A stretch of DNA of 64,000 bases. Origin: Flavobacteriales bacterium UBA6770 (GTDB taxonomy: Bacteria > Bacteroidota > Bacteroidia > Flavobacteriales_G > Salibacteraceae). Of the stretch, positions 1 through 64,000 are shown piece by piece. Every line of letters begins with the position of its first letter. The first letter of the stretch is position 1. Location of the stretch: contig CAJIZH010000003.1 of assembly GCA_905181875.1 (NCBI GenBank), positions 868,001 to 932,000 on the forward strand, given 5' to 3'. Made by a program: the position numbers and the translations under genes. A model generated the notes under the pieces. That model had not been told where the DNA came from. It saw only the letters and a list, made by a program, of their open reading frames with translations, and did no database searches.

Positions 1-826
1 CTGGCCAATACACTTTATCAACCGCTGGATGACTTTCTAGAAATTCAGCAACTTTTGCACCGTTTTCACAGTGTCTTTGCATTCTTAAGTGCAAGGTTTT
101 AATTCCTCGAAGCACCAAAAAAGAATCCATTGGCCCACAAACTGCACCAGACGAATTCTGTATAAAATATAATTGTTCTGCTATCTCATCATCATTAACA
201 ATCAAAGCGCCCATTACCACATCAGAGTGGCCTCCAAGATATTTAGTAGCAGAATGCATTACGATATCTGCACCCATATCCAAGGGGTTTTGCAAATAAG
301 GACTAGCAAATGTGTTGTCAACCCCCAGCATACAGTTGTGTTTTTTTGCAAATGAAGATGCTTTCTTAATATCAACAATATTAAGCATTGGATTAGTGGG
401 TGTTTCTATCCAAACTAATTTGGTGTTTTCATTTACTAAATCACCTAGCTTATCAAAATCAGTCATTTCAGTGAAATGAAACTTGATTCCGTACTTCTCA
501 AATATTTTAGTAAAAATTCGATAAGTTCCTCCATACAAATCACTCGTAGAAATTACCTCATCGCCAGGGTTCAACATTTTAATTACAGCATCAATTGCTG
601 CCAATCCACTTCCAAAACACAAGCCATGTTTTCCGTTTTCAATAGACGCAAGATTCTTTTCTAAAGCATGCCTTGTTGGATTTTGAGTTCGGCTGTATTC
701 GTATCCTTTATGCTCACCGAGTGACTTCTGCACATATGTAGACGTTTGATAAATCGGTGTCATTATCGCCCCCGTTGCCGTGTCGGGAATCAATCCTCCG
801 TGAATTACTTTAGTACCGATTTTCAA
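1..826 (-). CDS. Cystathionine gamma-synthase/lyase family PLP enzyme (3' end outside window)
   Basis: The gene reads leftward off the window edge; about 275 N-terminal residues of a usual 380 or so are present. The translation contains the typical family start GAIMTPIYQTSTYVQ, then SRTQNPTR and, further on, HSATKYLGGHSDVVMG, which carries the lysine that forms the Schiff base with pyridoxal phosphate. It also has VDNTFASPYLQNPL. The family joins cysteine to an activated homoserine or cleaves cystathionine in methionine/cysteine metabolism; the sequence does not settle whether this copy is MetB, MetC or a methionine gamma-lyase. The start is taken as TTG at 826 because homologues begin MKxGTKxIH and no ATG lies upstream in frame before a TAA at 848-850; the next in-frame ATG lies inside the conserved GAIMTPIYQ motif and would remove the family N-terminus. 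Confidence 0.88.
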   Translation of the reverse strand, partial: MKIGTKVIHGGLIPDTATGAIMTPIYQTSTYVQKSLGEHKGYEYSRTQNPTRHALEKNLASIENGKHGLCFGSGLAAIDAVIKMLNPGDEVISTSDLYGGTYRIFTKIFEKYGIKFHFTEMTDFDKLGDLVNENTKLVWIETPTNPMLNIVDIKKASSFAKKHNCMLGVDNTFASPYLQNPLDMGADIVMHSATKYLGGHSDVVMGALIVNDDEIAEQLYFIQNSSGAVCGPMDSFLVLRGIKTLHLRMQRHCENGAKVAEFLESHPAVDKVYWP

Positions 827-882
827 AGTGAAATGATCTGTTTTGAATTATATTCAAATGTAATGCTTAATCGAGATTTTCC

Positions 883-890
883 TACTTTCG
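883..890 (+). promoter_or_regulatory. Bacteroidota -7 element (TACTTTCG) of the DUF3298 lipoprotein gene
   Basis: TACTTTCG matches TAnnTTTG with one difference and ends five bases before the ATG at 896. If transcription starts at the usual distance from this element, the mRNA is leaderless or nearly so. No clear -33 TTTG was found at the expected spacing. Confidence 0.5.
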
Positions 891-895
891 AACTT

Positions 896-1687
896 ATGAA
901 ATTAACAACGAAAAACGGGTTTTTATCTATCCTTATTTTATGCAGTACTGCGCTCATTTCTTGCATATCAAAGGAGGAAACGCCTGTCGCAAAGCACAAA
1001 GCATTGGAAATTGAAAAAACGAAGGTGGAGTTTCAGTTAACCGGTAACTTAGATGAAGCATCTTCTTTTGATATCAAATTAGAATTTCCTCAACTAAATA
1101 ACATAGACTCGTCTTTGTTAAAGACAATTATTCAACAAGAAACTCATAAGCTGATTCACAAATCAACTATATCAGATTCTTTGCTAAAAAACAAAGAACA
1201 AGTGGTTGCTGAGTTAGAAATTGCATACAAAGCTTTTAGAGCAGATTTTCCAGAGATAAACTCGAAATGGTATTTAAATCGAACGGTAGAAGTTGTTTAT
1301 CAAAGTGAAAAATACGTTACGCTAATGGTCCATGAACAATCGTATATGGGTGGTGGGCATTCAAATGAATTAATGACATTCAAAACATTCATCGTAAAAA
1401 CAGGACAAAAAATCTCTTTGAGTCAATTGCTTTCTAACAATGAATACCTAATAGCCGAAGGCTTGGCTGAAAACGCATTTAGAAAACAAAAAGGATTTAA
1501 ACCTAGTGATGACCTTAAGGCTAATGGCTGGTACTTTCCCAATGGTCGATTTACCTTAAACAACAATTATCATTTAACCGATTCTACGATAATTATACGA
1601 TACAATACATATGACATAGGGTCTTATGAAGCAGGAGCGACTACTTTAGAACTTGATTTGGATAAAATTAAAAAAGGTGCAGCATAA
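896..1687 (+). CDS. Lipoprotein with DUF4163/DUF3298 (RsiV-like) domains
   Basis: A 263-residue secreted lipoprotein. The N-terminus is a short basic region, a hydrophobic stretch and a lipobox ending in LISC, so the mature protein should be anchored by its cysteine. The C-terminal half has the DUF3298 signature: MGGGHSNE, a statement of input (SLSQLL), the helix LAENAFRKQKG, then FPNGRFTLNNNYHLTDS and a final strand region YDIGSYEAGATTLELDL. In other bacteria this fold occurs in RsiV, which binds lysozyme; no such role can be claimed here. The ATG at 896 is chosen over an in-frame ATG at 746 because the longer form overlaps the divergent PLP enzyme, hides the signal peptide and lies upstream of the promoter element. 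Confidence 0.85.
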   Translation: MKLTTKNGFLSILILCSTALISCISKEETPVAKHKALEIEKTKVEFQLTGNLDEASSFDIKLEFPQLNNIDSSLLKTIIQQETHKLIHKSTISDSLLKNKEQVVAELEIAYKAFRADFPEINSKWYLNRTVEVVYQSEKYVTLMVHEQSYMGGGHSNELMTFKTFIVKTGQKISLSQLLSNNEYLIAEGLAENAFRKQKGFKPSDDLKANGWYFPNGRFTLNNNYHLTDSTIIIRYNTYDIGSYEAGATTLELDLDKIKKGAA

Positions 1688-1689
1688 AA

Positions 1690-1711
1690 AAAGCAGCTCG
1701 AAAACTGCTTT
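1690..1711 (+). terminator. Short hairpin after the DUF3298 lipoprotein gene
   Basis: AAAGCAG and CTGCTTT form a 7-bp stem just after the stop codon. The following bases are TTTAAATAAA rather than a solid T run, so termination efficiency is doubtful. Confidence 0.4.
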
Positions 1712-1867
1712 AAATAAAGGGGAGCTCAATCTTCACTTTTTCATATTAACTGCTAACACCCAAAACTTAACTGTAAAAAATCACGCTCACGCCCTCTTTT
1801 TTAATGTGCTTGCATAGTATTAACGAAGAGGAATAGAAAAGGTTATTTTTGAAACAAACTATTTATT

Positions 1868-2314
1868 ATGATGAAGACAGCAACAATTCTATGGGCACTC
1901 GTGATTACGAGCAGTTTGGCTTTTTCGCAAAATGCAAATGATGTAATCGGTAAATGGAAAACTATTGATGATGAGACAGGAGAAGCAAAATCGATTGTTG
2001 AATTGTATAAGGTTGGAAATAAATTGCAGGGTAAAGTGATTCAAATCTTGAACCCTACCAAGGTAGATAATGTTTGTTCCCTTTGTGAAGATGATGATGC
2101 TAGAAAAGGCCAACGCATTCAGGGAATGATTATCGTAAAAGACATGATTTGGGATGTTGATGAATGGGATGATGGAACTATTCTCGATCCAAACAAAGGG
2201 TCTATTTACGATTGCAAACTATGGCTAGAAAACGACAATAAGGACAAGTTATATCTTAGAGGATATATTGGGTTTTTATTCCGCACCCAAAACTGGTACA
2301 GAATCACCGAATAA
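1868..2314 (+). CDS. Secreted DUF2147 family protein
   Basis: A 148-residue protein with a clear signal peptide ending SLAFSQ. The rest fits DUF2147: an opening IGKWKTIDDETGEAKSIVELY, then GKVIQILNP, a CSLC pair near the middle, DMIWDVDEWDDGTILDPNKGSIYDCKLWL, and a closing LYLRGYIGFLFRTQNWYRI. Family members are small exported beta-rich proteins of unknown biochemical function. Two consecutive ATGs (1868 and 1871) are possible starts. The serine hydrolase follows 9 bases after the stop and may be cotranscribed. Confidence 0.85.
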   Translation: MMKTATILWALVITSSLAFSQNANDVIGKWKTIDDETGEAKSIVELYKVGNKLQGKVIQILNPTKVDNVCSLCEDDDARKGQRIQGMIIVKDMIWDVDEWDDGTILDPNKGSIYDCKLWLENDNKDKLYLRGYIGFLFRTQNWYRITE

Positions 2315-2323
2315 GACAGCTTC

Positions 2324-3454
2324 TTGAAATTTAAAACAATACTAATAGCCCAAATTTTTTGGGCTTTTTTTAGTTGCACCGGTGTTGAAGAATCATCTGT
2401 GCCTAAAAGTCCACCGGCTAATTTTAAAATTGAACTTACAGATCAGCAAAAAAAACTAGCTAAGTCTATAGATAGCATTGCATCTAAAAGACATAAGCAA
2501 GGTATTTTTAATGGTGTTGTATTAGTAGCTGAATATGGGCTTCCTATCTATTCTAAAGCATTTGGATTTGCAAATTTCAAAACAAAAGAGCTGCTTACGG
2601 AACACTCCGTTTTTCAATTGGCATCGGTTTCAAAAATGTTTACTGCTACCGCTATACTTTTATTACAGCAAAAAGGGTACTTGTCTATTAACGATAGCAT
2701 TCATCACATTATTCCAAACTTCCCGTATAAGGGATTGATTATACGTCACTTACTTACTCACAGAAGTGGTTTGCCCAGGTATATGGTTGTGACTGACGAG
2801 CATTGGCCACGAGACAGTATGCTAACAAATGAGGATATGCACGCCGTTATGGTTGCCCATCCTCCTAAACGTTATTTTTCACCAGATTTTCGATTCAATT
2901 ATCAAAATACTAACTACGCATATTTGGCACTGATAGTTGAGCGAGTTTCAGGGCAAGGTTTCGACAACTTTGTACGTGATCATATTTTTGAACCGTTGGG
3001 AATGTACAATTCTAGAGTCTACTCAGGAAAGAAACAGCCCGACATTGCTGGTTCGGTTGTTGGCCACATTTACCGTCGCCCAAGAATTGTTTTACCACAA
3101 GAGAACTATATCAATGGGGTAGCAGGAGACAAGGGTGTTTACGCCTCTGTTGGTGATCTCCTAAAATTCGATCAAGCCTTATATACCGACACTTTCTTAA
3201 CTGCCGAAAGCAAGCAACTCATGTTTCATCCATGGACTAAATGGCGTAGAGCCGGCAAAGACAGTTACGGGTTTGGCTGGAGAATTTCCAATTTTAAAAA
3301 AGACAACTTAGTCTATCATTACGGATGGTGGAACGGGTTTAAGACCAGCTTTATGCGTTATACAAATTGCAAACGGACCATTATTATCCTAACTAATAGA
3401 GATCGAAGATTAACTTTAACTAAGGAGCTTCAAACGCTATTATTCCCTGAATAA
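2324..3454 (+). CDS. Lipoprotein serine hydrolase, beta-lactamase/DD-peptidase (class C) family
   Basis: A 376-residue protein starting at TTG (2324). The N-terminus is a lipoprotein signal peptide with cysteine 18 in FFSC. The catalytic SxxK is SVSK at residues 101-104, and the second motif is Y193-x-N195 in YQNTNYAYL. A late GWWNGFKTSF segment stands where the third (HxG/KTG-like) motif of this family normally lies. The family includes AmpC-like beta-lactamases, D-aminopeptidases and esterases; the substrate cannot be predicted. Lipidation points to a periplasmic or outer-membrane-anchored enzyme. No ATG alternative exists upstream. An intrinsic-terminator-like hairpin lies inside the signal peptide codons (2347-2371). 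Confidence 0.88.
   Translation: MKFKTILIAQIFWAFFSCTGVEESSVPKSPPANFKIELTDQQKKLAKSIDSIASKRHKQGIFNGVVLVAEYGLPIYSKAFGFANFKTKELLTEHSVFQLASVSKMFTATAILLLQQKGYLSINDSIHHIIPNFPYKGLIIRHLLTHRSGLPRYMVVTDEHWPRDSMLTNEDMHAVMVAHPPKRYFSPDFRFNYQNTNYAYLALIVERVSGQGFDNFVRDHIFEPLGMYNSRVYSGKKQPDIAGSVVGHIYRRPRIVLPQENYINGVAGDKGVYASVGDLLKFDQALYTDTFLTAESKQLMFHPWTKWRRAGKDSYGFGWRISNFKKDNLVYHYGWWNGFKTSFMRYTNCKRTIIILTNRDRRLTLTKELQTLLFPE
2347..2371 (+). terminator. Terminator-like hairpin plus T7 inside the serine hydrolase signal-peptide codons
   Basis: AGCCCA and TGGGCT form a stem around an A/T loop and are followed by seven T. This has the shape of a rho-independent terminator for the upstream DUF2147 gene, yet it encodes residues of the downstream signal peptide (AQIFWAFFS). 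Confidence 0.5.
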
Positions 3455-3458
3455 TAGC

Positions 3459-4374
3459 TTAGTCTTTACCCCAATTTTCCAACTCTTGCTCTGTAAGTAA
3501 TTCTGGAAAGAACATTCTGCGCTGGTAGCTAGGGTGTAGGTACTTTTTCCATTCGCTTCCACCTGTTGCTGCTTTTACTTCCTTACCATGCTCCAAATAA
3601 TGCTCAGCTGTTCTCAAGTGAACCAAGGGCCATTTTACGTTAAAAACGTGGTCAAATTCTTTCATTATGAGCAATAAGTTCTGATGTTTTTTCGACTTCA
3701 GGTAACGCTAAATATTGTTGCCACAAGTTTCTTTTTTGATAGCGATTTGCTAGTTTTCTGAAGGTCTTCATGTACTTTTCTTCAAACTGCCTTAAAGTCA
3801 ATGATTTTTTACCTGTCTTATGGTCTACTCCAGCCATTTGCCAATAAATCCACTTAAACATTTCCTCTTGATCTCCACTTCCTTTTAGTTCTTCTTTCTT
3901 TCGATTCATAACCAGGTTCCACATATCAGTGCAATAGAACTCAATTTCTCTAAAAGTTGCCGATTGAAAACCCGAAGCAGGAGTTAATGTATGGCGAAAT
4001 TGTCCATATTGCTCCGGATCCATTCCCTCACGCATTACATCAAAACTCATTTGTGCAACTTCCGTATATCGCTTTGCTCGGGTAATTTTCTCCAAAAGAA
4101 TTGGGCCCGTAATTCCTTCTTCAGCCGTCGCTTGCTCTAATTCATGAGTTACTAGTTTTAGCAATAACTCAGTAACTTGATGATACATCAAGAAGATCAC
4201 CTCATCAGGAAAGTTTGTCCGCGGTTTTTGAAGACTAAACAACGCATCTACCTGAATATAATCCCAGTAGTTAATTGCCTTTGCGTGAAGGAGGCCCTCT
4301 AAGTACGCCTCAATTGGTTGCCCTTCAGCCGCATACTTTTCTTCAAGCTTTATAATTAGTTCTTCCTTATTCAT
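3459..4374 (-). pseudogene. kynA: Tryptophan 2,3-dioxygenase split by a +1 frameshift
   Basis: Two overlapping reading frames together give a full haem-dependent tryptophan 2,3-dioxygenase, the first step of the kynurenine pathway. The first frame (4374 down to a TGA at about 3652) encodes 240 residues including the N-terminal part, LMYHQVTELLLKLVTHE with the distal histidine, and FRHTLTPASGFQSATFREIE. The second frame (to 3459) encodes FNVKWPLVHLRTAEHYL, whose histidine corresponds to the axial haem ligand, then KAATGGSEWKKYL and the usual C-terminus. Neither half should work alone. The frame must move by +1 near 3650-3675, where the first frame ends ATT TGA C. Every other part looks intact, so this is either a very recent lesion, a sequence error, or recoded translation. 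Confidence 0.85.
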
Positions 4375-4476
4375 AAAATCCTGTTTTTTAGTCTTGTCAA
4401 ATTTGTGCTATTCCATTAGACTAAATGCTGATTTATATCAGATTACTAAACACTTACTAAAACTAACTCTGGTAGC

Positions 4477-4830
4477 ATAGGAAAAGCCGATATTGGCTCA
4501 AGGAAAGATATTCATTCGTTGGTTTATACCTTTTATGAAAAAATAAAAATTGATCCTTCACTTGGCCCTATTTTCACAAGAGCTATCCAAGGTTGGTCAA
4601 TACATATTGAACATTTAACTGATTTTTAGCAATCTCAATTGTTATTCCATAAGCGGTTTCGATGCAATCCTGGCGAGGCTCATATAAAAGTTTACACAGA
4701 CGAAAATCATTCTATTTCATCCGAGCACTTTAGTTTGTGATTGAATCTTTGGTTTGCGAACATTGATGATTTATTTGAAGGAGGAGTTGCAGAAGGCGCC
4801 AAAAGGAACGCACGAAAAATGAATGCTTAA
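4477..4830 (+). pseudogene. Relic of a group III truncated haemoglobin
   Basis: One reading frame over 354 bases reads GKADIGSRKDIHSLVYTFYE, then KIKIDPSLGPIF, IHIEHLTDF, a stop, LLFHKRF, NHSISSEHFSL, a stop, and LNLWFANIDDLFEGGVAEGAKRNARKM before TAA. This is the pattern of group III truncated globins (xDIxxLVxTFYxxVxxDPxLGPIF, then HFxLWLxLW and FEGxxAxxAKxRAxxM). The two internal stops, TAG at 4627-4629 and TGA at 4738-4740, stand where the family has tryptophan (DFW and LWL). No ATG, GTG or TTG precedes the conserved part; an ATA sits at 4477 where a start is expected. It fills most of the gap between the dioxygenase and the M1 peptidase. Confidence 0.82.
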
Positions 4831-4865
4831 TTATTCCTTAAAATTTGGGAAGCACGACAAAAAAC

Positions 4866-6806
4866 TTAGCGCTTAATAAACTTTGTTCGAATAGCTGTTT
4901 GATCTGAAGTCAGTTCAATAAAATACATCCCTGATGAGAGTTCACTTGTATTTATATTGCCTCCGTTAGTCTCAAGCTCTCCTGCTTTAACTAATTCCCC
5001 TCTTGACGAAGTAACCTTAAATGCAAAAGCCTCTTCCATTATGAAGTTTGGTTTTACGCGAACAAATTCTTTCACGGGATTTGGGTAAAGCAGAAAGGTT
5101 CTAATGTTCTCGGCGTTCTCCTCTCTACCAACGTTAATATGAGTGCCTTCAATTACTTCTCGAATTCCAATTAACACATTATAGTCTGGGTCAATTTTCA
5201 CACTGTCGGGAACACCAATAAAAGTTTCAGAAAACAATTCGTTGGTTTTTGTGTGTGGGAGTTTAAAATCGTTGCGCTTACCGTTTTTATAAACCGAAAT
5301 CGGAATGTCAAAATCAAAAAATGGCGAATTCGCAGTGCTTCCTGTTTGAGTAATATCAAAATTTAAAGTATTGCCATCCAAATTGTAAACTAACTCCAAA
5401 TTCGGATGCCCTTCTCCTAAATACCAATCATCAAAAAATGCTGTCAAGCTTCGACCGCTTGTTAATTCTAGCTGGGTTATCAAGTTTTGAGTTATTGCAA
5501 AACCATAAGCTGATTTCGGATCATGTATAAAATTATAGATGCCGTCAAAAAATGCCTTATCACCAATCTGGTGTCTCAAGGTGTGCAATACATAAGCTCC
5601 TTTGTTATAGGTAAGTCTTCCGCTAAAAAGCACAAAGAAATTGAGCGTATCAACCGGGAAAACTGACCCAGTATTCCTACTTATTATATAATTCGATGTT
5701 TCCCTTTTCCAGTCCATCCAATCACTGTCACCAAAACCTGCCTCATGCGTAAGAGCCGTTAAATATGTTGCAAAACTTTCGTTAAGCCAGAGGTCTTTCC
5801 AAGAACCACAAGTTACTTTATTGCCAAACCATTGGTGCGCCAGTTCATGTGCCACTAAAGGTTGATTAAGATTTTGCATATGAGACATCGTTTGGTGTTC
5901 CATTCCACCGCCAATACCTGTTTGTACATGACCATAATGCTCTCTCTTAAATGGATACTCTCCAAAAAGAGAATCGAACAAAACAAAAGTTTTCAGCAGC
6001 TGCTCCTCCACTGAATCAATCCAAAAGACTTGGTGTTTGAATAGGTAATTCTCTACGCGAATAGAGTCTTTATCCCAAACCATATCTTGAGAAATGTGTG
6101 CGTAAGTGCCTACCGAAAATGCGAGTAAATAAAAGGCCATTGGATAAGAGTGCTTCCAATGGGAAATCGACTCCATTCTTGAGCTATCAACTTCTATCAA
6201 CTTACCATTTGATACGCCCGTATAGTTTTTTGGGTGAATCAAATAAATGTCAGCAGAATCAATTTTATCTTGCAATGTCATTATGCAAGGCCACCAATAT
6301 CGAGCACCATAGGGTTCACTTCGCGTCCAAACGTGTCTGAAATCTGATCTAAAATAATTCCCAATATCTGATCCATCAGGAATTCCCTCAAAAACCACTC
6401 TAACAGTATGCGTTGGCACAATTACTTGTTTTTGACCAATTGGAATTATTAGAAAATTTCCTTTGCGATAAAAATTTACGTTTTGAATAAGGTCAACTTG
6501 AACACTGCTCACCGTCATCAATTTATTACTGTCAAAATCTAACCAAAGCGTATCAATTTCGCGGTTTAGTTTATAACTTAAAGTTACGTCACCATATATT
6601 TTCTGAACAGCTGGTTCGGCTTCAATTCTCATGTTTACATGAGTAATGTCTACAGCCGATGCAGTTGGTGTTTCACTTCTTTTTCCGAAACTTTCAGCCG
6701 CAGACTGCTCCTCTCCATGAAACTTTTGTTCCACATCAAAAACATGCTGAGCGGTTAAGGTAAATGAAAATGTAAACGCAACTATTAATCCTAATATTAA
6801 CTTCAT
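4866..6806 (-). CDS. Secreted M1 family metallopeptidase with T9SS sorting domain
   Basis: A 646-residue zinc aminopeptidase. After a signal peptide (residues 1-19) comes the M1 N-terminal beta domain, the exopeptidase motif GGGMEH (299-304), the zinc site HELAH (320-324) with the distal glutamate in NES (residue 343), and the catalytic domain to about 520. The last 75 residues are a T9SS type A sorting domain: LLYPNPVKEFVRVKPN, SSRGELV, NTSELSSGMYFIEL and a basic end KFIKR. The enzyme should therefore cross the outer membrane and be attached to the surface or released, where it would trim peptides. TATCATTG lies just upstream of the ATG and resembles a degenerate -7 element. It stands alone between two decayed genes. 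Confidence 0.95.
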   Translation of the reverse strand: MKLILGLIVAFTFSFTLTAQHVFDVEQKFHGEEQSAAESFGKRSETPTASAVDITHVNMRIEAEPAVQKIYGDVTLSYKLNREIDTLWLDFDSNKLMTVSSVQVDLIQNVNFYRKGNFLIIPIGQKQVIVPTHTVRVVFEGIPDGSDIGNYFRSDFRHVWTRSEPYGARYWWPCIMTLQDKIDSADIYLIHPKNYTGVSNGKLIEVDSSRMESISHWKHSYPMAFYLLAFSVGTYAHISQDMVWDKDSIRVENYLFKHQVFWIDSVEEQLLKTFVLFDSLFGEYPFKREHYGHVQTGIGGGMEHQTMSHMQNLNQPLVAHELAHQWFGNKVTCGSWKDLWLNESFATYLTALTHEAGFGDSDWMDWKRETSNYIISRNTGSVFPVDTLNFFVLFSGRLTYNKGAYVLHTLRHQIGDKAFFDGIYNFIHDPKSAYGFAITQNLITQLELTSGRSLTAFFDDWYLGEGHPNLELVYNLDGNTLNFDITQTGSTANSPFFDFDIPISVYKNGKRNDFKLPHTKTNELFSETFIGVPDSVKIDPDYNVLIGIREVIEGTHINVGREENAENIRTFLLYPNPVKEFVRVKPNFIMEEAFAFKVTSSRGELVKAGELETNGGNINTSELSSGMYFIELTSDQTAIRTKFIKR

Positions 6807-6886
6807 TCGACAATGATACCAATTTCGAATCGTCGTTTTTTGTCACTAACAGATATTTCACTTTAAAGGATAACTAACTTTGGCAA

Positions 6887-8117
6887 ATGGCACTTAGAAA
6901 GACGTTGATATACTTAATTGCTTATTGTTTAGCGTGACATTAGAGTTGTGCTTCCAAAAAAACTGTTGAAATGTGGTCACAAAAATGGAAAGGCGCTTTG
7001 CTCCTTTCGCTCCGGAGTTAGGCTTCCAATAACCTTTGAGTTACAATTTTAAAGGGCTAGCGACTCTACTTTTATCCTGATCAATGGCTCGGAACGTTTG
7101 ACCTACAAGATTCAAAACGGAAATAATAACGATCTATAAAGTAAAACTGGAACCTTACAATAGTGAATTGAACGTTTACGGTTTCAGCACTCTAATATCC
7201 AGGGGACTTGGACAAACTACACTAAAAGCACTCGACTATACAGAATCAGTTTTGAAGCCTCTAGCTCAGTAGAAGAAAAGTCAACTGGAAATGCAAAAAG
7301 GAGAATCACGTCAAAATTTCAAATTCAATTTGGTACTGGAAAAGATGCCTACCCAGCAATTTTATTATTGAAACAAGAAAAGAAAAACCTTTCTGGAACT
7401 ATAAAAACTGAAACAGGCGACTATCGATATCTGTGGGGAAAACAAGAGGGTGATTCTATCTGGCTCGGTTGTTTTGATGGTGCGCATGCTTTTCTTTTTA
7501 CCGCGCTCCAAAAGGACGATAGTTTGAAAAATGGGTTCTTTTATTCTAGCAATCATTATAAAGATACCTGGCAAGCTAAGCTCAGCGAAAACTTTGAATT
7601 AACTGATCCTAAAGAGCTTACCAAAGCAATTTCCGATTCTTCATTTCGGTTTTCACTAATGGACCAAAATGGAGCCTTAATTGATCAGACAAATCCAATC
7701 TTTAATAACACGGTTACCTGTATTCAAATCATGGGGACATGGTGTCCGAATTGCAAAGACGAAACGGAATTCCTAAAAGAGATTCGGGCAAAATATCCTG
7801 AAATCGAATTGCAAATTGTCGCTGCCGCTTTCGAATATGAAAAAGACACCGCCAAAGCACTGGCTCGGATTAAACACTATTCAAATTCTATGAACATGAA
7901 TTATCCCATTTACTATGGAGGCTCTACCAATAAAAAAAAGGTAACCGAAGTTTTTCCCGATTTAGATCGTGTAATCTCCTATCCAACGCTCATTATTTTG
8001 GACAAAGCAGGAAAGGTCAAACAAGTTCACACTGGTTTTAATGGCCCCGCAACTGACGAATATTTAGAATTCAAAAAAAACACAACGTACCTTATTGATT
8101 CATTAATTATTATTTAG
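6887..8117 (+). pseudogene. TlpA/thioredoxin-fold lipoprotein gene with a wrecked N-terminal third
   Basis: From the ATG at 6887, four bases after a perfect -7 element TAACTTTG (6875-6882), a lipoprotein signal peptide can be read (MALRKTLIYLIAYCLA, then SCASKKTVEMWS) but with TGA at 6935 and TAG at 6941. Homology-like text then jumps between frames (FELQF, STFILINGSERLTYKIQNG, YKVKLEPYNSELNVY), with further stops up to 7166. From about 7194 (NIQGTWTNYTKSTRLYRIS) to 8117 the frame is intact for some 307 codons, including the thioredoxin motif GTWCPNC near 7740 and the cis-proline segment ISYPTLIILD. The first ordinary start inside this intact part is TTG at 7368. The ancestor was probably a periplasmic thiol-disulfide oxidoreductase. 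Whether the intact part is still translated is unknown. Confidence 0.72.
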
Positions 8118-8121
8118 ACCC

Positions 8122-9027
8122 ATGAAAACACTACTATCTCTCGCATTTTCAATATTTCTTTTTGGAAGTGCAAACGCTCAATTTTTCTCTGCCTTAACCG
8201 AACGAGCTGATAAAGTAAAAGATCGAATTTTATTAATTGAAGAAGGTGACTTTGAGTGTTCCGATGACATTGCATCTTTAGTGAAAAAATACTGGACCAT
8301 CGGCAAAGGCGTTGAACTAAAAACTACCGATGAAATCACCGCAATGTTAACTCCTGAAGATGCATTCAAATACATGGTCCTTACTGGCGATGAAAAAATG
8401 GAAGCTAAGCATAATGGCAGTTCTGCGGCTGCGGTTATTGGAATTGTACTCTACCTTGGTGAAAATGCCATGATTCGAAATGATCTAAACATTGACCGAA
8501 AGTTTGTGTTCAAGGTCTCTTTTCCAAGTTGTGTAATCAGTGAAGCCGAAGTGCTTTTTATCTGTCAACATTTCGAGAATTACCTGAACAATTCTGTACC
8601 GAATAACCAAAAGAAATCGGTAATTCCAGCTGAAAAAACGCAAAGCATTCAAAACCTAACCCTACTTATTCCAAACAATGCAACTGAATTGGATATCGCT
8701 GCTATTAAAAAGGCTTACAAGTATCCTTGTAAACTCGTTGCACCTGGTGAAATTGAAAAAAACATTTTAGCAAAATCAGCTGATTTTGCTTACTTAAATA
8801 TTCTGTGGAGCGATAAACGGTTTGCATGGGAATCGATAATTATCTCTTGCAAAAATAGTGAAGTATTGACGACCGCTAAAAACGATTATTTCAAAGCTTC
8901 AGTCAACAAAAAGAAATGGGATAAGACAACTCAACCCATAGCCATTTGCAGAACCAAAAGCAAACTAGCAGTCTATGAATTTAAGTCATTAAACAAAACA
9001 GTATTCAACGCAATAGAAGGAAAATAA
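8122..9027 (+). CDS. Secreted protein of unknown function with two similar halves
   Basis: A 301-residue protein with a signal peptide cleaved after ANA. I do not recognise the family. The halves look related: RILLIEEGDFECSDDIASLV followed by a stretch ending DAFKYMVL aligns by eye with LTLLIPNNATELDIAAIKKA followed by a stretch ending DFAYLNIL, which suggests an internal duplication. There are few cysteines and no membrane segment after the signal peptide, so the product is probably periplasmic. The ATG lies 4 bases after the TlpA-like relic, and the stop overlaps the ATG of the next gene (TAATG), so it is cotranscribed with the PPIase. Confidence 0.75.
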   Translation: MKTLLSLAFSIFLFGSANAQFFSALTERADKVKDRILLIEEGDFECSDDIASLVKKYWTIGKGVELKTTDEITAMLTPEDAFKYMVLTGDEKMEAKHNGSSAAAVIGIVLYLGENAMIRNDLNIDRKFVFKVSFPSCVISEAEVLFICQHFENYLNNSVPNNQKKSVIPAEKTQSIQNLTLLIPNNATELDIAAIKKAYKYPCKLVAPGEIEKNILAKSADFAYLNILWSDKRFAWESIIISCKNSEVLTTAKNDYFKASVNKKKWDKTTQPIAICRTKSKLAVYEFKSLNKTVFNAIEGK

Positions 9028-9437
9028 TGAAAGTACTTAGCACCGCACTTGCTCTATTTGTTTGGAGCTTTTCATTTGGACAAGACACTGTAAAAACTCC
9101 TACCGGATTGCAAATTATAACCCTCGAAAAAGGCGAAGCTCAAATGCCAAAGGTGGGCCAGGAAGTAAAAGTAAAGTATGTTGGTTTTCTTGAAAATGGA
9201 CAAATTTTTGAAGAGTCCGACGGTGGATTCAAGTATATTCTTGGAGATAAAACCATTATTCCTGGTTGGAACGAGGCTTTGCAATTAATGCATTTAGGAG
9301 AAAAAGCCGTTATTATTTTACCTCCGTATTTGGCTTATGGCCTTAAAGGAAGTAAGGATCAATTTGAACCTGAAAAGTATTCTATACCGCCTAATGCAAC
9401 TATTCTGTTTGAGATTACGTTGCTGAAGATTAAATAG
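9027..9437 (+). CDS. Exported FKBP-type peptidyl-prolyl isomerase
   Basis: A 136-residue protein with a signal peptide ending SFGQ and one FKBP domain. Visible motifs are KVKYVGFLENGQIFEES (the family V-x-Y-x-G-x-L-x-x-G-x-x-F-D/E pattern), IIPGWNEALQLMHLGEKAVIILPPYLAYG and the final PPNATILFEITLLKI. It should catalyse proline isomerisation in the periplasm and help fold exported proteins. The start overlaps the stop of the preceding gene by one base, so the two are translationally coupled. Confidence 0.92.
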   Translation: MKVLSTALALFVWSFSFGQDTVKTPTGLQIITLEKGEAQMPKVGQEVKVKYVGFLENGQIFEESDGGFKYILGDKTIIPGWNEALQLMHLGEKAVIILPPYLAYGLKGSKDQFEPEKYSIPPNATILFEITLLKIK

Positions 9438-9484
9438 TAATTCAAGAAACTTTTTTCGTTGCCTCAAAGCATATATTCTAACGT

Positions 9485-9558
9485 CGTCATTCCCGCATAG
9501 GCGGGAATCTATAACCTTTCCAGCTCGTCATTCCCGCCTAAGCGGGAATGGCGAGCTG
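9485..9558. repeat. Two tandem CGTCATTCC...GGAAT hairpin repeats
   Basis: The first unit has a perfect 8-bp stem, ATTCCCGC-ATAG-GCGGGAAT. The second, at 9521-9558, has the same core ATTCCCGC-CTAA-GCGGGAAT extended outward by CAGCTCG and CGAGCTG, giving a stem of about 17 bp with one interruption. A related unit with a different arm sequence occurs at 48571-48595. They lie in the gap between the PPIase gene and lysS and could also terminate transcription from the left, although no T tail follows. Confidence 0.8.
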
Positions 9559-9656
9559 CGTAACTGAACGCATCCATTTTTCACTACAATGAAAAACTTA
9601 CTTTTTAACCCATAAACTTTGCGCATTAAACCATGTAACAAGCATAATGATTCTTC

Positions 9657-9664
9657 TATTTTTG
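9657..9664 (+). promoter_or_regulatory. -7 element (TATTTTTG) of lysS
   Basis: A full match to TAnnTTTG lies 22 bases before the lysS ATG at 9687. No convincing -33 TTTG at 19-21 bases upstream was seen. Confidence 0.55.
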
Positions 9665-9686
9665 CGGGCTGAAATCAAAATAGATT

Positions 9687-11414
9687 ATGAGTTTGCAATT
9701 ATCTGAACAGGAAATAGTTAGAAGAGACGCGCTGGACAAAATGCGTGCGTTAGGAATTGATCCTTACCCAGCGGCAAAATTTGTTGTGAATGCCACTACA
9801 AAAGAGATTCTAGCCAATTTCGATAAGGACAAACTCAACTTTCAAGAAGTATCTATTGCAGGCCGTATGATGTCTAAACGTATCATGGGGAAGGCTTCTT
9901 TTGCTGAAATAAAAGACTCAACTGGTCGCATGCAAGTCTATATTGCTCGCGATGAAATTTGCGATGGTGAAGACAAAATGATGTACAACGACGTTTTCAA
10001 AAAGCTCGTTGACATTGGTGATTTTGTTGGGCTAAAAGGATATGTTTTTGTTACACAAGTTGGTGAAACCTCATTGTTTGTCACGGATTTTAAAGTGTTG
10101 AGCAAGTCGTTGCGTCCATTGCCTATCGTAAAAACTGACGCCGATGGAAAAGTACACGATGCCTTTACCGATCCTGAATTAAGATACCGTCAACGCTACG
10201 TCGATTTGATAGTAAATGACGGAGTAAAAGAAACGTTTATTAAAAGAAACCGCATTATGACTGCAATGCGAAATTTCTTTAACGATAAAGGATATTTAGA
10301 AGTAGAAACTCCTATTCTTCAACCAATACCTGGTGGAGCTGCAGCACGACCTTTTATGACGCATCACAATGCTTTGGATATTCCATTGTACTTGCGTGTT
10401 GCAAACGAATTGTACCTAAAACGATTGATCGTTGGTGGGTTTGATGGGGTTTATGAATTTGCCAAAGACTTCAGAAACGAAGGAATGGACCGAACGCATA
10501 ACCCTGAGTTTACGGTTATGGAAATCTATGTAGCCTACAAAGACTACCACTGGATGATGGATTTTACTGAAAAAATGCTCGAAACAGCAAGTATAGCTGC
10601 AAATGGATCGACGAAAGCAACTATTGGTGAAAACGAAGTTGAATTTAAGGCACCCTATGCTCGTGTTCCTATGCTTACCGCCATTAAAGATCATACTGGG
10701 TATGACCTAAGCGGAAAATCTGAAGATGAAGTGCGCGAAGTGGCCTTGACACTTGGCTTAGAAGTGGACGAATCAATGGGCAAGGGCAAATTGATTGACG
10801 AGATTTTTGGCGAAAAATGTGAGCACCATTATATCCAACCTACCTTCATTACGGACTACCCAGTTGAGATGTCTCCACTGTGTAAAAAACACCGAGACGA
10901 TGATTCGCTTACTGAGCGTTTTGAGCTTTTTGTAAACGGGAAAGAATTGGCGAATGCTTACACTGAGTTGAACGATCCAATCGATCAGCGCGAGCGATTT
11001 GAAGAGCAAATGAAGCTTTCGGAAAAAGGTGATGATGAGGCCATGTTTATCGATCAAGATTTTTTGCGTGCCTTAGAATACGGAATGCCTCCTACTTCAG
11101 GAATGGGGATCGGAATCGACAGATTGTGCATGTTTTTGACCAACAGCCCAAGTATTCAAGATGTGTTGTTTTTTCCTCAAATGCGCCCAGAAAAATTTGA
11201 TGTTCCCGCACAAAAGACCTTAGAACTTAACGACAACGAAAAAGCAATTTTCGACATTCTAAAAGATCGTGATCGCATGGAAATTGGCGAACTCAAAGAA
11301 CTAGCCGGACTTAGCGGAAAGGGATGGGACAAGGGCATGAAAGGTTTAGCAAAACATGGTTTAACTGAGGTTGAAAAATCCGAGGAAGGTGTTTTTGTAG
11401 AAGTTGTGGGGTAG
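9687..11414 (+). CDS. lysS: Lysyl-tRNA synthetase, class II
   Basis: A 575-residue enzyme charging tRNA-Lys. The N-terminal anticodon-binding OB fold covers about residues 55-150 ([20 protein letters not shown]). The class II catalytic domain follows, with motif 1 near [15 protein letters not shown], motif 2 in [20 protein letters not shown] and motif 3 in [15 protein letters not shown]. Residues from about 510 onward ([20 protein letters not shown] to the end) form an extra helical domain that exceeds the usual 490-510 residue length and that I associate with Bacteroidota LysS. It is preceded by hairpin repeats and followed by tRNA-Val on the same strand. Confidence 0.97.
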
Positions 11415-11477
11415 ACTTTCAAATCCGACATTTCAATTTCAACTTCATTCTGTAAGGATAGCACAAATTAAGATTAA

Positions 11478-11552
11478 AGGTCATTAGCTCAGTTGGTTTA
11501 AAGCGCTGCCTTGACTGGGCAGGGGTCGCTGATTCGAATCCAGTATGACTCA
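11478..11552 (+). tRNA. tRNA-Val(GAC) with several broken base pairs
   Basis: The cloverleaf can be placed: D stem GCTC, anticodon stem CTGCC/GGCAG with loop TTGACTG (anticodon GAC), and T loop TTCGAAT. Three stems contain an A-C mismatch: 1-72 in the acceptor, 13-22 in the D stem, and 53-61 in the T stem, where G53-C61 is nearly invariant in tRNAs. Position 37 is T, where a purine is almost always found. No CCA is encoded. Each A-C mismatch becomes a normal pair if A is read as G. It is either a decaying tRNA or affected by sequence errors. tRNA-Val(UAC) elsewhere could read the same codons by wobble. Confidence 0.7.
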
Positions 11553-11586
11553 CAAATAAAGGATGCGTTCTGAAGAGCCTCCTGAC

Positions 11587-12579
11587 TCAATCGACCAACT
11601 TATTGTCGATCAAATATTTTGCAATCTGAACTGCATTTGTTGCGGCACCTTTTCTAAGATTATCGGCAACTATCCACATGTTGACCGTTGCTGGCTGTGT
11701 TTCATCTCTCCGAATTCTGCCAACAAAAGTTTCGTTTTTTTTATGCGCATTTATTGGCATTGGATAAACGTTATTCAAAGGATCATCCTGCACGACTATT
11801 CCTTCAGCCTCCTCAAGAATGTGTCTCAATTCAATCATATCGTATTCCTGCAAAAATTCAATATTTACCGATTCACTGTGTCCACCAATAACTGGAACTC
11901 GAACCGCCGTTGCAGTAACGTTGATGTTGTCATCGTGCAATATTTTTTTGGTTTCATTGGTCAGTTTCATTTCCTCTTTGGTGTATCCATTTTCAAGGAA
12001 ATCATCACAATGAGGCAAACAATTTTGATCGATAGGATGCGGATAGGCCATTTCGCCAGCGATTCCTTTTCGTTCATTTTCTAGTTGTCGAACAGCTTTT
12101 ACACCTGTTCCGGATATAGATTGATAGGTAGAAACTACAACTCGTCTTAATCCATATCGGTAATGAAGCGGAGCGAGTGTCAACACCAACTGAATTGTCG
12201 AACAATTTGGATTAGCAATAATCTTATCCTCTTTAGTCAACTGGTCAGCATTGATTTCTGGCACTACCAATGGAATGTGTCTTTCCATTCGCCATGCTGA
12301 TGAATTATCAATAACGGTAGTTCCTGCCTCAGCAAATTTTGGAGCCCACTCTAACGAAGTTTCTCCACCAGCACTAAAAATAGCAATTGATGGTTTTTCG
12401 GCAATTGCATCAGCCATGCTTCGAATCGTAAATTCCTTGCCCTTAAAAACAATGGTTTTACCAACCGATCGCTCAGAGGCAACAGGAATTAATTCTGTAA
12501 TTGGGATTTGGAATTCTTCCAGAACTTCTAACATCACTTGGCCAACCATTCCGGTGGCGCCGACAACAGCAATTTTCAT
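11587..12579 (-). CDS. asd: Aspartate-semialdehyde dehydrogenase
   Basis: A 330-residue NADP-dependent enzyme that reduces aspartyl phosphate to aspartate semialdehyde, the branch point to lysine/diaminopimelate, threonine and methionine. The N-terminal nucleotide motif is VGATGMVGQ, the active-site cysteine is residue 126 in NPNCSTIQ, and RVPVIGGHSESVNIEF carries the substrate-binding and histidine region. Length is normal for the family. The gene is read divergently from the 1135-residue surface protein, with the two -7 elements only 8 bases apart, and ends convergently with tRNA-Val. Confidence 0.96.
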   Translation of the reverse strand: MKIAVVGATGMVGQVMLEVLEEFQIPITELIPVASERSVGKTIVFKGKEFTIRSMADAIAEKPSIAIFSAGGETSLEWAPKFAEAGTTVIDNSSAWRMERHIPLVVPEINADQLTKEDKIIANPNCSTIQLVLTLAPLHYRYGLRRVVVSTYQSISGTGVKAVRQLENERKGIAGEMAYPHPIDQNCLPHCDDFLENGYTKEEMKLTNETKKILHDDNINVTATAVRVPVIGGHSESVNIEFLQEYDMIELRHILEEAEGIVVQDDPLNNVYPMPINAHKKNETFVGRIRRDETQPATVNMWIVADNLRKGAATNAVQIAKYLIDNKLVD

Positions 12580-12610
12580 AGAATTTTGTTAAAGCTTTAG
12601 TAAAGAGAAC

Positions 12611-12634
12611 CAAAAGTAGGAATAGTTACATTTG
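12611..12634. promoter_or_regulatory. Divergent promoter pair between asd and the LTD surface protein
   Basis: On the minus strand TACTTTTG (12618 to 12611) faces asd. On the plus strand TACATTTG (12627-12634) faces the gene at 12649. Both match TAnnTTTG fully. The back-to-back arrangement means the two RNA polymerase sites overlap and could interfere. Confidence 0.6.
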
Positions 12635-12648
12635 GCAGAGTCAAAAGC

Positions 12649-15600
12649 ATGAAAAGAAACACAACTATACTGCTAATTATACTCTGTTTTTCGGGAGGAT
12701 TAAAAAGTCAATTCGTTGATGCTTTTACAGATGGCAACATCACTGTAAACCCGACCTGGGTTGGAGATGATTCCTTGTTTATAGTGAATGGTAGCAGTGA
12801 ATTACAATTAGCCGATTCCAATTTTTCCAATTCAACAACCTATTTAAGCACTAAAAGTAAAGCGATAAGCAACGCCGTTTGGGAATTTAAATTTAGGTGT
12901 GATTTTCCCCCTTCAACTTCAAATTTTGCTGAGGTTCATTTGGTTTCAGATAAAGCTGATATTACAGGAAATAATAATGGGTATTATGTTCAAATAGGAA
13001 GTGAAACCGGCACTACTGATAAGGTGACGCTGTACAAATCAACTAATGGTAGTAAGTCCGCCATAATTTCTGGAAGAGTTGGAACTGTAGGCTCCAATCC
13101 AGCAGGTTGGGTAAAAGTCACCCGCGATAGTCTGGGAAATTGGGAGTTACTTTTAGATACTTCAGCTACAAAAACAGGATACATTAGCGAAGGTATTGCA
13201 CTAAACACCGACATTATTTCTGGTGGTTTTTTTGGTATTCAATGCAAATACACAACCGGCCGAAAACTCTTGTTCTATTTTGATTCCATCTCCGTATCTG
13301 GTTCATTTTATACCGATACAACAAAGCCTGTTTTATCCAGTCTATCGGTTGTAAATCCAATGGCATTAGAAATTTTATTTTCTGAAAATATAAATCCAGC
13401 AACTGGGCTATTGGCTACGAATTATTCTGCTGACAATTCGGTCGGAAACCCCTCTACGGTTAACTATAAAGGAATTGATTCCTCGTTAGTAGAATTGACT
13501 TTTTCTGCTGCATTTACCAGTGGGACCAACTATAGTTTGAGTGTAATCAACATCGAGGACCGAAATGGAAACGTAATTAATTCAACCAACAAAAACTTTC
13601 AATACGTAAAACTAGATACCGCTAAAAAAGGCGATGTTCAAATCAATGAGATTATGGCAGATCCCAATCCAGCCGTTTTGCTTCCTGCAAATATGGATTG
13701 GGTGGAATTGTACAACTCAAGCTCTAAGTCTTTTTCGCTAAAAGGTTGGGCTTTTTGGGATAAAACCTCAACCACTCGAGACACTTTGCCCGACGAAATT
13801 TTGTTGGCTAATCAGTACATTATTTTATGCGATCAATCAGATTCAGCTGCTTTGGCTGGATTGGGTGGTCGTGTTGTTACTATGCAAAGCTTCCCGGCTT
13901 TAAATATTGATAATGAGTTAATTACATTGAGAAATCAATTTGGTGTCCTGATCGACGAAGTCAATTATTTCAAATCATGGTATGGGGATGAAAACAAGGA
14001 ATCTGGTGGATATACACTGGAAAAAATCAATCCTAATCACCCTTGTTCAAACAGCGCAAACTGGACGGCCTCCAACGATTCTAAGGGTGGAACGCCAGGG
14101 TTTAGAAACAGTGTTTACAACACAACACCCGAGTTTGATCAACCTATTCTGCTTTCCGCCACTATTCAAAATCTAAGTACTATTGAACTTCGTTTTTCCA
14201 AAAAACTAGACAGCCTTTCTCTTATAAATTCGGTAATAACCGGAGTAACCGTTTCTCAATTGCTAGTTCCAGAAGCACAGAGTGAATCAGCGTTATTAAT
14301 CTTATCAAATCCGCTTGAAGAAGGTATTGTGTATGCGCTTTCTATAAAAGGAGCAGCAGACTGTTTTGGTAACTTAATTACTGACGATGAAATAGCCTTT
14401 GGAAAAGGCAAAACACCAAGTATTCACCAAGTGGTGATCAATGAAGTTTTCCCAATTCCGGATGTTAAGCTTAACCCTTTATTCGATGCCGAATTTGTTG
14501 AATTGTACAACAACACGACTTCATTAATTGGTTTAGACAGTTGTTTCTTTTCCGACTTAAGCTCCAATGCTTCTTTAAGCGGAGCCATCATTGAGCCCAA
14601 TGACTACTTGATAATTTGTGAAATAGCTGCAGTAGAAAATTTATCGAAGTTCGGTAAAGTGATTGGCATTTCTAGTTGGCCCTCACTAAATAATTCAGGC
14701 GATGTGTTGTCCTTAACCTGCAAAAACCAAAGCATTCATACCGTTGAATACGATGACGAATGGTATCAACTGGAAGATAAAAAAGACGGAGGATGGTCCT
14801 TGGAACAAATTGATGCTGCTAACCCCTGTGGAGAAAATTTAAATTGGAAAGGTTCGCTTGATGTTAACAAAGCAACTCCAGGAAAATACAACTCCATTTT
14901 GGGTGTACTGAAAGATGACGTCTCACCAGAATTGATTAGCGCGAATGCAATTAACGACACTACTTTACTCGTTGAATTCAATGAAAACATATCGTTATCT
15001 GACTTTAGCTCGACAAGCTTTAAAATCGCACCCACTATTGTTGCCGAATTTGAATCCTTGCAGAGTAAAAAAGCGCTCATTTTAAGCCTTAAGACACCGC
15101 TTTCGGTTAGAACAATATACACGTTGACATTAACCGGGATAAGCGATTGCATTGGAAACTCCGCAGTTAACCTAACCGTAAGTTTTGGCTTACCAGAAAT
15201 CGGTAGCGCAGGTGATTTGGTGATTAATGAAGTCTTATTTGACGCGTATTCTGCCGCCTCAACTGATTTTGTCGAGGTATACAATCGCAGCGAAAAAATC
15301 ATTAACCTAGAAGGATGGTTAATCGCCGATTTTGATGTAAACAAAGACACTTTGGATGGTTTTCAGCTCATTTCTAATGAGCCTAGATCAATTCTTCCCA
15401 ATGAGTTTGCAGTTATCAGCAAAAGCAATCAAGACCTTGTTAAGCACTACACAACCATCAACGAAAAAACTTTCATTCAAATTACTAGCATGCCTTCTTA
15501 TCCCAACGATGAGGGTTCGGTTATACTGCTGAATGACTCGGCTTTAATAATTGATCGTGTTAATTATTCTTCCGATTTTCATCATGTAATAATTAAAAAT

Positions 15601-16056
15601 ACAGAAGGAATTTCTATAGAACGACTGGATTACGAGAGACCTTCAGGCGATGATACCAACTGGCATAGTGCTGCTAGTTCTGTTGGTTTTGCAACACCAG
15701 GGCTTCAGAATTCTCAGTTTAAAATCGCTACTAATTTTTCAGAAAATGTGATATTAGAACCACAGACATTTTCTCCTGATAATGACGGTTTTAATGATGT
15801 TTTGAATATAAATTACGCATTTGACGCACCTGGAAATGTTGCAAATATTGAAATTATGGATACGGATGGACGTCCAATCAAGATATTATCTCAAAATGAA
15901 TTACTCGCGATTTCTGGTACAATATCATGGGACGGAAGCTCGGATAACAGCCTGAAAGCCAGAGCTGGTATGTATATAGTTCATTTTCAAATCTTCAATG
16001 AAAAAGGTGAAAATCAGCGATTTAAAAAAGTTTGTGTTCTTGCCGTAAATTTTTAA
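12649..16056 (+). CDS. Large surface protein with three Ig-like/LTD modules and a gliding-motility-type C-terminus
   Basis: An 1135-residue exported protein. After the signal peptide (ending LKSQ) comes a lectin-like N-terminal region (to about 215). It is followed by three repeats of a bacterial Ig-like domain and a lamin-tail domain: Ig at about 225-320, 498-590 and 755-845, and LTD at about 327-460, 596-730 and 853-995. LTD openings are VQINEIMADPNP, VVINEVFPIPDV and LVINEVLFDAYS, each followed by a FVE(L/V)YN or WVELYN strand. The final 95 residues, from FSPDNDGFNDVLNINY, match the gliding-motility-associated C-terminal type used for T9SS export. It is probably an adhesive or structural surface protein. 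The next gene, also T9SS-linked, follows after 64 bases. Confidence 0.88.
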   Translation: MKRNTTILLIILCFSGGLKSQFVDAFTDGNITVNPTWVGDDSLFIVNGSSELQLADSNFSNSTTYLSTKSKAISNAVWEFKFRCDFPPSTSNFAEVHLVSDKADITGNNNGYYVQIGSETGTTDKVTLYKSTNGSKSAIISGRVGTVGSNPAGWVKVTRDSLGNWELLLDTSATKTGYISEGIALNTDIISGGFFGIQCKYTTGRKLLFYFDSISVSGSFYTDTTKPVLSSLSVVNPMALEILFSENINPATGLLATNYSADNSVGNPSTVNYKGIDSSLVELTFSAAFTSGTNYSLSVINIEDRNGNVINSTNKNFQYVKLDTAKKGDVQINEIMADPNPAVLLPANMDWVELYNSSSKSFSLKGWAFWDKTSTTRDTLPDEILLANQYIILCDQSDSAALAGLGGRVVTMQSFPALNIDNELITLRNQFGVLIDEVNYFKSWYGDENKESGGYTLEKINPNHPCSNSANWTASNDSKGGTPGFRNSVYNTTPEFDQPILLSATIQNLSTIELRFSKKLDSLSLINSVITGVTVSQLLVPEAQSESALLILSNPLEEGIVYALSIKGAADCFGNLITDDEIAFGKGKTPSIHQVVINEVFPIPDVKLNPLFDAEFVELYNNTTSLIGLDSCFFSDLSSNASLSGAIIEPNDYLIICEIAAVENLSKFGKVIGISSWPSLNNSGDVLSLTCKNQSIHTVEYDDEWYQLEDKKDGGWSLEQIDAANPCGENLNWKGSLDVNKATPGKYNSILGVLKDDVSPELISANAINDTTLLVEFNENISLSDFSSTSFKIAPTIVAEFESLQSKKALILSLKTPLSVRTIYTLTLTGISDCIGNSAVNLTVSFGLPEIGSAGDLVINEVLFDAYSAASTDFVEVYNRSEKIINLEGWLIADFDVNKDTLDGFQLISNEPRSILPNEFAVISKSNQDLVKHYTTINEKTFIQITSMPSYPNDEGSVILLNDSALIIDRVNYSSDFHHVIIKNTEGISIERLDYERPSGDDTNWHSAASSVGFATPGLQNSQFKIATNFSENVILEPQTFSPDNDGFNDVLNINYAFDAPGNVANIEIMDTDGRPIKILSQNELLAISGTISWDGSSDNSLKARAGMYIVHFQIFNEKGENQRFKKVCVLAVNF

Positions 16057-16120
16057 TTACAAGTTAGTGGTTATCAATAAATAAAGTAGTTTATTTGTAA
16101 AAATCATAATATTAAAAAAA

Positions 16121-18721
16121 ATGAAAAAACTTCTATTTTCTGTACTAGGTGTTTTTGTTGCCACAATTGCAATTCAAGCGCAAACAATCTTAACATCTCA
16201 AAGTTTTGAGAGTGGTCCTTCAACAGGATGGTCCTATACTACTAATCCTGCTGCCTTTTCAGTTGGCACTGATATCTGGGATACATTAACTACTCTGAGT
16301 AACGTAACAACTATGCCGACAGACGCTACACACTTCTGGGGTGTGCAGGATTTGGCAAATGGTAACGGAGGAACTGCTACTGGTGATTCAGGCACAATCA
16401 GTTTTGCCTCATATACAATACCAGCTAACACTAATGTTAGTGTTAGTTTCGACTATGATGTTGTTGCGTTTGATGCTAATGATGACGTAGATTACGAAGT
16501 TTTTGAAAATGGTACATCAAAAGGAATTGTAAACCTTGTAGTTGGTGGAACGGGCGGAATAAGTAGTTCTGGAACGGAATCAATTTCAATAACTGCTGGA
16601 ACCGATAGTGTTTCTATTAAACTTTATGTCACTCAAAACGGTGGTTCTGATTATGCTGGTTTTGATAATTTTAAAGTTACGAGTGTTCCGGCTTGCTGTC
16701 CAATAACTGCCGCTCCTACTCCAACAAATGATAGTTCTGATGTTATTTCGTTCTACAGTGATGCTTATACTGATATTGCCGGAACAGATTTTAATCCTAA
16801 TTGGGGACAGGCTACTGTTGTAGATCAAACAGTTAAAATTCAAGGAAACAGCGCCATTAAATATTCTAACCTTAATTATCAAGGAATTGCTTTAGCTGGA
16901 TCTAATGACGTTTCTGCAATGGAATATTTGCACGTTGATATCTGGTCTAAAAGCTCTACAACGTTAAACCTTTTTGCGATCAGCACGGGGCCTGTGGAAG
17001 TTTCTTACGCTGTTACTGTTCCTACAACAGGCTGGTTGAGTTTGGATATTCCATTATCTGCTTTTGGAGCAGTTAACATGGCTGATCTTATTCAGTTCAA
17101 ATTTGATGGAAACGGTGAGTTCTGGATGGACAACTTGTTTTTCTATAAAGTCCCTCAAGCATCAACGCCTGCTCCAGATCCTACTCGAGCTGCTTCTGAT
17201 GTTATTTCTATCTATAGTGATGCATATACTGATATTGCCGGAACAGATTTCAATCCTAATTGGGGACAGTCTACTGTTGTAGATCAAACTGTTAAAATTC
17301 AAGGAAACAACACCATTAAATATTCTAACCTTAATTATCAAGGAATTGCTTTAGCTGGATCTAATGACGTTTCTGCAATGGAATATTTGCACGTTGACAT
17401 CTGGTCTGCTACTTCTACGGCTTTAAATCTTTTTATGATCAGCACGGGACCTGTGGAAGTTTCTTACACGGTTGCTGTTCCTACATCGGGGTGGTTGAGT
17501 TTGGATATTCCTTTATCTGCTTTTGGAGCAGTTAATATGGCTGATCTTATTCAGTTCAAATTTGATGGAAACGGTAAGTTTTGGATGGATAACTTGTACT
17601 TATACAAATTGCCAACCTATTCAATTGGAACGGTTTCAACAACGGATTCTTTAGGAATGCCGGATTCTTTAGACATTGACTGTTATGTTGCAGGTACTGT
17701 TTTCACTGGAGATTATGACGGAAATGCAGGCATTAGCTTTTACATGATGGACAACACTGGCGGAATCAATGTTTTCAATTTTAGAGATGTAAGTGATTAC
17801 GTTGTGAATGATGGTGACTCTATCCTAGTAAAAGGGTCTATTAAAAATTATAACGGACTATTAGAGCTTGTTGCTGATTCAATTATAGTTCTTGATTCAA
17901 ATAAAACTTATGCAGCGGCAAAGGTTGTTTCAACGCTTGATGCGTCAACAGAATCAGAATTTATTGAATTGAAATCTGTTCATTTGGCTGATGCCTCTCA
18001 ATGGCCAGCAGCAGGTAGCGATCAGAACGTAGATATAATTACGCAAGCAGGAGACACTCTTACCATGAGAATTGACCGTGATGCTGGAATAGATAGTATT
18101 AGCCCGGGCTGTCAATTTAACATTACAGGAGTTGGAGCGCAATATGACAGAAGTTCTCCTTACACTTCAGGATATCAAATTTTCCCTAGAAAAGCTACAG
18201 ACATCAAAAATGTAAATTCTGTAATTGATCAGACTGTAGCTAATATTTCTGACGATGGCGGCGATGTTTCATGGACGTCTATTACTGGAGCAAGTTCTTG
18301 GAATATCGGTTGGGCAAAAGGAATGGCATCTATTGCGCCTACTGATTCTGTTATGGGAATAGCAACTAATCCTTATACAATTTCAGGATTAAGTGCCGAT
18401 ACAAATACACATTACCATGTTTGGATTCAAGACGTATGTGGACAAAGCATGGGTCAATGGGATGGTCCAGTTATGTTCAGTGCTGATGTTACTAGTATTG
18501 ATGAATTGGCTTCAGGAAGAGTACTTATTGCTTTCCCTAACCCTAACAATGTTGGTTCTGTAAGATTGAATAGAGTTACTGACGTTATTATTCGTAATCT
18601 ATTGGGTCAACCAGTTATTGTGAAAACAAATACTGACGAAATTAATATCAATGAACTTTCTTCAGGTATCTACTTATTGGAAGCTGCTGAAGGCGATACA
18701 ATCAAGTTGATTGTTGAGTAA
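16121..18721 (+). CDS. T9SS-sorted surface protein with a duplicated 153-residue module
   Basis: An 866-residue exported protein. Signal peptide residues 1-20 end AIQAQ. An N-terminal beta domain (about 20-190) ends in PACCPITAAPTP. Two nearly identical modules of 153 residues follow (about 205-350 and 358-503), each with SDAYTDIAGTDFNPNWGQ and ending in KFDGNGxFWMDNL, which resembles carbohydrate-binding jelly-roll domains. Then come an OB-like region (about 505-700, DUF5689-like), a fibronectin type III domain (about 705-790) and a T9SS type A sorting domain (IAFPNPNNVGSVRLNRV to the end). It probably binds glycans outside the cell. A strong terminator follows. Confidence 0.87.
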   Translation: MKKLLFSVLGVFVATIAIQAQTILTSQSFESGPSTGWSYTTNPAAFSVGTDIWDTLTTLSNVTTMPTDATHFWGVQDLANGNGGTATGDSGTISFASYTIPANTNVSVSFDYDVVAFDANDDVDYEVFENGTSKGIVNLVVGGTGGISSSGTESISITAGTDSVSIKLYVTQNGGSDYAGFDNFKVTSVPACCPITAAPTPTNDSSDVISFYSDAYTDIAGTDFNPNWGQATVVDQTVKIQGNSAIKYSNLNYQGIALAGSNDVSAMEYLHVDIWSKSSTTLNLFAISTGPVEVSYAVTVPTTGWLSLDIPLSAFGAVNMADLIQFKFDGNGEFWMDNLFFYKVPQASTPAPDPTRAASDVISIYSDAYTDIAGTDFNPNWGQSTVVDQTVKIQGNNTIKYSNLNYQGIALAGSNDVSAMEYLHVDIWSATSTALNLFMISTGPVEVSYTVAVPTSGWLSLDIPLSAFGAVNMADLIQFKFDGNGKFWMDNLYLYKLPTYSIGTVSTTDSLGMPDSLDIDCYVAGTVFTGDYDGNAGISFYMMDNTGGINVFNFRDVSDYVVNDGDSILVKGSIKNYNGLLELVADSIIVLDSNKTYAAAKVVSTLDASTESEFIELKSVHLADASQWPAAGSDQNVDIITQAGDTLTMRIDRDAGIDSISPGCQFNITGVGAQYDRSSPYTSGYQIFPRKATDIKNVNSVIDQTVANISDDGGDVSWTSITGASSWNIGWAKGMASIAPTDSVMGIATNPYTISGLSADTNTHYHVWIQDVCGQSMGQWDGPVMFSADVTSIDELASGRVLIAFPNPNNVGSVRLNRVTDVIIRNLLGQPVIVKTNTDEININELSSGIYLLEAAEGDTIKLIVE
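16738..17607 (+). repeat. 459-bp tandem duplication inside the 866-residue surface protein gene
   Basis: Copies at about 16738-17148 and 17197-17607 are offset by exactly 459 bases (153 codons). Long stretches are identical in DNA, for example from AATTATCAAGGAATTGC through the codons for SNDVSAMEYLHVD. Differences are few and largely synonymous outside a short central segment, so the duplication is recent or kept alike by gene conversion. Confidence 0.9.
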
Positions 18722-18745
18722 GATAACTTACAAACTATAAAATTG

Positions 18746-18779
18746 AAACCCCTTTCGTTTATTCGGAAGGGGTTTTTTT
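18746..18779 (+). terminator. Rho-independent terminator after the 866-residue surface protein
   Basis: AAACCCCTT and AAGGGGTTT form a strong stem with a short loop, followed by seven T. It lies 25 bases after the stop codon. Confidence 0.9.
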
Positions 18780-18920
18780 GTGTCCAAAACCGAGATAAAT
18801 AAAGTTGTACTGGATTTATTTAAACATCTCCAAAAAATAAAGTAAAATTCTGAAGCCTTCCCAAAAAATCAGGAGTGCGAGTTCAAGTTCGATCGCTATC
18901 GGTTGACCAATACCTTTTTA

Positions 18921-20108
18921 TTAATGCAACCACAACAGCGAACTATCACCGTAGCTCAAAAACCGATAATCATTTTCTAAAGCATGATTGTATACCGATT
19001 TCCAATCTTCACCAATAATAGCCGAGACAAGCAAGAGCAGCGTGCTGTTTGGTTGGTGGAAGTTTGTAATAAGTCCTGATGCAAACTGAAACTTGTATCC
19101 AGGGGCTATAATGATTCCTGTTTTGAAATAAAGCTTTCCATTGGTTTCGTCTGATTTTTCAATCAGAATATTCAAGATTTCATCTTTAGAGAAATTTGCT
19201 TTTTGCTCATAAGGATCCCATTGTTCAACATCGATTTTTTGATCGGATAACAATCGGGTTCCCGCCCAATACAGACTTTCCAACGTTCTTAATGTGGTTG
19301 TACCAACGCAGAATACAGGTTGATTGTTTTTAATCAATTCAAGTAATTGCAACAACGCTTCCTTAGTAACCTCAACATACTCTCGATGCATGTCATGCTC
19401 ACCAATGGTCTCGGTTTTTACAGGCCGAAATGTTCCTGCCCCAACATGTAAAGTAAATTCAGAAATGGAAACGTTTCGATCTCTTAATTGAGCTAGCACT
19501 TTTTCGGTGAAATGCAACCCTGCAGTTGGCGCTGCTACCGAACCTTCTTTTTTGCTGTAAACGGTTTGATACCGATCGTAATCGTCTGCTTCTGCTTCTC
19601 GATTCAAGTAAGGCGGTAATGGAACCTTTCCTGCTTTTACTAATACCTCAGCAAACGTGAGATCACCATTCCAACTAAATTGAACAACATTATTCTCCGA
19701 ATCTTCAAGTAATTGCGCACTTAAAATAACTTCATTCTCCAGCTTCAATTCAAGGGTTTCACCTTTCCATCTCTTTTTGTTGCCAATCAAACAATTCCAT
19801 TTACTCGATTGGGTATAGGTCATTGCTGATCCAGGATCAGTATCGTTTGGTTCTAGGCAGAAAATCTCAATTCTGGCACCAGTAGCTTTAAAAAAGTTTA
19901 ACCGCGCAAAAATGACCTTAGAATTGTTCATAAAGAGTCCGGAGGACTCAGGCAATAATTTAGAAAGATCAGTAAACTGATAGTCGGTAATTTTTTCAGC
20001 TTTGTATTCTAATAATTTACTCGCATCTCTTTCCTGAAGAGGGTGCAGTGCAATTTTAGCTTCAGGAAGATCGTAGGTAAAATCTTCTATCCTTAACTTT
20101 TTAACCAT
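18921..20108 (-). CDS. queA: S-adenosylmethionine:tRNA ribosyltransferase-isomerase
   Basis: A 395-residue enzyme that transfers and isomerises the ribosyl part of AdoMet onto 7-aminomethyl-7-deazaguanine in tRNA, making epoxyqueuosine. Family text is clear: FTYDLPEAKIALHPLQERDASKLL, VIFARLNFFKATGARIEIFCLEP, SVAAPTAGLHFT, TLHVGAGTFRPV, CVGTTTLRTLES, LITNFHQPNSTLLLLVSA and the end YRFLSYGDSSLL. The ATG at 20108 is chosen because it begins MVKKLRIEDFTYDLPEAK and starts one base after the dusB stop; the longer version would overlap dusB by about 47 bases. queA and dusB form a tRNA-modification operon. Confidence 0.96.
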   Translation of the reverse strand: MVKKLRIEDFTYDLPEAKIALHPLQERDASKLLEYKAEKITDYQFTDLSKLLPESSGLFMNNSKVIFARLNFFKATGARIEIFCLEPNDTDPGSAMTYTQSSKWNCLIGNKKRWKGETLELKLENEVILSAQLLEDSENNVVQFSWNGDLTFAEVLVKAGKVPLPPYLNREAEADDYDRYQTVYSKKEGSVAAPTAGLHFTEKVLAQLRDRNVSISEFTLHVGAGTFRPVKTETIGEHDMHREYVEVTKEALLQLLELIKNNQPVFCVGTTTLRTLESLYWAGTRLLSDQKIDVEQWDPYEQKANFSKDEILNILIEKSDETNGKLYFKTGIIIAPGYKFQFASGLITNFHQPNSTLLLLVSAIIGEDWKSVYNHALENDYRFLSYGDSSLLWLH

Positions 20109-20109
20109 T

Positions 20110-21108
20110 TTATACCGCCTGTATTTCGATTCCCGAAAAACGACTGAGTACATCATCTAAGGTTTGCTCAATATCTTCAATGTTTTCGTCCGTCACTAAA
20201 CGTGATCTAAATTCTTTGAAGTTGTGAATGTGTCGAAAGTAATTTCCGTAATGACGTCTGGTTTCAACGACACCTAGTCGAGGACCCTTCCATTCCACAG
20301 CCATTTGAATGTGCTGCCGCGCCATATCAACTCTTTGCTCTAACGTGGGTGGAGCTGGAGTATAACCGTACTCCATGTAATGCTTAATTTCATTAAAAAT
20401 CCATGGATATCCAATACTTGCTCGGCCTATCATGATTCCATCAACGCCGTATTTATCTTTTGCGACAACGGCCTTCTCTCCTGAATCAATATCACCATTC
20501 CCGAAAACAGGAATATGCATTCTCGGATTATTTTTTACCTCGCCAATCAATGTCCAATCGGCCTCGCCTTTGTACATCTGTTTCCGCGTCCTTCCGTGAA
20601 TAGAAATAGCCTTAATGCCAATATCTTGCAATGCCTCGGCAACTTCGACGATAAACTTTGTGTTCTCATCCCAGCCCAGTCTAGTTTTAACTGTAACCGG
20701 CAGGTCTGTTGAATCGACAATAGCTTTTGTCAGCCTTATCATTTTAGGAATATCCTGCAATATTCCAGCTCCAGAACCCTTACAAGCTACTTTTTTGACA
20801 GGACAGCCATAATTTATATCAATAATGTCCGGTCTAGTTTGTTCAATGATTTTAGTGGCTTCAATCATACTTGAAATCTCATTCCCAAACACCTGAATCC
20901 CAACGGGACGCTCGTATTCGTAAATGTCTAATTTCACTCGACTTTTTACTGCATCTCGAATAAGTCCTTCGCTCGAAATAAATTCAGTGTACATAACATC
21001 AGCGCCCTCCTTTTTACACAATGCGCGAAAAGGTGGATCACTAACATCCTCCATCGGAGCCAGCAATAAAGGGAATTCCCCTAATTCTATATCTGCTATT
21101 TTAACCAT
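20110..21108 (-). CDS. dusB: tRNA-dihydrouridine synthase (DusB/NifR3 type)
   Basis: A 332-residue FMN enzyme that reduces specific uridines in tRNA. The TIM-barrel N-terminus has PLLLAPMEDVSDPPFRALC, the catalytic cysteine lies in DINYGCPVKKVACKGSGAG, the FMN/phosphate site includes VKTRLGW and ISIHGRTRKQMYKGEADW, and FGNGDI plus DGIMIGRASIGYPWIF complete the signature. The C-terminal helical tRNA-binding domain is present. It leads a two-gene operon with queA. A -7-like TACTTTTG on this strand lies at 21236-21229. Confidence 0.95.
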   Translation of the reverse strand: MVKIADIELGEFPLLLAPMEDVSDPPFRALCKKEGADVMYTEFISSEGLIRDAVKSRVKLDIYEYERPVGIQVFGNEISSMIEATKIIEQTRPDIIDINYGCPVKKVACKGSGAGILQDIPKMIRLTKAIVDSTDLPVTVKTRLGWDENTKFIVEVAEALQDIGIKAISIHGRTRKQMYKGEADWTLIGEVKNNPRMHIPVFGNGDIDSGEKAVVAKDKYGVDGIMIGRASIGYPWIFNEIKHYMEYGYTPAPPTLEQRVDMARQHIQMAVEWKGPRLGVVETRRHYGNYFRHIHNFKEFRSRLVTDENIEDIEQTLDDVLSRFSGIEIQAV

Positions 21109-21128
21109 TTACTCGCGTTATAATATTT

Positions 21129-21171
21129 GTCATTTCGAGTGGCCAACATTAAGTTGGCTGTATCAAGAAAG
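21129..21171. repeat. Dispersed repeat, TGTCA-TTCGAGT...GTATC-AGAA family
   Basis: This unit reads TGTCATTTCGAGT, an imperfect GGCCAACATT/AAGTTGGCT hairpin, then GTATCAAGAAAG. It closely matches 48512-48555, which has the same ends and the same central ACATTAAG. It lies in the divergent gap between dusB and the CPBP protease. Confidence 0.65.
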
Positions 21172-21211
21172 ACATAACTACTTGCTTTCTTTTATACACC
21201 CCTCCAAAAGC

Positions 21212-21236
21212 TATTTTTGTTGCGCCTGCAAAAGTA
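21212..21236. promoter_or_regulatory. Divergent -7 elements between dusB and the CPBP protease gene
   Basis: TATTTTTG at 21212-21219 on the plus strand precedes the gene at 21255. TACTTTTG on the minus strand (21236 to 21229) points toward dusB, leaving a leader of about 120 bases. Both match TAnnTTTG. Confidence 0.5.
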
Positions 21237-21254
21237 GGCCTAAAACCGAGTTTT

Positions 21255-22169
21255 ATGAGAAGAATGTCGTTTGTTTCGCAGTTGGTGATGCTCTTAGTAA
21301 TCTTACTAATCTGTTTGATATTCTTTTCATTGATTGGCTATGGGTTAGCTATGTTATTGTTCGATTTGAGCTTCGAAGAATTGCAACTAGCTTCAAATTA
21401 CAAGGCAATTCAAGGGTTAAAAATTGTACAGGTTTTTAGTTCATTAGGGACTTACCTCTTACCGGTAATCATTTTAATCAATATCCTAAAAGAAAAGCCA
21501 ATTCAGTATTTAAAATTAACTACTAGCGTAAATCCTTGGGCCTTGATTGTTGCCGCCTTAATGGTAATTACCTTTTTTCCTCTAAACGGCGTGATTGCTG
21601 ATTGGAACATGGCGCTTCCTTTGCCAGATGCGCTTGTTCAATACGAGGCTAAAATTGAAGAAACGATTAAACGCTTTTTGCAAATGTCAACTATTGGTGA
21701 CTTGATTGTCAATTTGATTGTAATTGCTTTGGTCGCAGCAATTGCCGAAGAAGTTTTGTTTCGCGGGTTAATTCAAAGAATGATTTTAGAAAAAACACAA
21801 AACCATCATGTTGCTATTTGGGTTGCTGCAATTGTTTTTAGTGGCATTCATTTTCAATTTTCTGGGTTCTTTCCACGGTTGTTTTTAGGTGTTCTTTTCG
21901 GATACATTTTCTATTGGGGCAAATCGCTTTGGTATCCAATAGTCGCCCATTTATTGCACAACGGAATCACGGTAGTTCTTGTTTATATTTATGGTGTTGA
22001 GGCATTGGAAGGAATGGCAGATGACGCTGAAAGCGGAAGTCACATTGCAATGACTGTTGGTGCAACGTTAATATTTGCGGCTTTAGTTGTACATTTCTTT
22101 AGGGATTATCGGAAAGAAGATGACCCTTTAGAAGTAAGCCCTCATTCTGACGGTTCCAGTATGGATTGA
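21255..22169 (+). CDS. CPBP family intramembrane metalloprotease
   Basis: A 304-residue membrane protein with about eight hydrophobic segments. The CAAX-protease/bacteriocin-processing signature is complete: EEVLFR at residues 165-170, FSGIHF with histidine 199, and a late HLLHNG. The family cleaves or matures membrane-bound substrates; the target is unknown. The C-terminus is hydrophilic (DYRKEDDPLEVSPHSDGSSMD). Its last 42 bases overlap the 3' end of the convergent outer-membrane protein gene. Confidence 0.92.
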   Translation: MRRMSFVSQLVMLLVILLICLIFFSLIGYGLAMLLFDLSFEELQLASNYKAIQGLKIVQVFSSLGTYLLPVIILINILKEKPIQYLKLTTSVNPWALIVAALMVITFFPLNGVIADWNMALPLPDALVQYEAKIEETIKRFLQMSTIGDLIVNLIVIALVAAIAEEVLFRGLIQRMILEKTQNHHVAIWVAAIVFSGIHFQFSGFFPRLFLGVLFGYIFYWGKSLWYPIVAHLLHNGITVVLVYIYGVEALEGMADDAESGSHIAMTVGATLIFAALVVHFFRDYRKEDDPLEVSPHSDGSSMD

Positions 22170-25100
22170 TTTTGAGCCTTCAGAAGAACGTCCATTGTAC
22201 CCAACATTGAGTTGCAAATATTTTCCAATATTCCGTTGGTAGGTTACCTGCCATGTTCCATTATCTCCCTGTTGCAAGCCTTCTAACATTTCATAATCAA
22301 TTGACCCGTTAAGTATTCCTTGATAGGTAATTCTAATATAAGCGATTTCCATCAACAAACTACCTTTTCCTACTTTTTGGAAACGAGTTTCTAAGCCTGC
22401 TTTTTGATGAATGGCAGTCTCTCCGCCCAGGCCTGCGTCATTGATTTTTTCTTTGTGTTCATACAAAATCGCTATTCGATAACTTACCCCGGGTTGAAAA
22501 GTAAGTTTTGGCAAAACACTGTAATAATCAATATTGAAATTTCGTGTGGTTATAAAATCTGCCTCACTGGTTTTCTTTCCCCACTTACCCTCAGTTTCCA
22601 ATAAAAACATACGAGTAATATTCCACCGACCACGTCCTACTTGAAAAGCATTCGTTCTGGTTTCCAGCCCATTGCTCAAAAGGGTTCTCCCTTTTATATC
22701 CTGAATAGTATAATCTAGACCAAAAATAGGGTGCGATCGATTCAGGTAAATCGTATTTCTAAAAGAGGAATTTAAACTCACTAATTGAGTATCGATTCCG
22801 ACATCAGGCAATGGATTGAATCGTGTATTAATTGCGTCTTCTTGCGTTTTTCTATCCATTCTGTAGGCAGTTTGGTTAGAGAAGACTGCTAGTAATTTCA
22901 GCACACCAGTTTTGTTATTCCAAACCCTGCTTGGGTTAATATTAAAGGTTTGATTGAACTGGTTGGTAAACACTTTTACATAATCATTAGTAAGAATAAA
23001 TATCCGAATGTACTTGGCCTCATCACTAAAAGCAGCGACCTCAAATTCGTTGATTTCTTGAATTGCATTTCCGTTTGCATCTATCCATGTATACTGGCCT
23101 TGACCCGCAGGAACTTCTATGTATTTGTATTCTCTTTTTGCTTCTAAACCGGACCCTATTTCGTAAAATGAACCAGCGGTTAGTGCCCCCTTCCAAAGGC
23201 GCAGATTATACTCCACTCGACTTAAAAAATTCTGATCGGGTTTATCCACGGTCAATTTACTATTTCTAATTTGTAGTTCGCGATATACTCCTTTTATACC
23301 CGCAGTAAAAGGTCTAAAACTCCTCCATTGATATTCTGCTCCATAATTTTCGGCATAGGTTGCCATTTTCATTTCATTTTCTGAACTCCTGTAATCCTCT
23401 CTATGTCCGTAGAAAACTTTGTAGTAATTTTTAGTACTATCAAGCGATTCTAGAAAGTACTCTCTTTCCCAGAATTTATAAGCCCTAGCAGACAACGTAT
23501 CCGAAATTAAATCCTTGATACTGTTGTCTTCTCGGTCGTCTTTATACCCTAAATTTAGTTTGCCAACTTTCTTTTTTACCATTGCTTTGTGACGTGTAAA
23601 GCTGGTATTGGACAAGGTTCCTCCAGATTCCATTGCACTTGCATCCACCTTTGCTGATATTCCTTTATAAGCAATAGAAGCATTTAAGTTATGTCGCTGC
23701 GCTCTGAAATCACTCTCGGCATCAAACCCTTCAAATTTGTACTGAATATTGATGTTGTTTTTTTGCTGTAATACTATTCCACCACTATATATATTTTGTT
23801 CATTGGTCAAGTTCAGGTTCCGAATGTTCCAATCTCTATAGAATTCGACTGTTCGAATCCGTTCTATTTCAGTGAAATTGCTGCCCCAATGTTCAATCCC
23901 GATAATAGGGCTTATCACCCAGCCTTTTTCTTCTGTCGATAGTCTAAATCCTTTTTTCCAGTTCGTTTTAAAAGCATAACCAATATCATTAACGGCATCT
24001 TCTGCAGAAAAGGTATTGATATCATTGTTGCTAATGGCTCCTTCAAAAGTAACTTCAGAAATATCGGAGAACTCGTATTTACCTCCCAAAGAAAATAGCT
24101 GTCGCTGTTTTGGACTATATAAAATTACGATTGGGGCATAATCGCCTCTAGAACCAAAAGACGAGGGCTCTACCCACTGAAACACCCTGCCGTTTGCCGC
24201 AGAATTCAATAGAATATAATCTCCATTACCAGGGCCAACATTGGTAAATGTAACTCTCCATTTTGCGCTGTCAGGATTTGAAGAGACCACAAAAACAGTA
24301 TCATAACCTAAGCTGTCGGTCAGCTTATAAAGTACTTCATTTTCGGTAAACTCAACTTGTTTTGCGCTATTGGAAAACGCCTGATCTAGACTATCGCCTG
24401 CAACGGCTATAATTAGTTTCTGCTCATCACTCAGGTCCTGTTGCAAGCTCTGATTCTTTGCATCTTGCTCTGAATACAGATTAAAATTTAACTCCAGTTT
24501 TTTATATTTAAACTCATCGCTAAGCTGAAATAGTGTTCGAGTGAAGTTCTGATCACTATACTGAAATTCAATAATTATTCTTTTGTCTTTTGTAATAAGC
24601 TGGCGTGCTGTAAAAGAAATTTCTGCAGTGTTATAGTTAATGGTGTAATCTTCACTCTGACCACGAATAAGCAACTTTCCGTCAATATACACTCTTTCTG
24701 TTCCACTTAGGATAATAATAAAAGGCTCACTCTCTTCTCCTTGAAGTCGATAAGGGCCTTGGTTGCCTTCCACTCCCTGAACTACGTTTCGCGCGAATTT
24801 TCCTCTTGAAATAGCTCCACTTAATCGAATATTCATTTGAGCTGGTTTTTGTTCGATTGAATCGTTCTTAGATTGGTTATTTGATAAATCCACCTTCAAG
24901 CTGGAGGTAAGTCCTTGCGCCTTTTTATTGTACTTCATGAAGTAACTATTCCCACTTTCCAGTCTAAAATCTCCTGCAGTTAAACTCGCTTGGTTGTTAT
25001 AGACTTTAATGTAAACCTGATCAAAATCTTGCAATTGCTGCGTATTTCCTTCGGGTTGAATAGGAATGTTTTCGTCAGAAATCGCGGCGGTCACAAATAA

Positions 25101-25628
25101 ATTACTTGCGATTTTTCCAGAGAATTGAAGGTTTAAACTTGAACTAACACTGAGGTCTCGATTGTTTCCAAACCCCACCCCTCGACTAATACTGCCACTT
25201 TTTTCAATACCACCCAACTCCATGAGCTCTGAGGTAATTTTCGGTTGAACGGAATAACGAAACGGATTATTGGCAACAAAATTCCGCGATTGAATTATGT
25301 TTGGATTCTTCCTAGAATAGGGCTTATAAAAAGAAAATGGAAAGGTTTTATAACTTGCTTCCGCTTGAATCGGGCTATCAATTTTATCCTGACTCCAAAT
25401 TAGTCTTCCGTTCAAATAGTCCAGCGTATAAAATGTGGAGTCAATTACTAAGCCACTGGTATCCTGCAACGAAAAAGAGGATTCAATGAGCGTAAGAGAG
25501 TCCAAGAAGACCGTATCGGTCGAATTGGAAATTAGTTTGAATTGCATAGATGACTGAGCTTGAGCTGACTGACTCGAAAGCACAAAAAAAAGAAAAAGAA
25601 AAAAGTAGTTTTTACAAAAACCCAGCAC
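22128..25628 (-). CDS. Large outer-membrane beta-barrel protein of unknown function
   Basis: An 1166-residue protein with a signal peptide ending AQAQ. The N-terminal 80 residues look like beta-rich exported domains. Residues of about 120-180 contain LMELGGIEKSGSISRGVGFG, then a long series of alternating hydrophobic/polar strands typical of a large barrel, and the last strands end GTVRMRAYF with a terminal phenylalanine as in outer-membrane proteins. I do not recognise a named family; the N-terminal text resembles large barrel proteins of Bacteroidota with SprA-like character, which is only an impression. The start is GTG at 25628, four bases after TATCTTTG (25640 to 25633), so a leaderless mRNA is likely. 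Its 3' end overlaps the CPBP gene. Confidence 0.75.
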   Translation of the reverse strand: MLGFCKNYFFLFLFFVLSSQSAQAQSSMQFKLISNSTDTVFLDSLTLIESSFSLQDTSGLVIDSTFYTLDYLNGRLIWSQDKIDSPIQAEASYKTFPFSFYKPYSRKNPNIIQSRNFVANNPFRYSVQPKITSELMELGGIEKSGSISRGVGFGNNRDLSVSSSLNLQFSGKIASNLFVTAAISDENIPIQPEGNTQQLQDFDQVYIKVYNNQASLTAGDFRLESGNSYFMKYNKKAQGLTSSLKVDLSNNQSKNDSIEQKPAQMNIRLSGAISRGKFARNVVQGVEGNQGPYRLQGEESEPFIIILSGTERVYIDGKLLIRGQSEDYTINYNTAEISFTARQLITKDKRIIIEFQYSDQNFTRTLFQLSDEFKYKKLELNFNLYSEQDAKNQSLQQDLSDEQKLIIAVAGDSLDQAFSNSAKQVEFTENEVLYKLTDSLGYDTVFVVSSNPDSAKWRVTFTNVGPGNGDYILLNSAANGRVFQWVEPSSFGSRGDYAPIVILYSPKQRQLFSLGGKYEFSDISEVTFEGAISNNDINTFSAEDAVNDIGYAFKTNWKKGFRLSTEEKGWVISPIIGIEHWGSNFTEIERIRTVEFYRDWNIRNLNLTNEQNIYSGGIVLQQKNNINIQYKFEGFDAESDFRAQRHNLNASIAYKGISAKVDASAMESGGTLSNTSFTRHKAMVKKKVGKLNLGYKDDREDNSIKDLISDTLSARAYKFWEREYFLESLDSTKNYYKVFYGHREDYRSSENEMKMATYAENYGAEYQWRSFRPFTAGIKGVYRELQIRNSKLTVDKPDQNFLSRVEYNLRLWKGALTAGSFYEIGSGLEAKREYKYIEVPAGQGQYTWIDANGNAIQEINEFEVAAFSDEAKYIRIFILTNDYVKVFTNQFNQTFNINPSRVWNNKTGVLKLLAVFSNQTAYRMDRKTQEDAINTRFNPLPDVGIDTQLVSLNSSFRNTIYLNRSHPIFGLDYTIQDIKGRTLLSNGLETRTNAFQVGRGRWNITRMFLLETEGKWGKKTSEADFITTRNFNIDYYSVLPKLTFQPGVSYRIAILYEHKEKINDAGLGGETAIHQKAGLETRFQKVGKGSLLMEIAYIRITYQGILNGSIDYEMLEGLQQGDNGTWQVTYQRNIGKYLQLNVGYNGRSSEGSKSIHTGTVRMRAYF

Positions 25629-25632
25629 TCTT

Positions 25633-25640
25633 CAAAGATA
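25633..25640 (-). promoter_or_regulatory. -7 element (TATCTTTG) of the 1166-residue outer-membrane protein gene
   Basis: A full match to TAnnTTTG ends four bases before the GTG start, which supports GTG as the true start and predicts little or no 5' leader. Confidence 0.55.
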
Positions 25641-25845
25641 TTGTTAAGACCAACGGATAGTTTAACTTTTAAGTACAAAAAGTAGTTCAAAGAATAATAG
25701 GAGAGCACGCTGATTTTATTTCAGCATCTCCCCATTCTAATTCCAGCATTCCTTCTCAAAAAGGAAAAAGTAGCTAGAGCGAGTTAAACGAACCCCCTTT
25801 CGGCTCATTCTTCCCCACCCTCAACGTTGATAAGCACTAAAACAC

Positions 25846-25870
25846 AAAAAAGGGGCATACAGCCCCTTTC
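25846..25870 (-). terminator. Terminator of the exbB-exbD operon
   Basis: On the minus strand AAAGGGGC and GCCCCTTT form a stem around a TGTAT loop followed by six T. It lies about 20 bases after the last exbD stop codon. Confidence 0.88.
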
Positions 25871-25891
25871 TTAATTATAATAAATTTGAAA

Positions 25892-26359
25892 TTATTGCTT
25901 AACTACTTTTTCACGAGTAGAATAAGAAATCTTTAAAGCCTGAACCTCTCTTAGCTCCTGCTTAACATCAGTAACGATTCCCATTTCAGTATCGCCATCC
26001 ACCTTAAGTGAAGTAGTCAATAACGGAATTTCAGCCTCATTTACTTCCTCTCGCTTTCCAATAATATACGGTTGCACATCCTTCACATTTGCAAAAGCAT
26101 CATTCAACTGTATTCTAGGAGAAGTACCAAATATTTTGGTTTCCAGAGGCGTGCCTATATAAATATAGTTTACCAAATTTTTGTTTTCTAGCTTTTTGAT
26201 TTCTGTAGCTTCTGGCGGTTCCATTTTCACTTTCAGATCAACTTCGCGCATAACTGTTGAAACCATAAAGAAGAATAACAGCATGAATACAATATCAGGC
26301 AATGACGCTGTTGATACTTGCGGTGTAGCTTTCTCTTTATCTTTATTAAATTTAGACAT
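25892..26359 (-). CDS. exbD: ExbD/TolR family biopolymer transport protein (second copy)
   Basis: A 155-residue inner-membrane protein with one N-terminal transmembrane helix (about 23-42, LPDIVFMLLFFFMVSTVM) and a periplasmic domain. The helix contains the aspartate typical of ExbD/TolR (SLPDIVF). With ExbB it would convert proton flux into force for TonB-dependent transport. Its start overlaps the stop of the upstream exbD, and it is the last gene before the terminator. Bacteroidota commonly carry two ExbD paralogues together. Confidence 0.92.
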   Translation of the reverse strand: MSKFNKDKEKATPQVSTASLPDIVFMLLFFFMVSTVMREVDLKVKMEPPEATEIKKLENKNLVNYIYIGTPLETKIFGTSPRIQLNDAFANVKDVQPYIIGKREEVNEAEIPLLTTSLKVDGDTEMGIVTDVKQELREVQALKISYSTREKVVKQ

Positions 26360-26952
26360 TATTGCGCTCCTCCAACATTTTTAGGTTCCGCTTCTGAAAT
26401 ACGTTGCGGATATATTTTACGAATTGCTTTTACCCTGTCCTTATCTCCTGTTTCCAAGAAAAAATCATAGGTTTTGCCAAACTTCTCCATTGACAACTCA
26501 TTTCTGAGTTCATTGTATGCACGTGCCAATTCATTTTGAACCTGTATGTACATGTTGTAGGACGTTCCGTTGTCGTTCTGCAAAGAAATTACTTGCTTAG
26601 AAACTTCAACATTTCCAAAAAAATCAACCTCTTTTAATTCTTTCTCCGGCAATGATTCGTCATTTGAAGGGTTCCCAACAAACTCCTTTGTCGCTTCGGT
26701 AAGTTCTGCAATTTGCATAATATCACCTTCGACCAACAATTGATCATTTGAGTTCACCAGAACTTCAAAAATATTTCGATCCTTGATCTGTGGTGGCTTT
26801 TCAATCTCGGGTGGCAACGGAGGAGGTAATAACCTCGACAACCCTAAATCGCTATCCATGGTAGTTGTTACCAAGAAAAACACCAGCAATAGGAAGGCGA
26901 TATCCGCCATCGAAGAAGCATTTATTTCGGGTGGGGCATTTTTTCCAGCCAT
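26359..26952 (-). CDS. exbD: ExbD/TolR family biopolymer transport protein (first copy)
   Basis: A 197-residue protein with the N-terminal transmembrane segment [20 protein letters not shown] containing the conserved aspartate, then a proline-rich stretch ([14 protein letters not shown]) and a periplasmic domain longer than usual. It should form the proton channel with ExbB. The stop overlaps the start of the second exbD by one base, implying translational coupling. Confidence 0.92.
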
Positions 26953-26963
26953 AATTTTTTCCT

Positions 26964-27362
26964 TTATCGTTTAATATAACGAGCCAATCCTGAATAAAGT
27001 ACACTAGCTACTGCCAAAAATGTAAGAATGTACAATGCGTATAACCCTGCATCTGACAATTTAGTAGCACTTTCTGTAGTTCCTTCTGGGTAATATTCTA
27101 AAACCGTTCCATCTGCTAATACATACGAAATTCCAAGAATTAAAACCATTGCTCCAATTCCCATTGCAGCACCTTTAATAGATTCTGGTTTAGCGGCAGC
27201 TCCTAGACCTGCGCTTACCAATGCTCCACCAGCAGTAATGAATGAGAAGATATAAGCCACATAAATCATTGGCTCATAACTGCCGCCCACAACGCCTAAT
27301 AAAAATACTAGTGCGCCCAGTGCAAGTAAAACATAAAGTATAATTGAACTTATCTTCTCCAT
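26964..27362 (-). CDS. Small four-helix membrane protein within the exb operon
   Basis: A 132-residue protein with about four hydrophobic segments (near 7-25, 30-55, 65-85 and 105-125), ending [10 protein letters not shown] know no named family. It lies 3 bases after exbB and 11 bases before exbD, so it should be made together with the TonB energising complex and may be an accessory subunit. The function is inferred only from position. Confidence 0.75.
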
Positions 27363-27365
27363 ACT

Positions 27366-28202
27366 CTATGATTTAGTTTGGTGCTTGATTAATAAATCAA
27401 CCAATGAAATAGAAGCATCTTCCATATCGTTTACGATAGAATCAACTTTCGCTACAATGTAGTTGTAAAATACTTGAAGAACCATAGCAACTAACAGTCC
27501 TGAAACTGTTGTAATCAATGCAACACCAATACCACCAGCAACAATCCCTGGGGAAATGTTATTTGCCTGTGCTATCGCATCAAATGCACCGATCATACCT
27601 ACTACTGTTCCAAAGAAACCAAGCATTGGGGCAAGAGCTATAAACAATGAAATCCAAGACAGCCCTTTTTCCATAAGTCCCATTTGAACTGAACCGTATG
27701 CAACAACTGATTTCTCTACCATATCAATTCCTTCAGAAGAACGATCCAAACCTTGATAGAATATGGAGGCGACGGGCCCTTTTGTATTTCTACAAACTTC
27801 TTTGGCCGCTTCAACTCCACCACTCTTGAGCGCAGCTTCAACGTTTTCAATTAATTGTTTTGTATTTGTTGTAGCCATAGTCAAGTAAAGAATTCTTTCA
27901 ATACAAATAGCAAGTCCAAGAATCAAACAAACCAGAACGAAAGACATAAAACCAGGACCCCCAGCAATAAATTTGTCTTTAACTACTTGATGAAAACTCT
28001 TTTCCAGAACAACTTCCTCCTCTAACGGGGCAGCTTCTTCCATTGGTTCTTCTTCGGTAATTGGTTCAGCGGCCGCGACTGTGGAATCATCCGACATTTG
28101 TGTCGTTGTATCTGCTCCTGGAGCATCCTGAGCAAAAGAAGTGGATACGTACCCGAAGTTTAGGAGGGCAAATACAGCCAAAATTGAGAATACCTTATTC
28201 AT
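27366..28202 (-). CDS. exbB: ExbB/TolQ/MotA family proton channel protein
   Basis: A 278-residue inner-membrane protein. An N-terminal signal-like segment (ending STSFAQ) is followed by an acidic proline/glutamate-rich linker to about residue 65, which is longer than in E. coli ExbB. Then come the first transmembrane helix (FMSFVLVCLILGLAICIERI) and the conserved MotA/TolQ pair (SLFIALAPMLGFFGTVVGMI and VAGGIGVALITTVSGLLVAM). It should energise TonB-dependent outer-membrane transporters together with the two ExbD proteins that follow. First gene of a four-gene operon. Confidence 0.94.
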   Translation of the reverse strand: MNKVFSILAVFALLNFGYVSTSFAQDAPGADTTTQMSDDSTVAAAEPITEEEPMEEAAPLEEEVVLEKSFHQVVKDKFIAGGPGFMSFVLVCLILGLAICIERILYLTMATTNTKQLIENVEAALKSGGVEAAKEVCRNTKGPVASIFYQGLDRSSEGIDMVEKSVVAYGSVQMGLMEKGLSWISLFIALAPMLGFFGTVVGMIGAFDAIAQANNISPGIVAGGIGVALITTVSGLLVAMVLQVFYNYIVAKVDSIVNDMEDASISLVDLLIKHQTKS

Positions 28203-28264
28203 AATCTATTTGTGTTTGAATTATTTACTTATTAATTATTCTATTATTAATTACATACTCTTAG

Positions 28265-28352
28265 CGGAGAGAGAGGGATTCGAACCCTCGAAACCCTTAT
28301 GAGGTTTACACGCTTTCCAAGCGAGCCAGTTCAGCCACTCCTGCACCTCTCC
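28265..28352 (-). tRNA. tRNA-Ser(GGA)
   Basis: An 88-base class II tRNA with acceptor GGAGAGG/TCTCTCC, discriminator G, T arm GAGGG-TTCGAAT-CCCTC, a long variable arm around AAACCTCATAAGGGTTT, and anticodon loop TTGGAAA (anticodon GGA). The anticodon stem CTCGC/GCGTG contains one T-T mismatch at 28-42. CCA is not encoded. Confidence 0.93.
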
Positions 28353-28457
28353 TTTATCGTTTACCTTACATGATTTTGACCCACTTAAATCGGCCGCAAA
28401 TTACAAAATTTTTATTCTTACAAACCCTAATCCTAAAGAGTTAAAGTTTTAATTACA

Positions 28458-30413
28458 TTACTCCCCTTGTCCATTTCTTAAACTTGGCTCTAGCTCAAAC
28501 GCTTTATCAATATATCCTTGTGACTTTATTAACTCTCCCTGGAATTGATAAGCCACTCCCAAGTTGAGGTATAACCTTGCATTCATGGAATCAAGCTCAA
28601 CTCCTTTCTTAAACCAATTTATCGCCTCATTATTGTTCCCGCTAATTGCATATGCAACTCCAATTTTTTGAACAACCCCATCATCATTCGGATTTAACTC
28701 GTTAGCTCTTAATAAAAATGGCAACCCTAAATCAGGCCTTTGTAAGTTCTTTCCGTAAAGTTCACCCAGCTTTTCATTTATACCGGCATCACCCTCTCTG
28801 AATTTCAAATACAATATCATTGCATCCTTTGCTATTTCAAATTGCCCATCTGCAGTTGCTTCTTGTGCGACATATTCTAGATTTTGTAACGTGTTATTAT
28901 CACCAGGATTCATTTTTAAACAATTTTCATAGAATGAATATGCTGTTTTATAATCCTTGAGCATACTATATGCATTGCCTGAAAGAATCATCGGGGGAAA
29001 GTATGATGGATAAATTTCTAAGGATCGTTGGAGATATTTAACTCCGTCTAATAACAGTATCTTCTTTTTAGCCTCAAGTCTTTCTTCTTTTGACAAATCA
29101 ATTTTTGCCAAACCCGCCGCCATGTTACATTTTGCGCTTTCTGAAGAAACTTCAATATCTGTGAGCGCTAGTGTCTCATCAGTTTCCCATGCAAAGTTTC
29201 TATCAATAGTTTTAAAGCTATACAGAAGTAAAAGAACAGCAACAACTCCCAAACTAATATTCGTGGCTTTTATTTTCATAAGAGACCACGCGAGAAATAC
29301 TGAAATTGCTATTGTCGGAACGTATAAGAATCGCTCATTCATAAAAGTACCAATTGGGAAAAATAGGTTTGAATAAAGCAATAATCCCCCGAAATACGTG
29401 AATATGACAAAGCCCCAAATATTCCTTTTCAATAATCCAACTATCCCAAATCCAAATAAAGCAAGGTTCAGAAACACAGAAAGCAGCACTAAGCTATCGT
29501 CCCATCCAACAATTGGAATTTGGGTTGGATAGTAATCGTGTGTTAGTGGGTGAGGAAAAAAAGAAAGTTTTAAATAATAAATAAGTGTGAGAAAAATGGT
29601 TGCGTATTGTTCGCTTGAACTTGCATTTAAAAATGGGTTATTCATTAACTCCTTTGCAATTTCAGTATTTGGTGAGTCAATAACCATAAAGCGAATAGCC
29701 AAATAAACGAGTGTCATTGCAAAGAATGGAGTAGTTGCAACGACTACTTCTTTTATCGTTTTTTTTGGCATTAACGTATAAATCGCCAGCGGAACAATTC
29801 CAACAAAAACTACTGAAGACTCTTTAGATAAAAGACTAAAAAGGAAAATTAATGCTGAAACAATTAGCAGACCTGCTTTTTGACTTTTCAGCCATTTTAA
29901 AACTAACCCGAACGAAACCAAGGCTAGCAGAATACTCAGCAACTCATCTCTGCTCTTCACATTGGCTACCACTTCTGTATGCAAAGGATGGGCAACAAAT
30001 ATTGCTGTTGCAATAAACGCCAATCCAAATATCGATTTTTGATTATTGGGGAAAAACTGAAGAAGAACAAAAAACAAGAGAATTCCGGTAAATGCGTAAC
30101 ACACAACGTTGATAAAATGATATACCGAAGGTGATTCTCCGTATAACTCCCATTCTATAGCGTGAATCGCCATACTTAAAGGCCGGTATCTGCCGCCTGC
30201 AACAAGCTTTTTATCTTTTCCAAAAAAGCCCGTCATACTATCGTGCGTAAATATGTCTCTAATTCCAGAAACGCCTTGTTTCGTAAATTGATTTTCAGTG
30301 ATTACAATTTTATCGTCAAGTACAAAACCATGAGTTAAGGTATTAGAGTATAGCAGGAAACCTAAAAAGCCTATTAATAAAACTGCGTTTTTATTTTGTG
30401 AAAAAAACTTCAT
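28458..30413 (-). CDS. Multi-spanning membrane protein with TPR repeats (TMTC-like)
   Basis: About 651 residues. The first 400 hold roughly ten transmembrane segments, with FVLDDKIVITEN near the N-terminus and HPLHTEVVANVKSRDELLS; this acidic DD pair and the HxxHTE/KSRDE text are typical of DUF1736/TMTC-type and C-type glycosyltransferases using lipid-linked sugars. The last 230 residues are tetratricopeptide repeats (YPSYFPPMILSGNAYSMLKD, NDDGVVQKIGVAYAISGN, MNARLYLNLGVAYQFQGE). It may glycosylate exported proteins, but the acceptor is unknown. The ATG at 30413 overlaps the TGA of ansA (ATGA), which fixes the start; six residues upstream belong to ansA. Confidence 0.82.
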   Translation of the reverse strand: MKFFSQNKNAVLLIGFLGFLLYSNTLTHGFVLDDKIVITENQFTKQGVSGIRDIFTHDSMTGFFGKDKKLVAGGRYRPLSMAIHAIEWELYGESPSVYHFINVVCYAFTGILLFFVLLQFFPNNQKSIFGLAFIATAIFVAHPLHTEVVANVKSRDELLSILLALVSFGLVLKWLKSQKAGLLIVSALIFLFSLLSKESSVVFVGIVPLAIYTLMPKKTIKEVVVATTPFFAMTLVYLAIRFMVIDSPNTEIAKELMNNPFLNASSSEQYATIFLTLIYYLKLSFFPHPLTHDYYPTQIPIVGWDDSLVLLSVFLNLALFGFGIVGLLKRNIWGFVIFTYFGGLLLYSNLFFPIGTFMNERFLYVPTIAISVFLAWSLMKIKATNISLGVVAVLLLLYSFKTIDRNFAWETDETLALTDIEVSSESAKCNMAAGLAKIDLSKEERLEAKKKILLLDGVKYLQRSLEIYPSYFPPMILSGNAYSMLKDYKTAYSFYENCLKMNPGDNNTLQNLEYVAQEATADGQFEIAKDAMILYLKFREGDAGINEKLGELYGKNLQRPDLGLPFLLRANELNPNDDGVVQKIGVAYAISGNNNEAINWFKKGVELDSMNARLYLNLGVAYQFQGELIKSQGYIDKAFELEPSLRNGQGE

Positions 30414-31435
30414 ATTGATAATTCGCCACAAATCGACTCTATCAATTTATATTTCAATTCTTCACCAGAAAAACCTTGACCCAATAAAAACATAGCTTTG
30501 GTTATCGCAGCTTCAAAAGTCATGTCTAATCCTCCAATAACGCCAATTTTTTTATAGGCCCCGCTAGACTCATATTTCCCTTGATCTACAGATCCTCTAT
30601 CACATTGCGTGATATTTAAGATAACTTTTCCTTGATTAATTTGGAATTCTAGAAACTCCAAGAACTCATCATTTGTGGGGCCGTTTCCTGACCCAAAAGT
30701 GCACATTATGTAAACTTGATTCTTAGGATTAGAAAAGGTTGCCTTGACCGTATCCATTGTAATTCCGGGAAATAAATACAAAACCCCAACAGCATCCGCA
30801 AATTCTTTTTTTGCGTTAAACGGTTCATGTCTTTTCTGCAAAAAATGATCTAAATCAAACTTTACATCAACACCCACCTCAGCCAATGCTGGAAAATTAG
30901 GAGATTCAAAAGCTTCAAAATGCTGAGTAGATGATTTTATAGTGCGATTGCCTCTAAATAAAAAACCATCGAAATAGATACAGACCTCTCCTCTGTTTTC
31001 AGCAAAAATTTGAGGTAACGTTGCTGCAATTTCTATCGAAGAAATTAGGTTTTCTTTACCATCAGTTCTCAACATTCCTATGGGTAATTGAGAGCCTGTG
31101 ATAACAACTGGTTTTGATAAGCCTTCCAGCGCAAAACTCAATGCAGAAGCCGTATAAGCCATAGTATCAGTGCCATGCAAAATTACAAAACCAACGTATT
31201 TTTCATAATTATCATGAATTATAGAAACCAAGTGAGACCATAATTCAGGCGTTGCATTCGAACTATCTATGGGTTCGTCAAACGAACTTGAATGTATATT
31301 GAAATTGAATCGCTCCAATTCGGGAATGGTTTCTAAAAGATGCGCAAGATTAAAAGGCTTTAACGAAAGCGTTTTTGGGTCTTGGATCATTCCAATGGTT
31401 CCACCTGTGTAAATTATTAAAATTGTTGCGTTCAC
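30410..31435 (-). CDS. ansA: Type I (cytoplasmic) L-asparaginase
   Basis: A 341-residue enzyme hydrolysing asparagine to aspartate and ammonia. Both threonine motifs are visible: IYTGGTIGM at the start and VILHGTDTMAYTASALSF with the DT pair; a C-terminal allosteric-type domain is present and no signal peptide is seen, fitting the type I form. The start is GTG at 31435, seven bases after TACATTTG (31450 to 31443), so the gene has its own promoter in the 25-base space after tatD. Its stop overlaps the ATG of the TPR membrane protein. Confidence 0.93.
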   Translation of the reverse strand: MNATILIIYTGGTIGMIQDPKTLSLKPFNLAHLLETIPELERFNFNIHSSSFDEPIDSSNATPELWSHLVSIIHDNYEKYVGFVILHGTDTMAYTASALSFALEGLSKPVVITGSQLPIGMLRTDGKENLISSIEIAATLPQIFAENRGEVCIYFDGFLFRGNRTIKSSTQHFEAFESPNFPALAEVGVDVKFDLDHFLQKRHEPFNAKKEFADAVGVLYLFPGITMDTVKATFSNPKNQVYIMCTFGSGNGPTNDEFLEFLEFQINQGKVILNITQCDRGSVDQGKYESSGAYKKIGVIGGLDMTFEAAITKAMFLLGQGFSGEELKYKLIESICGELSI

Positions 31436-31442
31436 TCCTCTT

Positions 31443-31450
31443 CAAATGTA
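31443..31450 (-). promoter_or_regulatory. -7 element (TACATTTG) of ansA
   Basis: A full match to TAnnTTTG inside the 25-base gap between tatD and ansA, ending seven bases before the GTG start. The ansA message would therefore have almost no leader. Confidence 0.55.
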
Positions 31451-31460
31451 AAAACCAAAT

Positions 31461-32258
31461 TTAATCTTCCAATTGCTTTGGAAAGAAGATTTCGTTTGTA
31501 TTTATTTCAGTAACCCTAGAAACCTCCTCTAACAAGACTCCCTTGACTTCAGCCAGTTTTTTTGCAACCAGCATTAAGTAGGCTGGCTCATTTCTCTTCC
31601 CCCGATACGGATGCGGTGCTAAATACGGGCTATCTGTTTCTAGTATCAAGTGTTTTAAATCAATTTGCTCAATAGTTTTGTCTAATCCAGAGTTTTTGAA
31701 AGTAAGAACACCACCTAAACCTAATTTAAAGCCTCCGTAATCCAAAATATGGTTTGCTTGACTCAAATTACCAGTAAAACAGTGGAACACTCCGGTTAAA
31801 GAATCATCATTTAAGCTATCGATGACTTCAAATATTTCATCAAAAGCAGCTCGAACATGAATCACAATAGGTAGCCCTAATTTTTTCGCCCAATTAATTT
31901 GAATTTCTAATGCTTCAACTTGTTGCTCTAAAAATGACCTCTCCCAATATAAGTCCAGCCCTATTTCACCAACAGCTATAGGACTTAATTTAGATGAATT
32001 ATTAAATAAATCGTGCTCAACTAACCTAAGCTCCTCCTTCCAGTTTTCTTTTACAGAGCAAGGATGTAAACCAAACATTGGAAAAATTTGATCTGGATAG
32101 TTTGAGGCAAGGTTTATAAGTCTTTCGCTATAAGTTGAATCTATTGCTGGCAATAAAAAACGACGAATTCCCAATCCAATAGACGAATTAATAACCTCAT
32201 TTCGATCTTCGTCAAATTGCTCAGTGTATATATGGCAATGCGTGTCAGTATAATTCAT
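31461..32258 (-). CDS. tatD: TatD family metal-dependent hydrolase
   Basis: A 265-residue TIM-barrel deoxyribonuclease-like enzyme. The metal ligands can be placed: DTHCHIY near the N-terminus, VGEIGLDLYW (glutamate), IVIHVRAAFDE, GVFHCFTGN, and ILETDSPYLAPHPYRGKRNEP near the end. The family acts on DNA 3' ends and D-aminoacyl-tRNA-like substrates in reports; the cellular role is not certain. The divergent lipoprotein gene begins about 110 bases upstream. Confidence 0.94.
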   Translation of the reverse strand: MNYTDTHCHIYTEQFDEDRNEVINSSIGLGIRRFLLPAIDSTYSERLINLASNYPDQIFPMFGLHPCSVKENWKEELRLVEHDLFNNSSKLSPIAVGEIGLDLYWERSFLEQQVEALEIQINWAKKLGLPIVIHVRAAFDEIFEVIDSLNDDSLTGVFHCFTGNLSQANHILDYGGFKLGLGGVLTFKNSGLDKTIEQIDLKHLILETDSPYLAPHPYRGKRNEPAYLMLVAKKLAEVKGVLLEEVSRVTEINTNEIFFPKQLED

Positions 32259-32331
32259 GGCACAATAATAACAAGCTTACCATTAAAAAATAATCCTTAC
32301 ACATGCTAAAATGTTAGATTGGAATATTTAC

Positions 32332-32339
32332 TACATTTG
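32332..32339 (+). promoter_or_regulatory. -7 element (TACATTTG) of the 303-residue lipoprotein gene
   Basis: A full match to TAnnTTTG, 29 bases before the ATG at 32369. It would serve the lipoprotein, the small secreted protein and possibly dprA. Confidence 0.55.
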
Positions 32340-32368
32340 CTAGGATAGCTAAAATTAAAGCGTTTCTT

Positions 32369-33280
32369 ATGATTTTCAAGTCAATTAAATACTTCGCACT
32401 TATCTCTTCCCTGTTGATATTTGCAATAGGATGTGGGGATAATACACCCATACAAAATCCCCCAACAGACAAATTGGTTGACCCCAACCTAGATGTTAAT
32501 TCGAAAGATAAAGCTCGATTCCAACGTGCTAAAATTGTCTTTTTCGCTCTTCCATCGCCAATTGAGACGGCTAGGATTCTTAAAAAATCAGGAGCGATAT
32601 ACAGTAAGGACTTTTTAAATCCTAGTTCAAATGCCACTGGTTACAGTACCTCCGTTCGAAAGGCCGTTGCGCTAGGGATTTTTATTGCAGATTTAAGTTA
32701 TGCTAATTCGTTTGTTCAACAACAAGATTGTTTAGAATACTTTACTACAATTCAAAAGCTCTCTGAAGAGTTAAGTTTAAGCAATATTTTTACTGCTGAA
32801 TTCGTAGAGAAAATTGAAAAGAATATCAATAGTGAAGATTCTGTTTTAAAGTATCTTTCTGAATCTTATTGGCATGCAAATGCTCAATTAAAAGAAAACG
32901 ACAGAGAAAGTATTGCGGCCTTAGTTGCCGCTGGCGGGTGGATTGAAGGGCTTCATATTGCATCTTCATTAGTAGACCCTAATAACCCATCAGATCCGCT
33001 TGCAGTAAGGATTGCAGAGCAAAGAGTTTCATTAAAACAGTTGATAAAATATTTACTTTCATTCAAGGACTCAAAGGTTCTTAAGGAAATGACTGATGAC
33101 CTGAAACTTTTAAAAACTTCATTTGATAAAATTGAAATGAAGATGGTAAGAGAAACTAAAGAAGTTGATGAAAATGGTATTGAAACAGTAGGAAACACAA
33201 GAACATATACCTACCCCGAAGGTACGTTAAAAGAAATTCTTGAAAATGTAAGTATTATCAGAACCAAGTATATTAAATAG
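32369..33280 (+). CDS. Helical lipoprotein of unknown function
   Basis: A 303-residue protein with a lipobox at FAIGCGD (cysteine 22). The mature part is rich in helices (PIETARILKKSGAIYSKDFL, SVRKAVALGIFIADLSYAN, ESIAALVAAGGWIEGLHIAS) and ends in a charged region. I do not recognise a named family, but the text looks like a conserved Bacteroidota lipoprotein. It is followed after 7 bases by another exported protein and then by dprA, so the three are likely cotranscribed. Confidence 0.75.
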   Translation: MIFKSIKYFALISSLLIFAIGCGDNTPIQNPPTDKLVDPNLDVNSKDKARFQRAKIVFFALPSPIETARILKKSGAIYSKDFLNPSSNATGYSTSVRKAVALGIFIADLSYANSFVQQQDCLEYFTTIQKLSEELSLSNIFTAEFVEKIEKNINSEDSVLKYLSESYWHANAQLKENDRESIAALVAAGGWIEGLHIASSLVDPNNPSDPLAVRIAEQRVSLKQLIKYLLSFKDSKVLKEMTDDLKLLKTSFDKIEMKMVRETKEVDENGIETVGNTRTYTYPEGTLKEILENVSIIRTKYIK

Positions 33281-33287
33281 ATAAGAC

Positions 33288-33728
33288 ATGAAGCATCTTC
33301 GATATTTTCTAGCAATTTCAATTGGGGTTTTCTTATTTTCAAATACTATTAATGCTCAATGTAAGCGTTTTACAGAAAAGCAATGCTTGCCTAAGTTAGC
33401 TCCTTTTACTAACAACGGTCAAATCAATAATGCCACTCTTTTTGAGGGTGATTCCGCGAGTCTAATAATGACCTTCTATTCATTATTAGATTATAGGCTT
33501 ATAGTTTGTTCACATGACGTTCTTGGTGCTGGTGCTCATTTCAAAGTGCGAGACAACGATGGAAATATCCTTTTTAACTCTCAAGAAGCACAAAAAAGCT
33601 CTTGGGACTTTAGGGTTAATTCAACCCAAGATTTAATGGTTAGTGTAATAGCTCCTAAAAACCCCGAAAACTTAACAGATATTCCTGCAAGTGGTTGTGT
33701 TTCAATCATTCTTGGTTTTAGGGAATAA
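33288..33728 (+). CDS. Small secreted protein of unknown function
   Basis: A 146-residue protein with a signal peptide ending INAQ. The mature part opens with two cysteines (CKRFTEKQC), continues as a compact beta-rich domain (GDSASLIMTFYSLLDYRLIV, AHFKVRDNDGNILFNSQ) and ends ASGCVSIILGFRE. No family is recognised. Position between a lipoprotein gene and dprA, with 7- and 15-base gaps, suggests one operon. Confidence 0.75.
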   Translation: MKHLRYFLAISIGVFLFSNTINAQCKRFTEKQCLPKLAPFTNNGQINNATLFEGDSASLIMTFYSLLDYRLIVCSHDVLGAGAHFKVRDNDGNILFNSQEAQKSSWDFRVNSTQDLMVSVIAPKNPENLTDIPASGCVSIILGFRE

Positions 33729-33743
33729 TAAAAACTAACCACC

Positions 33744-34838
33744 ATCCAGCCTTCTTTTTTATTCGAAATTGCGCTGTCATTAATTGACGGGATAGGTCCT
33801 GTAAAAGCTAAAGCGTTAATCAAACACTGTGGTTCAGCTAAAGCTGTCTTTTCTGAACGCAAATCAATACTTACTAGAATCCCTGATATTGGACTTCATG
33901 CTGCAAGGGCATTAAGCAATTCCTCTGTTTTTAATCGTGCTGAAAAGGAATTAAAGTTTATTGAAGAAAATAAAATTCAGATTCATTATTACGAGAATAA
34001 GAATTTTCCTAGACGTTTATTGCATTGCCATGATCACCCTATAATTCTATACTCTAAAGGAAAAATAAATGCAAACCCTTCTCGAGTGTTAAGTATTGTA
34101 GGGACAAGAAGAGCAACACCTTATGGAAAAGAGGTAACACAGCAAATTATTGCTGGTCTAAAAGGCTTAAATGTTCTTGTTTGCAGTGGGTTGGCGTTTG
34201 GTATTGACGCAGAGGCGCATCAAGCATCTATTAAAAACAACCTTCAAACCATTGGAACAGTTGCTCACGGACTGGATATGATTTATCCCAGAGAACACGT
34301 TGGTCTAGCAAAACAAATGGAGGAGAACGGCGGCGTTATTTCTGAATTTATTAGCGGAACCATCGCAAACAAAGAAAATTTTCCTAGAAGAAATAGAATT
34401 GTTGCTGGAATGTCTGACGCAACTTTAGTTGTTGAGTCGAAAAGACGCGGAGGAGCTCTAATAACAGCCTATCAAGCCTCGGGATATAATCGTGATGTAT
34501 TCGCTATACCTGGAAAAGTAACCGACGTGTGCTCTGAAGGTTGCAATTTGATAATTCAAAGAAACATCGCAACAATGATTCAGTCCTCGGATGATATTAT
34601 TAAAGCAATGGGTTGGGAATCTACCCCAAAAGGTTCAGCACCACAAATGGAAATGTTTATTGACTTATCAGAAAATGAAAGTCAAATTCGCAATATAGTA
34701 ACTGAACAACTGAGCATTAGGCGAGATGAATTATCTGCACTAGTTAAACTAAGTTCAGGTGAAGTGGCCAGTACTTTACTTTCTTTAGAACTAAAAGGGG
34801 CTATAAAATCACTTCCCGGTGGAGTCTATACGGTATAA
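33744..34838 (+). CDS. dprA: DNA-processing protein DprA (start codon uncertain)
   Basis: The conserved protein begins well before the first ordinary start codon. In frame from 33732 the text reads QPSFLFEIALSLIDGIGPVK, then AKALIKHCGS (N-terminal helix-hairpin-helix region), followed by the Rossmann-like core: RVLSIVGTRRATPYGKEVTQ, VCSGLAFGIDAEAHQAS, ISEFISGTIANKENFPRRNR, VVESKRRGGALITAYQA and VFAIPGKVTD, with a C-terminal winged-helix domain. DprA loads RecA on incoming single-stranded DNA during transformation. No ATG, GTG or TTG exists between the upstream TAA (33729-33731) and the conserved region. ATC at 33744 is the best-placed near-start and is used here. The first TTG, at 34020, would remove about 92 conserved residues. 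Confidence 0.85.
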   Translation: MQPSFLFEIALSLIDGIGPVKAKALIKHCGSAKAVFSERKSILTRIPDIGLHAARALSNSSVFNRAEKELKFIEENKIQIHYYENKNFPRRLLHCHDHPIILYSKGKINANPSRVLSIVGTRRATPYGKEVTQQIIAGLKGLNVLVCSGLAFGIDAEAHQASIKNNLQTIGTVAHGLDMIYPREHVGLAKQMEENGGVISEFISGTIANKENFPRRNRIVAGMSDATLVVESKRRGGALITAYQASGYNRDVFAIPGKVTDVCSEGCNLIIQRNIATMIQSSDDIIKAMGWESTPKGSAPQMEMFIDLSENESQIRNIVTEQLSIRRDELSALVKLSSGEVASTLLSLELKGAIKSLPGGVYTV

Positions 34839-34883
34839 TTTGATCGTAATTCTTATTAACTTTCCGTTCTCAACAGAAAACTC

Positions 34884-35117
34884 ATGCAAATTAACAAGGC
34901 AGACAACAGGCCAGCACTATTCGAACTAGAAAAAGGAAAAACTTATGCTTGATTTTCTTTTAGATATTCAACAAACCAACCTTGGTGCTATGGGTCTTAT
35001 AAAGGGAGTGAATTTACGCCGCGTGTATTTCAAGCAGAAAAACCTAAGACATCTGATTTATGCCTGTTTAAAGGGGCTGAAAATTCAGAGTTTTGTTACG
35101 GGTCGCATTCAAAATAA
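34884..35117 (+). pseudogene. Relic of a dual CDGSH iron-sulfur protein
   Basis: A 78-codon frame starts at ATG (34884) and reads ADNRPALFELEKGKTYA, then TGA (34950-34952), FSFRYSTNQPWCYGSYKGSE, FTPRVFQAEKPKTSDLC and AENSEFCYGSHSK before TAA. The pattern is that of two-CDGSH proteins (KPxxFxLEKGKTYAWCxCGxSxxQPxCDGSHK...FCDGSH). The first tryptophan is a stop, several ligand cysteines read as phenylalanine or are lost, and both CDGSH boxes read CYGS, the first also losing its histidine. The gene is therefore both interrupted and stripped of 2Fe-2S ligands. Confidence 0.8.
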
Positions 35118-35123
35118 AAATAT

Positions 35124-35675
35124 ATGAAACTTGGGATATCAGGCTTATTTATTTCTTTAGTAGTAATTCTTCAAGCCTTAAACCTTAATGCCCAGTCTTT
35201 GCAGACTGGAGCTATTATTATTGAGTTAAAGGCCATTAACTACAATGACGTTGCCGTTAATGCTAGCTCAAGAGAGTCTGAGGTTCAAATGGATCCTATT
35301 GCAAATACCACTATAATTACATTTGATCCGGTAACATTAATGTCTGATAATGTAGAGTTTGACAAGGCAATTGAAGTTGCAGAATTTGATCCTTTTATTT
35401 TTAAAATGATTATAGATCCTATGATGCTAGACTTTCAAAGTCGTCAGAATGAATATATCGAAGCAACTTGTTTTGCTACTATAAATGGAATAACAAAAAA
35501 AATTGACTTAAAGCTTCTTGTGACAAGCAAAAAAACAAGTACTCTAAATATTTACATGCTAACTGGAACAGGAGCAATTCCTTTGGAAATATTTGAACTT
35601 GGTGATAAGCTGAGTATTTTGAAGGAAGAAATTAAATTTTTATTCACGCAAAATATTACTGCAGCATACCGATAA
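35124..35675 (+). CDS. Secreted protein, possibly distantly YceI-like
   Basis: A 183-residue protein with a signal peptide ending LNAQ. It opens QTGAIIIELKAINYND and contains EATCFATINGITKKIDLKLL and YMLTGTGAIPLEIF, which resemble strands of YceI lipocalin-like proteins; the match is weak. It follows the CDGSH relic by 6 bases and precedes a T9SS cargo gene. Likely periplasmic; function unknown. Confidence 0.68.
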   Translation: MKLGISGLFISLVVILQALNLNAQSLQTGAIIIELKAINYNDVAVNASSRESEVQMDPIANTTIITFDPVTLMSDNVEFDKAIEVAEFDPFIFKMIIDPMMLDFQSRQNEYIEATCFATINGITKKIDLKLLVTSKKTSTLNIYMLTGTGAIPLEIFELGDKLSILKEEIKFLFTQNITAAYR

Positions 35676-35733
35676 GCTCTTTCATACCAACCATTACAGA
35701 TGTCTAGCGTAAATAAAGGTACACTATAAGAAT

Positions 35734-37212
35734 TTGAAACAATCCCTCTCAATATTATTCCTATTAGTGACAATTCTTGTTGTTCCTCAAGCTGCGCACT
35801 CTTCGATAGATGTTTCGGGTAAGGTCACCCAATTCGGAAGTCCTATTCGTTTTCAAAAAGTATATTTTACAGGATCAGGAATCGATACCAGTGCAACTAC
35901 AGACAGCAGGGGTAATTATACCATAAAACTGTCTCCGTTTAATAGTGATGGACTCTTTGTTGGTTATACCAAAAATTGTCTTGGCGATACACTATCGTTA
36001 TTTAAAGAATATGCGTCAATTACGAAATCAGCTATTCTAAACTTCAGGCTTTGTGAACTTATACAATCAACAACAGTAACGGGCAAGGTATTTTATCAAG
36101 GAAATCCTCTTCCAAATACTATAGTCCGCTTCGGTTTTAATTCAGCCAACAATCTTGTTGATAGCGCAGTAACAGATAGTTTAGGCAGTTACCTAAAGAC
36201 GCTTACCGTTGCCTCTCAAGCGAGTGGGCTATTATTCGTATCCATTAAAAACTGTGATGAACAAAACTTAGAAAAATCTACTTTCTACTCTGCAAATGAT
36301 ACTTGTAATTTAAACTTCCAATATTGTGTTGGGGGCAATTTCAAAGTATTGACAGGTAGAGTAATTAATGATAGTATTCTATTTAAGAAAAATGATGTTA
36401 ACTTATATTTATTTGAGTACGACCAAAAAGTCAGGCAACTTAATTTACTTGAAAAACAAACTTCAGATATTGAAGGTGTATTTCGCTTCTTATTAAATAG
36501 AGGTAATCAGTACATTCTCAAAGCAGTTCCAAAAAACGGATTTCCACTTAGCCCAAATTACTTCGGAAATACATTGTTCTGGAATGAAGCTGAGGTGATT
36601 TCCTTTATGGGAGATTCTATCCGACATATTGATATTCCACTAGGGTGCTTATCAAGGTCAACTGGGGATGCCGATATTATAGGAAAAATACAAGACAATA
36701 GAATTAATAGATATAATCCACACACAATTTATTTGTTAAATAATGCGTTAGAATTAATAGATTATGAAAGTTGTAACGAAAGTGGAAACTTTCAATTCTC
36801 CAATATCCCTGCTGGAAACTACATACTGCACACTGATGTTGTAGGGCTTCCTACCAATGCTCCTAATTTTACATTAAAATCAAATTCTGTTCTATCAGAC
36901 TATACTATCGTTGTTTCCAAACAAGAGGTTTATTATGAAATCGAGGCGCTTGGAGCCCTAGAAAATAAAATGATAGAAGGCTTATCCATTTTCCCGACAC
37001 CATTCCAAAATCAACTTCAAATTCGTTCAAACCTTGATCAATTCAATTCACTTATTATAAAAGATATTACAGGTAAAGTCGTTCATGAGGCAACCCTTTC
37101 GCCATTTTCCACGTCTAATATAAATACTGCAATCTGGGAACGAGGTGTTTACATGATTTATAGGTTTTATGGAGGTCAAATTGGTAAAGTAACAAAAACG
37201 ATAAAACAATAA
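35734..37212 (+). CDS. T9SS-sorted surface protein with carboxypeptidase-regulatory-like repeats
   Basis: A 492-residue exported protein starting at TTG (no ATG is available in frame). After the signal peptide (to about residue 22) come repeated beta-sandwich modules of the SdrD-B/carboxypeptidase regulatory type: IDVSGKVTQFGSPIRFQKVY, TTVTGKVFYQGNPLPNTIV, KVLTGRVINDSILFKKNDV and DIIGKIQDNRINRYNPHTI. Each early module has a paired cysteine (KNCLGD...LCEL, KNCDEQ...CNLNFQYC). The T9SS sorting domain starts IFPTPFQNQLQIRS and ends VTKTIKQ. The ECF sigma gene starts one base after its stop, so cargo and regulator are in one transcript. Confidence 0.85.
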   Translation: MKQSLSILFLLVTILVVPQAAHSSIDVSGKVTQFGSPIRFQKVYFTGSGIDTSATTDSRGNYTIKLSPFNSDGLFVGYTKNCLGDTLSLFKEYASITKSAILNFRLCELIQSTTVTGKVFYQGNPLPNTIVRFGFNSANNLVDSAVTDSLGSYLKTLTVASQASGLLFVSIKNCDEQNLEKSTFYSANDTCNLNFQYCVGGNFKVLTGRVINDSILFKKNDVNLYLFEYDQKVRQLNLLEKQTSDIEGVFRFLLNRGNQYILKAVPKNGFPLSPNYFGNTLFWNEAEVISFMGDSIRHIDIPLGCLSRSTGDADIIGKIQDNRINRYNPHTIYLLNNALELIDYESCNESGNFQFSNIPAGNYILHTDVVGLPTNAPNFTLKSNSVLSDYTIVVSKQEVYYEIEALGALENKMIEGLSIFPTPFQNQLQIRSNLDQFNSLIIKDITGKVVHEATLSPFSTSNINTAIWERGVYMIYRFYGGQIGKVTKTIKQ

Positions 37213-37213
37213 A

Positions 37214-37792
37214 ATGCGAATAGTAGTAAAAAGTAAGTTGATAAAAGCTTGCATAAAGGGAGAGCGTAAGGCTCAGCAGTCTCTTTATCAAGCTTGCTTT
37301 CAGCCTTTGCTAAGTATCTGCATGCGTTACAAGAACAATCAAGAAGATGGTGTTTCAATATTAAACGATGCCTTTCTTAAAATTTTAACAAACATAGAAT
37401 CTCTAGATCCTAACATTCCCTTCGAAGCTTGGGCTAAGCGTATCACTATCAATTGTTGTATCAACGATTATAGAAAAAATCGTGCTAAACCAGTTATTCT
37501 TTCTTACGATGATGAATATGTTAGAGAACCTAGCATACACGCTTTCGAAATTGAGGAAGAAGATCATGTTGGAATTACACTAAAAAAACTAAAAGAGCTT
37601 TTAGTTAAAGTTCCTGCCAGTTCCCAAGAAGTGTTTCAGCTGTACATACTTGAAGGTTATACACATAAAGAGATTGCTGCGATTCTAAAAATTTCGGAGG
37701 GTACTTCCAAATGGCATTTAAACAATGCTAGAGGTAAGCTTAAGGAAATTATTCTTGAGTCACAAAATAGAATTAGCAAAATCGCTCTATGA
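37214..37792 (+). CDS. ECF-type RNA polymerase sigma factor
   Basis: A 192-residue sigma-70 family regulator. Region 2 spans about residues 15-85 (QQSLYQACFQPLLSICMRYK, DAFLKILTNIE, FEAWAKRITINCCINDYRKN), and region 4 about 125-180 (KVPASSQEVFQLYILEGYTH, KEIAAILKISEGTSKWHLNN, ARGKLK). Region 3 is absent, as expected for ECF sigmas. It should direct RNA polymerase to a small set of envelope genes. Its ATGA stop/start overlap with the next gene implies coupled synthesis with the putative anti-sigma protein. Confidence 0.92.
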   Translation: MRIVVKSKLIKACIKGERKAQQSLYQACFQPLLSICMRYKNNQEDGVSILNDAFLKILTNIESLDPNIPFEAWAKRITINCCINDYRKNRAKPVILSYDDEYVREPSIHAFEIEEEDHVGITLKKLKELLVKVPASSQEVFQLYILEGYTHKEIAAILKISEGTSKWHLNNARGKLKEIILESQNRISKIAL

Positions 37793-39249
37793 GCCTAAAC
37801 GATATCGACAGACTTGTTAAGTCCGCCTTTAGGACTGAAGAGTACTCCTATAAAAATAAATACTGGAAAGATCTTGAATCTAAGCTTGGTCCATCTAAAA
37901 GCGGAAGCCCTTTTGGAAAGATCCTTGGCGCTCTTGCGGTTATCATTGCGGGATTCTCTATTAGCACCGATCAATTAAATATTACACCAACAGTAACCTC
38001 TTCTCAAAATACTACTGAATTACGCGCTTTTAAAGATGGCTCTAAATCCACAGTTTTACTTGACCTAAATACCGCTTCCATCAGTACCGAATTACAATCT
38101 GATATCCAAAGCACAAACGGAAATAATACTGTTACAAATAAATCTTCTTCAGCTCTTAGCATTATTCGATTTAAAAATGAATTAACGGAATCTTCTATTC
38201 TTACTTCTAATTCCTCAGTTAAAGAAACCGCAAATATTAGTGCATTGGTTTCTTTAGAAAATGAGTCAACTCAAACTACCTACTCAGAGGAAGTTCTATT
38301 TGATAAATCTTCTCAAACTACTGAAAATGTTGCTTTAACTAGATTCCCGAAAATTAATTCGAAGCAAATTTCGGGCATATCTTTTAAAACTGCAAATGAA
38401 GAACTTGATCGGCCACTGGCAGATGAAACTGAGTTTGGAGGAAAAATAAAAGAAAGCTCACTTACTCAGTATTTTATTCAAGGTGGGTTGTATTATCTTA
38501 AATTGAATCCCGATATAATTGATCAAAACAATATTCCAGAAGACTTTGAAAAAGAGTTTAAATCCTTTGGTATGAGTGGTGGTGAAATTTTAGTGGGGAT
38601 GAAACGGAAAGGATTCAAAATAGCTTCTGGTATTGGTGTTTCATCTATTTCAAAAACTTTCGCCTATAAATTCAGCGAAGAAAATATAAGTACTGCTGAG
38701 ATTATTAACTCCACAAACTATTTAGACAATGTTGATAGTTCATTTTCTCACTATGAAATCAATGAGTTCCAAAATAACAATAACTCAAACTTCGATATTG
38801 GCGCTTCGGTATATCAGGTAGATTCAAATTTTATTACAGTTACTGACACGATAAGAACAACATCTAAAGAGGTCATAGAAAGTAATATTGCTTTGGCTTA
38901 TCAACTCAATTATTTAAACATTCCCATTCAAATTGGGTATGAAATAGATATTAAACGCTTTTTTGTAGATATAAATGCTGCAATACAATTAGGTGTCCTA
39001 ACCAACTACAACGGCTATAAGTACAACGACAAAGCAGAAGGTTCAAAAACAATCATTACCTCAACCTACTTAAACCCCGTTACCCTTAGCTACTCTGTTG
39101 CTGTTGGGGCTGGTTATAATATTACTCCAACTATTTCTGTAATTGCACAGCCCGTATACTCAAGTACGCTTGTTGGAGCATTTAAAAACATTAAACCAAA
39201 CAAAATTGCTGGTTTTGGTGGTAAACTAGCCCTTCAGTACCAGTTTTAG
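37789..39249 (+). CDS. Putative anti-sigma protein fused to an outer-membrane beta-barrel-like domain
   Basis: A 486-residue protein overlapping the ECF sigma gene by 4 bases. The N-terminus, MSLNDIDRLVKSAFRTEEYS with YWKDLESKL, resembles the short cytoplasmic sigma-binding segments in Bacteroidota. One transmembrane helix follows (about 43-58, GKILGALAVIIAGFSI). A serine/threonine-rich linker runs to about 215. The rest looks like a PF13568-type porin-like barrel (YFIQGGLYYLKLN, IPIQIGYEIDIKRFFVDINA, PVTLSYSVAVGAGYNIT, GFGGKLALQYQF with terminal phenylalanine). The likely role is to sense the envelope and hold or release the sigma factor. The topology, with both an inner-membrane helix and a barrel, is unusual and unproven. 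Confidence 0.75.
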   Translation: MSLNDIDRLVKSAFRTEEYSYKNKYWKDLESKLGPSKSGSPFGKILGALAVIIAGFSISTDQLNITPTVTSSQNTTELRAFKDGSKSTVLLDLNTASISTELQSDIQSTNGNNTVTNKSSSALSIIRFKNELTESSILTSNSSVKETANISALVSLENESTQTTYSEEVLFDKSSQTTENVALTRFPKINSKQISGISFKTANEELDRPLADETEFGGKIKESSLTQYFIQGGLYYLKLNPDIIDQNNIPEDFEKEFKSFGMSGGEILVGMKRKGFKIASGIGVSSISKTFAYKFSEENISTAEIINSTNYLDNVDSSFSHYEINEFQNNNNSNFDIGASVYQVDSNFITVTDTIRTTSKEVIESNIALAYQLNYLNIPIQIGYEIDIKRFFVDINAAIQLGVLTNYNGYKYNDKAEGSKTIITSTYLNPVTLSYSVAVGAGYNITPTISVIAQPVYSSTLVGAFKNIKPNKIAGFGGKLALQYQF

Positions 39250-39290
39250 GTCGCTGACAATGGGGTAATTTAATTTTTATTTTAAAACCC

Positions 39291-39321
39291 AAACCCTCCA
39301 AACGCTAGGATTGGAGGGTTT
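39291..39321. terminator. Bidirectional terminator between the anti-sigma/barrel gene and the ALDH gene
   Basis: AAACCCTCCAA and TTGGAGGGTTT form an 11-bp perfect stem with a 9-base loop, placed between convergent genes. On the minus strand it is followed by GGGTTTT; on the plus strand the T run is only the stem end. Confidence 0.75.
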
Positions 39322-39341
39322 GCAGCTTTACATTACGATTT

Positions 39342-40871
39342 CTAAAAGTCGAATTTAATACCTTGAGCTAATGGCAATTCGGTAGAATAATTAATAGTGT
39401 TTGTTTGTCGACGCATATAAGCTTTCCAAGCATCAGATCCGGACTCTCGGCCGCCACCAGTTTCTTTTTCTCCACCAAATGCACCGCCTATTTCAGCACC
39501 AGAGGTTCCAATGTTAACATTTGCAATTCCGCAATCTGAACCAGCCACAGACAAGAATCGCTCAGCGTCTCTCATGTTTGTAGTCATTATTGCAGAAGAA
39601 AGACCTTGTTTCACGCCATTCTGAATCGCAATCGCTTCTTCAAGTTCGCTATATCTCATTACATACAATATCGGAGCAAACGTTTCGTCTTGAACGATTT
39701 GAAATTCATTTTTAGCTTCAGCAATTGCAGGTTTTACATAACAACCGCTTTCGTAACCTTCGCCATTAAGCACGCCACCTTCAACTAATAGTTTTCCGCC
39801 AGCTTGTTTCACTTGCTCAATTGCATCAGAATAAGCTTTTACAGCATCAGCGTCTATAAGTGGTCCAACGTGATTGTTGGTGTCCAATGGGTCTCCAACT
39901 CGTATTTGTTTGTAGGCGGAGATTATCTTTTCAATTACTTGATTGTAAACGCTATCGTGAATAATTAATCGTCTAGTAGATGTACAACGCTGCCCTGCTG
40001 TTCCTACAGCGCCAAATACTGCTCCAATTACCGTAATATCTATGTCTGCTTCAGGAGTAATAATAATCGCGTTATTTCCTCCTAATTCAAGTAAAGAACG
40101 TCCTAGGCGTTTTGCAACCTCAGCTCCTACAATTTTTCCCATTCGAATAGATCCTGTTGCTGAAACCAAAGGAATTCTTGTATCCTTAGTCATTAATTCT
40201 CCAACTTTATAATCACCGTTAATTATACAGCAAAGTCCTTCAGGGAGATCGTTCTCGGCTATTACCTCAGCAAATAATTTTTGACATGCGATAGAGCAAA
40301 TAGGTGCTTTTTCAGAAGCCTTCCAAATACAAACATCTCCACTTACCCATGCAAGTGCAGTATTCCAGCACCAAACAGCAACAGGAAAGTTAAATGCTGA
40401 AATTATACCCACTATTCCTAGCGGATGATACTGTTCGTACATTCTGTGTCCTGGACGTTCTGAGTGCATTGTCAGACCATATAGTTGACGAGAAAGACCA
40501 ACAGCAAAATCACAGATATCAATCATCTCTTGAACTTCTCCTAATCCCTCTTGGTATGACTTACCCATTTCATAGGTAACCAACATTCCTAAGGCTTCTT
40601 TATTATCGCGTAATTTTTCACCAAAAAGACGAACAATTTCACCGCGCTTTGGGGCGGGCATATGCCTCCAAACTTTAAATGCATCTTCTGCTGTTCGAAT
40701 TACTTTCTCATAATCATCTGGGGTGGTAACTGATACTTTTCCAATCAATTTTCCGTCAATCGGCGAGTACGACGATATGAATTCAGTATTCGAAAGCCAA
40801 GCCTGACCTGTACTTGTTCCTTCGTTGATTTCCTCAATTCCTAATTCTTTTAAAGTCGTTGAAATGTCCAT
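39342..40871 (-). CDS. ALDH7-type aldehyde dehydrogenase (alpha-aminoadipic semialdehyde dehydrogenase-like)
   Basis: A 509-residue NAD(P)-dependent dehydrogenase. Visible motifs are GIVGIISAFNFPVAVWCWNT, LLELGGNNAIII (catalytic glutamate), GTAGQRCTSTRRLI (catalytic cysteine), and the ALDH7-specific ending NIGTSGAEIGGAFGGEKETG with GGRESGSDAWKAYMRRQTNT. ALDH7 enzymes oxidise alpha-aminoadipic semialdehyde in lysine breakdown and related aldehydes; the lysine role is inferred from the family. The downstream-on-chromosome antiporter gene ends one base from its start, so they form one operon with the antiporter first. Confidence 0.92.
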   Translation of the reverse strand: MDISTTLKELGIEEINEGTSTGQAWLSNTEFISSYSPIDGKLIGKVSVTTPDDYEKVIRTAEDAFKVWRHMPAPKRGEIVRLFGEKLRDNKEALGMLVTYEMGKSYQEGLGEVQEMIDICDFAVGLSRQLYGLTMHSERPGHRMYEQYHPLGIVGIISAFNFPVAVWCWNTALAWVSGDVCIWKASEKAPICSIACQKLFAEVIAENDLPEGLCCIINGDYKVGELMTKDTRIPLVSATGSIRMGKIVGAEVAKRLGRSLLELGGNNAIIITPEADIDITVIGAVFGAVGTAGQRCTSTRRLIIHDSVYNQVIEKIISAYKQIRVGDPLDTNNHVGPLIDADAVKAYSDAIEQVKQAGGKLLVEGGVLNGEGYESGCYVKPAIAEAKNEFQIVQDETFAPILYVMRYSELEEAIAIQNGVKQGLSSAIMTTNMRDAERFLSVAGSDCGIANVNIGTSGAEIGGAFGGEKETGGGRESGSDAWKAYMRRQTNTINYSTELPLAQGIKFDF

Positions 40872-40872
40872 T

Positions 40873-42195
40873 CTATTCTTGTTTTTCTTCGTTATTTTCT
40901 AATTCTTCTGCAATAATTTGCCCTTCTATATCAACTGTCTGATCCTCATTATCTAGCTCCGTTGAGTGCATAAATCGACTAGTCGTTTTTAAAATTCCTG
41001 GCAATGCTTCTTGTTTGTCTCTTGTCATTAGAGCTAATGTCATAATTCCACTGCTAATCAAAATCATGTACAATAAAATACCGTTATCAAAAAGAGAAAT
41101 ATTGTACTGTGCAGGAATACTAAAGAAGAGCATTATCGTAATTAACCCACGTGGTGAGACAAACAATGAGGGTAGCATAAAACTATTGGCAATAAACCTG
41201 AAAAATAAATACCTAATTATAAACAGTACACCCAAAAAGATCATTGCTAACATTAATACTTCAAGATTTACCAGAGAAGTAATTGCGATACTCATTCCGA
41301 ACACAACAAAAAAGAAAGTACGGAGCACAAAAGATGTTTCCAATGTAATTACCTTGAAATAATTTAGCGTCTCTACTATTTTTTCGTCGCTAATGTGTTT
41401 CTTCATAAAGCCGATAAAAAACAACTTGTGGTTATTGATTAAAAGCCCAAAAAACAAGATTATTAGCAACGAGCTAATGTGCATTAGTTTACCAACTGCA
41501 TACAACATCATGAGCACCGAAATGAGAAGGAATAGCTTGGTAGAAGTTGTGATTTTTTGAAAAACATACGTTAATGCGTAGCTTAAAACAACAGCAACCA
41601 CAAGTGTCAATCCTATATTTAAGAGAATCCCTACCGCTACATTTTCCCCTTCAGGAGCATTAAAACCCTGTAAAACAAAGTAGAAGGTCATGATACCTAA
41701 AATATCAGAAAACGTTGATTCGTAAATCAAGAACTCTTTATTTTCTTCTCCCAAATTAACCACACTAGGAATTACAATTGCACTGCTCGTAATAGCCAGT
41801 GGAATAGCATAAATCAACGCATTATTAAGATCTGCGACAAAAAAGAACTGAATCATAAAAGTGAATACCGCTGACGTTAGCATTAGCGCAAGCAAGGCCA
41901 CGGTGAATGACTTCCATATAATTGGCCACTTTTCTTTTGATAACTCAAGGTCCAATGATGCCTCCAATACAATCATCACCAACCCAACAATGCCTAGCAG
42001 TTCTAGAATTGGAAACCAATCCATGTTCTGTGCTGGATGATCAAAGTAGTAGAGCGTTTGTGTAATAGCGATTCCAGTTCCTATGAGCATAATCACAGAG
42101 GGAATGTTGGTTTTTTTAGCCAATACATTGTACAAATACGAAACAATGACTAGTCCGCATAATACGATTATAAAAATATAAGGATTAATACCCAT
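40873..42195 (-). CDS. Cation:proton antiporter (Na_H_exchanger family)
   Basis: A 440-residue membrane protein with about 12 hydrophobic segments. The family opening (IPSVIMLIGTGIAITQTLYY), VGLVMIVLEASLDLEL, the charged helix region STFSDILGIMTFYFV and SSAIVIPSVVNLGEE are visible. The C-terminus is a short acidic tail (EDQTVDIEGQIIAEELENNE) with no TrkA/RCK domain, so it is shorter than KefB. It should exchange Na+ or K+ for protons at the inner membrane. Start and stop touch neighbouring genes. Confidence 0.88.
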   Translation of the reverse strand: MGINPYIFIIVLCGLVIVSYLYNVLAKKTNIPSVIMLIGTGIAITQTLYYFDHPAQNMDWFPILELLGIVGLVMIVLEASLDLELSKEKWPIIWKSFTVALLALMLTSAVFTFMIQFFFVADLNNALIYAIPLAITSSAIVIPSVVNLGEENKEFLIYESTFSDILGIMTFYFVLQGFNAPEGENVAVGILLNIGLTLVVAVVLSYALTYVFQKITTSTKLFLLISVLMMLYAVGKLMHISSLLIILFFGLLINNHKLFFIGFMKKHISDEKIVETLNYFKVITLETSFVLRTFFFVVFGMSIAITSLVNLEVLMLAMIFLGVLFIIRYLFFRFIANSFMLPSLFVSPRGLITIMLFFSIPAQYNISLFDNGILLYMILISSGIMTLALMTRDKQEALPGILKTTSRFMHSTELDNEDQTVDIEGQIIAEELENNEEKQE

Positions 42196-43058
42196 TACTT
42201 CTTTGCCGCCCTTGAAATCATTACTGGAATACTAGTAGCAATTTGCCTTGCCAATTCGGGCATGTTTTCTACGATTATATCCTTTTGACTATTTACCATA
42301 CTGGAAAAGTAGGTTTTTGCCACACCAGAATAAATTTCGTATCCATGCGTATACACTGAATAGTGCACTTTAATTTCTCGCTGATATTCATCACCCTCAA
42401 ACGCCCGATAATCTAACCCTGCCATGGGGCCAACATCAAACTGATTTATGAACACGTAGAGTACTGATCCGTATTTTCCATATAAATAATTGAATAGACT
42501 AGAATCGGTTATCGTTCGCGCCATAAACCGCTCTTGGCCGTCATTTTCACTTACTATTTGGCCGTTTTGCATTCTGGTACCATGAAGTTGCGTTTCTTGA
42601 GGTTTTTGTTTTTTCAACTTAGGGAGCTTCACTTTCTTTGGGGACTCTTCGTTCTCTTGGGGCAACACACGGTAATCTTTTCCTGATTTTCCGTAAATGG
42701 CATACAGGTCTTTTCTTCGATCTTCATCATCTGCCATCATTCGAATCACCCGGTAATTGGCATCCGTTTCAATAAAAAGTAAGTTGTCTAAGCCTATTCT
42801 AAAATTACCAACAATTTGTTTGTAGGTCGTGCCATCGGCCTGTCCAATAGATCTGTCAATACTAGACTTATACATCATTGGCTCAAAAGGAACCAGCATT
42901 AAGGTTGGTTGATCTCCAGGCGTCCACACCGTATCGTTTTTAAACATAGCCACCTTGTTTTGAAAGGCGCCCATAGTTTCGGATTGAGAGAAACCTAAAG
43001 CTGAAATTAAGACGCTTACAAATAGTAAACGAACCTTGAGAATATTGAAAAAATTCAT
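42195..43058 (-). CDS. Secreted protein of unknown function
   Basis: A 287-residue protein with a signal peptide ending LGFSQ. It contains TLMLVPFEPMMYKSSIDRSI, a lysine/proline-rich stretch at about 140-155 (KKVKLPKLKKQKP) and NMPELARQIATSIPVMISRA near the end. I do not know the family; the conserved-looking text suggests a Bacteroidota-specific periplasmic protein. Its stop overlaps the antiporter start by one base, so it heads a three-gene operon with the antiporter and ALDH7 gene. Confidence 0.75.
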   Translation of the reverse strand: MNFFNILKVRLLFVSVLISALGFSQSETMGAFQNKVAMFKNDTVWTPGDQPTLMLVPFEPMMYKSSIDRSIGQADGTTYKQIVGNFRIGLDNLLFIETDANYRVIRMMADDEDRRKDLYAIYGKSGKDYRVLPQENEESPKKVKLPKLKKQKPQETQLHGTRMQNGQIVSENDGQERFMARTITDSSLFNYLYGKYGSVLYVFINQFDVGPMAGLDYRAFEGDEYQREIKVHYSVYTHGYEIYSGVAKTYFSSMVNSQKDIIVENMPELARQIATSIPVMISRAAKK

Positions 43059-43149
43059 TTGCTAAAAATAGAAGGCTTAATCAAGCATTGTGCCTAATTC
43101 CATTCGATTTTGTTCACAGCAACATGTTGCTATTAAATGCTTGAACTTA

Positions 43150-44499
43150 CTACTTAAATATTAGCTTATAGACATCATTTCCGTTGGCAAAAACAAACAA
43201 GGAAAGCAATAAAATAATCCCTGCCATTTGAGCGTATTCCATAAACTTTTCGTTTGGTTTTCTGCCAGAAATCATCTCATACAAAGTGAACATTACATGC
43301 CCACCATCAAGCGCCGGAATAGGTAATAAATTCAATACTGCCAGCATAATACTCAAAAAAGCAGTCAGCTGCCAGAATGTTTGCCAATCCCAAACTGGAG
43401 GAAATAGATTTCCAATTGCAGCAAAACCACCAACACCTTTGTACGCTCCTGTGGTTGGGTTAAAAATTAGTTTCAACTGACGCAAATATCCGCTCAATTG
43501 ATCTCCCGCCTTAGAAACTCCCGCAGGAATAGATTCAAAAAAACCATACTGTTTCGTGCTCAATTGATAGTATCCTAGTTTTTGAAGGTCTTCTAAACCT
43601 ATCATTGAATTCATTACGCCAATTTGTCCTTTGTCGTTAATGTTTACTGCAATGTCAATTGGAGAACCATCGCGCTTTACCGTTAAAATAATCGGCTGTC
43701 CGGCAAACTCTTTCAACACTACTTTGTATTCATCAAAATACGTATACTCTTTACCGTTTACAGCCACTATTGCATCTTTAACCATCAAGCCAGACGCTTT
43801 ATTTGGGCTTTCTTCTGGAATTTTTCCAATGATAAAAGGCATTCGATATAAAAACAACATTTTGTTTTCTTTTTCAATCAATGTCTCTATAAAATTTTCA
43901 GGAATTTTTAATGCCTCATTAGAGCCCCCTTCGTGCTGAACATTCACTGTTCCCCCGTATATCATCTCCCCAGTTATTCCGGCAAAACGCTCTATCTTTT
44001 TTCCGTTTATATCAAGAACCTTGTCTCCATTTCTGAACCCCATATCCATTGCCAAAGAATCTGTCACCCACATTCCGCCAGTTAGACTCTCGTTTGGTAA
44101 GTATTTTTCTCCCCAACCAAATAAAACCATAGAATGAATTACCATGGCAAGAATTACGTTGACTGTTACTCCACCCATTAGAATAATAAGACGTTGCCAA
44201 GCGGGTTTACTTCTGAATTCCCAAGGCTGTGGTTCTTTTTTCAATTGTTCTGTATCCATCGATTCATCCACCATGCCCGCTATCTTAACATATCCTCCTA
44301 GCGGAATCCAACCAATTCCGTATTCAGTTTCTCCTCGTTTAAATTTGAAAAGCGAGAATTTATAATCAAAAAACAAATAGAACTTCTCGACTTTAGCACC
44401 AAATAATTTAGCCGGTAAAAAGTGACCCAATTCATGAAGTACCACCAAGATCGAAAGACTTAGCAGAAGTTGACCAACTTTAATTAAAATTTCTTCCAT
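43150..44499 (-). CDS. rseP: RseP family site-2 zinc metalloprotease
   Basis: A 449-residue intramembrane protease. The zinc site HELGH is at residues 22-26 in the first transmembrane helix, and the second ligand motif is NLLPIPALDGGHVMF near residue 400. Two PDZ-like regions lie between (MGFRNGDKVLDINGKKIERF and SGLMVKDAIVAVNGKEYTYF). It cleaves membrane-embedded anti-sigma factors or remnant signal peptides and could act on anti-sigma proteins such as the one encoded at 37.8 kb, which is inference. A perfect 14-bp palindrome lies 17 bases before the ATG. Confidence 0.95.
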   Translation of the reverse strand: MEEILIKVGQLLLSLSILVVLHELGHFLPAKLFGAKVEKFYLFFDYKFSLFKFKRGETEYGIGWIPLGGYVKIAGMVDESMDTEQLKKEPQPWEFRSKPAWQRLIILMGGVTVNVILAMVIHSMVLFGWGEKYLPNESLTGGMWVTDSLAMDMGFRNGDKVLDINGKKIERFAGITGEMIYGGTVNVQHEGGSNEALKIPENFIETLIEKENKMLFLYRMPFIIGKIPEESPNKASGLMVKDAIVAVNGKEYTYFDEYKVVLKEFAGQPIILTVKRDGSPIDIAVNINDKGQIGVMNSMIGLEDLQKLGYYQLSTKQYGFFESIPAGVSKAGDQLSGYLRQLKLIFNPTTGAYKGVGGFAAIGNLFPPVWDWQTFWQLTAFLSIMLAVLNLLPIPALDGGHVMFTLYEMISGRKPNEKFMEYAQMAGIILLLSLFVFANGNDVYKLIFK

Positions 44500-44516
44500 T
44501 CATTTTTTGTTTGAGC

Positions 44517-44530
44517 GCGCAAATTTGCGC
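44517..44530. promoter_or_regulatory. 14-bp perfect palindrome upstream of rseP
   Basis: GCGCAAATTTGCGC is a perfect inverted repeat without a loop, 17 bases before the rseP ATG and about 66 bases after the dxr stop in the reading direction. Its symmetry suits a dimeric regulator's operator, or a 5'-UTR structure. Confidence 0.45.
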
Positions 44531-44596
44531 TTTTGGTTTTAGGTATCCGAATTATCTGGAAAGAATGTGAAAAGGACAGGATAAAAAAGGTTAATA

Positions 44597-45766
44597 TCAG
44601 ACACTTAGGACTAATTCTTCGGCACGAATTCGAGCCAATTTATCGGTTTGTACATAATCTTCGTAACTCGGCTTTGCTACAAAGTCTACTTTTTCCATCG
44701 TTTGTTGGTTAATCTCCGCAATGTCCAAAAATTTGATTTTATCTTCCAAAAATGCCTGAACAGAAACTTCATTTGCCGCATTAAGCACGCAAGCAGCGTT
44801 TCCTTTTCGGTCAAGTGCTGTAAAAGCTAAACCCAGATTCTTAAACGTTTTTCGGTCGGGTTGCTCAAATGTCAAGTTTGGATAATCCATAAAATTGAAT
44901 CGTGGAAAATCACTGTGAATCCTATTCGGATAGGCAATTGCATATTGAATAGGCAGTTTCATATCTGGCAATCCCATTTGCGCTTTCATGCTTCCATCTT
45001 CAAACTGGACTATCGAATGAATGATGGATTGCGGGTGAACAATTACATCAATTTGAGACGTCTCGAGGGCGAACAACCATTTAGCCTCAATCACCTCCAA
45101 ACCTTTATTCATAAGGCTTGCAGAATCAATTGTAATTTTCGCGCCCATTTCCCAGTTAGGGTGCTTAAGAGCTTGGGCCTTAGTTACCAATTTAAGGTCG
45201 TTTATTGTTTTACCTCTAAACGGTCCTCCTGAAGCGGTCAAATAAATCTTTTCGATTTTATTGTGGAATTCTCCAGCCAAACATTGAAAAATGGCTGAAT
45301 GTTCTGAATCTACAGGATAAATATTTACCCCTTTTTCTCGGGCTAATTGAGTTACAATTTCACCAGCAACCACAAGGGTTTCTTTATTTGCAAGGGCAAT
45401 GCTTTTTCCAGCATTGATAGCAGCTAACGTTGGTTTTAGGCCTGCGTACCCGACTAAAGCAGTCAAAACAACATCAATTTCCTTCATCTCAACTACTTGA
45501 GACAATGCTTCGCTACCTGCGTAAACCTTTATGTCATCTTCCCAAAGCGCATCCTTTACCTCTTTAAATTTAGACTCATCAGCAATTACTACCGCATTGG
45601 GCTTAAATTTTTTGGCTTGTTCTATTAATAACTTACTATTTCGATTAACAGTTAAAACCTCAACAACAAATTTATCTGAATGTGCTTCAATCACTTCAAG
45701 TGCCTGTGTGCCTATACTTCCACTTGAGCCAAGAATGGCAATTCCTTTAGGTTTTTCTTCTTCCAT
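44597..45766 (-). CDS. dxr: 1-deoxy-D-xylulose 5-phosphate reductoisomerase
   Basis: A 389-residue NADPH enzyme of the non-mevalonate isoprenoid pathway, converting DXP to MEP. The nucleotide motif is GIAILGSSGSIGTQALEV (usually GSTGSIG), the metal and substrate site includes YPVDSEHSAIFQ and LTASGGPFRG, followed by HPNWEMGAKITIDSASLMNK and GLEVIEA. The ATG at 45766 (MEEEKPKGIAILG) is chosen because a -7 element TATTTTTG (45782 to 45775) lies inside the longer 12-residue extension. It supplies precursors for carotenoids and lipid carriers. It is divergent from porZ. Confidence 0.96.
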   Translation of the reverse strand: MEEEKPKGIAILGSSGSIGTQALEVIEAHSDKFVVEVLTVNRNSKLLIEQAKKFKPNAVVIADESKFKEVKDALWEDDIKVYAGSEALSQVVEMKEIDVVLTALVGYAGLKPTLAAINAGKSIALANKETLVVAGEIVTQLAREKGVNIYPVDSEHSAIFQCLAGEFHNKIEKIYLTASGGPFRGKTINDLKLVTKAQALKHPNWEMGAKITIDSASLMNKGLEVIEAKWLFALETSQIDVIVHPQSIIHSIVQFEDGSMKAQMGLPDMKLPIQYAIAYPNRIHSDFPRFNFMDYPNLTFEQPDRKTFKNLGLAFTALDRKGNAACVLNAANEVSVQAFLEDKIKFLDIAEINQQTMEKVDFVAKPSYEDYVQTDKLARIRAEELVLSV

Positions 45767-45774
45767 AAGACCAA

Positions 45775-45846
45775 CAAAAATAACTTTTTGAATAACCGTC
45801 AAATGAAGTATTTACACTCGTTTAAAATAAAATCCGAATACTTTTG
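45775..45846. promoter_or_regulatory. Divergent -7 elements for dxr and porZ
   Basis: TATTTTTG on the minus strand (45782 to 45775) lies 8 bases before the dxr ATG. TACTTTTG on the plus strand (45839-45846) lies 7 bases before the porZ ATG. Both match TAnnTTTG and both predict very short leaders. Confidence 0.58.
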
Positions 45847-45853
45847 TTCTTAG

Positions 45854-48169
45854 ATGCTTATGCGACTTATACTTCCGTTATTATTTCTGATAACTTCATT
45901 TGTCTCCAACGCACAATCGGTGCCCATTGGTCAGTGGCAAGATCACCTCACTTATAGCAATGTTCCTTTTGTGAGTTTAGCTAACGGAAAAGCTTATGCC
46001 GCCTCTGAAAGTGGTTTGTTTTCTGTTGAACCATCAGAAAACTCTATAAGCCGATTGAGCACCATTAGCGGGTTATCCAATATTAAAGCAACTGCATTGG
46101 GCAGTGCCTCAGAAAGCGCACCATTATTTATTGGTTATGAAGATGGCGTGATCGATGTGGTTACAGGAAATTCTATTTCTCCTTTAATAGATATTAAACG
46201 TTCTAATATCATTGGCAATAAACAAGTAAATCATTTCAACTTCTACACCAATGAAATCTGCTTTGTAAGTACCGGATTCGGCATTTTACAATTCGATTTA
46301 GTAAAAAACGAAATTACAGAGACCTTTTTAATTGGAGCTAATGGCGGCTACTTATTTGTTAATTCAACAGCTGTTTTCAAAGGTGCATTATGGGCCGCAA
46401 CAGATTCGGGGATATACAGTGCTCTTATTTCTGATGACTTATTTGATCCTGCTAGTTGGACAAAAGATGTGCGGCTTAATGATTCTGTAACCACTTATGA
46501 CAATATAACATCTTACCAAAACACTTTGCTTGTAAATCGATATCAAGAGGGTTTTAGAAAAGATGAATTATTTCTATTTAACGGAACTACCTGGGAGGCA
46601 ATATTAGGAGAGCCTCAAGAGTCTTTTAGGGGATTAAAAGCTGTCGGTGATTTGCTAGTAATAGCAAACAGCACCAGTGTTGAGGTTTATAAAAATGGAG
46701 ATTTTACTAATCAAGTGCAACGCCTATTTGCTGTTGATGAAAAGAGCATTTTGCCGCGCTCTGTAACTTACAGTTCCGAAGGGCATATTTGGACAGGCAC
46801 CTCTGAGAAGGGCTTGATTCGGAGTCGAAACCCTTTTGATAATGATCAGTATTTAATCCCTGGACCGGTATCCACAAAGGCATTTGGGCTGAATTACTCT
46901 TTCGATGAAATTTATGTTAGCGGCGGCGGTGTTTCCGATATTCAGGTTAGAACAAATACTCGGGCTGAGGTTTCTAAGTTTAATGGAACCACTTGGACCT
47001 TATTTTCGGAAGCAACCATAAATCAATTCGACAGCATTGAAGACATTCTAAATACTTCTTTCAATCCCTTAATTCCAACTGAATTTGCCGCAGCAAGCAT
47101 GAATAATGGTCTCATTATATGCGATAATGCTAGCGTCAAAACAATTTATGATGTAAATAATAGCCCGCTGGAATCTCTAGGTGGTTCAGGTGCAACCTTT
47201 GTTACGGGTGTGCGGTATGACGCTAATGGAAACCTGTGGATCTCGAATAGTATTGCCAATAACCCTATAAAGGTTCTTACCGCTGAAGGACAGTGGATTT
47301 CGTTTGCCAGTAATACCGGCGTTCCCGAAACTACCAATCAGCTATTGGTAACCAGCAACAATCAGGTTTGGCAAATAAGACCTGGAAAGGGAATCTATAT
47401 TTTAGGACACAATGGAACCATTAATAACTTTGCCGATGATGATCTTCTGGTACTTCAAGAAGGCGGAGGAAACGGGAAATTAGCAAGTAATGATGTAACT
47501 GCTATGGCCGAAGATAATGATGGAAATGTATGGGTGGGAACCAACATTGGTATGACGGTTTTTTATAATGCAGGCAACATATTATCTGAAAATTCTTTTG
47601 ACGGATCCGAAATTCTTATTACGCAAGATGGTCAAACACAGGTGCTTTTTGAGAACCAGTTTATTACTGACATTGTAGTTGATCCAGCAAATAGAAAATG
47701 GTTTTCTACTCGTGGTGCTGGAGTGTACCTCATGTCTGCTGACGGCACACAGGAGCTCGCGCATTTTACTGCCGAAAACTCACCGTTATATTCCAATAAC
47801 GTGAACAGCTTAGCGATTTTACCAAAAACTGGAGAAGTTTTTATAGCCACAGAACAGGGAATTATTAGCTATAGAGGCGAAGCCATTAGTGGGAATGAAG
47901 ACCTAGAGGATTTATTAGTTTTTCCGAATCCTGTACCTCCAAATTATAATGGAAGTGTTGGTATTTCTGGACTAACGAATAATGCTGAAGTTATTGTTTC
48001 AGATGTTGGCGGATCGGTAGTTCAACGACTTACCAGTAGCGGAGGACAGGCTGTTTGGGACCTTCTTAATCAAAATGGATCTCCCGTTCAGAATGGCGTT
48101 TATTTGATTTATGTGGTCTCTGAAGAAGGAGATCAAAAAGCAGTTTCCAAAGTGCTTGTAGAGCGGTAA
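45854..48169 (+). CDS. porZ: Type IX secretion attachment-complex protein PorZ
   Basis: A 771-residue exported protein. After the signal peptide (ending SNAQ) the opening PIGQWQDHLTYSNVPFVSLA and ESGLFSVEPSENSISRLSTI are typical of PorZ. Two beta-propeller domains of the two-component-regulator type follow (GHIWTGTSEKGLIRS, NVWVGTNIGMTVFYNAG, ANRKWFSTRGAGVYLM), and a C-terminal sorting-like domain (LLVFPNPVPPNYNGSV to KVLVER). In Porphyromonas PorZ works with PorU, PorV and PorQ to attach cargo to anionic lipopolysaccharide after CTD removal. The presence of T9SS cargo elsewhere in the window agrees. Assignment is by architecture and length (about 776 in Porphyromonas). Confidence 0.88.
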   Translation: MLMRLILPLLFLITSFVSNAQSVPIGQWQDHLTYSNVPFVSLANGKAYAASESGLFSVEPSENSISRLSTISGLSNIKATALGSASESAPLFIGYEDGVIDVVTGNSISPLIDIKRSNIIGNKQVNHFNFYTNEICFVSTGFGILQFDLVKNEITETFLIGANGGYLFVNSTAVFKGALWAATDSGIYSALISDDLFDPASWTKDVRLNDSVTTYDNITSYQNTLLVNRYQEGFRKDELFLFNGTTWEAILGEPQESFRGLKAVGDLLVIANSTSVEVYKNGDFTNQVQRLFAVDEKSILPRSVTYSSEGHIWTGTSEKGLIRSRNPFDNDQYLIPGPVSTKAFGLNYSFDEIYVSGGGVSDIQVRTNTRAEVSKFNGTTWTLFSEATINQFDSIEDILNTSFNPLIPTEFAAASMNNGLIICDNASVKTIYDVNNSPLESLGGSGATFVTGVRYDANGNLWISNSIANNPIKVLTAEGQWISFASNTGVPETTNQLLVTSNNQVWQIRPGKGIYILGHNGTINNFADDDLLVLQEGGGNGKLASNDVTAMAEDNDGNVWVGTNIGMTVFYNAGNILSENSFDGSEILITQDGQTQVLFENQFITDIVVDPANRKWFSTRGAGVYLMSADGTQELAHFTAENSPLYSNNVNSLAILPKTGEVFIATEQGIISYRGEAISGNEDLEDLLVFPNPVPPNYNGSVGISGLTNNAEVIVSDVGGSVVQRLTSSGGQAVWDLLNQNGSPVQNGVYLIYVVSEEGDQKAVSKVLVER

Positions 48170-48232
48170 ATCTGTTGATGTTCCTGTGATTCCGATTGCT
48201 ATTGGGCCCGGAACCTAAATAAGGAAAGTGTG

Positions 48233-48595
48233 TTCTCGATACGCTTTTATTCCACTAGTTCCATAAAAGCACTCGAACTGACAGCTTTGATAATCGGCCA
48301 GATAGCAATTTAAATATTAAGTAAGCGTATTCACTAAACGGATACTCCAGCTATTAAAGCCAACGTCATTCCTCAAGAATCATTGAACTTATAGAACCAG
48401 GAGATTAATAGAAACTTCTATACGGAATCTATTAAATGAAAGGGTATTATCAATTTATCCTAATTCCAATACTTCCATAAAAGTACTCGGACTATAGGTT
48501 TCGTTACAGACTGTCACTTCGAGTAACGCGACATTAAGAGTGTTGTATCGAGAAGGGTATTTAAAAGTAGATTCCTAGTCAACCTAGGAATGACG
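48233..48595. repeat. Gap filled with dispersed repeat remnants
   Basis: The 455-base gap after porZ has no credible gene. It holds an inverted copy of the TTCGAGT...GTATCGAGAA family (48233-48284), a partial inverted copy (about 48462-48495, sharing CTTCCATAAAAGTACTCG), a direct copy (48512-48555), a degenerate CGTCATTCC unit (about 48364-48385) and a hairpin unit ATTCCTAG-TCAAC-CTAGGAAT followed by GACG (48571-48595). The copies differ by many substitutions, so they are old. Confidence 0.65.
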
Positions 48596-48624
48596 TGTTA
48601 GAATAAAGTTTTGTCAAAAAAGGC

Positions 48625-48933
48625 TTACGCCTCCAATAACAACCCTTTGTATTCTTGAATTTCTTCCATGTTCAATGGATTATCTGCTTTTGACATAAGC
48701 ATCAACAAATACTCAAAGCTAGTTTCTTCGTCTTCGCCTCTTTCTTCAAAAACGTCGATATCGAAGTTTTTATTTGCTTGAATATATTCGTAAACTAATC
48801 GCGTAACCTTAGTTAAAGTAGGGCTTTCAGCAGCTTTGAATATTTCTCTCAACTCGATTAACGCAGTGATTAATTTTTCGCTTTCGAATCCTTCTTTCTT
48901 GTATATCTTAAGTACGCTATCGAGTTCTTTCAT
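48625..48933 (-). CDS. Small acidic helical protein of unknown function
   Basis: A 102-residue protein without signal peptide or membrane segment. It is strongly helical and charged (VLKIYKKEGFESEKLITALI, VYEYIQANKNFDIDVFEERG, EDEETSFEYLLMLMSKADNP) and ends EYKGLLLEA. I do not recognise the family, but codon use and length support a real gene. It stands alone between two gene-poor stretches. Confidence 0.65.
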   Translation of the reverse strand: MKELDSVLKIYKKEGFESEKLITALIELREIFKAAESPTLTKVTRLVYEYIQANKNFDIDVFEERGEDEETSFEYLLMLMSKADNPLNMEEIQEYKGLLLEA

Positions 48934-49397
48934 GTCAAAAATTTGAATGCCAAAATTAGTATTCTAGCTGCTTAAGTAACGGAATAAAATGGGGTTTTTT
49001 AGGTGGGTTGGTTTGTACTGTTTTACCGCCTCACTTTATCCCCTCCAATGCAATGGGTTCTTTCTGTTTTCTAATGAAGGACGAAACCCTAAGCCTGCCC
49101 GAACGTCCTTTTTGGAACGGATTGGCGGCTTGTAACTATCCACCTCCCTCACTGTTTTCCAGTCTAAAGCATTGAGCATCGAACAATAAACGCATCAGTA
49201 TATGTGTTAAACATTTCAGCACTTGAAGCCCTGGCTAGGTTATAAATTTGGTAAAAACAGGAAATAAGAACAAATCATTACATTAAAAAGTCAGCTGGCC
49301 CTAAATAAACTTTTGTCTCGAGGATTAAACCAAAACGGACAAAAAGTATGGTTTTCTATACTCATGACATTCCGTATCACCTGGGTAAAGAGTATTA
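48934..49397. other. 464-base gap without a recognisable gene
   Basis: No frame over about 50 codons looks coding and no known relic was identified. Stops occur in all frames. Confidence 0.5.
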
Positions 49398-50051
49398 TTA
49401 TTTCCCTTCTGTTTCCTTAGCAACCGCTTCTTTATCCTCTTCTTTTTTATCGTAGAACTTGTTTTGAAAAACAGCTACTGAAATAACACCGGTAGAAATA
49501 GCAGTGTCTGCAATATTAAAAACGGGTCTAAAAAACATAAATGGATCTCCACCAACTGCAGGCAGCCATTCTGGATAAGATCCACTTGTTAGTGGAAAAT
49601 AAAGCATGTCTACCACTTTGCCATACATGAAGTCTGAATATCCCCCGTTTTCTGGCATGTAGGAGGCAATTTGATGGTAGGAATCATTGAACCAAACGCC
49701 GTAAAAAACAGAGTCGACAATATTGCCCAAAGCACCTGCAAAAATTAAGGATACGCATACGATGAGTCCCGAATGTGTGTCTTTTCTTTTTAGTAAATAA
49801 ACTAAGTAATATAAAATTCCGAAAACAGCTACAACTCTAAAGGAAGTGAGGAACAATTTGCCATACTCACCAGCGAATTCCATACCGAAGGCCATGCCGT
49901 TGTTCTCGGTAAAATGAATGTAAAACCAATTGCCCGCAATTTTATATTCCTGGCCCAGATACATGGTAGTTTTAACCCAAAACTTACTCCATTGATCAAT
50001 AACAACTACACCTATTGATACAACTAACGCTATTATGGTTTTTCTATCCAT
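49398..50051 (-). CDS. lspA: Lipoprotein signal peptidase (signal peptidase II)
   Basis: A 217-residue inner-membrane aspartic protease with four transmembrane helices that removes signal peptides from prolipoproteins. Catalytic-site text is LIFAGALGNIVDSVFYGVWF and VFNIADTAISTGVI, each with the family's aspartate. A loop of about 45 residues between these (SYHQIASYMPENGGYSDFMY and following) is longer than in E. coli, as is usual in Bacteroidota. The C-terminus is lysine/glutamate rich. Its substrates in this window include the lipoproteins at 0.9, 2.3 and 32.4 kb. A terminator separates it from the DksA-like gene. Confidence 0.95.
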   Translation of the reverse strand: MDRKTIIALVVSIGVVVIDQWSKFWVKTTMYLGQEYKIAGNWFYIHFTENNGMAFGMEFAGEYGKLFLTSFRVVAVFGILYYLVYLLKRKDTHSGLIVCVSLIFAGALGNIVDSVFYGVWFNDSYHQIASYMPENGGYSDFMYGKVVDMLYFPLTSGSYPEWLPAVGGDPFMFFRPVFNIADTAISTGVISVAVFQNKFYDKKEEDKEAVAKETEGK

Positions 50052-50060
50052 CTTGTAAAT

Positions 50061-50103
50061 AAAAAAGTCCTTCCCTCCCGAAAGTTTTCGGGGCCGGAGG
50101 ACC
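50061..50103 (-). terminator. Terminator/attenuator between the DksA-like gene and lspA
   Basis: On the minus strand a long stem forms around CCCGAAA/TTTCGGG with outer GTCC/GGAC arms, followed by six T, just 10 bases before the lspA ATG. The position allows termination of the ileS-dksA message or control of read-through into lspA. Confidence 0.8.
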
Positions 50104-50127
50104 TTAACAATTCAATTTGTTTTGTTT

Positions 50128-50511
50128 TTACTTCTGCTGAGCCATTTTAGCTTCGATACTCAATGTAGCGTGAGGTACAGCTTTTAATCGATCTTTAGGA
50201 ATCAACTTACCGGTTACTCGACATACACCGTATGTTTTGTTAATTATTCGGTTCAGTGCAGCTCCTAAATGATTAATAAACTTTTTTTGTCTTAATGCAA
50301 GCTGCGCAGTTTCTTCTCTAGTTAGAACATCAGAGCCATCTTCCATCATTTTAAATGTTGGAGAGGTATCATTAGTTCCATGATCATCACCAAGATTCAT
50401 AGTAGTTGTAAGGTCTTCCAGGTCTTTGTGAGCCTCTGCTAACTTATCATTAATGAGTGCTTTGAATTCTTCTAATTCAGCATCTGAATATCTTGATTTT
50501 TCTTCTGCCAT
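50128..50511 (-). CDS. TraR/DksA family protein lacking the zinc-finger cysteines
   Basis: A 127-residue protein with an N-terminal coiled-coil region (DAELEEFKALINDKLAEAHK), a middle segment DDHGTNDTSPTFKMMEDGSD and the C-terminal DksA globular signature YGVCRVTGKLIPKDRLKAVP followed by HATLSIEAK. Only one of the four zinc cysteines is present (YGVC), so it is a zinc-independent DksA type. DksA proteins enter the RNA polymerase secondary channel and tune transcription, often with ppGpp. It lies 12 bases after ileS and is cotranscribed with it. Confidence 0.9.
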   Translation of the reverse strand: MAEEKSRYSDAELEEFKALINDKLAEAHKDLEDLTTTMNLGDDHGTNDTSPTFKMMEDGSDVLTREETAQLALRQKKFINHLGAALNRIINKTYGVCRVTGKLIPKDRLKAVPHATLSIEAKMAQQK

Positions 50512-50523
50512 AACAAATGGGTA

Positions 50524-53500
50524 TTAAATTTTTTCTATTTCTAATTGCGTTACAAGCCCCTCTTCTAACTCAACTTCTAGTCCATTTGGTAATGCACTGG
50601 CCGAAAAATTCAATTCGTCTGTAAGCGTCTCTGTGCGAATATAATCCAAATTGTTTTTGACAGCTAACTGCAAAAATTCATTTTTTGCAATATTCACATT
50701 AATTCTATCGGTAACCTCAAACCCACTATCCTTACGCAGGTTCTGGATTCTATTCACCAACTCTCTTGCTAGACCTTCCTGATGCAGTTCTTCGCTGATA
50801 TTAATATCTAAAGCAACGGTAATTTTTCCGTCAGTAGCCACCGACCAACCTGGCACGTCTTGAGAGGTAATTTCAACCGCATCCTTAGTAAGCTCCAACT
50901 GCTCTTCATTTAGCTCTAAAGCAATCTTGCCTGTAGACTCTAACTCGTTAATTTCTTCTTGACCAAATTGCATAATCAACCCAGCCAATTGCTTCATTTG
51001 CTTTCCAAACTTAGGACCCAAGACTTTAAAGTCTGGCTTAATTTGCTTGATCAACAAATTGTTATTTGGATCGATAATCTCAATCTCCTTGATGTTTACC
51101 TCACCACAAATCAAAGGCTCAACCAGCTTCAGTTGGACTTTAAATTTTTCTTCCAAAGCAGGAATCATAACGCGTTGCAGTGGCTGACGCACTCGAATAG
51201 ATTCCTTTTTTCTTAATGCCAAAATCAATGAAGCGGTCTTTTGAGCAATAGCCATTCTTTCTTCCAAAGCCTCGTCCTGATGATTGATATTTACTACTGG
51301 AATTCTAGTGTGATGTACCGATAAAACACCATTCTTTCCAGATACCGAATTCAAATCGCGAAACAATTGATCACAATAGAACGGCGCAACTGGACTCGCT
51401 ATAATTGCAACCGTTTCTAAACATTGATACATCGTTTGGTAAGCTGATATTTTATCGGCAGCATAGTCCCCTCTCCAAAAACGTTTACGACACAAACGCA
51501 CCCACCAGTTAGAAAAATCATCTACCACAAAATCCTGAATCAACCGGGTGGCTTTTGTAGGTTCATAATCGTCCATTGATGCCTTCACCTTTTCGACTAG
51601 TGTGTTCAATCTAGAAATAATCCAACGATCAATTTCTGGTCGTGTTGCCATATCTATTTCAACCTCATTATAGGCAAATCCGTCAACATTAGCGTACAAT
51701 GCAAAGAATGCGTATGAATTGTGCAGTGCTCTAAAAAACTTACGCTGAACTTCAGTAATGCCCTCTAAGTCAAATTTCAAATTGTCCCAAGGCTGAGCGT
51801 TTGAAATCATATACCAACGTGTTGCATCGGGGCCATACTTGTCTAAAGTTTTAAACGGATCGACTGCGTTGCCTAATCTTTTAGACATTTTTTGACCATT
51901 TTTATCCAACACCAATCCATTAGAAACTACGTTTTTAAACGCAACTGATTTTTTCGTCATCGTTGCAATTGCATGCAAAGTAAAAAACCAACCTCTTGTT
52001 TGATCAACTCCCTCAGCAATAAAGTCTGCTGGATAGTTTTGCTCAAAAATTTCTTTATTTTCAAATGGATAATGCCATTGCGCATAGGGCATAGATCCAC
52101 TATCAAACCAAACATCAATCAAATCACTTTCGCGAATCATTGGGTTTCCCTCGGCATCAACCAATATTATTTGATCGACAATGTGTTTGTGTAAATCCAC
52201 TTTGTCGTAATTCTCTTCACTCATATCACCTGGCTCAAATTCTGAGAAAGGATCTTTTAACATTATACCCGCATCAACTGATTTTTTAATTTCTGATTTA
52301 AGTTCTACCAGCGAGCCAATAACCTTTAGCTCTTTTGTTTTTTCGTTTACCCAAATCGGAATTGGAATACCCCAGAATCGACTTCTAGATAGATTCCAAT
52401 CTTGCAGGTTTTCCAACCAGTTTCCAAAACGACCTTCACCCGTTGAAGCTGGCTTCCAGTTGATCTTTTTATTGTTTGCAATTAACTCATCCTTAACCAT
52501 GGTAGATTTTACAAACCAAGAATCTAATGGGTAATACAAAACGGGCTTATCGGTTCTCCAACAATGCGGGTAACTGTGCTCGTATTTCTCCACTTTAAAC
52601 GCACGGTTTTCTTCTTTTAATCGAATGGCAATTTCAACGTCTACCGATCGATCTGGCTCATCACCAGCATCGTAATATTCGTTTTTAACGTATTTGCCTG
52701 CATATTCGCCCATTATATCAATGAACTTTCCTTGCAAATCAACAAGAGGAATTGAGTTTCCTTCGTCATCTTTCACCAGTAATGGCGGCACTCCGGCAAC
52801 CTTAGCGACCATGGCATCATCTGCCCCAAAAGTTGGTGCAGTATGCACTATACCGGTTCCATCTTCGGTTGTTACAAAATCACCTGCAATTACTCGAAAC
52901 GCTTTATCAGCGTTTTCAAACGGCGATGCAAACGGTAAGAGTTGCTCGTACTTAATGTCTAATAATTCTGATCCTTTAAACTCTCCAACAACGCTATGAG
53001 GCAATGTTTTTCCCGAAATTTTAATATCAGCAGAGGTTTGGTTTTCGTGTTCAGGATTAAAATATTTACCCAATAAATCTTTAGCCAAAATCACCGAAAT
53101 TTTCTCTTCAGTGTATTGATTATAAGTGTCCACTAAAACGTAAGTAATGTTTTTACCTACCGTCAATGCTGTATTCGAAGGCAAGGTCCAAGGAGTGGTT
53201 GTCCAAGCTATAAAAAATGGATCATTCCCCGCTTTTTCGAATATTTTCTCAGATTTTTCGTCTCGAATAACTTTGAACTGGGCAACAATTGTGGTGTCTT
53301 TTACATCTCTATAAGTTCCTGGTTGATTCAATTCGTGAGAACTTAAACCTGTTCCTGCCTTTGGTGAATAAGGTTGAATCGTGTATCCTTTATACAGTAA
53401 ATCTTTTTTATAAAGCGTTTTTAGCAAATACCATACAGACTCCATGTACTTACTTTTATAGGTGATATATGGGTCTTCCATATCTACCCAATAACCCATT

Positions 53501-53913
53501 CTTTCGGTAAGGTTATTCCAAATGTCTGTATAGCGCATTACTGCCTTTCGACACGCGACATTGTAGTCTTCTACGCTTATCGTTTTGCCAATATCTTCTT
53601 TGGTAATGCCCAGTTCTTTTTCTACACCCAATTCAACGGGTAGGCCGTGTGTGTCCCAGCCCGCTTTTCGGTTTACTAAATAACCGTCCAATGTTTTGTA
53701 GCGACAAAAAATGTCTTTAATAGCCCGCGCCATAACGTGGTGAATGCCTGGTAATCCGTTTGCAGAAGGAGGTCCTTCATAAAAAACGAATGGCTTTTCA
53801 TCCTTGCGCAATTCTATACTTTGTTCAAATGTGTTTTCATTTTCCCAAGTCTTTAGAATTCGATCCGCCACAGCTGGCAAATCCAAGGTTTTATATTCTG
53901 GATATTTTTTCAT
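50524..53913 (-). CDS. ileS: Isoleucyl-tRNA synthetase
   Basis: An 1129-residue class I synthetase. The HIGH-type motif is GPPSANGLPGIHHVMARAIK, the editing domain contains FFIAWTTTPWTLPSNTALTV and DGTGIVHTAPTFGADD, the KMSKS motif is GQKMSKRLGNAVDPF, and a long C-terminal anticodon/junction region follows. Absence of a C-terminal zinc-finger cysteine cluster and the length near 1100 fit the eukaryote-like/Bacteroidota type. It heads an operon with the dksA-like gene. The leader carries a perfect hairpin (53921-53935). Confidence 0.96.
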   Translation of the reverse strand: MKKYPEYKTLDLPAVADRILKTWENENTFEQSIELRKDEKPFVFYEGPPSANGLPGIHHVMARAIKDIFCRYKTLDGYLVNRKAGWDTHGLPVELGVEKELGITKEDIGKTISVEDYNVACRKAVMRYTDIWNNLTERMGYWVDMEDPYITYKSKYMESVWYLLKTLYKKDLLYKGYTIQPYSPKAGTGLSSHELNQPGTYRDVKDTTIVAQFKVIRDEKSEKIFEKAGNDPFFIAWTTTPWTLPSNTALTVGKNITYVLVDTYNQYTEEKISVILAKDLLGKYFNPEHENQTSADIKISGKTLPHSVVGEFKGSELLDIKYEQLLPFASPFENADKAFRVIAGDFVTTEDGTGIVHTAPTFGADDAMVAKVAGVPPLLVKDDEGNSIPLVDLQGKFIDIMGEYAGKYVKNEYYDAGDEPDRSVDVEIAIRLKEENRAFKVEKYEHSYPHCWRTDKPVLYYPLDSWFVKSTMVKDELIANNKKINWKPASTGEGRFGNWLENLQDWNLSRSRFWGIPIPIWVNEKTKELKVIGSLVELKSEIKKSVDAGIMLKDPFSEFEPGDMSEENYDKVDLHKHIVDQIILVDAEGNPMIRESDLIDVWFDSGSMPYAQWHYPFENKEIFEQNYPADFIAEGVDQTRGWFFTLHAIATMTKKSVAFKNVVSNGLVLDKNGQKMSKRLGNAVDPFKTLDKYGPDATRWYMISNAQPWDNLKFDLEGITEVQRKFFRALHNSYAFFALYANVDGFAYNEVEIDMATRPEIDRWIISRLNTLVEKVKASMDDYEPTKATRLIQDFVVDDFSNWWVRLCRKRFWRGDYAADKISAYQTMYQCLETVAIIASPVAPFYCDQLFRDLNSVSGKNGVLSVHHTRIPVVNINHQDEALEERMAIAQKTASLILALRKKESIRVRQPLQRVMIPALEEKFKVQLKLVEPLICGEVNIKEIEIIDPNNNLLIKQIKPDFKVLGPKFGKQMKQLAGLIMQFGQEEINELESTGKIALELNEEQLELTKDAVEITSQDVPGWSVATDGKITVALDINISEELHQEGLARELVNRIQNLRKDSGFEVTDRINVNIAKNEFLQLAVKNNLDYIRTETLTDELNFSASALPNGLEVELEEGLVTQLEIEKI

Positions 53914-53920
53914 TTGTTAC

Positions 53921-53945
53921 GCTCTAAAATAGAGCTGCAAAAGTA
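53921..53945 (-). promoter_or_regulatory. ileS promoter and 5' hairpin
   Basis: On the minus strand the -7 element TACTTTTG (53945 to 53938) is followed at once by GCTCTA-TTT-TAGAGC, a perfect 6-bp stem (53935 to 53921), then GTAACAA and the ATG at 53913. The message would start with a hairpin very close to its 5' end. Confidence 0.6.
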
Positions 53946-54227
53946 GAAATTTCAATGGGGTTGGTTACGCAGAGAACCACAAAGGAAAAGTAGCATTTCG
54001 CAGAGGGTTTTTACGCAGCAGATCACGCTTATATTCTTAGGTTTTTTTCGATAAAACCAGTATCCAAACGCTCCGTAATTTCGAGAGATTAGATAAGCAA
54101 TGGGATAACGGAGGGCTTATGCCTCTTCTGTCCGGAAACTCCAAATTAGTGACCGTATTATTCATTTTCTTTTTTTTTTACCAAACCAAAACCAATCGAA
54201 ACAACTTATTACTTTTGACACTCAATT

Positions 54228-54301
54228 GCACCCGTAGTTCAACTGGATAGAATATCGGATTTCGGTTCCGACGGTTGAAGGTTCGAATCCTTCCGGGTGT
54301 A
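54228..54301 (+). tRNA. tRNA-Arg(TCG)
   Basis: A 74-base tRNA with acceptor GCACCCG/CGGGTGT (first pair G-T), anticodon stem TCGGA/TCCGA with loop TTTCGGT (anticodon TCG), T arm GAAGG-TTCGAAT-CCTTC and discriminator A. No CCA is encoded. An intrinsic terminator follows immediately. Confidence 0.94.
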
Positions 54302-54303
54302 CA

Positions 54304-54336
54304 AAAAAGGCACAGCGCTATGCGTTGTGCCTTTTT
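54304..54336 (+). terminator. Terminator of tRNA-Arg
   Basis: AAAAAGGCACA and TGTGCCTTTTT form a perfect 11-bp stem around GCGCTATGCGT, ending in a T run, directly after the tRNA. Confidence 0.93.
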
Positions 54337-54484
54337 CATTTTTACGAGATCGACGCTTGCTTCTGTGAATGACAAAAATGAAAATAGCTGTTTCACTATC
54401 TGGTTTTCAAATTTAATCAATGAACAAGGTGAATCAATACTTCCTGGCGTCCTTTTAAAGCCCCTCGATTTATAAAAGGACTTT

Positions 54485-55146
54485 TTGTCTTTTTTCAGCT
54501 TTTACTTTTTAATTATTTTGGCCAATTGCTCATTCAATCCAGAGGCTATCAAAACAATTGTATTTCTATTCGTTTGTATTCTCTTTAACCCTACCTTATT
54601 ATTGAGATGGGATACTGAAGAAAGTCCTCAAAAGCAGAACTACCCTGTTCCACCGGACACCATCAAAACAAGACAAAATAAATTCATTGCTACGAAAAAA
54701 TTATCGGTTTTCGAATGGGGCTTATACCTTAAATAACACAGAAATGATACCGTTTGTGATTGGGAAAGAAACCTTAATGAAATTGTTTGCGAGGATTGTC
54801 AACACAATCGCAAACAATTTATTTATTATCATTTACTCGCTGAATACTTCCATGGAGTTAGTTTTGGCTATGCAGAGAAGCCCAAAATTATATTAGGAAT
54901 TAATGAGAATGAAACTGAACGCTATAATGCTTCTCCAAAACCCAACTAAATGTTCGGTTAATATATTAAGATGACTATACAAAACTGAGAGTAATTCATT
55001 CGTTTGGTCAGGTTCTAAATAACAATCAATCATTGGAAATTAACTTAGGAGATTATCCTTCTTAGGCCTACTGTTTCATGTTATTAAATGGAGCAAACTC
55101 TATAGAAAGGCAACCGATAACGAAAGATTCTCTGTTCTTAATTTAA
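54485..55146 (+). pseudogene. Relic of a T9SS-sorted secreted protein
   Basis: A broken coding region. One frame gives RWDTEESPQKQNYPVPPDTI, FIATKKLSVFEWGLYLK, TAA at 54734, then NDTVCDWERNLNEIVCEDCQ, YHLLAEYFHGVSFGYAEKP and KIILGINENETE. After a frame change near 54920, LLQNPTKCSVNI appears, and after another near 54970, DDYTKLRVIHSFGQVLNNNQ, SLEINLGDYPS, TAG (55063) and AYCFMLLNGANSIERQPITK. The last part fits a T9SS type A sorting domain (YPNPT...VxDxxGQV...DYPSGxYxxxL). The body of the protein is not recognised. At least two stops and two frameshifts show it is dead. Confidence 0.62.
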
Positions 55147-55567
55147 AAACCAAAACCTAATTCTACCTGTTTTCGAAATAGACTAAGGATACAACTCAAG
55201 GGTTAGTGTTTTTAGGAGTGGTTATGGCTCTCAATAATGGTTTTTGCACAAGTTATCTAAATTGGTCATATATCCCTCAAAGGCCTTCTTCGCCAATAAT
55301 TCAAAGGTTATATTGTAGTTGCTTTACTCCGTTATTAGAGATGTTTATAGATGCCTTCTGGGATTTGCAAAAGCAACCGTTTTAGCCTCTGTTTCGCAAG
55401 CGCTCTAGCGATTATTGTGAGTACCTAACTTTTTTGCGAAATCTCTAAAGCAGACTTGATAATAGTATGTGATTATCTAAATGTCGTTTCATTTGTCTTT
55501 TATTATGTTATGGGTTTTTGGTTTTTGGTTTTTGCTTTCAATTGGTTAAATAACTTTACGTTGCAAG
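55147..55567. other. 420-base gap with a short tandem repeat and a promoter-like site
   Basis: No credible gene is seen. A (GGTTTTT)x3 tandem lies at about 55513-55533. TAACTTTA at 55551-55558, one base off TAnnTTTG, lies 9 bases before the CrtA-like gene and is its probable -7 element. Confidence 0.5.
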
Positions 55568-56269
55568 ATGAGTGAACAAATTACAACTATTTCTTTTTTT
55601 AAATTTTCAGCATTTCCTAATATGTTTTGGGGGTTTTTAATGATGTTATTTGCCCATAAAGACTTGTCTAAAGTTAAGGGGCTTTCATTTTATCGCCTTT
55701 TGGGTAGTGGAAATGGGACGGGGTTTAATCCTTTTCCTGATTGGTCGATATACAGCCTGTTGCAAGTTTGGGAATCTGAAAAAACAGCAAATGACTTTTT
55801 CAACTCTTCCACTCTAATTAAGAATTACAAAAATCATACAGTCGAGCTATATACGCTCCATATGAAAAACATTTCAGCAGGGGGAACTTGGGTTGGTAAA
55901 AACCCATTTGAGAAAGGAACAGATTTAGATCCTAGCTTACCTATTGCTATTATTACTAGAGCAACGATTAAGTGGAATTGGCTCATTCGGTTTTGGAAAT
56001 ATGTTCCAACGTCGCAAGAAGCCTTAGAAGGAAATAAAGGTTTAATCTATACGAAAGGAATAGGAGAAGTGCCCGTTATACAGATGGCTACATTTAGCTT
56101 ATGGAAAAACTTTGATTCAGTTAAGAGGTTTGCTTATAAAAGCAAACAACATAAAGAAGCCATTAGAAGAACTCGTAAAAATGAGTGGTATAAAGAAGAG
56201 TTGTTTTCTAGGTTCCAACCCTACAAATCCTCGGGAACTTGGCAAGGTAAAGATCTTTTAATTTTTTAA
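55568..56269 (+). CDS. CrtA-like (spheroidene monooxygenase family) protein
   Basis: A 233-residue protein matching the spheroidene monooxygenase family: TISFFKFSAFPNMFWGFLMM, GLSFYRLLGSGNGTGFNPFP, DWSIYSLLQVWESEKTANDF, then PIAIITRATIKWNWLIRFWK and the histidine/arginine-rich end of the family (YKSKQHKEAIRRTRKNEWYK, EELFSRFQPYKSSGTWQGKD). In Rhodobacter CrtA adds a keto group to carotenoids. Bacteroidota carry homologues whose substrate is not established, and no other carotenoid gene is in the window. It ends 6 bases from the convergent methyltransferase gene. Confidence 0.85.
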   Translation: MSEQITTISFFKFSAFPNMFWGFLMMLFAHKDLSKVKGLSFYRLLGSGNGTGFNPFPDWSIYSLLQVWESEKTANDFFNSSTLIKNYKNHTVELYTLHMKNISAGGTWVGKNPFEKGTDLDPSLPIAIITRATIKWNWLIRFWKYVPTSQEALEGNKGLIYTKGIGEVPVIQMATFSLWKNFDSVKRFAYKSKQHKEAIRRTRKNEWYKEELFSRFQPYKSSGTWQGKDLLIF

Positions 56270-56275
56270 AATACG

Positions 56276-57205
56276 TTATTCGGGTTGAGCTATAACAGTC
56301 ATAATTCCTAAAGACGAGGTTTTTTCCTTCCACTTTTTAGGCAAAAACTTGATCATTCCAATTACGAATTGCGTAAACTCAGACTCCATGTTTTTATCCC
56401 ATTGGATTCCTTTTTGTTCCATTTCACTCATCCAGTAAAGTAAATAGGAGTTCAACGTTCCATAAGTAGATGTTTTGCAAACTTTCCACCCACTTTTTTT
56501 TAGCAATAACTCTATGTTTTTTGGAGAAAATAATGAAAGATGTCTTGGAGTGTGCCAGCCAGCCCAGTTTTTTCCATACTTTTTTCTACTGGAAGAATCA
56601 AAATTAGGAATTTCAATGACGAGTGTGGTAGTTGGTTTAGATATAGATTTTAAAAAGCTTAGATTTTCAAAAGGAGTGTAGTCGTGTTCTAAATAATGCC
56701 ACATAGTAATTACATCTGGTTGAAGCCTAACAGGAAGATCTTTTATTTCTGCTACTTGTAAATTTATTTTCCTAAAATTCTCGGGTTGATCTTTCCAACC
56801 TTCATCACTAAAGTCGATGCCCATTGTTTGGCAGTTTAATTCTTGCTGACAAACTTTCAAGAAAGTTGGATTTCCGCACCCAATATCTAAAATCAAAGAT
56901 CTTTCCGTTAACTTATGGGCGGCTTTTACGCGCTGGAATCTTCTTAAATCGAGCTTTTGCTGATTACCCTCTACTAGTTTTTCAAATTTTCCCCAAGCTT
57001 TTGCTCCTCGATAAGGCAAGTAGAAGGAAGTGTAATAATTTTTAAGCTGCTCCGGGGGAACTCTGGGGTTCAAGAAGACAAGCCTACAGTTGTTGCATTG
57101 ATCAAAATTGAATAACTCTTTATTAGAATGCATTTGTGCTGTTGTCTCAATAAAAGAATTAAAAGAAGAGGCGCTGCAGACTGGACAATTAACAAGTTTA
57201 ATCAT
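56276..57205 (-). CDS. Class I SAM-dependent methyltransferase with N-terminal zinc ribbon
   Basis: A 309-residue protein. The N-terminus has CPVCSASSF and CNNCRLVF, a four-cysteine zinc ribbon. The methyltransferase fold follows with motif I LILDIGCGNPTFLKVCQQEL, then MGIDFSD and PDVITMWHYLEHDYTPFENL (the acidic/LEH motif of Methyltransf_23), WAGWHTPRHLSLFSPKNIEL and a C-terminal region. Such proteins methylate sugars or other small molecules in surface polysaccharide or secondary metabolism; the substrate is unknown. Confidence 0.88.
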   Translation of the reverse strand: MIKLVNCPVCSASSFNSFIETTAQMHSNKELFNFDQCNNCRLVFLNPRVPPEQLKNYYTSFYLPYRGAKAWGKFEKLVEGNQQKLDLRRFQRVKAAHKLTERSLILDIGCGNPTFLKVCQQELNCQTMGIDFSDEGWKDQPENFRKINLQVAEIKDLPVRLQPDVITMWHYLEHDYTPFENLSFLKSISKPTTTLVIEIPNFDSSSRKKYGKNWAGWHTPRHLSLFSPKNIELLLKKSGWKVCKTSTYGTLNSYLLYWMSEMEQKGIQWDKNMESEFTQFVIGMIKFLPKKWKEKTSSLGIMTVIAQPE

Positions 57206-57652
57206 AGAACTAAAATAATTAAACTGTGCTTTTCTAATAATATTATCATATTTCCTTTGTTTTGCTTGCTGCAGGTTAACATAGAGGCTAAATACTGATT
57301 AATTGAATCAGAGGCAATATTAATAGTCTGACTAAATAAAGGTGAACTTTAACTGCATCTGAGGATTTAAACTCAAAAACAAACCACTGCATGTTGTCAG
57401 CTACTAAAAACATTTCTATGAAATGGGGTTTTAATAATTCCGTTATTGATTGGTATAATGCGCTTCTTCAATATTAATTTAACAGGAATAAAAACTTCAA
57501 ACGTATGGGTCTTAGATCTAAAAAAAGCTAATACTACCCAGAAGCAAATGACTAAACTTTACTAAAAGTCAATTAACCTGCTTTTTTCTTATCGGGTTTT
57601 AGGTCATGCGTGCTTTACTTTCGCGACGATTTTATAACCCCTTTCAGGAGCC
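57206..57652. other. 447-base gap; only a promoter-like site recognised
   Basis: All frames are broken and no relic was identified. TACTTTCG at 57616-57623, one base off TAnnTTTG, lies 29 bases before the TTG start of the DUF5916 gene and is its likely -7 element. An AT-rich stretch at 57230-57250 follows the divergent methyltransferase start. Confidence 0.5.
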
Positions 57653-60070
57653 TTGAAAAAAGCTATTTACATACTCGTTTTATCCCTGTTCTCTTTTAGT
57701 GTAATAGGACAAGATAAAACACTTGAAACCTCAAGAACCACCGAAAAAATAAAGGTGGACGGACAAGGCTTAGAAGCAAGTTGGGGCAGTGCTAATATAG
57801 CAACAGACTTTTTAGAGTTAAACCCCACGGAAGGCAAGCCGCCTAGATTTAAGACCGAAGTAAAAGTCTTGTTTGATGACAATAATATTTACTTTCTTGC
57901 TTATTGTCATGACGACTACCCGGATAGTATTTTTACACAACTTGGCGAGCGCGACGATCGATTGAATGCGGATAAATTCACGATTTCCTTCGATACATAC
58001 AATAAAAAACTCGATGCCTTTACTTTCGCAGTTACCGCCTCAGGGGTTCAATCGGACTATAGAATCTCTGACGAAGCCTTTAACGCTGTGTGGGAATCTG
58101 CCGTTGAAATTACCAACGACGGTTGGATGGCTGAAATTCGAATTCCCTACTACGCGATTCGCTTTCCTAAAAATGAACAACAAATATGGAAACTAAATTT
58201 CGAAAGAGAAATTCGTCGTTTCCGAACTGAATTACAGTGGTCTTTAGTTCCAAAAGAAGTGGAAACCGAAATCAATTTCTGGGGCGATTTAACAGGGTTA
58301 AATAACATTAAAGACCCCGCTCGTATTTCACTTTCGCCCTACGTTTCTTCGTTTGCCGAAATTGGAAATAATGAAAGCAGTTATGGTTTTGGAGCCGGCG
58401 CTGACCTAAAAGTTGGGCTGAACGAAAGTTACACCTTAGACATGACCTTGCTTCCCGATTTTTCACAAGTGCGGTCTGATAATATTGTAAAAAACCTCGG
58501 AGCATTCGAGGTGGTTTTTGAAGAGCAACGTCCTTTTTTTCAAGAGGGGGCTGACTTATTCAACCTTGGAGATTTGTTTTATTCCAGGCGAATTGGAGGT
58601 GTGCCAGAAGGTTATTCAAATGCCTTTTCGCAAGTCGACTCCAATGAAGTTATTGAAAACCCTATTACTTCTCGACTTATCAACGTAACGAAGGTTTCGG
58701 GAAGAGATAAAAATGGTTTGGGAATAGGGATAATGAATGCGATTACCGCCCCAACCTTTGCGACGATTGAAAATATCGAAACCGGAGAAAAACTTGAAAT
58801 ACAAACCAATTCGTTAGTCAATTACAACATCATTGCAATTGACCAAAACCTTAAAAATAACAGTTCCATATATTTCGTTAATCACAACACATCACGTCAT
58901 AACGGCTTTATCGATGCTAACGTTTCTGCTTTGGGATTAAATTTGATTAATAAAAAGTCAAAATACTCTTTCAATGGCGATGTAAAAGTGTCGCAACGTG
59001 ACAGCAACTTATCTGCACACATTTTTAGCGAGGACCCCGGTGATGGCATTAGCTTCGCCTTGGGTTTTGCAAAAATTAAAGGGAACTTTAAGTTTGACCT
59101 GCAAAGCGAAAACAAGTCGCCTAATTACAACCCCAATGATCTAGGAGTAAATTTTACCACCAATGTAAGAAATCACTCTTTAGAACTGCAGTACAACAAA
59201 TACAACCCGTTTTGGAAGTTGAACGGAAACTACAACACCTTTACCTACAGTGTTGACCAAAACTATACAACGGGCGAAGTACTTAAAAATAGCTACAATG
59301 GAAGGTTCGCTTTTATTATGCCGGGTTTTAATGCCTTTTTTCTAAACATGAGCTCGCAAATTGGTGACGGAATCGACTTGTTCGAATCTAGGGTTCCTGA
59401 GCAAAAATTTATTATTCCAGAATTTTATTACACTGGTTTAGGCGTTTCGACCAATTACGGCAGGCGCGTTGCTTTAGATGCTGAAATTGGTTATGGACAA
59501 GGATACTTTACCGACTATGTCGTCAATAATTATTTCGAAGTTGTAGTAGAACCCATTCTGCAAGTAAGCGATAAACTATCGTTAACCCCTTCTTCTAACT
59601 ATTCCATCTTTTTAAATGGGGCGGGTTACGCCGGAACCTTTAATGGGGTGCCAAAATATGGGGTGCGAGACGTGCGCACATTAACCAATATCATACAGGG
59701 TAAATATCTATTTAAAAACAATCTTTCGCTCACCCTTAGGGTTCGGCATTATTGGTCTTATGGAATCTACGATTACTTTGGAGATCTCGATGAGGATGGT
59801 TACATTATTAGAGACCATTCGTTTGCTGAAAATGCCGACTTTAACTTTAATGCTTTTAATACAGACCTCATTTTTACATGGCAGTTTGCTCCCGGCGGTT
59901 TCTTAAATATCGTTTATAAAAACGCACTCCAACGCGATGAAGAAAACCTGCGGTTATCTTACTTCAATAATGTAAACGCGGTTTTTGAACAAGGGCCGGT
60001 AAACACAGTAACCATGAAGCTCGTTTACTTTTTTGATGTGGTTTCTAGCTACAAGAAGGTGATGAAATAA
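57653..60070 (+). CDS. DUF5916 family outer-membrane protein with CBM9-like N-terminal domain
   Basis: An 805-residue exported protein starting at TTG, signal peptide ending VIGQ. Residues of about 25-210 form a carbohydrate-binding family 9-like domain (KIKVDGQGLEASWGSANIAT, VLFDDNNIYFLAYCHDDYPD, WMAEIRIPYYAIRFPK). The rest matches DUF5916: DLTGLNNIKDPARISLSPYV, YTLDMTLLPDFSQVRSDNIV, FEEQRPFFQEGADLFNLGDL, FYSRRIGG, then a long series of barrel strands ending MKLVYFFDVV. It is probably an outer-membrane barrel with a binding domain; the ligand is unknown. It stands alone between two gaps. Confidence 0.9.
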   Translation: MKKAIYILVLSLFSFSVIGQDKTLETSRTTEKIKVDGQGLEASWGSANIATDFLELNPTEGKPPRFKTEVKVLFDDNNIYFLAYCHDDYPDSIFTQLGERDDRLNADKFTISFDTYNKKLDAFTFAVTASGVQSDYRISDEAFNAVWESAVEITNDGWMAEIRIPYYAIRFPKNEQQIWKLNFEREIRRFRTELQWSLVPKEVETEINFWGDLTGLNNIKDPARISLSPYVSSFAEIGNNESSYGFGAGADLKVGLNESYTLDMTLLPDFSQVRSDNIVKNLGAFEVVFEEQRPFFQEGADLFNLGDLFYSRRIGGVPEGYSNAFSQVDSNEVIENPITSRLINVTKVSGRDKNGLGIGIMNAITAPTFATIENIETGEKLEIQTNSLVNYNIIAIDQNLKNNSSIYFVNHNTSRHNGFIDANVSALGLNLINKKSKYSFNGDVKVSQRDSNLSAHIFSEDPGDGISFALGFAKIKGNFKFDLQSENKSPNYNPNDLGVNFTTNVRNHSLELQYNKYNPFWKLNGNYNTFTYSVDQNYTTGEVLKNSYNGRFAFIMPGFNAFFLNMSSQIGDGIDLFESRVPEQKFIIPEFYYTGLGVSTNYGRRVALDAEIGYGQGYFTDYVVNNYFEVVVEPILQVSDKLSLTPSSNYSIFLNGAGYAGTFNGVPKYGVRDVRTLTNIIQGKYLFKNNLSLTLRVRHYWSYGIYDYFGDLDEDGYIIRDHSFAENADFNFNAFNTDLIFTWQFAPGGFLNIVYKNALQRDEENLRLSYFNNVNAVFEQGPVNTVTMKLVYFFDVVSSYKKVMK

Positions 60071-60510
60071 AACTGTTCTTTCGTTCAATTTGTATTGAGG
60101 CGAGAAACCAATAGAAAAAGACCCCTTATTTTATGCACAAGCCGCAGGGCTCTCATTTGATTATCCACTTCGGTCATTAGAACGCTTCGCGCAATGAATA
60201 CTAAGCCGGGAAAAAATCAAGTCTACTAAAAGCTCGCTTGTTGCATTTGGAATCTTTGGTCAAAAAGAAATACCCCGCCGACTTAAGGCGAAAAAAGCTT
60301 ATTCAACAGTGATAAAAAAATATTTATTTATTCACATACATGAAGACAAAGCCAAAATCGATGGCCCATCTTTGCGTGCTTATATATAATACACTCGAAA
60401 TGAATGTACGTAAAGCAGAAATTGTAAAAATCATAAAAATGTCAGGAAATAATGCGGATGTTTTTCTGCTAACGATTTGTTTTCAAAACAACCTGCTAAT
60501 TTGCACCTAA
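60071..60510. other. 440-base gap upstream of the type III PKS operon
   Basis: No confident gene. One frame from about 60110 to 60391 is open apart from a single TGA and reads PIEKDPLFYAQAAGLSFDYP, then after the TGA KSSLVAFGIFGQKEIPRRLK and FIHIHEDKAKIDGPSLRAYI; I do not recognise it. The last 60 bases contain GCTAATTTGCACC just before the ATG at 60511, which may be a degenerate promoter. Confidence 0.4.
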
Positions 60511-61632
60511 ATGGGATTTGATGTAATTGTAATCGGTGGTGGTTTAGGTGGGCTTTGTTCTACGTTGCATCTCTCTAAAAAAGGGCTGAAGGTGCTGCTC
60601 ATCGAAAAACACGAGTATCCCAAACATAAGGTCTGTGGCGAATACATTTCTAACGAAGTGCTGCCCTATTTAAATGCTTTGGGTTTTGATCCTTTTGAAT
60701 TTGGCGCTAAAGCCATTTCCGATTTCACCCTAAGCACTCCTGAAAGTAGGTCCGTTAAAACTAAGCTGCCATTAGGCGGATTCAGCATAAGCAGGTATTG
60801 CATCGATTGGGAGTTAGCAAAAAAAGCACAAGCAGCAGGCGCCGAAATTGTACATGCTTCCGTTACAGATATTGAATTCGAAAAGAAAAGTATGGCGCTA
60901 ACTAAAGACGAAGAATTCACCGCTCCTTTAGCAATTGGTTCTTTTGGAAAACGCTCAAATCTCGATGTAAAATTAGATAGAGGTTTTATAAAAAAACCAT
61001 CTCCTTTTTTAGGAGTCAAAGCACATTACAAGGGTAATTTCCCAGAAAATGCTGTTGAGTTACACAATTTCGAAGGTGGATATTGTGGTGTTTCTAAAAT
61101 CGAAAACGATAACATAAATGTTTGTTATTTAGCTGACTTTAAGTCGTTTAAACAATACAAGAACATAGATGATTTTCAAGATCAGGTGCTTAGCAAAAAT
61201 ACATTCTTAAAGGAAATTCTTGATAACACTAAGCTGGCTTTCGAAAAACCATTGACCATAAGTCAAGTTTCATTTGAACGCAAACATCCGGTCGAAAATC
61301 ATATGATTATGTGTGGTGACAGTGCGGGAATGATTCACCCCTTGGCGGGTAACGGAATGAGTATGGCAATAAAGGCTGCACAAGTTGCTTCCTTATTGAT
61401 CTTAAAGTTTAAATCGGGTAAAATAAACTCAAGACTAGAGCTCGAAAGGGACTATTCAAAAGCCTGGAATAGCGAATTTAGTAAACGCTTGCGCTCGAGT
61501 CATGTTATTTCTCGATTGTTTAGATTAGGGCTGTTTTCCGAACTACTTATCATAGGACTAAACCTTATCCCGTTTGTATTGCCTACTATTATTACGAAAA
61601 CACACGGAAAACCAATGTCGTCAGAATTATAA
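60511..61632 (+). CDS. FAD-dependent oxidoreductase of the geranylgeranyl reductase family
   Basis: A 373-residue flavoprotein. The dinucleotide fold is VIVIGGGLGGLCSTLHLSKK followed by VLLIEKHEYPKHKVCGEYIS (KVCGEY is typical of the GGR/tryptophan-halogenase-like group). The second FAD motif is MIMCGDSAGMIHPLAGNGMS and is followed by MAIKAAQVASLL. The C-terminus is hydrophobic (LGLFSELLIIGLNLIPFVLP), suggesting membrane association. The family reduces isoprenoid double bonds or oxidises aromatic and polyketide intermediates. First gene of a four-gene overlapping operon with a methyltransferase, a type III PKS and an SDR, so a tailoring role on the polyketide product is likely but inferred. 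Confidence 0.88.
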   Translation: MGFDVIVIGGGLGGLCSTLHLSKKGLKVLLIEKHEYPKHKVCGEYISNEVLPYLNALGFDPFEFGAKAISDFTLSTPESRSVKTKLPLGGFSISRYCIDWELAKKAQAAGAEIVHASVTDIEFEKKSMALTKDEEFTAPLAIGSFGKRSNLDVKLDRGFIKKPSPFLGVKAHYKGNFPENAVELHNFEGGYCGVSKIENDNINVCYLADFKSFKQYKNIDDFQDQVLSKNTFLKEILDNTKLAFEKPLTISQVSFERKHPVENHMIMCGDSAGMIHPLAGNGMSMAIKAAQVASLLILKFKSGKINSRLELERDYSKAWNSEFSKRLRSSHVISRLFRLGLFSELLIIGLNLIPFVLPTIITKTHGKPMSSEL

Positions 61633-62339
61633 TGTGGCTGAATACAAAATATCGCAGTAAGGAAGTTGAAATTATGGACGATCTCGATATAACTGGAGGT
61701 CTACTTATAAAATCCTTAGATAAGCTTGCTCAAATAAATAAATGGTTAGGCGGAAATCGCGTTACACTTAAGGGAATTAAGCATCTCCTTGAAAAAAAGC
61801 ACCAAAAACGAGAAATCACCATTTGCGACTTAGGCTGTGGAAATGGCGCTATGCTTAGAGAATTAGCAAAATTTGGTAGAGAGAACGGTTTTCAATTTCG
61901 ACTTATTGGTATTGATGCAAACCAAACTACAATAAATTATGCCAGAGATAGCTCATTACAATTTCCTGAAATCAGTTACGAAAAACAAGATGTACTTTCT
62001 CCTGATTTTCCAACCAACAAATTTGATATAGCGCTTTGCACGCTGTTCTTGCATCATTTTGAAGATAAAGTGGCGCTTGACTTTTTGAAAAAAACACAAA
62101 ACCAAACTACTATCGGATTGGTGATTAATGATTTACACAGACATTCTTTTGCCTATTTTCTGTTTTGGATTGTAGCCACTATTATAGGCAACCCGATAAT
62201 CAAAACCGATGGGTTAATTTCTATTCTGAGAGGATTTAAACGAAAAGAATTAGAAGAGTACTCTGCTAAATTAAACTTCAAAAGTTCCCTAACTTGGCGC
62301 TGGGCCTATAGGTACGAATGGATTATTAAAAAACAATGA
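61632..62339 (+). CDS. SAM-dependent methyltransferase of the polyketide operon
   Basis: A 235-residue class I methyltransferase. Motif I is ITICDLGCGNGAMLRELAKF, followed by LIGIDANQTTINYARDSSLQ, FDIALCTLFLHHFEDKVALD and a hydrophobic C-terminal segment (SFAYFLFWIVATIIGNPIIK). The ATG overlaps the previous stop (TAATG). It should methylate the polyketide or a derived intermediate; whether O- or C-methylation is unknown. Confidence 0.88.
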   Translation: MWLNTKYRSKEVEIMDDLDITGGLLIKSLDKLAQINKWLGGNRVTLKGIKHLLEKKHQKREITICDLGCGNGAMLRELAKFGRENGFQFRLIGIDANQTTINYARDSSLQFPEISYEKQDVLSPDFPTNKFDIALCTLFLHHFEDKVALDFLKKTQNQTTIGLVINDLHRHSFAYFLFWIVATIIGNPIIKTDGLISILRGFKRKELEEYSAKLNFKSSLTWRWAYRYEWIIKKQ

Positions 62340-63394
62340 GCGTAAAAATTACATCTATCGCCACACAACTGCCGCCCTACTCTAGGACAACGGATGAAAT
62401 AATCCCATTCCTAAAAGTATGGCTAACAGGTCAGGAAGAGCGATTTCAGCGTAAAGTGATCAAGCTTTTTGAAAACGCAGGAGTGGAAAAACGCTACTCA
62501 ATAATGGATGCCGAAGAGGTGTTTAATAAGACCTCTTTTGAAGACAAAAACGACATCTATAAACGGGAAACGATTAAGCTTGCAGAGGGTGCCTTAACTA
62601 AGGCACTAAACAATGCTCAACTAAAAGCTACCGATATCGATTACATCATCACAGTAAGTTGCACTGGAATAATGATTCCTTCTGTTGATGCCTATCTGAT
62701 CAATAAATTAGGTATGAATCAAGATGTCGTAAGGCTACCAGTGACCGAAATGGGCTGTGTAGCAGGAGTGTCGGGAATGATTTACGCTAAAAATTTCTTA
62801 AAAGCTAATCCAAACAAACGCGCTGCTGTAATTGCAGTGGAATCACCAACTTCTACTTTCCAAATTGACGATTATTCGATGGTGAACATTGTAAGCGCTG
62901 CCATTTTTGGCGATGGTTGCGCGTGTACCATTCTTTCTTCTCACAAAAACGAAAAAGGCCCCGAAATCATTGATGAAGCTATGTACCACTTCTACAACGC
63001 CGAACATATGATGGGTTTTGAGTTGAGAAACACAGGACTACAAATGGTTTTGGATAAAGAAGTACCTGAAAAAATTGCAGAGCATTTTCCAAAAATTGTG
63101 AACCCTTTTCTTGAACGCAACCAGCTCGCTATTGAAGACATAGATCATTTAATTTTTCATCCAGGAGGCAAAAAAATTGTGCAAACCGTAGAAGAATTAT
63201 TTGGTGCTATGGGTAAGGATATTAATAACACAAAAGCAGTACTCAAAGAATTTGGTAACATGTCTAGCGCAACAGTTATGTATGTACTCGAGCGTTTTAT
63301 GCAACAAGAAGCCGCCCCTCATAAAGGTGATTACGGATTAATGTTGAGCTTTGGCCCCGGATTTACTGCACAGCGAATACTATTGAAATGGTAA
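62336..63394 (+). CDS. Type III polyketide synthase (chalcone/stilbene synthase family)
   Basis: A 352-residue homodimeric ketosynthase. The catalytic triad can be placed: Cys141 in TEMGCVAGVSG, His275 in IFHPGGKK and Asn308 in EFGNMSSATV. The N-terminal SIATQLPPYSRTTDEI and the substrate-pocket text (SPTSTFQIDD, NIVSAAIFGDGCACTILSS) fit bacterial members. Such enzymes extend acyl-CoA or acyl-ACP starters with malonyl-CoA and cyclise the chain to resorcinols, pyrones or phloroglucinols. It overlaps the methyltransferase stop by 4 bases and the SDR start by 7, so all are cotranslated. The starter unit cannot be deduced from sequence alone. Confidence 0.93.
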   Translation: MSVKITSIATQLPPYSRTTDEIIPFLKVWLTGQEERFQRKVIKLFENAGVEKRYSIMDAEEVFNKTSFEDKNDIYKRETIKLAEGALTKALNNAQLKATDIDYIITVSCTGIMIPSVDAYLINKLGMNQDVVRLPVTEMGCVAGVSGMIYAKNFLKANPNKRAAVIAVESPTSTFQIDDYSMVNIVSAAIFGDGCACTILSSHKNEKGPEIIDEAMYHFYNAEHMMGFELRNTGLQMVLDKEVPEKIAEHFPKIVNPFLERNQLAIEDIDHLIFHPGGKKIVQTVEELFGAMGKDINNTKAVLKEFGNMSSATVMYVLERFMQQEAAPHKGDYGLMLSFGPGFTAQRILLKW

Positions 63395-64000
63395 GAGAAT
63401 TTGAAGGAAATAACGAATGGGCTTTGATACTCGGATCCTCTAGTGGATTAGGGTTAGCTACGGCAAAAAAACTAGCCCAACACGGCCTAAATTTATGTCT
63501 GATTTATCGTTCTCGAAAAAGCGACACTGCGGGCATTCTGGAACTGTTTCAGGCCATTGCTTCTAAACATCAGGTAGAGGTATTAGAGTTCAATGTTGAT
63601 ATAGTGAAAACAGAAAATCGTGAGATGGTTTTGGATAAATTAGTTGGTAAGGCTACTGTTAAAGTCTTGGTGCACAGCATTGCAAAAGGAAACTTAAAAC
63701 CAATGACTGCTCACGATTCTAGAGAACTACAAAACGACGATTTTCATTTGACCTTAGAAAATATGGCAATTAGTCTCTACGATTGGACAAAAGCCGTTTT
63801 CGCAAAACATCTGTTTGCTAAAGATGCTAGAGTCATTAGCTTTACCAGTGAAGGAAATAAAAAAGCATGGAAAAATTACGCGGCGGTTTCTGCTGCAAAA
63901 GTTGCCTTGGAGGCAATTACCAGAAATATCGCATTGGAATTCGCTCCACACGGTATTCGAGCCAATTGCATTGAAGCTGGAGTTACCGATACCGCTTCAT
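63388..64000 (+). CDS. FabI-like SDR oxidoreductase (3' end outside window)
   Basis: 204 residues are visible before the edge. The nucleotide-binding loop is ILGSSSGLGLATAKKLA. A VLVHSIAKGNLKPM segment parallels the enoyl-ACP reductase HSIA motif, FTSEGNKKAWKNYAAVSAAK holds a tyrosine and lysine spaced Y-x6-K as in FabI rather than Y-x3-K of ordinary SDRs, and EFAPHGIRANCIEAGVTDTA follows. It should reduce an enoyl or keto intermediate of the polyketide or its acyl starter. The ATG overlaps the PKS stop, and the operon probably continues to the right. Confidence 0.88.
   Translation, partial: MVREFEGNNEWALILGSSSGLGLATAKKLAQHGLNLCLIYRSRKSDTAGILELFQAIASKHQVEVLEFNVDIVKTENREMVLDKLVGKATVKVLVHSIAKGNLKPMTAHDSRELQNDDFHLTLENMAISLYDWTKAVFAKHLFAKDARVISFTSEGNKKAWKNYAAVSAAKVALEAITRNIALEFAPHGIRANCIEAGVTDTAS

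Follow-up and report, generated by a model that had tools for sequence, protein, structure and literature searches.

A probable Dma/Reo-type anti-sigma factor encoded behind an ECF sigma factor and a type IX secretion cargo in Bacteroidota

Introduction

The Dma anti-sigma factors of Bacteroides thetaiotaomicron are built from an N-terminal sigma-binding domain, a transmembrane helix, a disordered tether and a C-terminal barrel (PMC13088901), and Reo of Phocaeicola vulgatus has been described as reaching through all compartments and as a probable sensor of outer-membrane stress (PMC9308784, PMC13114119). In these systems, loss of the anti-sigma factor activates the cognate sigma factor (PMC9308784, PMC13088901, PMC13114119). 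The locus described here was read from a marine Bacteroidota genome assembly, within a stretch of 64,000 nucleotides that was analyzed as a whole and that we call the window, and it comprises three consecutive open reading frames on the plus strand, encoding a type IX secretion system (T9SS) cargo, an ECF sigma factor and a 486-amino acid anti-sigma protein. We file this protein with the Dma/Reo kind of anti-sigma factor by its architecture, its gene order and a shared N-terminal segment, setting it beside the named Dma1, Dma2 and Reo by their descriptions. The chain architecture itself is not new, having been published since 2022 for the Dma/Reo anti-sigma factors of Bacteroidota (PMC13088901, PMC9308784, PMC13114119); the new elements are a fixed T9SS cargo and a promoter signature. 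A partial search of the literature returned no published description of a Dma/Reo-type sensor paired with a T9SS cargo, and where membrane-spanning anti-sigma factors and type IX secretion came together in that search, the former were merely cited.

Results

The coordinates of the locus are collected in Table 1. The sigma gene starts one base past the cargo stop codon and overlaps the anti-sigma gene by ATGA, and both junctions, already noted in the preliminary description, can be seen directly in the sequence. Homologues with this gene order are found throughout the family, so the arrangement is not a matter of chance. The preliminary description took the region to start at position 35,124; the cargo itself begins at 35,734, and 35,124 is the start of a separate gene for a YceI-like protein, whose assignment comes from a weak profile match found in two of the seven upstream-neighbor proteins. 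Because this gene precedes the predicted promoter, it is perhaps outside the operon transcript. YceI-like genes also occur near the sigma/Dma pairs of loci L255-L260, L265, L095, L097 and L098, a distant family included, and in L257 the YceI-like gene is accompanied by a DUF5777 barrel.

Table 1. Features of the cassette and of its anti-sigma protein, in window positions
Feature	Position	Strand	Remarks
YceI-like exported protein, 183 aa	35124..35675	+	upstream neighbor kept in seven loci
Predicted ECF-type promoter, CCAACCATTACAGATGTCTAGCGT	35687..35710	+	CCAAC, 16 bases, CGT; 47 nt before cargo start
T9SS type A cargo, 492 aa	35734..37212	+	signal peptide, CarboxypepD_reg-like repeats, C-terminal sorting domain (residues 419-492); TTG start
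ECF sigma factor, 192 aa	37214..37792	+	PF04542/PF08281, TIGR02937; conserved ahead of anti-sigma gene
Dma/Reo-type anti-sigma protein, 486 aa	37789..39249	+	overlaps sigma gene by ATGA
N-terminal segment, residues 1-41	37789..37911	+	invariant D7 and W26; presumed sigma-binding
Predicted transmembrane helix, residues 42-58	37912..37962	+	hydropathy and AF2 model
Disordered, presumably periplasmic linker, residues 59-226	37963..38466	+	AF2; 147-228 aa in 20 homologues
Predicted 8-strand outer-membrane beta-barrel, residues 227-486	38467..39246	+	AF2, foldseek; long beta-hairpin (strands 276-329 and 332-388)

Of the neighboring genes, rseP had been placed 5 kb away. It is indeed nearby (43150-44499, minus strand), at a true distance of 3.9 kb past the end of the anti-sigma gene and in another transcription unit. 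We give this proximity little weight and set a functional link aside, since rseP is near a cassette only where the aldehyde dehydrogenase/antiporter flank is shared as well. The gene for PorZ, a T9SS anionic-LPS delivery protein (NF052228, E 4e-167), lies at 45854-48166 on the plus strand, 6.6 kb from the anti-sigma gene.

The sigma factor matches PF04542, PF08281 and TIGR02937 above their cut-offs. Its identity as SigP was considered and rejected, the match to NF058625 reaching 66.6 bits against a cut-off of 130. Signaling of the FecR type was likewise discarded, in that a domain search found no FecR domain in the anti-sigma protein and the 8-stranded barrel is in the same chain. A Pfam search also found no anti-sigma domain in the 486-residue protein. 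The traits that it has in common with Dma and Reo are a gene adjoining an ECF sigma gene, a single predicted helix after a short N terminus and, in the model, a disordered tether and a C-terminal barrel.

Residues 42 to 58 form the sole hydrophobic helix near the start of the chain, with a mean hydropathy of 2.05, and are followed by a linker of 168 residues (59-226) that is 32% serine plus threonine and that AF2 models as unstructured, with pLDDT mostly 23 to 40. In the AF2 model of the full chain, residues 227 to 485 make up eight beta strands, most of them with pLDDT above 80, of which strands 276-329 and 332-388 extend as a long hairpin; the last residue of the protein is phenylalanine. 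Foldseek returned low TM-scores for the full chain owing to its disordered half, and modeling the barrel part separately (pLDDT 83.8, pTM 0.63) brought a partial gain, limited by the long hairpin; the nearest solved folds to the barrel are NspA (TM-score 0.68 by target length), OmpA, OmpT and OmpW. The layout that had been proposed from the sequence, a short N terminus, one helix, a Ser/Thr-rich linker and a barrel ending in phenylalanine joined in a one-piece anti-sigma/outer-membrane protein, thus agrees with both AF2 and foldseek, with a disordered tether of 168 residues and an eight-stranded barrel in the model, and the structure prediction that had been suggested as a check gives a C-terminal domain of the outer-membrane barrel type and no soluble fold. 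The N-terminal helices are modeled at low confidence (pLDDT about 60).

Among 20 homologues the helix is always present (20/20), and the linker keeps a length of 147 to 228 residues while its sequence drifts. The Pfam OMP_b-brl family is a weak match in the window copy and is matched in 14 of the 20. In the 20-sequence alignment of the N-terminal segment, D7 and W26 are invariant, and a profile of this segment matches 77 of the 78 genes that stand behind a related sigma gene in the named loci, with matches spread across genomes of the phylum. This conservation suggests that residues 1 to 41 would be the part that binds the sigma factor. Fully extended, the 168 linker residues would by simple arithmetic measure about 55-60 nm, and a typical periplasm is narrower than this. 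The protein may sit as one chain in both membranes. A natural fusion of sigma and anti-sigma factor was also sought as a template for modeling their interface, and the best candidate (G320, an open frame reported as 610 amino acids) turned out to be two separate genes. Two further observations concern single Dma loci: the second Dma copy of a same-genus genome (L092:8309-9946) is broken by an in-frame stop codon (TAA) into two open frames, and a further ECF sigma gene lies directly downstream of the Dma gene of L105 (L105:2321-2878, minus strand).

That the genome of the window (2.59 Mb) encodes a T9SS is seen from 105 matches to the sorting domain and from an equivalog of PorZ. The cargo contains repeats of the Ig/transthyretin-like type, and its sorting domain scores 23.9 bits with TIGR04183 (cut-off 23) and 30.8 bits with PF18962 (cut-off 27). 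We examined in detail 44 sigma/Dma loci of the order to which the window belongs, the window included; one more is cut by a contig end. A T9SS cargo is encoded directly upstream of the sigma gene in 23 of the 24 closest loci (clade I), which come from nine genera and have differing flanks, and in 8 of the 20 more distant loci of the same order (clade II), the other 12 having none; 30 of the 31 cargos of the order match TIGR04183 (NCBIfam). In the wider phylum set a cargo is found in 11 of the 73 named loci and is absent from 62. Set against the 105 sorting-domain matches in 2.59 Mb, the counts for the order place the association of cargo and sigma gene far above the genomic background, as counts from related genomes and not as independent samples. 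The own genome contains only one other relative of the cargo, and it stands directly before a second sigma/Dma pair. This second cassette (L219; C3:1018000-1026000) encodes a 331-residue T9SS cargo, a sigma factor, a 422-residue Dma-like protein and a PKD-domain lipoprotein-like protein. The trees of cargo, sigma factor and barrel are congruent, tandem paralogous cassettes included (matrix correlations 0.49-0.68, permutation p = 0.001), and on this phylogenetic evidence the genes of the cassette have been passed on together.

A motif consisting of CCAAC, a spacer of about 16-18 bases and then CGT or TGTC recurs in the upstream regions. It was spotted by eye in the order set, which is therefore the discovery set, and the phylum set provides an independent test; matches were counted within 150 nt upstream, and random windows of the same loci give a background of 2.2%. 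The motif precedes the cargo in 24 of 41 cassettes and the sigma gene in only 1 of 42 of those cargo-bearing loci, and where there is no cargo it precedes the sigma gene in 53 of 75. In the phylum set alone, it is found before 9 of 10 cargos and, where the cargo is absent, before 44 of 61 sigma genes. The strict motif is missing before the cargo in 16 of the 31 cassettes of the order, some of which come second in a tandem and follow another gene directly. At the aligned position, the motif of the window is kept in three of four same-genus genomes and is degenerate in the fourth. In Flavobacterium psychrophilum, ECF promoters are distinguished by a CGT box near -10, and promoters of this kind drive T9SS genes and one sigma/anti-sigma pair (PMC9723704).

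The strict pattern has six matches in the own genome, two of which precede the cargos of the two cassettes, at distances of 47 and 43 nt, and none of which precedes a T9SS machinery gene. The preliminary description had proposed a search for a promoter common to the operon and a possible regulon, and its two halves fared differently: the operon motif was found, and a genome-wide regulon is not supported by the strict pattern, with six matches against ten for the reversed control, so that we claim none and draw only on the matches ahead of the two cassettes. That cargo, sigma factor and sensor are made together, as had been stated, is supported by the conserved gene order and the common promoter predicted ahead of the cargo. 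Given the position of the motif and its conservation before the first gene, it is simplest to suppose that the sigma factor would drive the operon in which it is encoded, beginning with the cargo gene. Several other features of the upstream and intergenic regions were seen. The strict pattern also occurs 87 nt before a gene for a 173-residue protein near the L219 cassette, and in many loci of the phylum (such as L186, L192, L199, L200 and L202) a second CCAAC-CGT motif lies about 3 kb downstream of the sigma gene and is likely a further promoter of the regulon. The cargo-sigma gaps of about 58-92 nt often hold, by eye, an inverted repeat followed by T residues (L102, L103, L105-L109, L117, L121, L124, L126); these repeats resemble a terminator or attenuator, which would allow the cargo to be made in excess over the sigma factor.

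Discussion

We consider it likely that the cassette forms an operon that activates itself, with a sensor that spans the envelope in control of the sigma factor and with a surface protein, secreted from the cell, as the first gene product. In this model, residues 1 to 41 of the 486-residue protein would keep the sigma factor at the inner membrane, and the chain would cross that membrane once and be connected by a disordered periplasmic tether to a predicted 8-stranded outer-membrane barrel with a large hairpin. A disturbance of the outer membrane or surface might then free the sigma factor, whether by pulling, by failed barrel insertion or by proteolysis. The free sigma factor would transcribe from the CCAAC-N16-CGT element ahead of the cargo, as its position and conservation suggest, yielding more cargo, sigma and anti-sigma factor, and the cargo, which the T9SS would carry out and fix to the cell surface, would be the main local output, comparable with the NigD lipoproteins that the EcfO-Reo regulon supplies to the surface.

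A different role for the cargo would be that of a ligand or reporter, in which the exported cargo, or its failed export, is read by the barrel hairpin, and the operon monitors and adjusts the T9SS in a closed loop. This is a possible reading, if a rather unlikely one. The long-term co-inheritance of cargo and barrel speaks for it, as do the PorZ gene 6.6 kb away, the F. psychrophilum T9SS genes under CGT-box promoters (PMC9723704), and the Ig/transthyretin-like repeats and sorting tail of the cargo, which resemble those of PorA, a protein that acts upstream of SigP (PMC7712824); a closed loop has been proposed for PorA and SigP. However, many Dma pairs are without a cargo (12 of 20 in clade II and 62 of 73 in the phylum set), so the cargo is unnecessary for the mechanism, and the strict promoter pattern is not found ahead of T9SS machinery genes in the own genome. 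The more specific proposal that the cargo is the signal read at the surface by the barrel, such that the cell gauges the arrival of an exported protein, we regard as unlikely. That the cargo is a coincidental neighbor, sorting-domain proteins being common in a genome with 105 such matches, is scarcely credible in view of its presence at the same place in 23 of 24 close loci from nine genera with differing flanks, the congruent trees, and the shift of the promoter to the front of the cargo.

The anti-sigma protein can also be read in other ways than as the intact sensor of the self-activating operon. If the chain were cut within its linker, the products would be an inner-membrane stub like that of an ordinary anti-sigma factor and a barrel left free in the outer membrane, and a disordered linker of unconserved sequence would suit proteolysis; yet the length of the linker is held at 147-228 residues in the 20 homologues despite the drift in sequence, and published descriptions of the related Reo and Dma proteins have them extend through every compartment (PMC13114119, PMC13088901), which makes cleavage quite improbable. 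We think it very unlikely that the product of the third gene is an outer-membrane protein that does no more than share a transcript with the sigma gene, its N terminus being an odd signal peptide and the protein no anti-sigma factor at all. The missing Pfam anti-sigma domain and the weak N-terminal model would fit such a protein, but the 41-residue segment with its invariant D7 and W26 (20 homologues) is kept phylum-wide behind such sigma genes, and proteins of the same layout have been shown genetically to restrain their own sigma factors (PMC9308784, PMC13088901).

Anti-sigma factors that extend in one chain from cytoplasm to cell surface are a recent discovery, and a fixed genetic partner on the outside of the cell offers a concrete candidate for their output or ligand. 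With a promoter signature in common, regulons of this class of sigma factors can be predicted throughout Bacteroidota, and the proposed self-activation of the cassette suggests how bacteria with type IX secretion could couple the production of surface proteins to the state of the envelope.

Among known systems, FecR-type cell-surface signaling is similar in its surface-to-cytoplasm control of an ECF sigma factor, as proposed for the window, but FecR systems divide the task between a TonB-dependent receptor and a FecR anti-sigma factor, whereas the window has the presumed sensor and anti-sigma factor in one chain with a predicted 8-stranded barrel. The PorA-PorXY-SigP pathway of Porphyromonas gingivalis also places a protein with an Ig-like fold and a sorting tail upstream of an ECF sigma factor (PMC7712824), but it works through a two-component system, has no fused barrel, and has a sigma factor of the SigP family, for which the window sigma scores 66.6 against 130 bits. 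With the Dma systems, the locus shares a sigma gene adjoining that of a protein with a sigma-binding N terminus (presumed here), one helix, a long tether and a beta-barrel, whereas Dma is tied to vesicle formation, NigD1 and polysaccharide loci, and no T9SS cargo partner is described for it (PMC13088901). Finally, the EcfO-Reo systems of Bacteroides fragilis and Phocaeicola vulgatus have a cytoplasm-to-surface anti-sigma factor, such as is predicted here; in them this factor probably senses outer-membrane stress, with a sigma gene that is strongly stress-induced and a regulon that encodes surface proteins (PMC9308784, PMC13114119). The surface output of EcfO-Reo consists of the NigD lipoproteins of its regulon, whereas the candidate output in the window is the T9SS cargo of the same operon.
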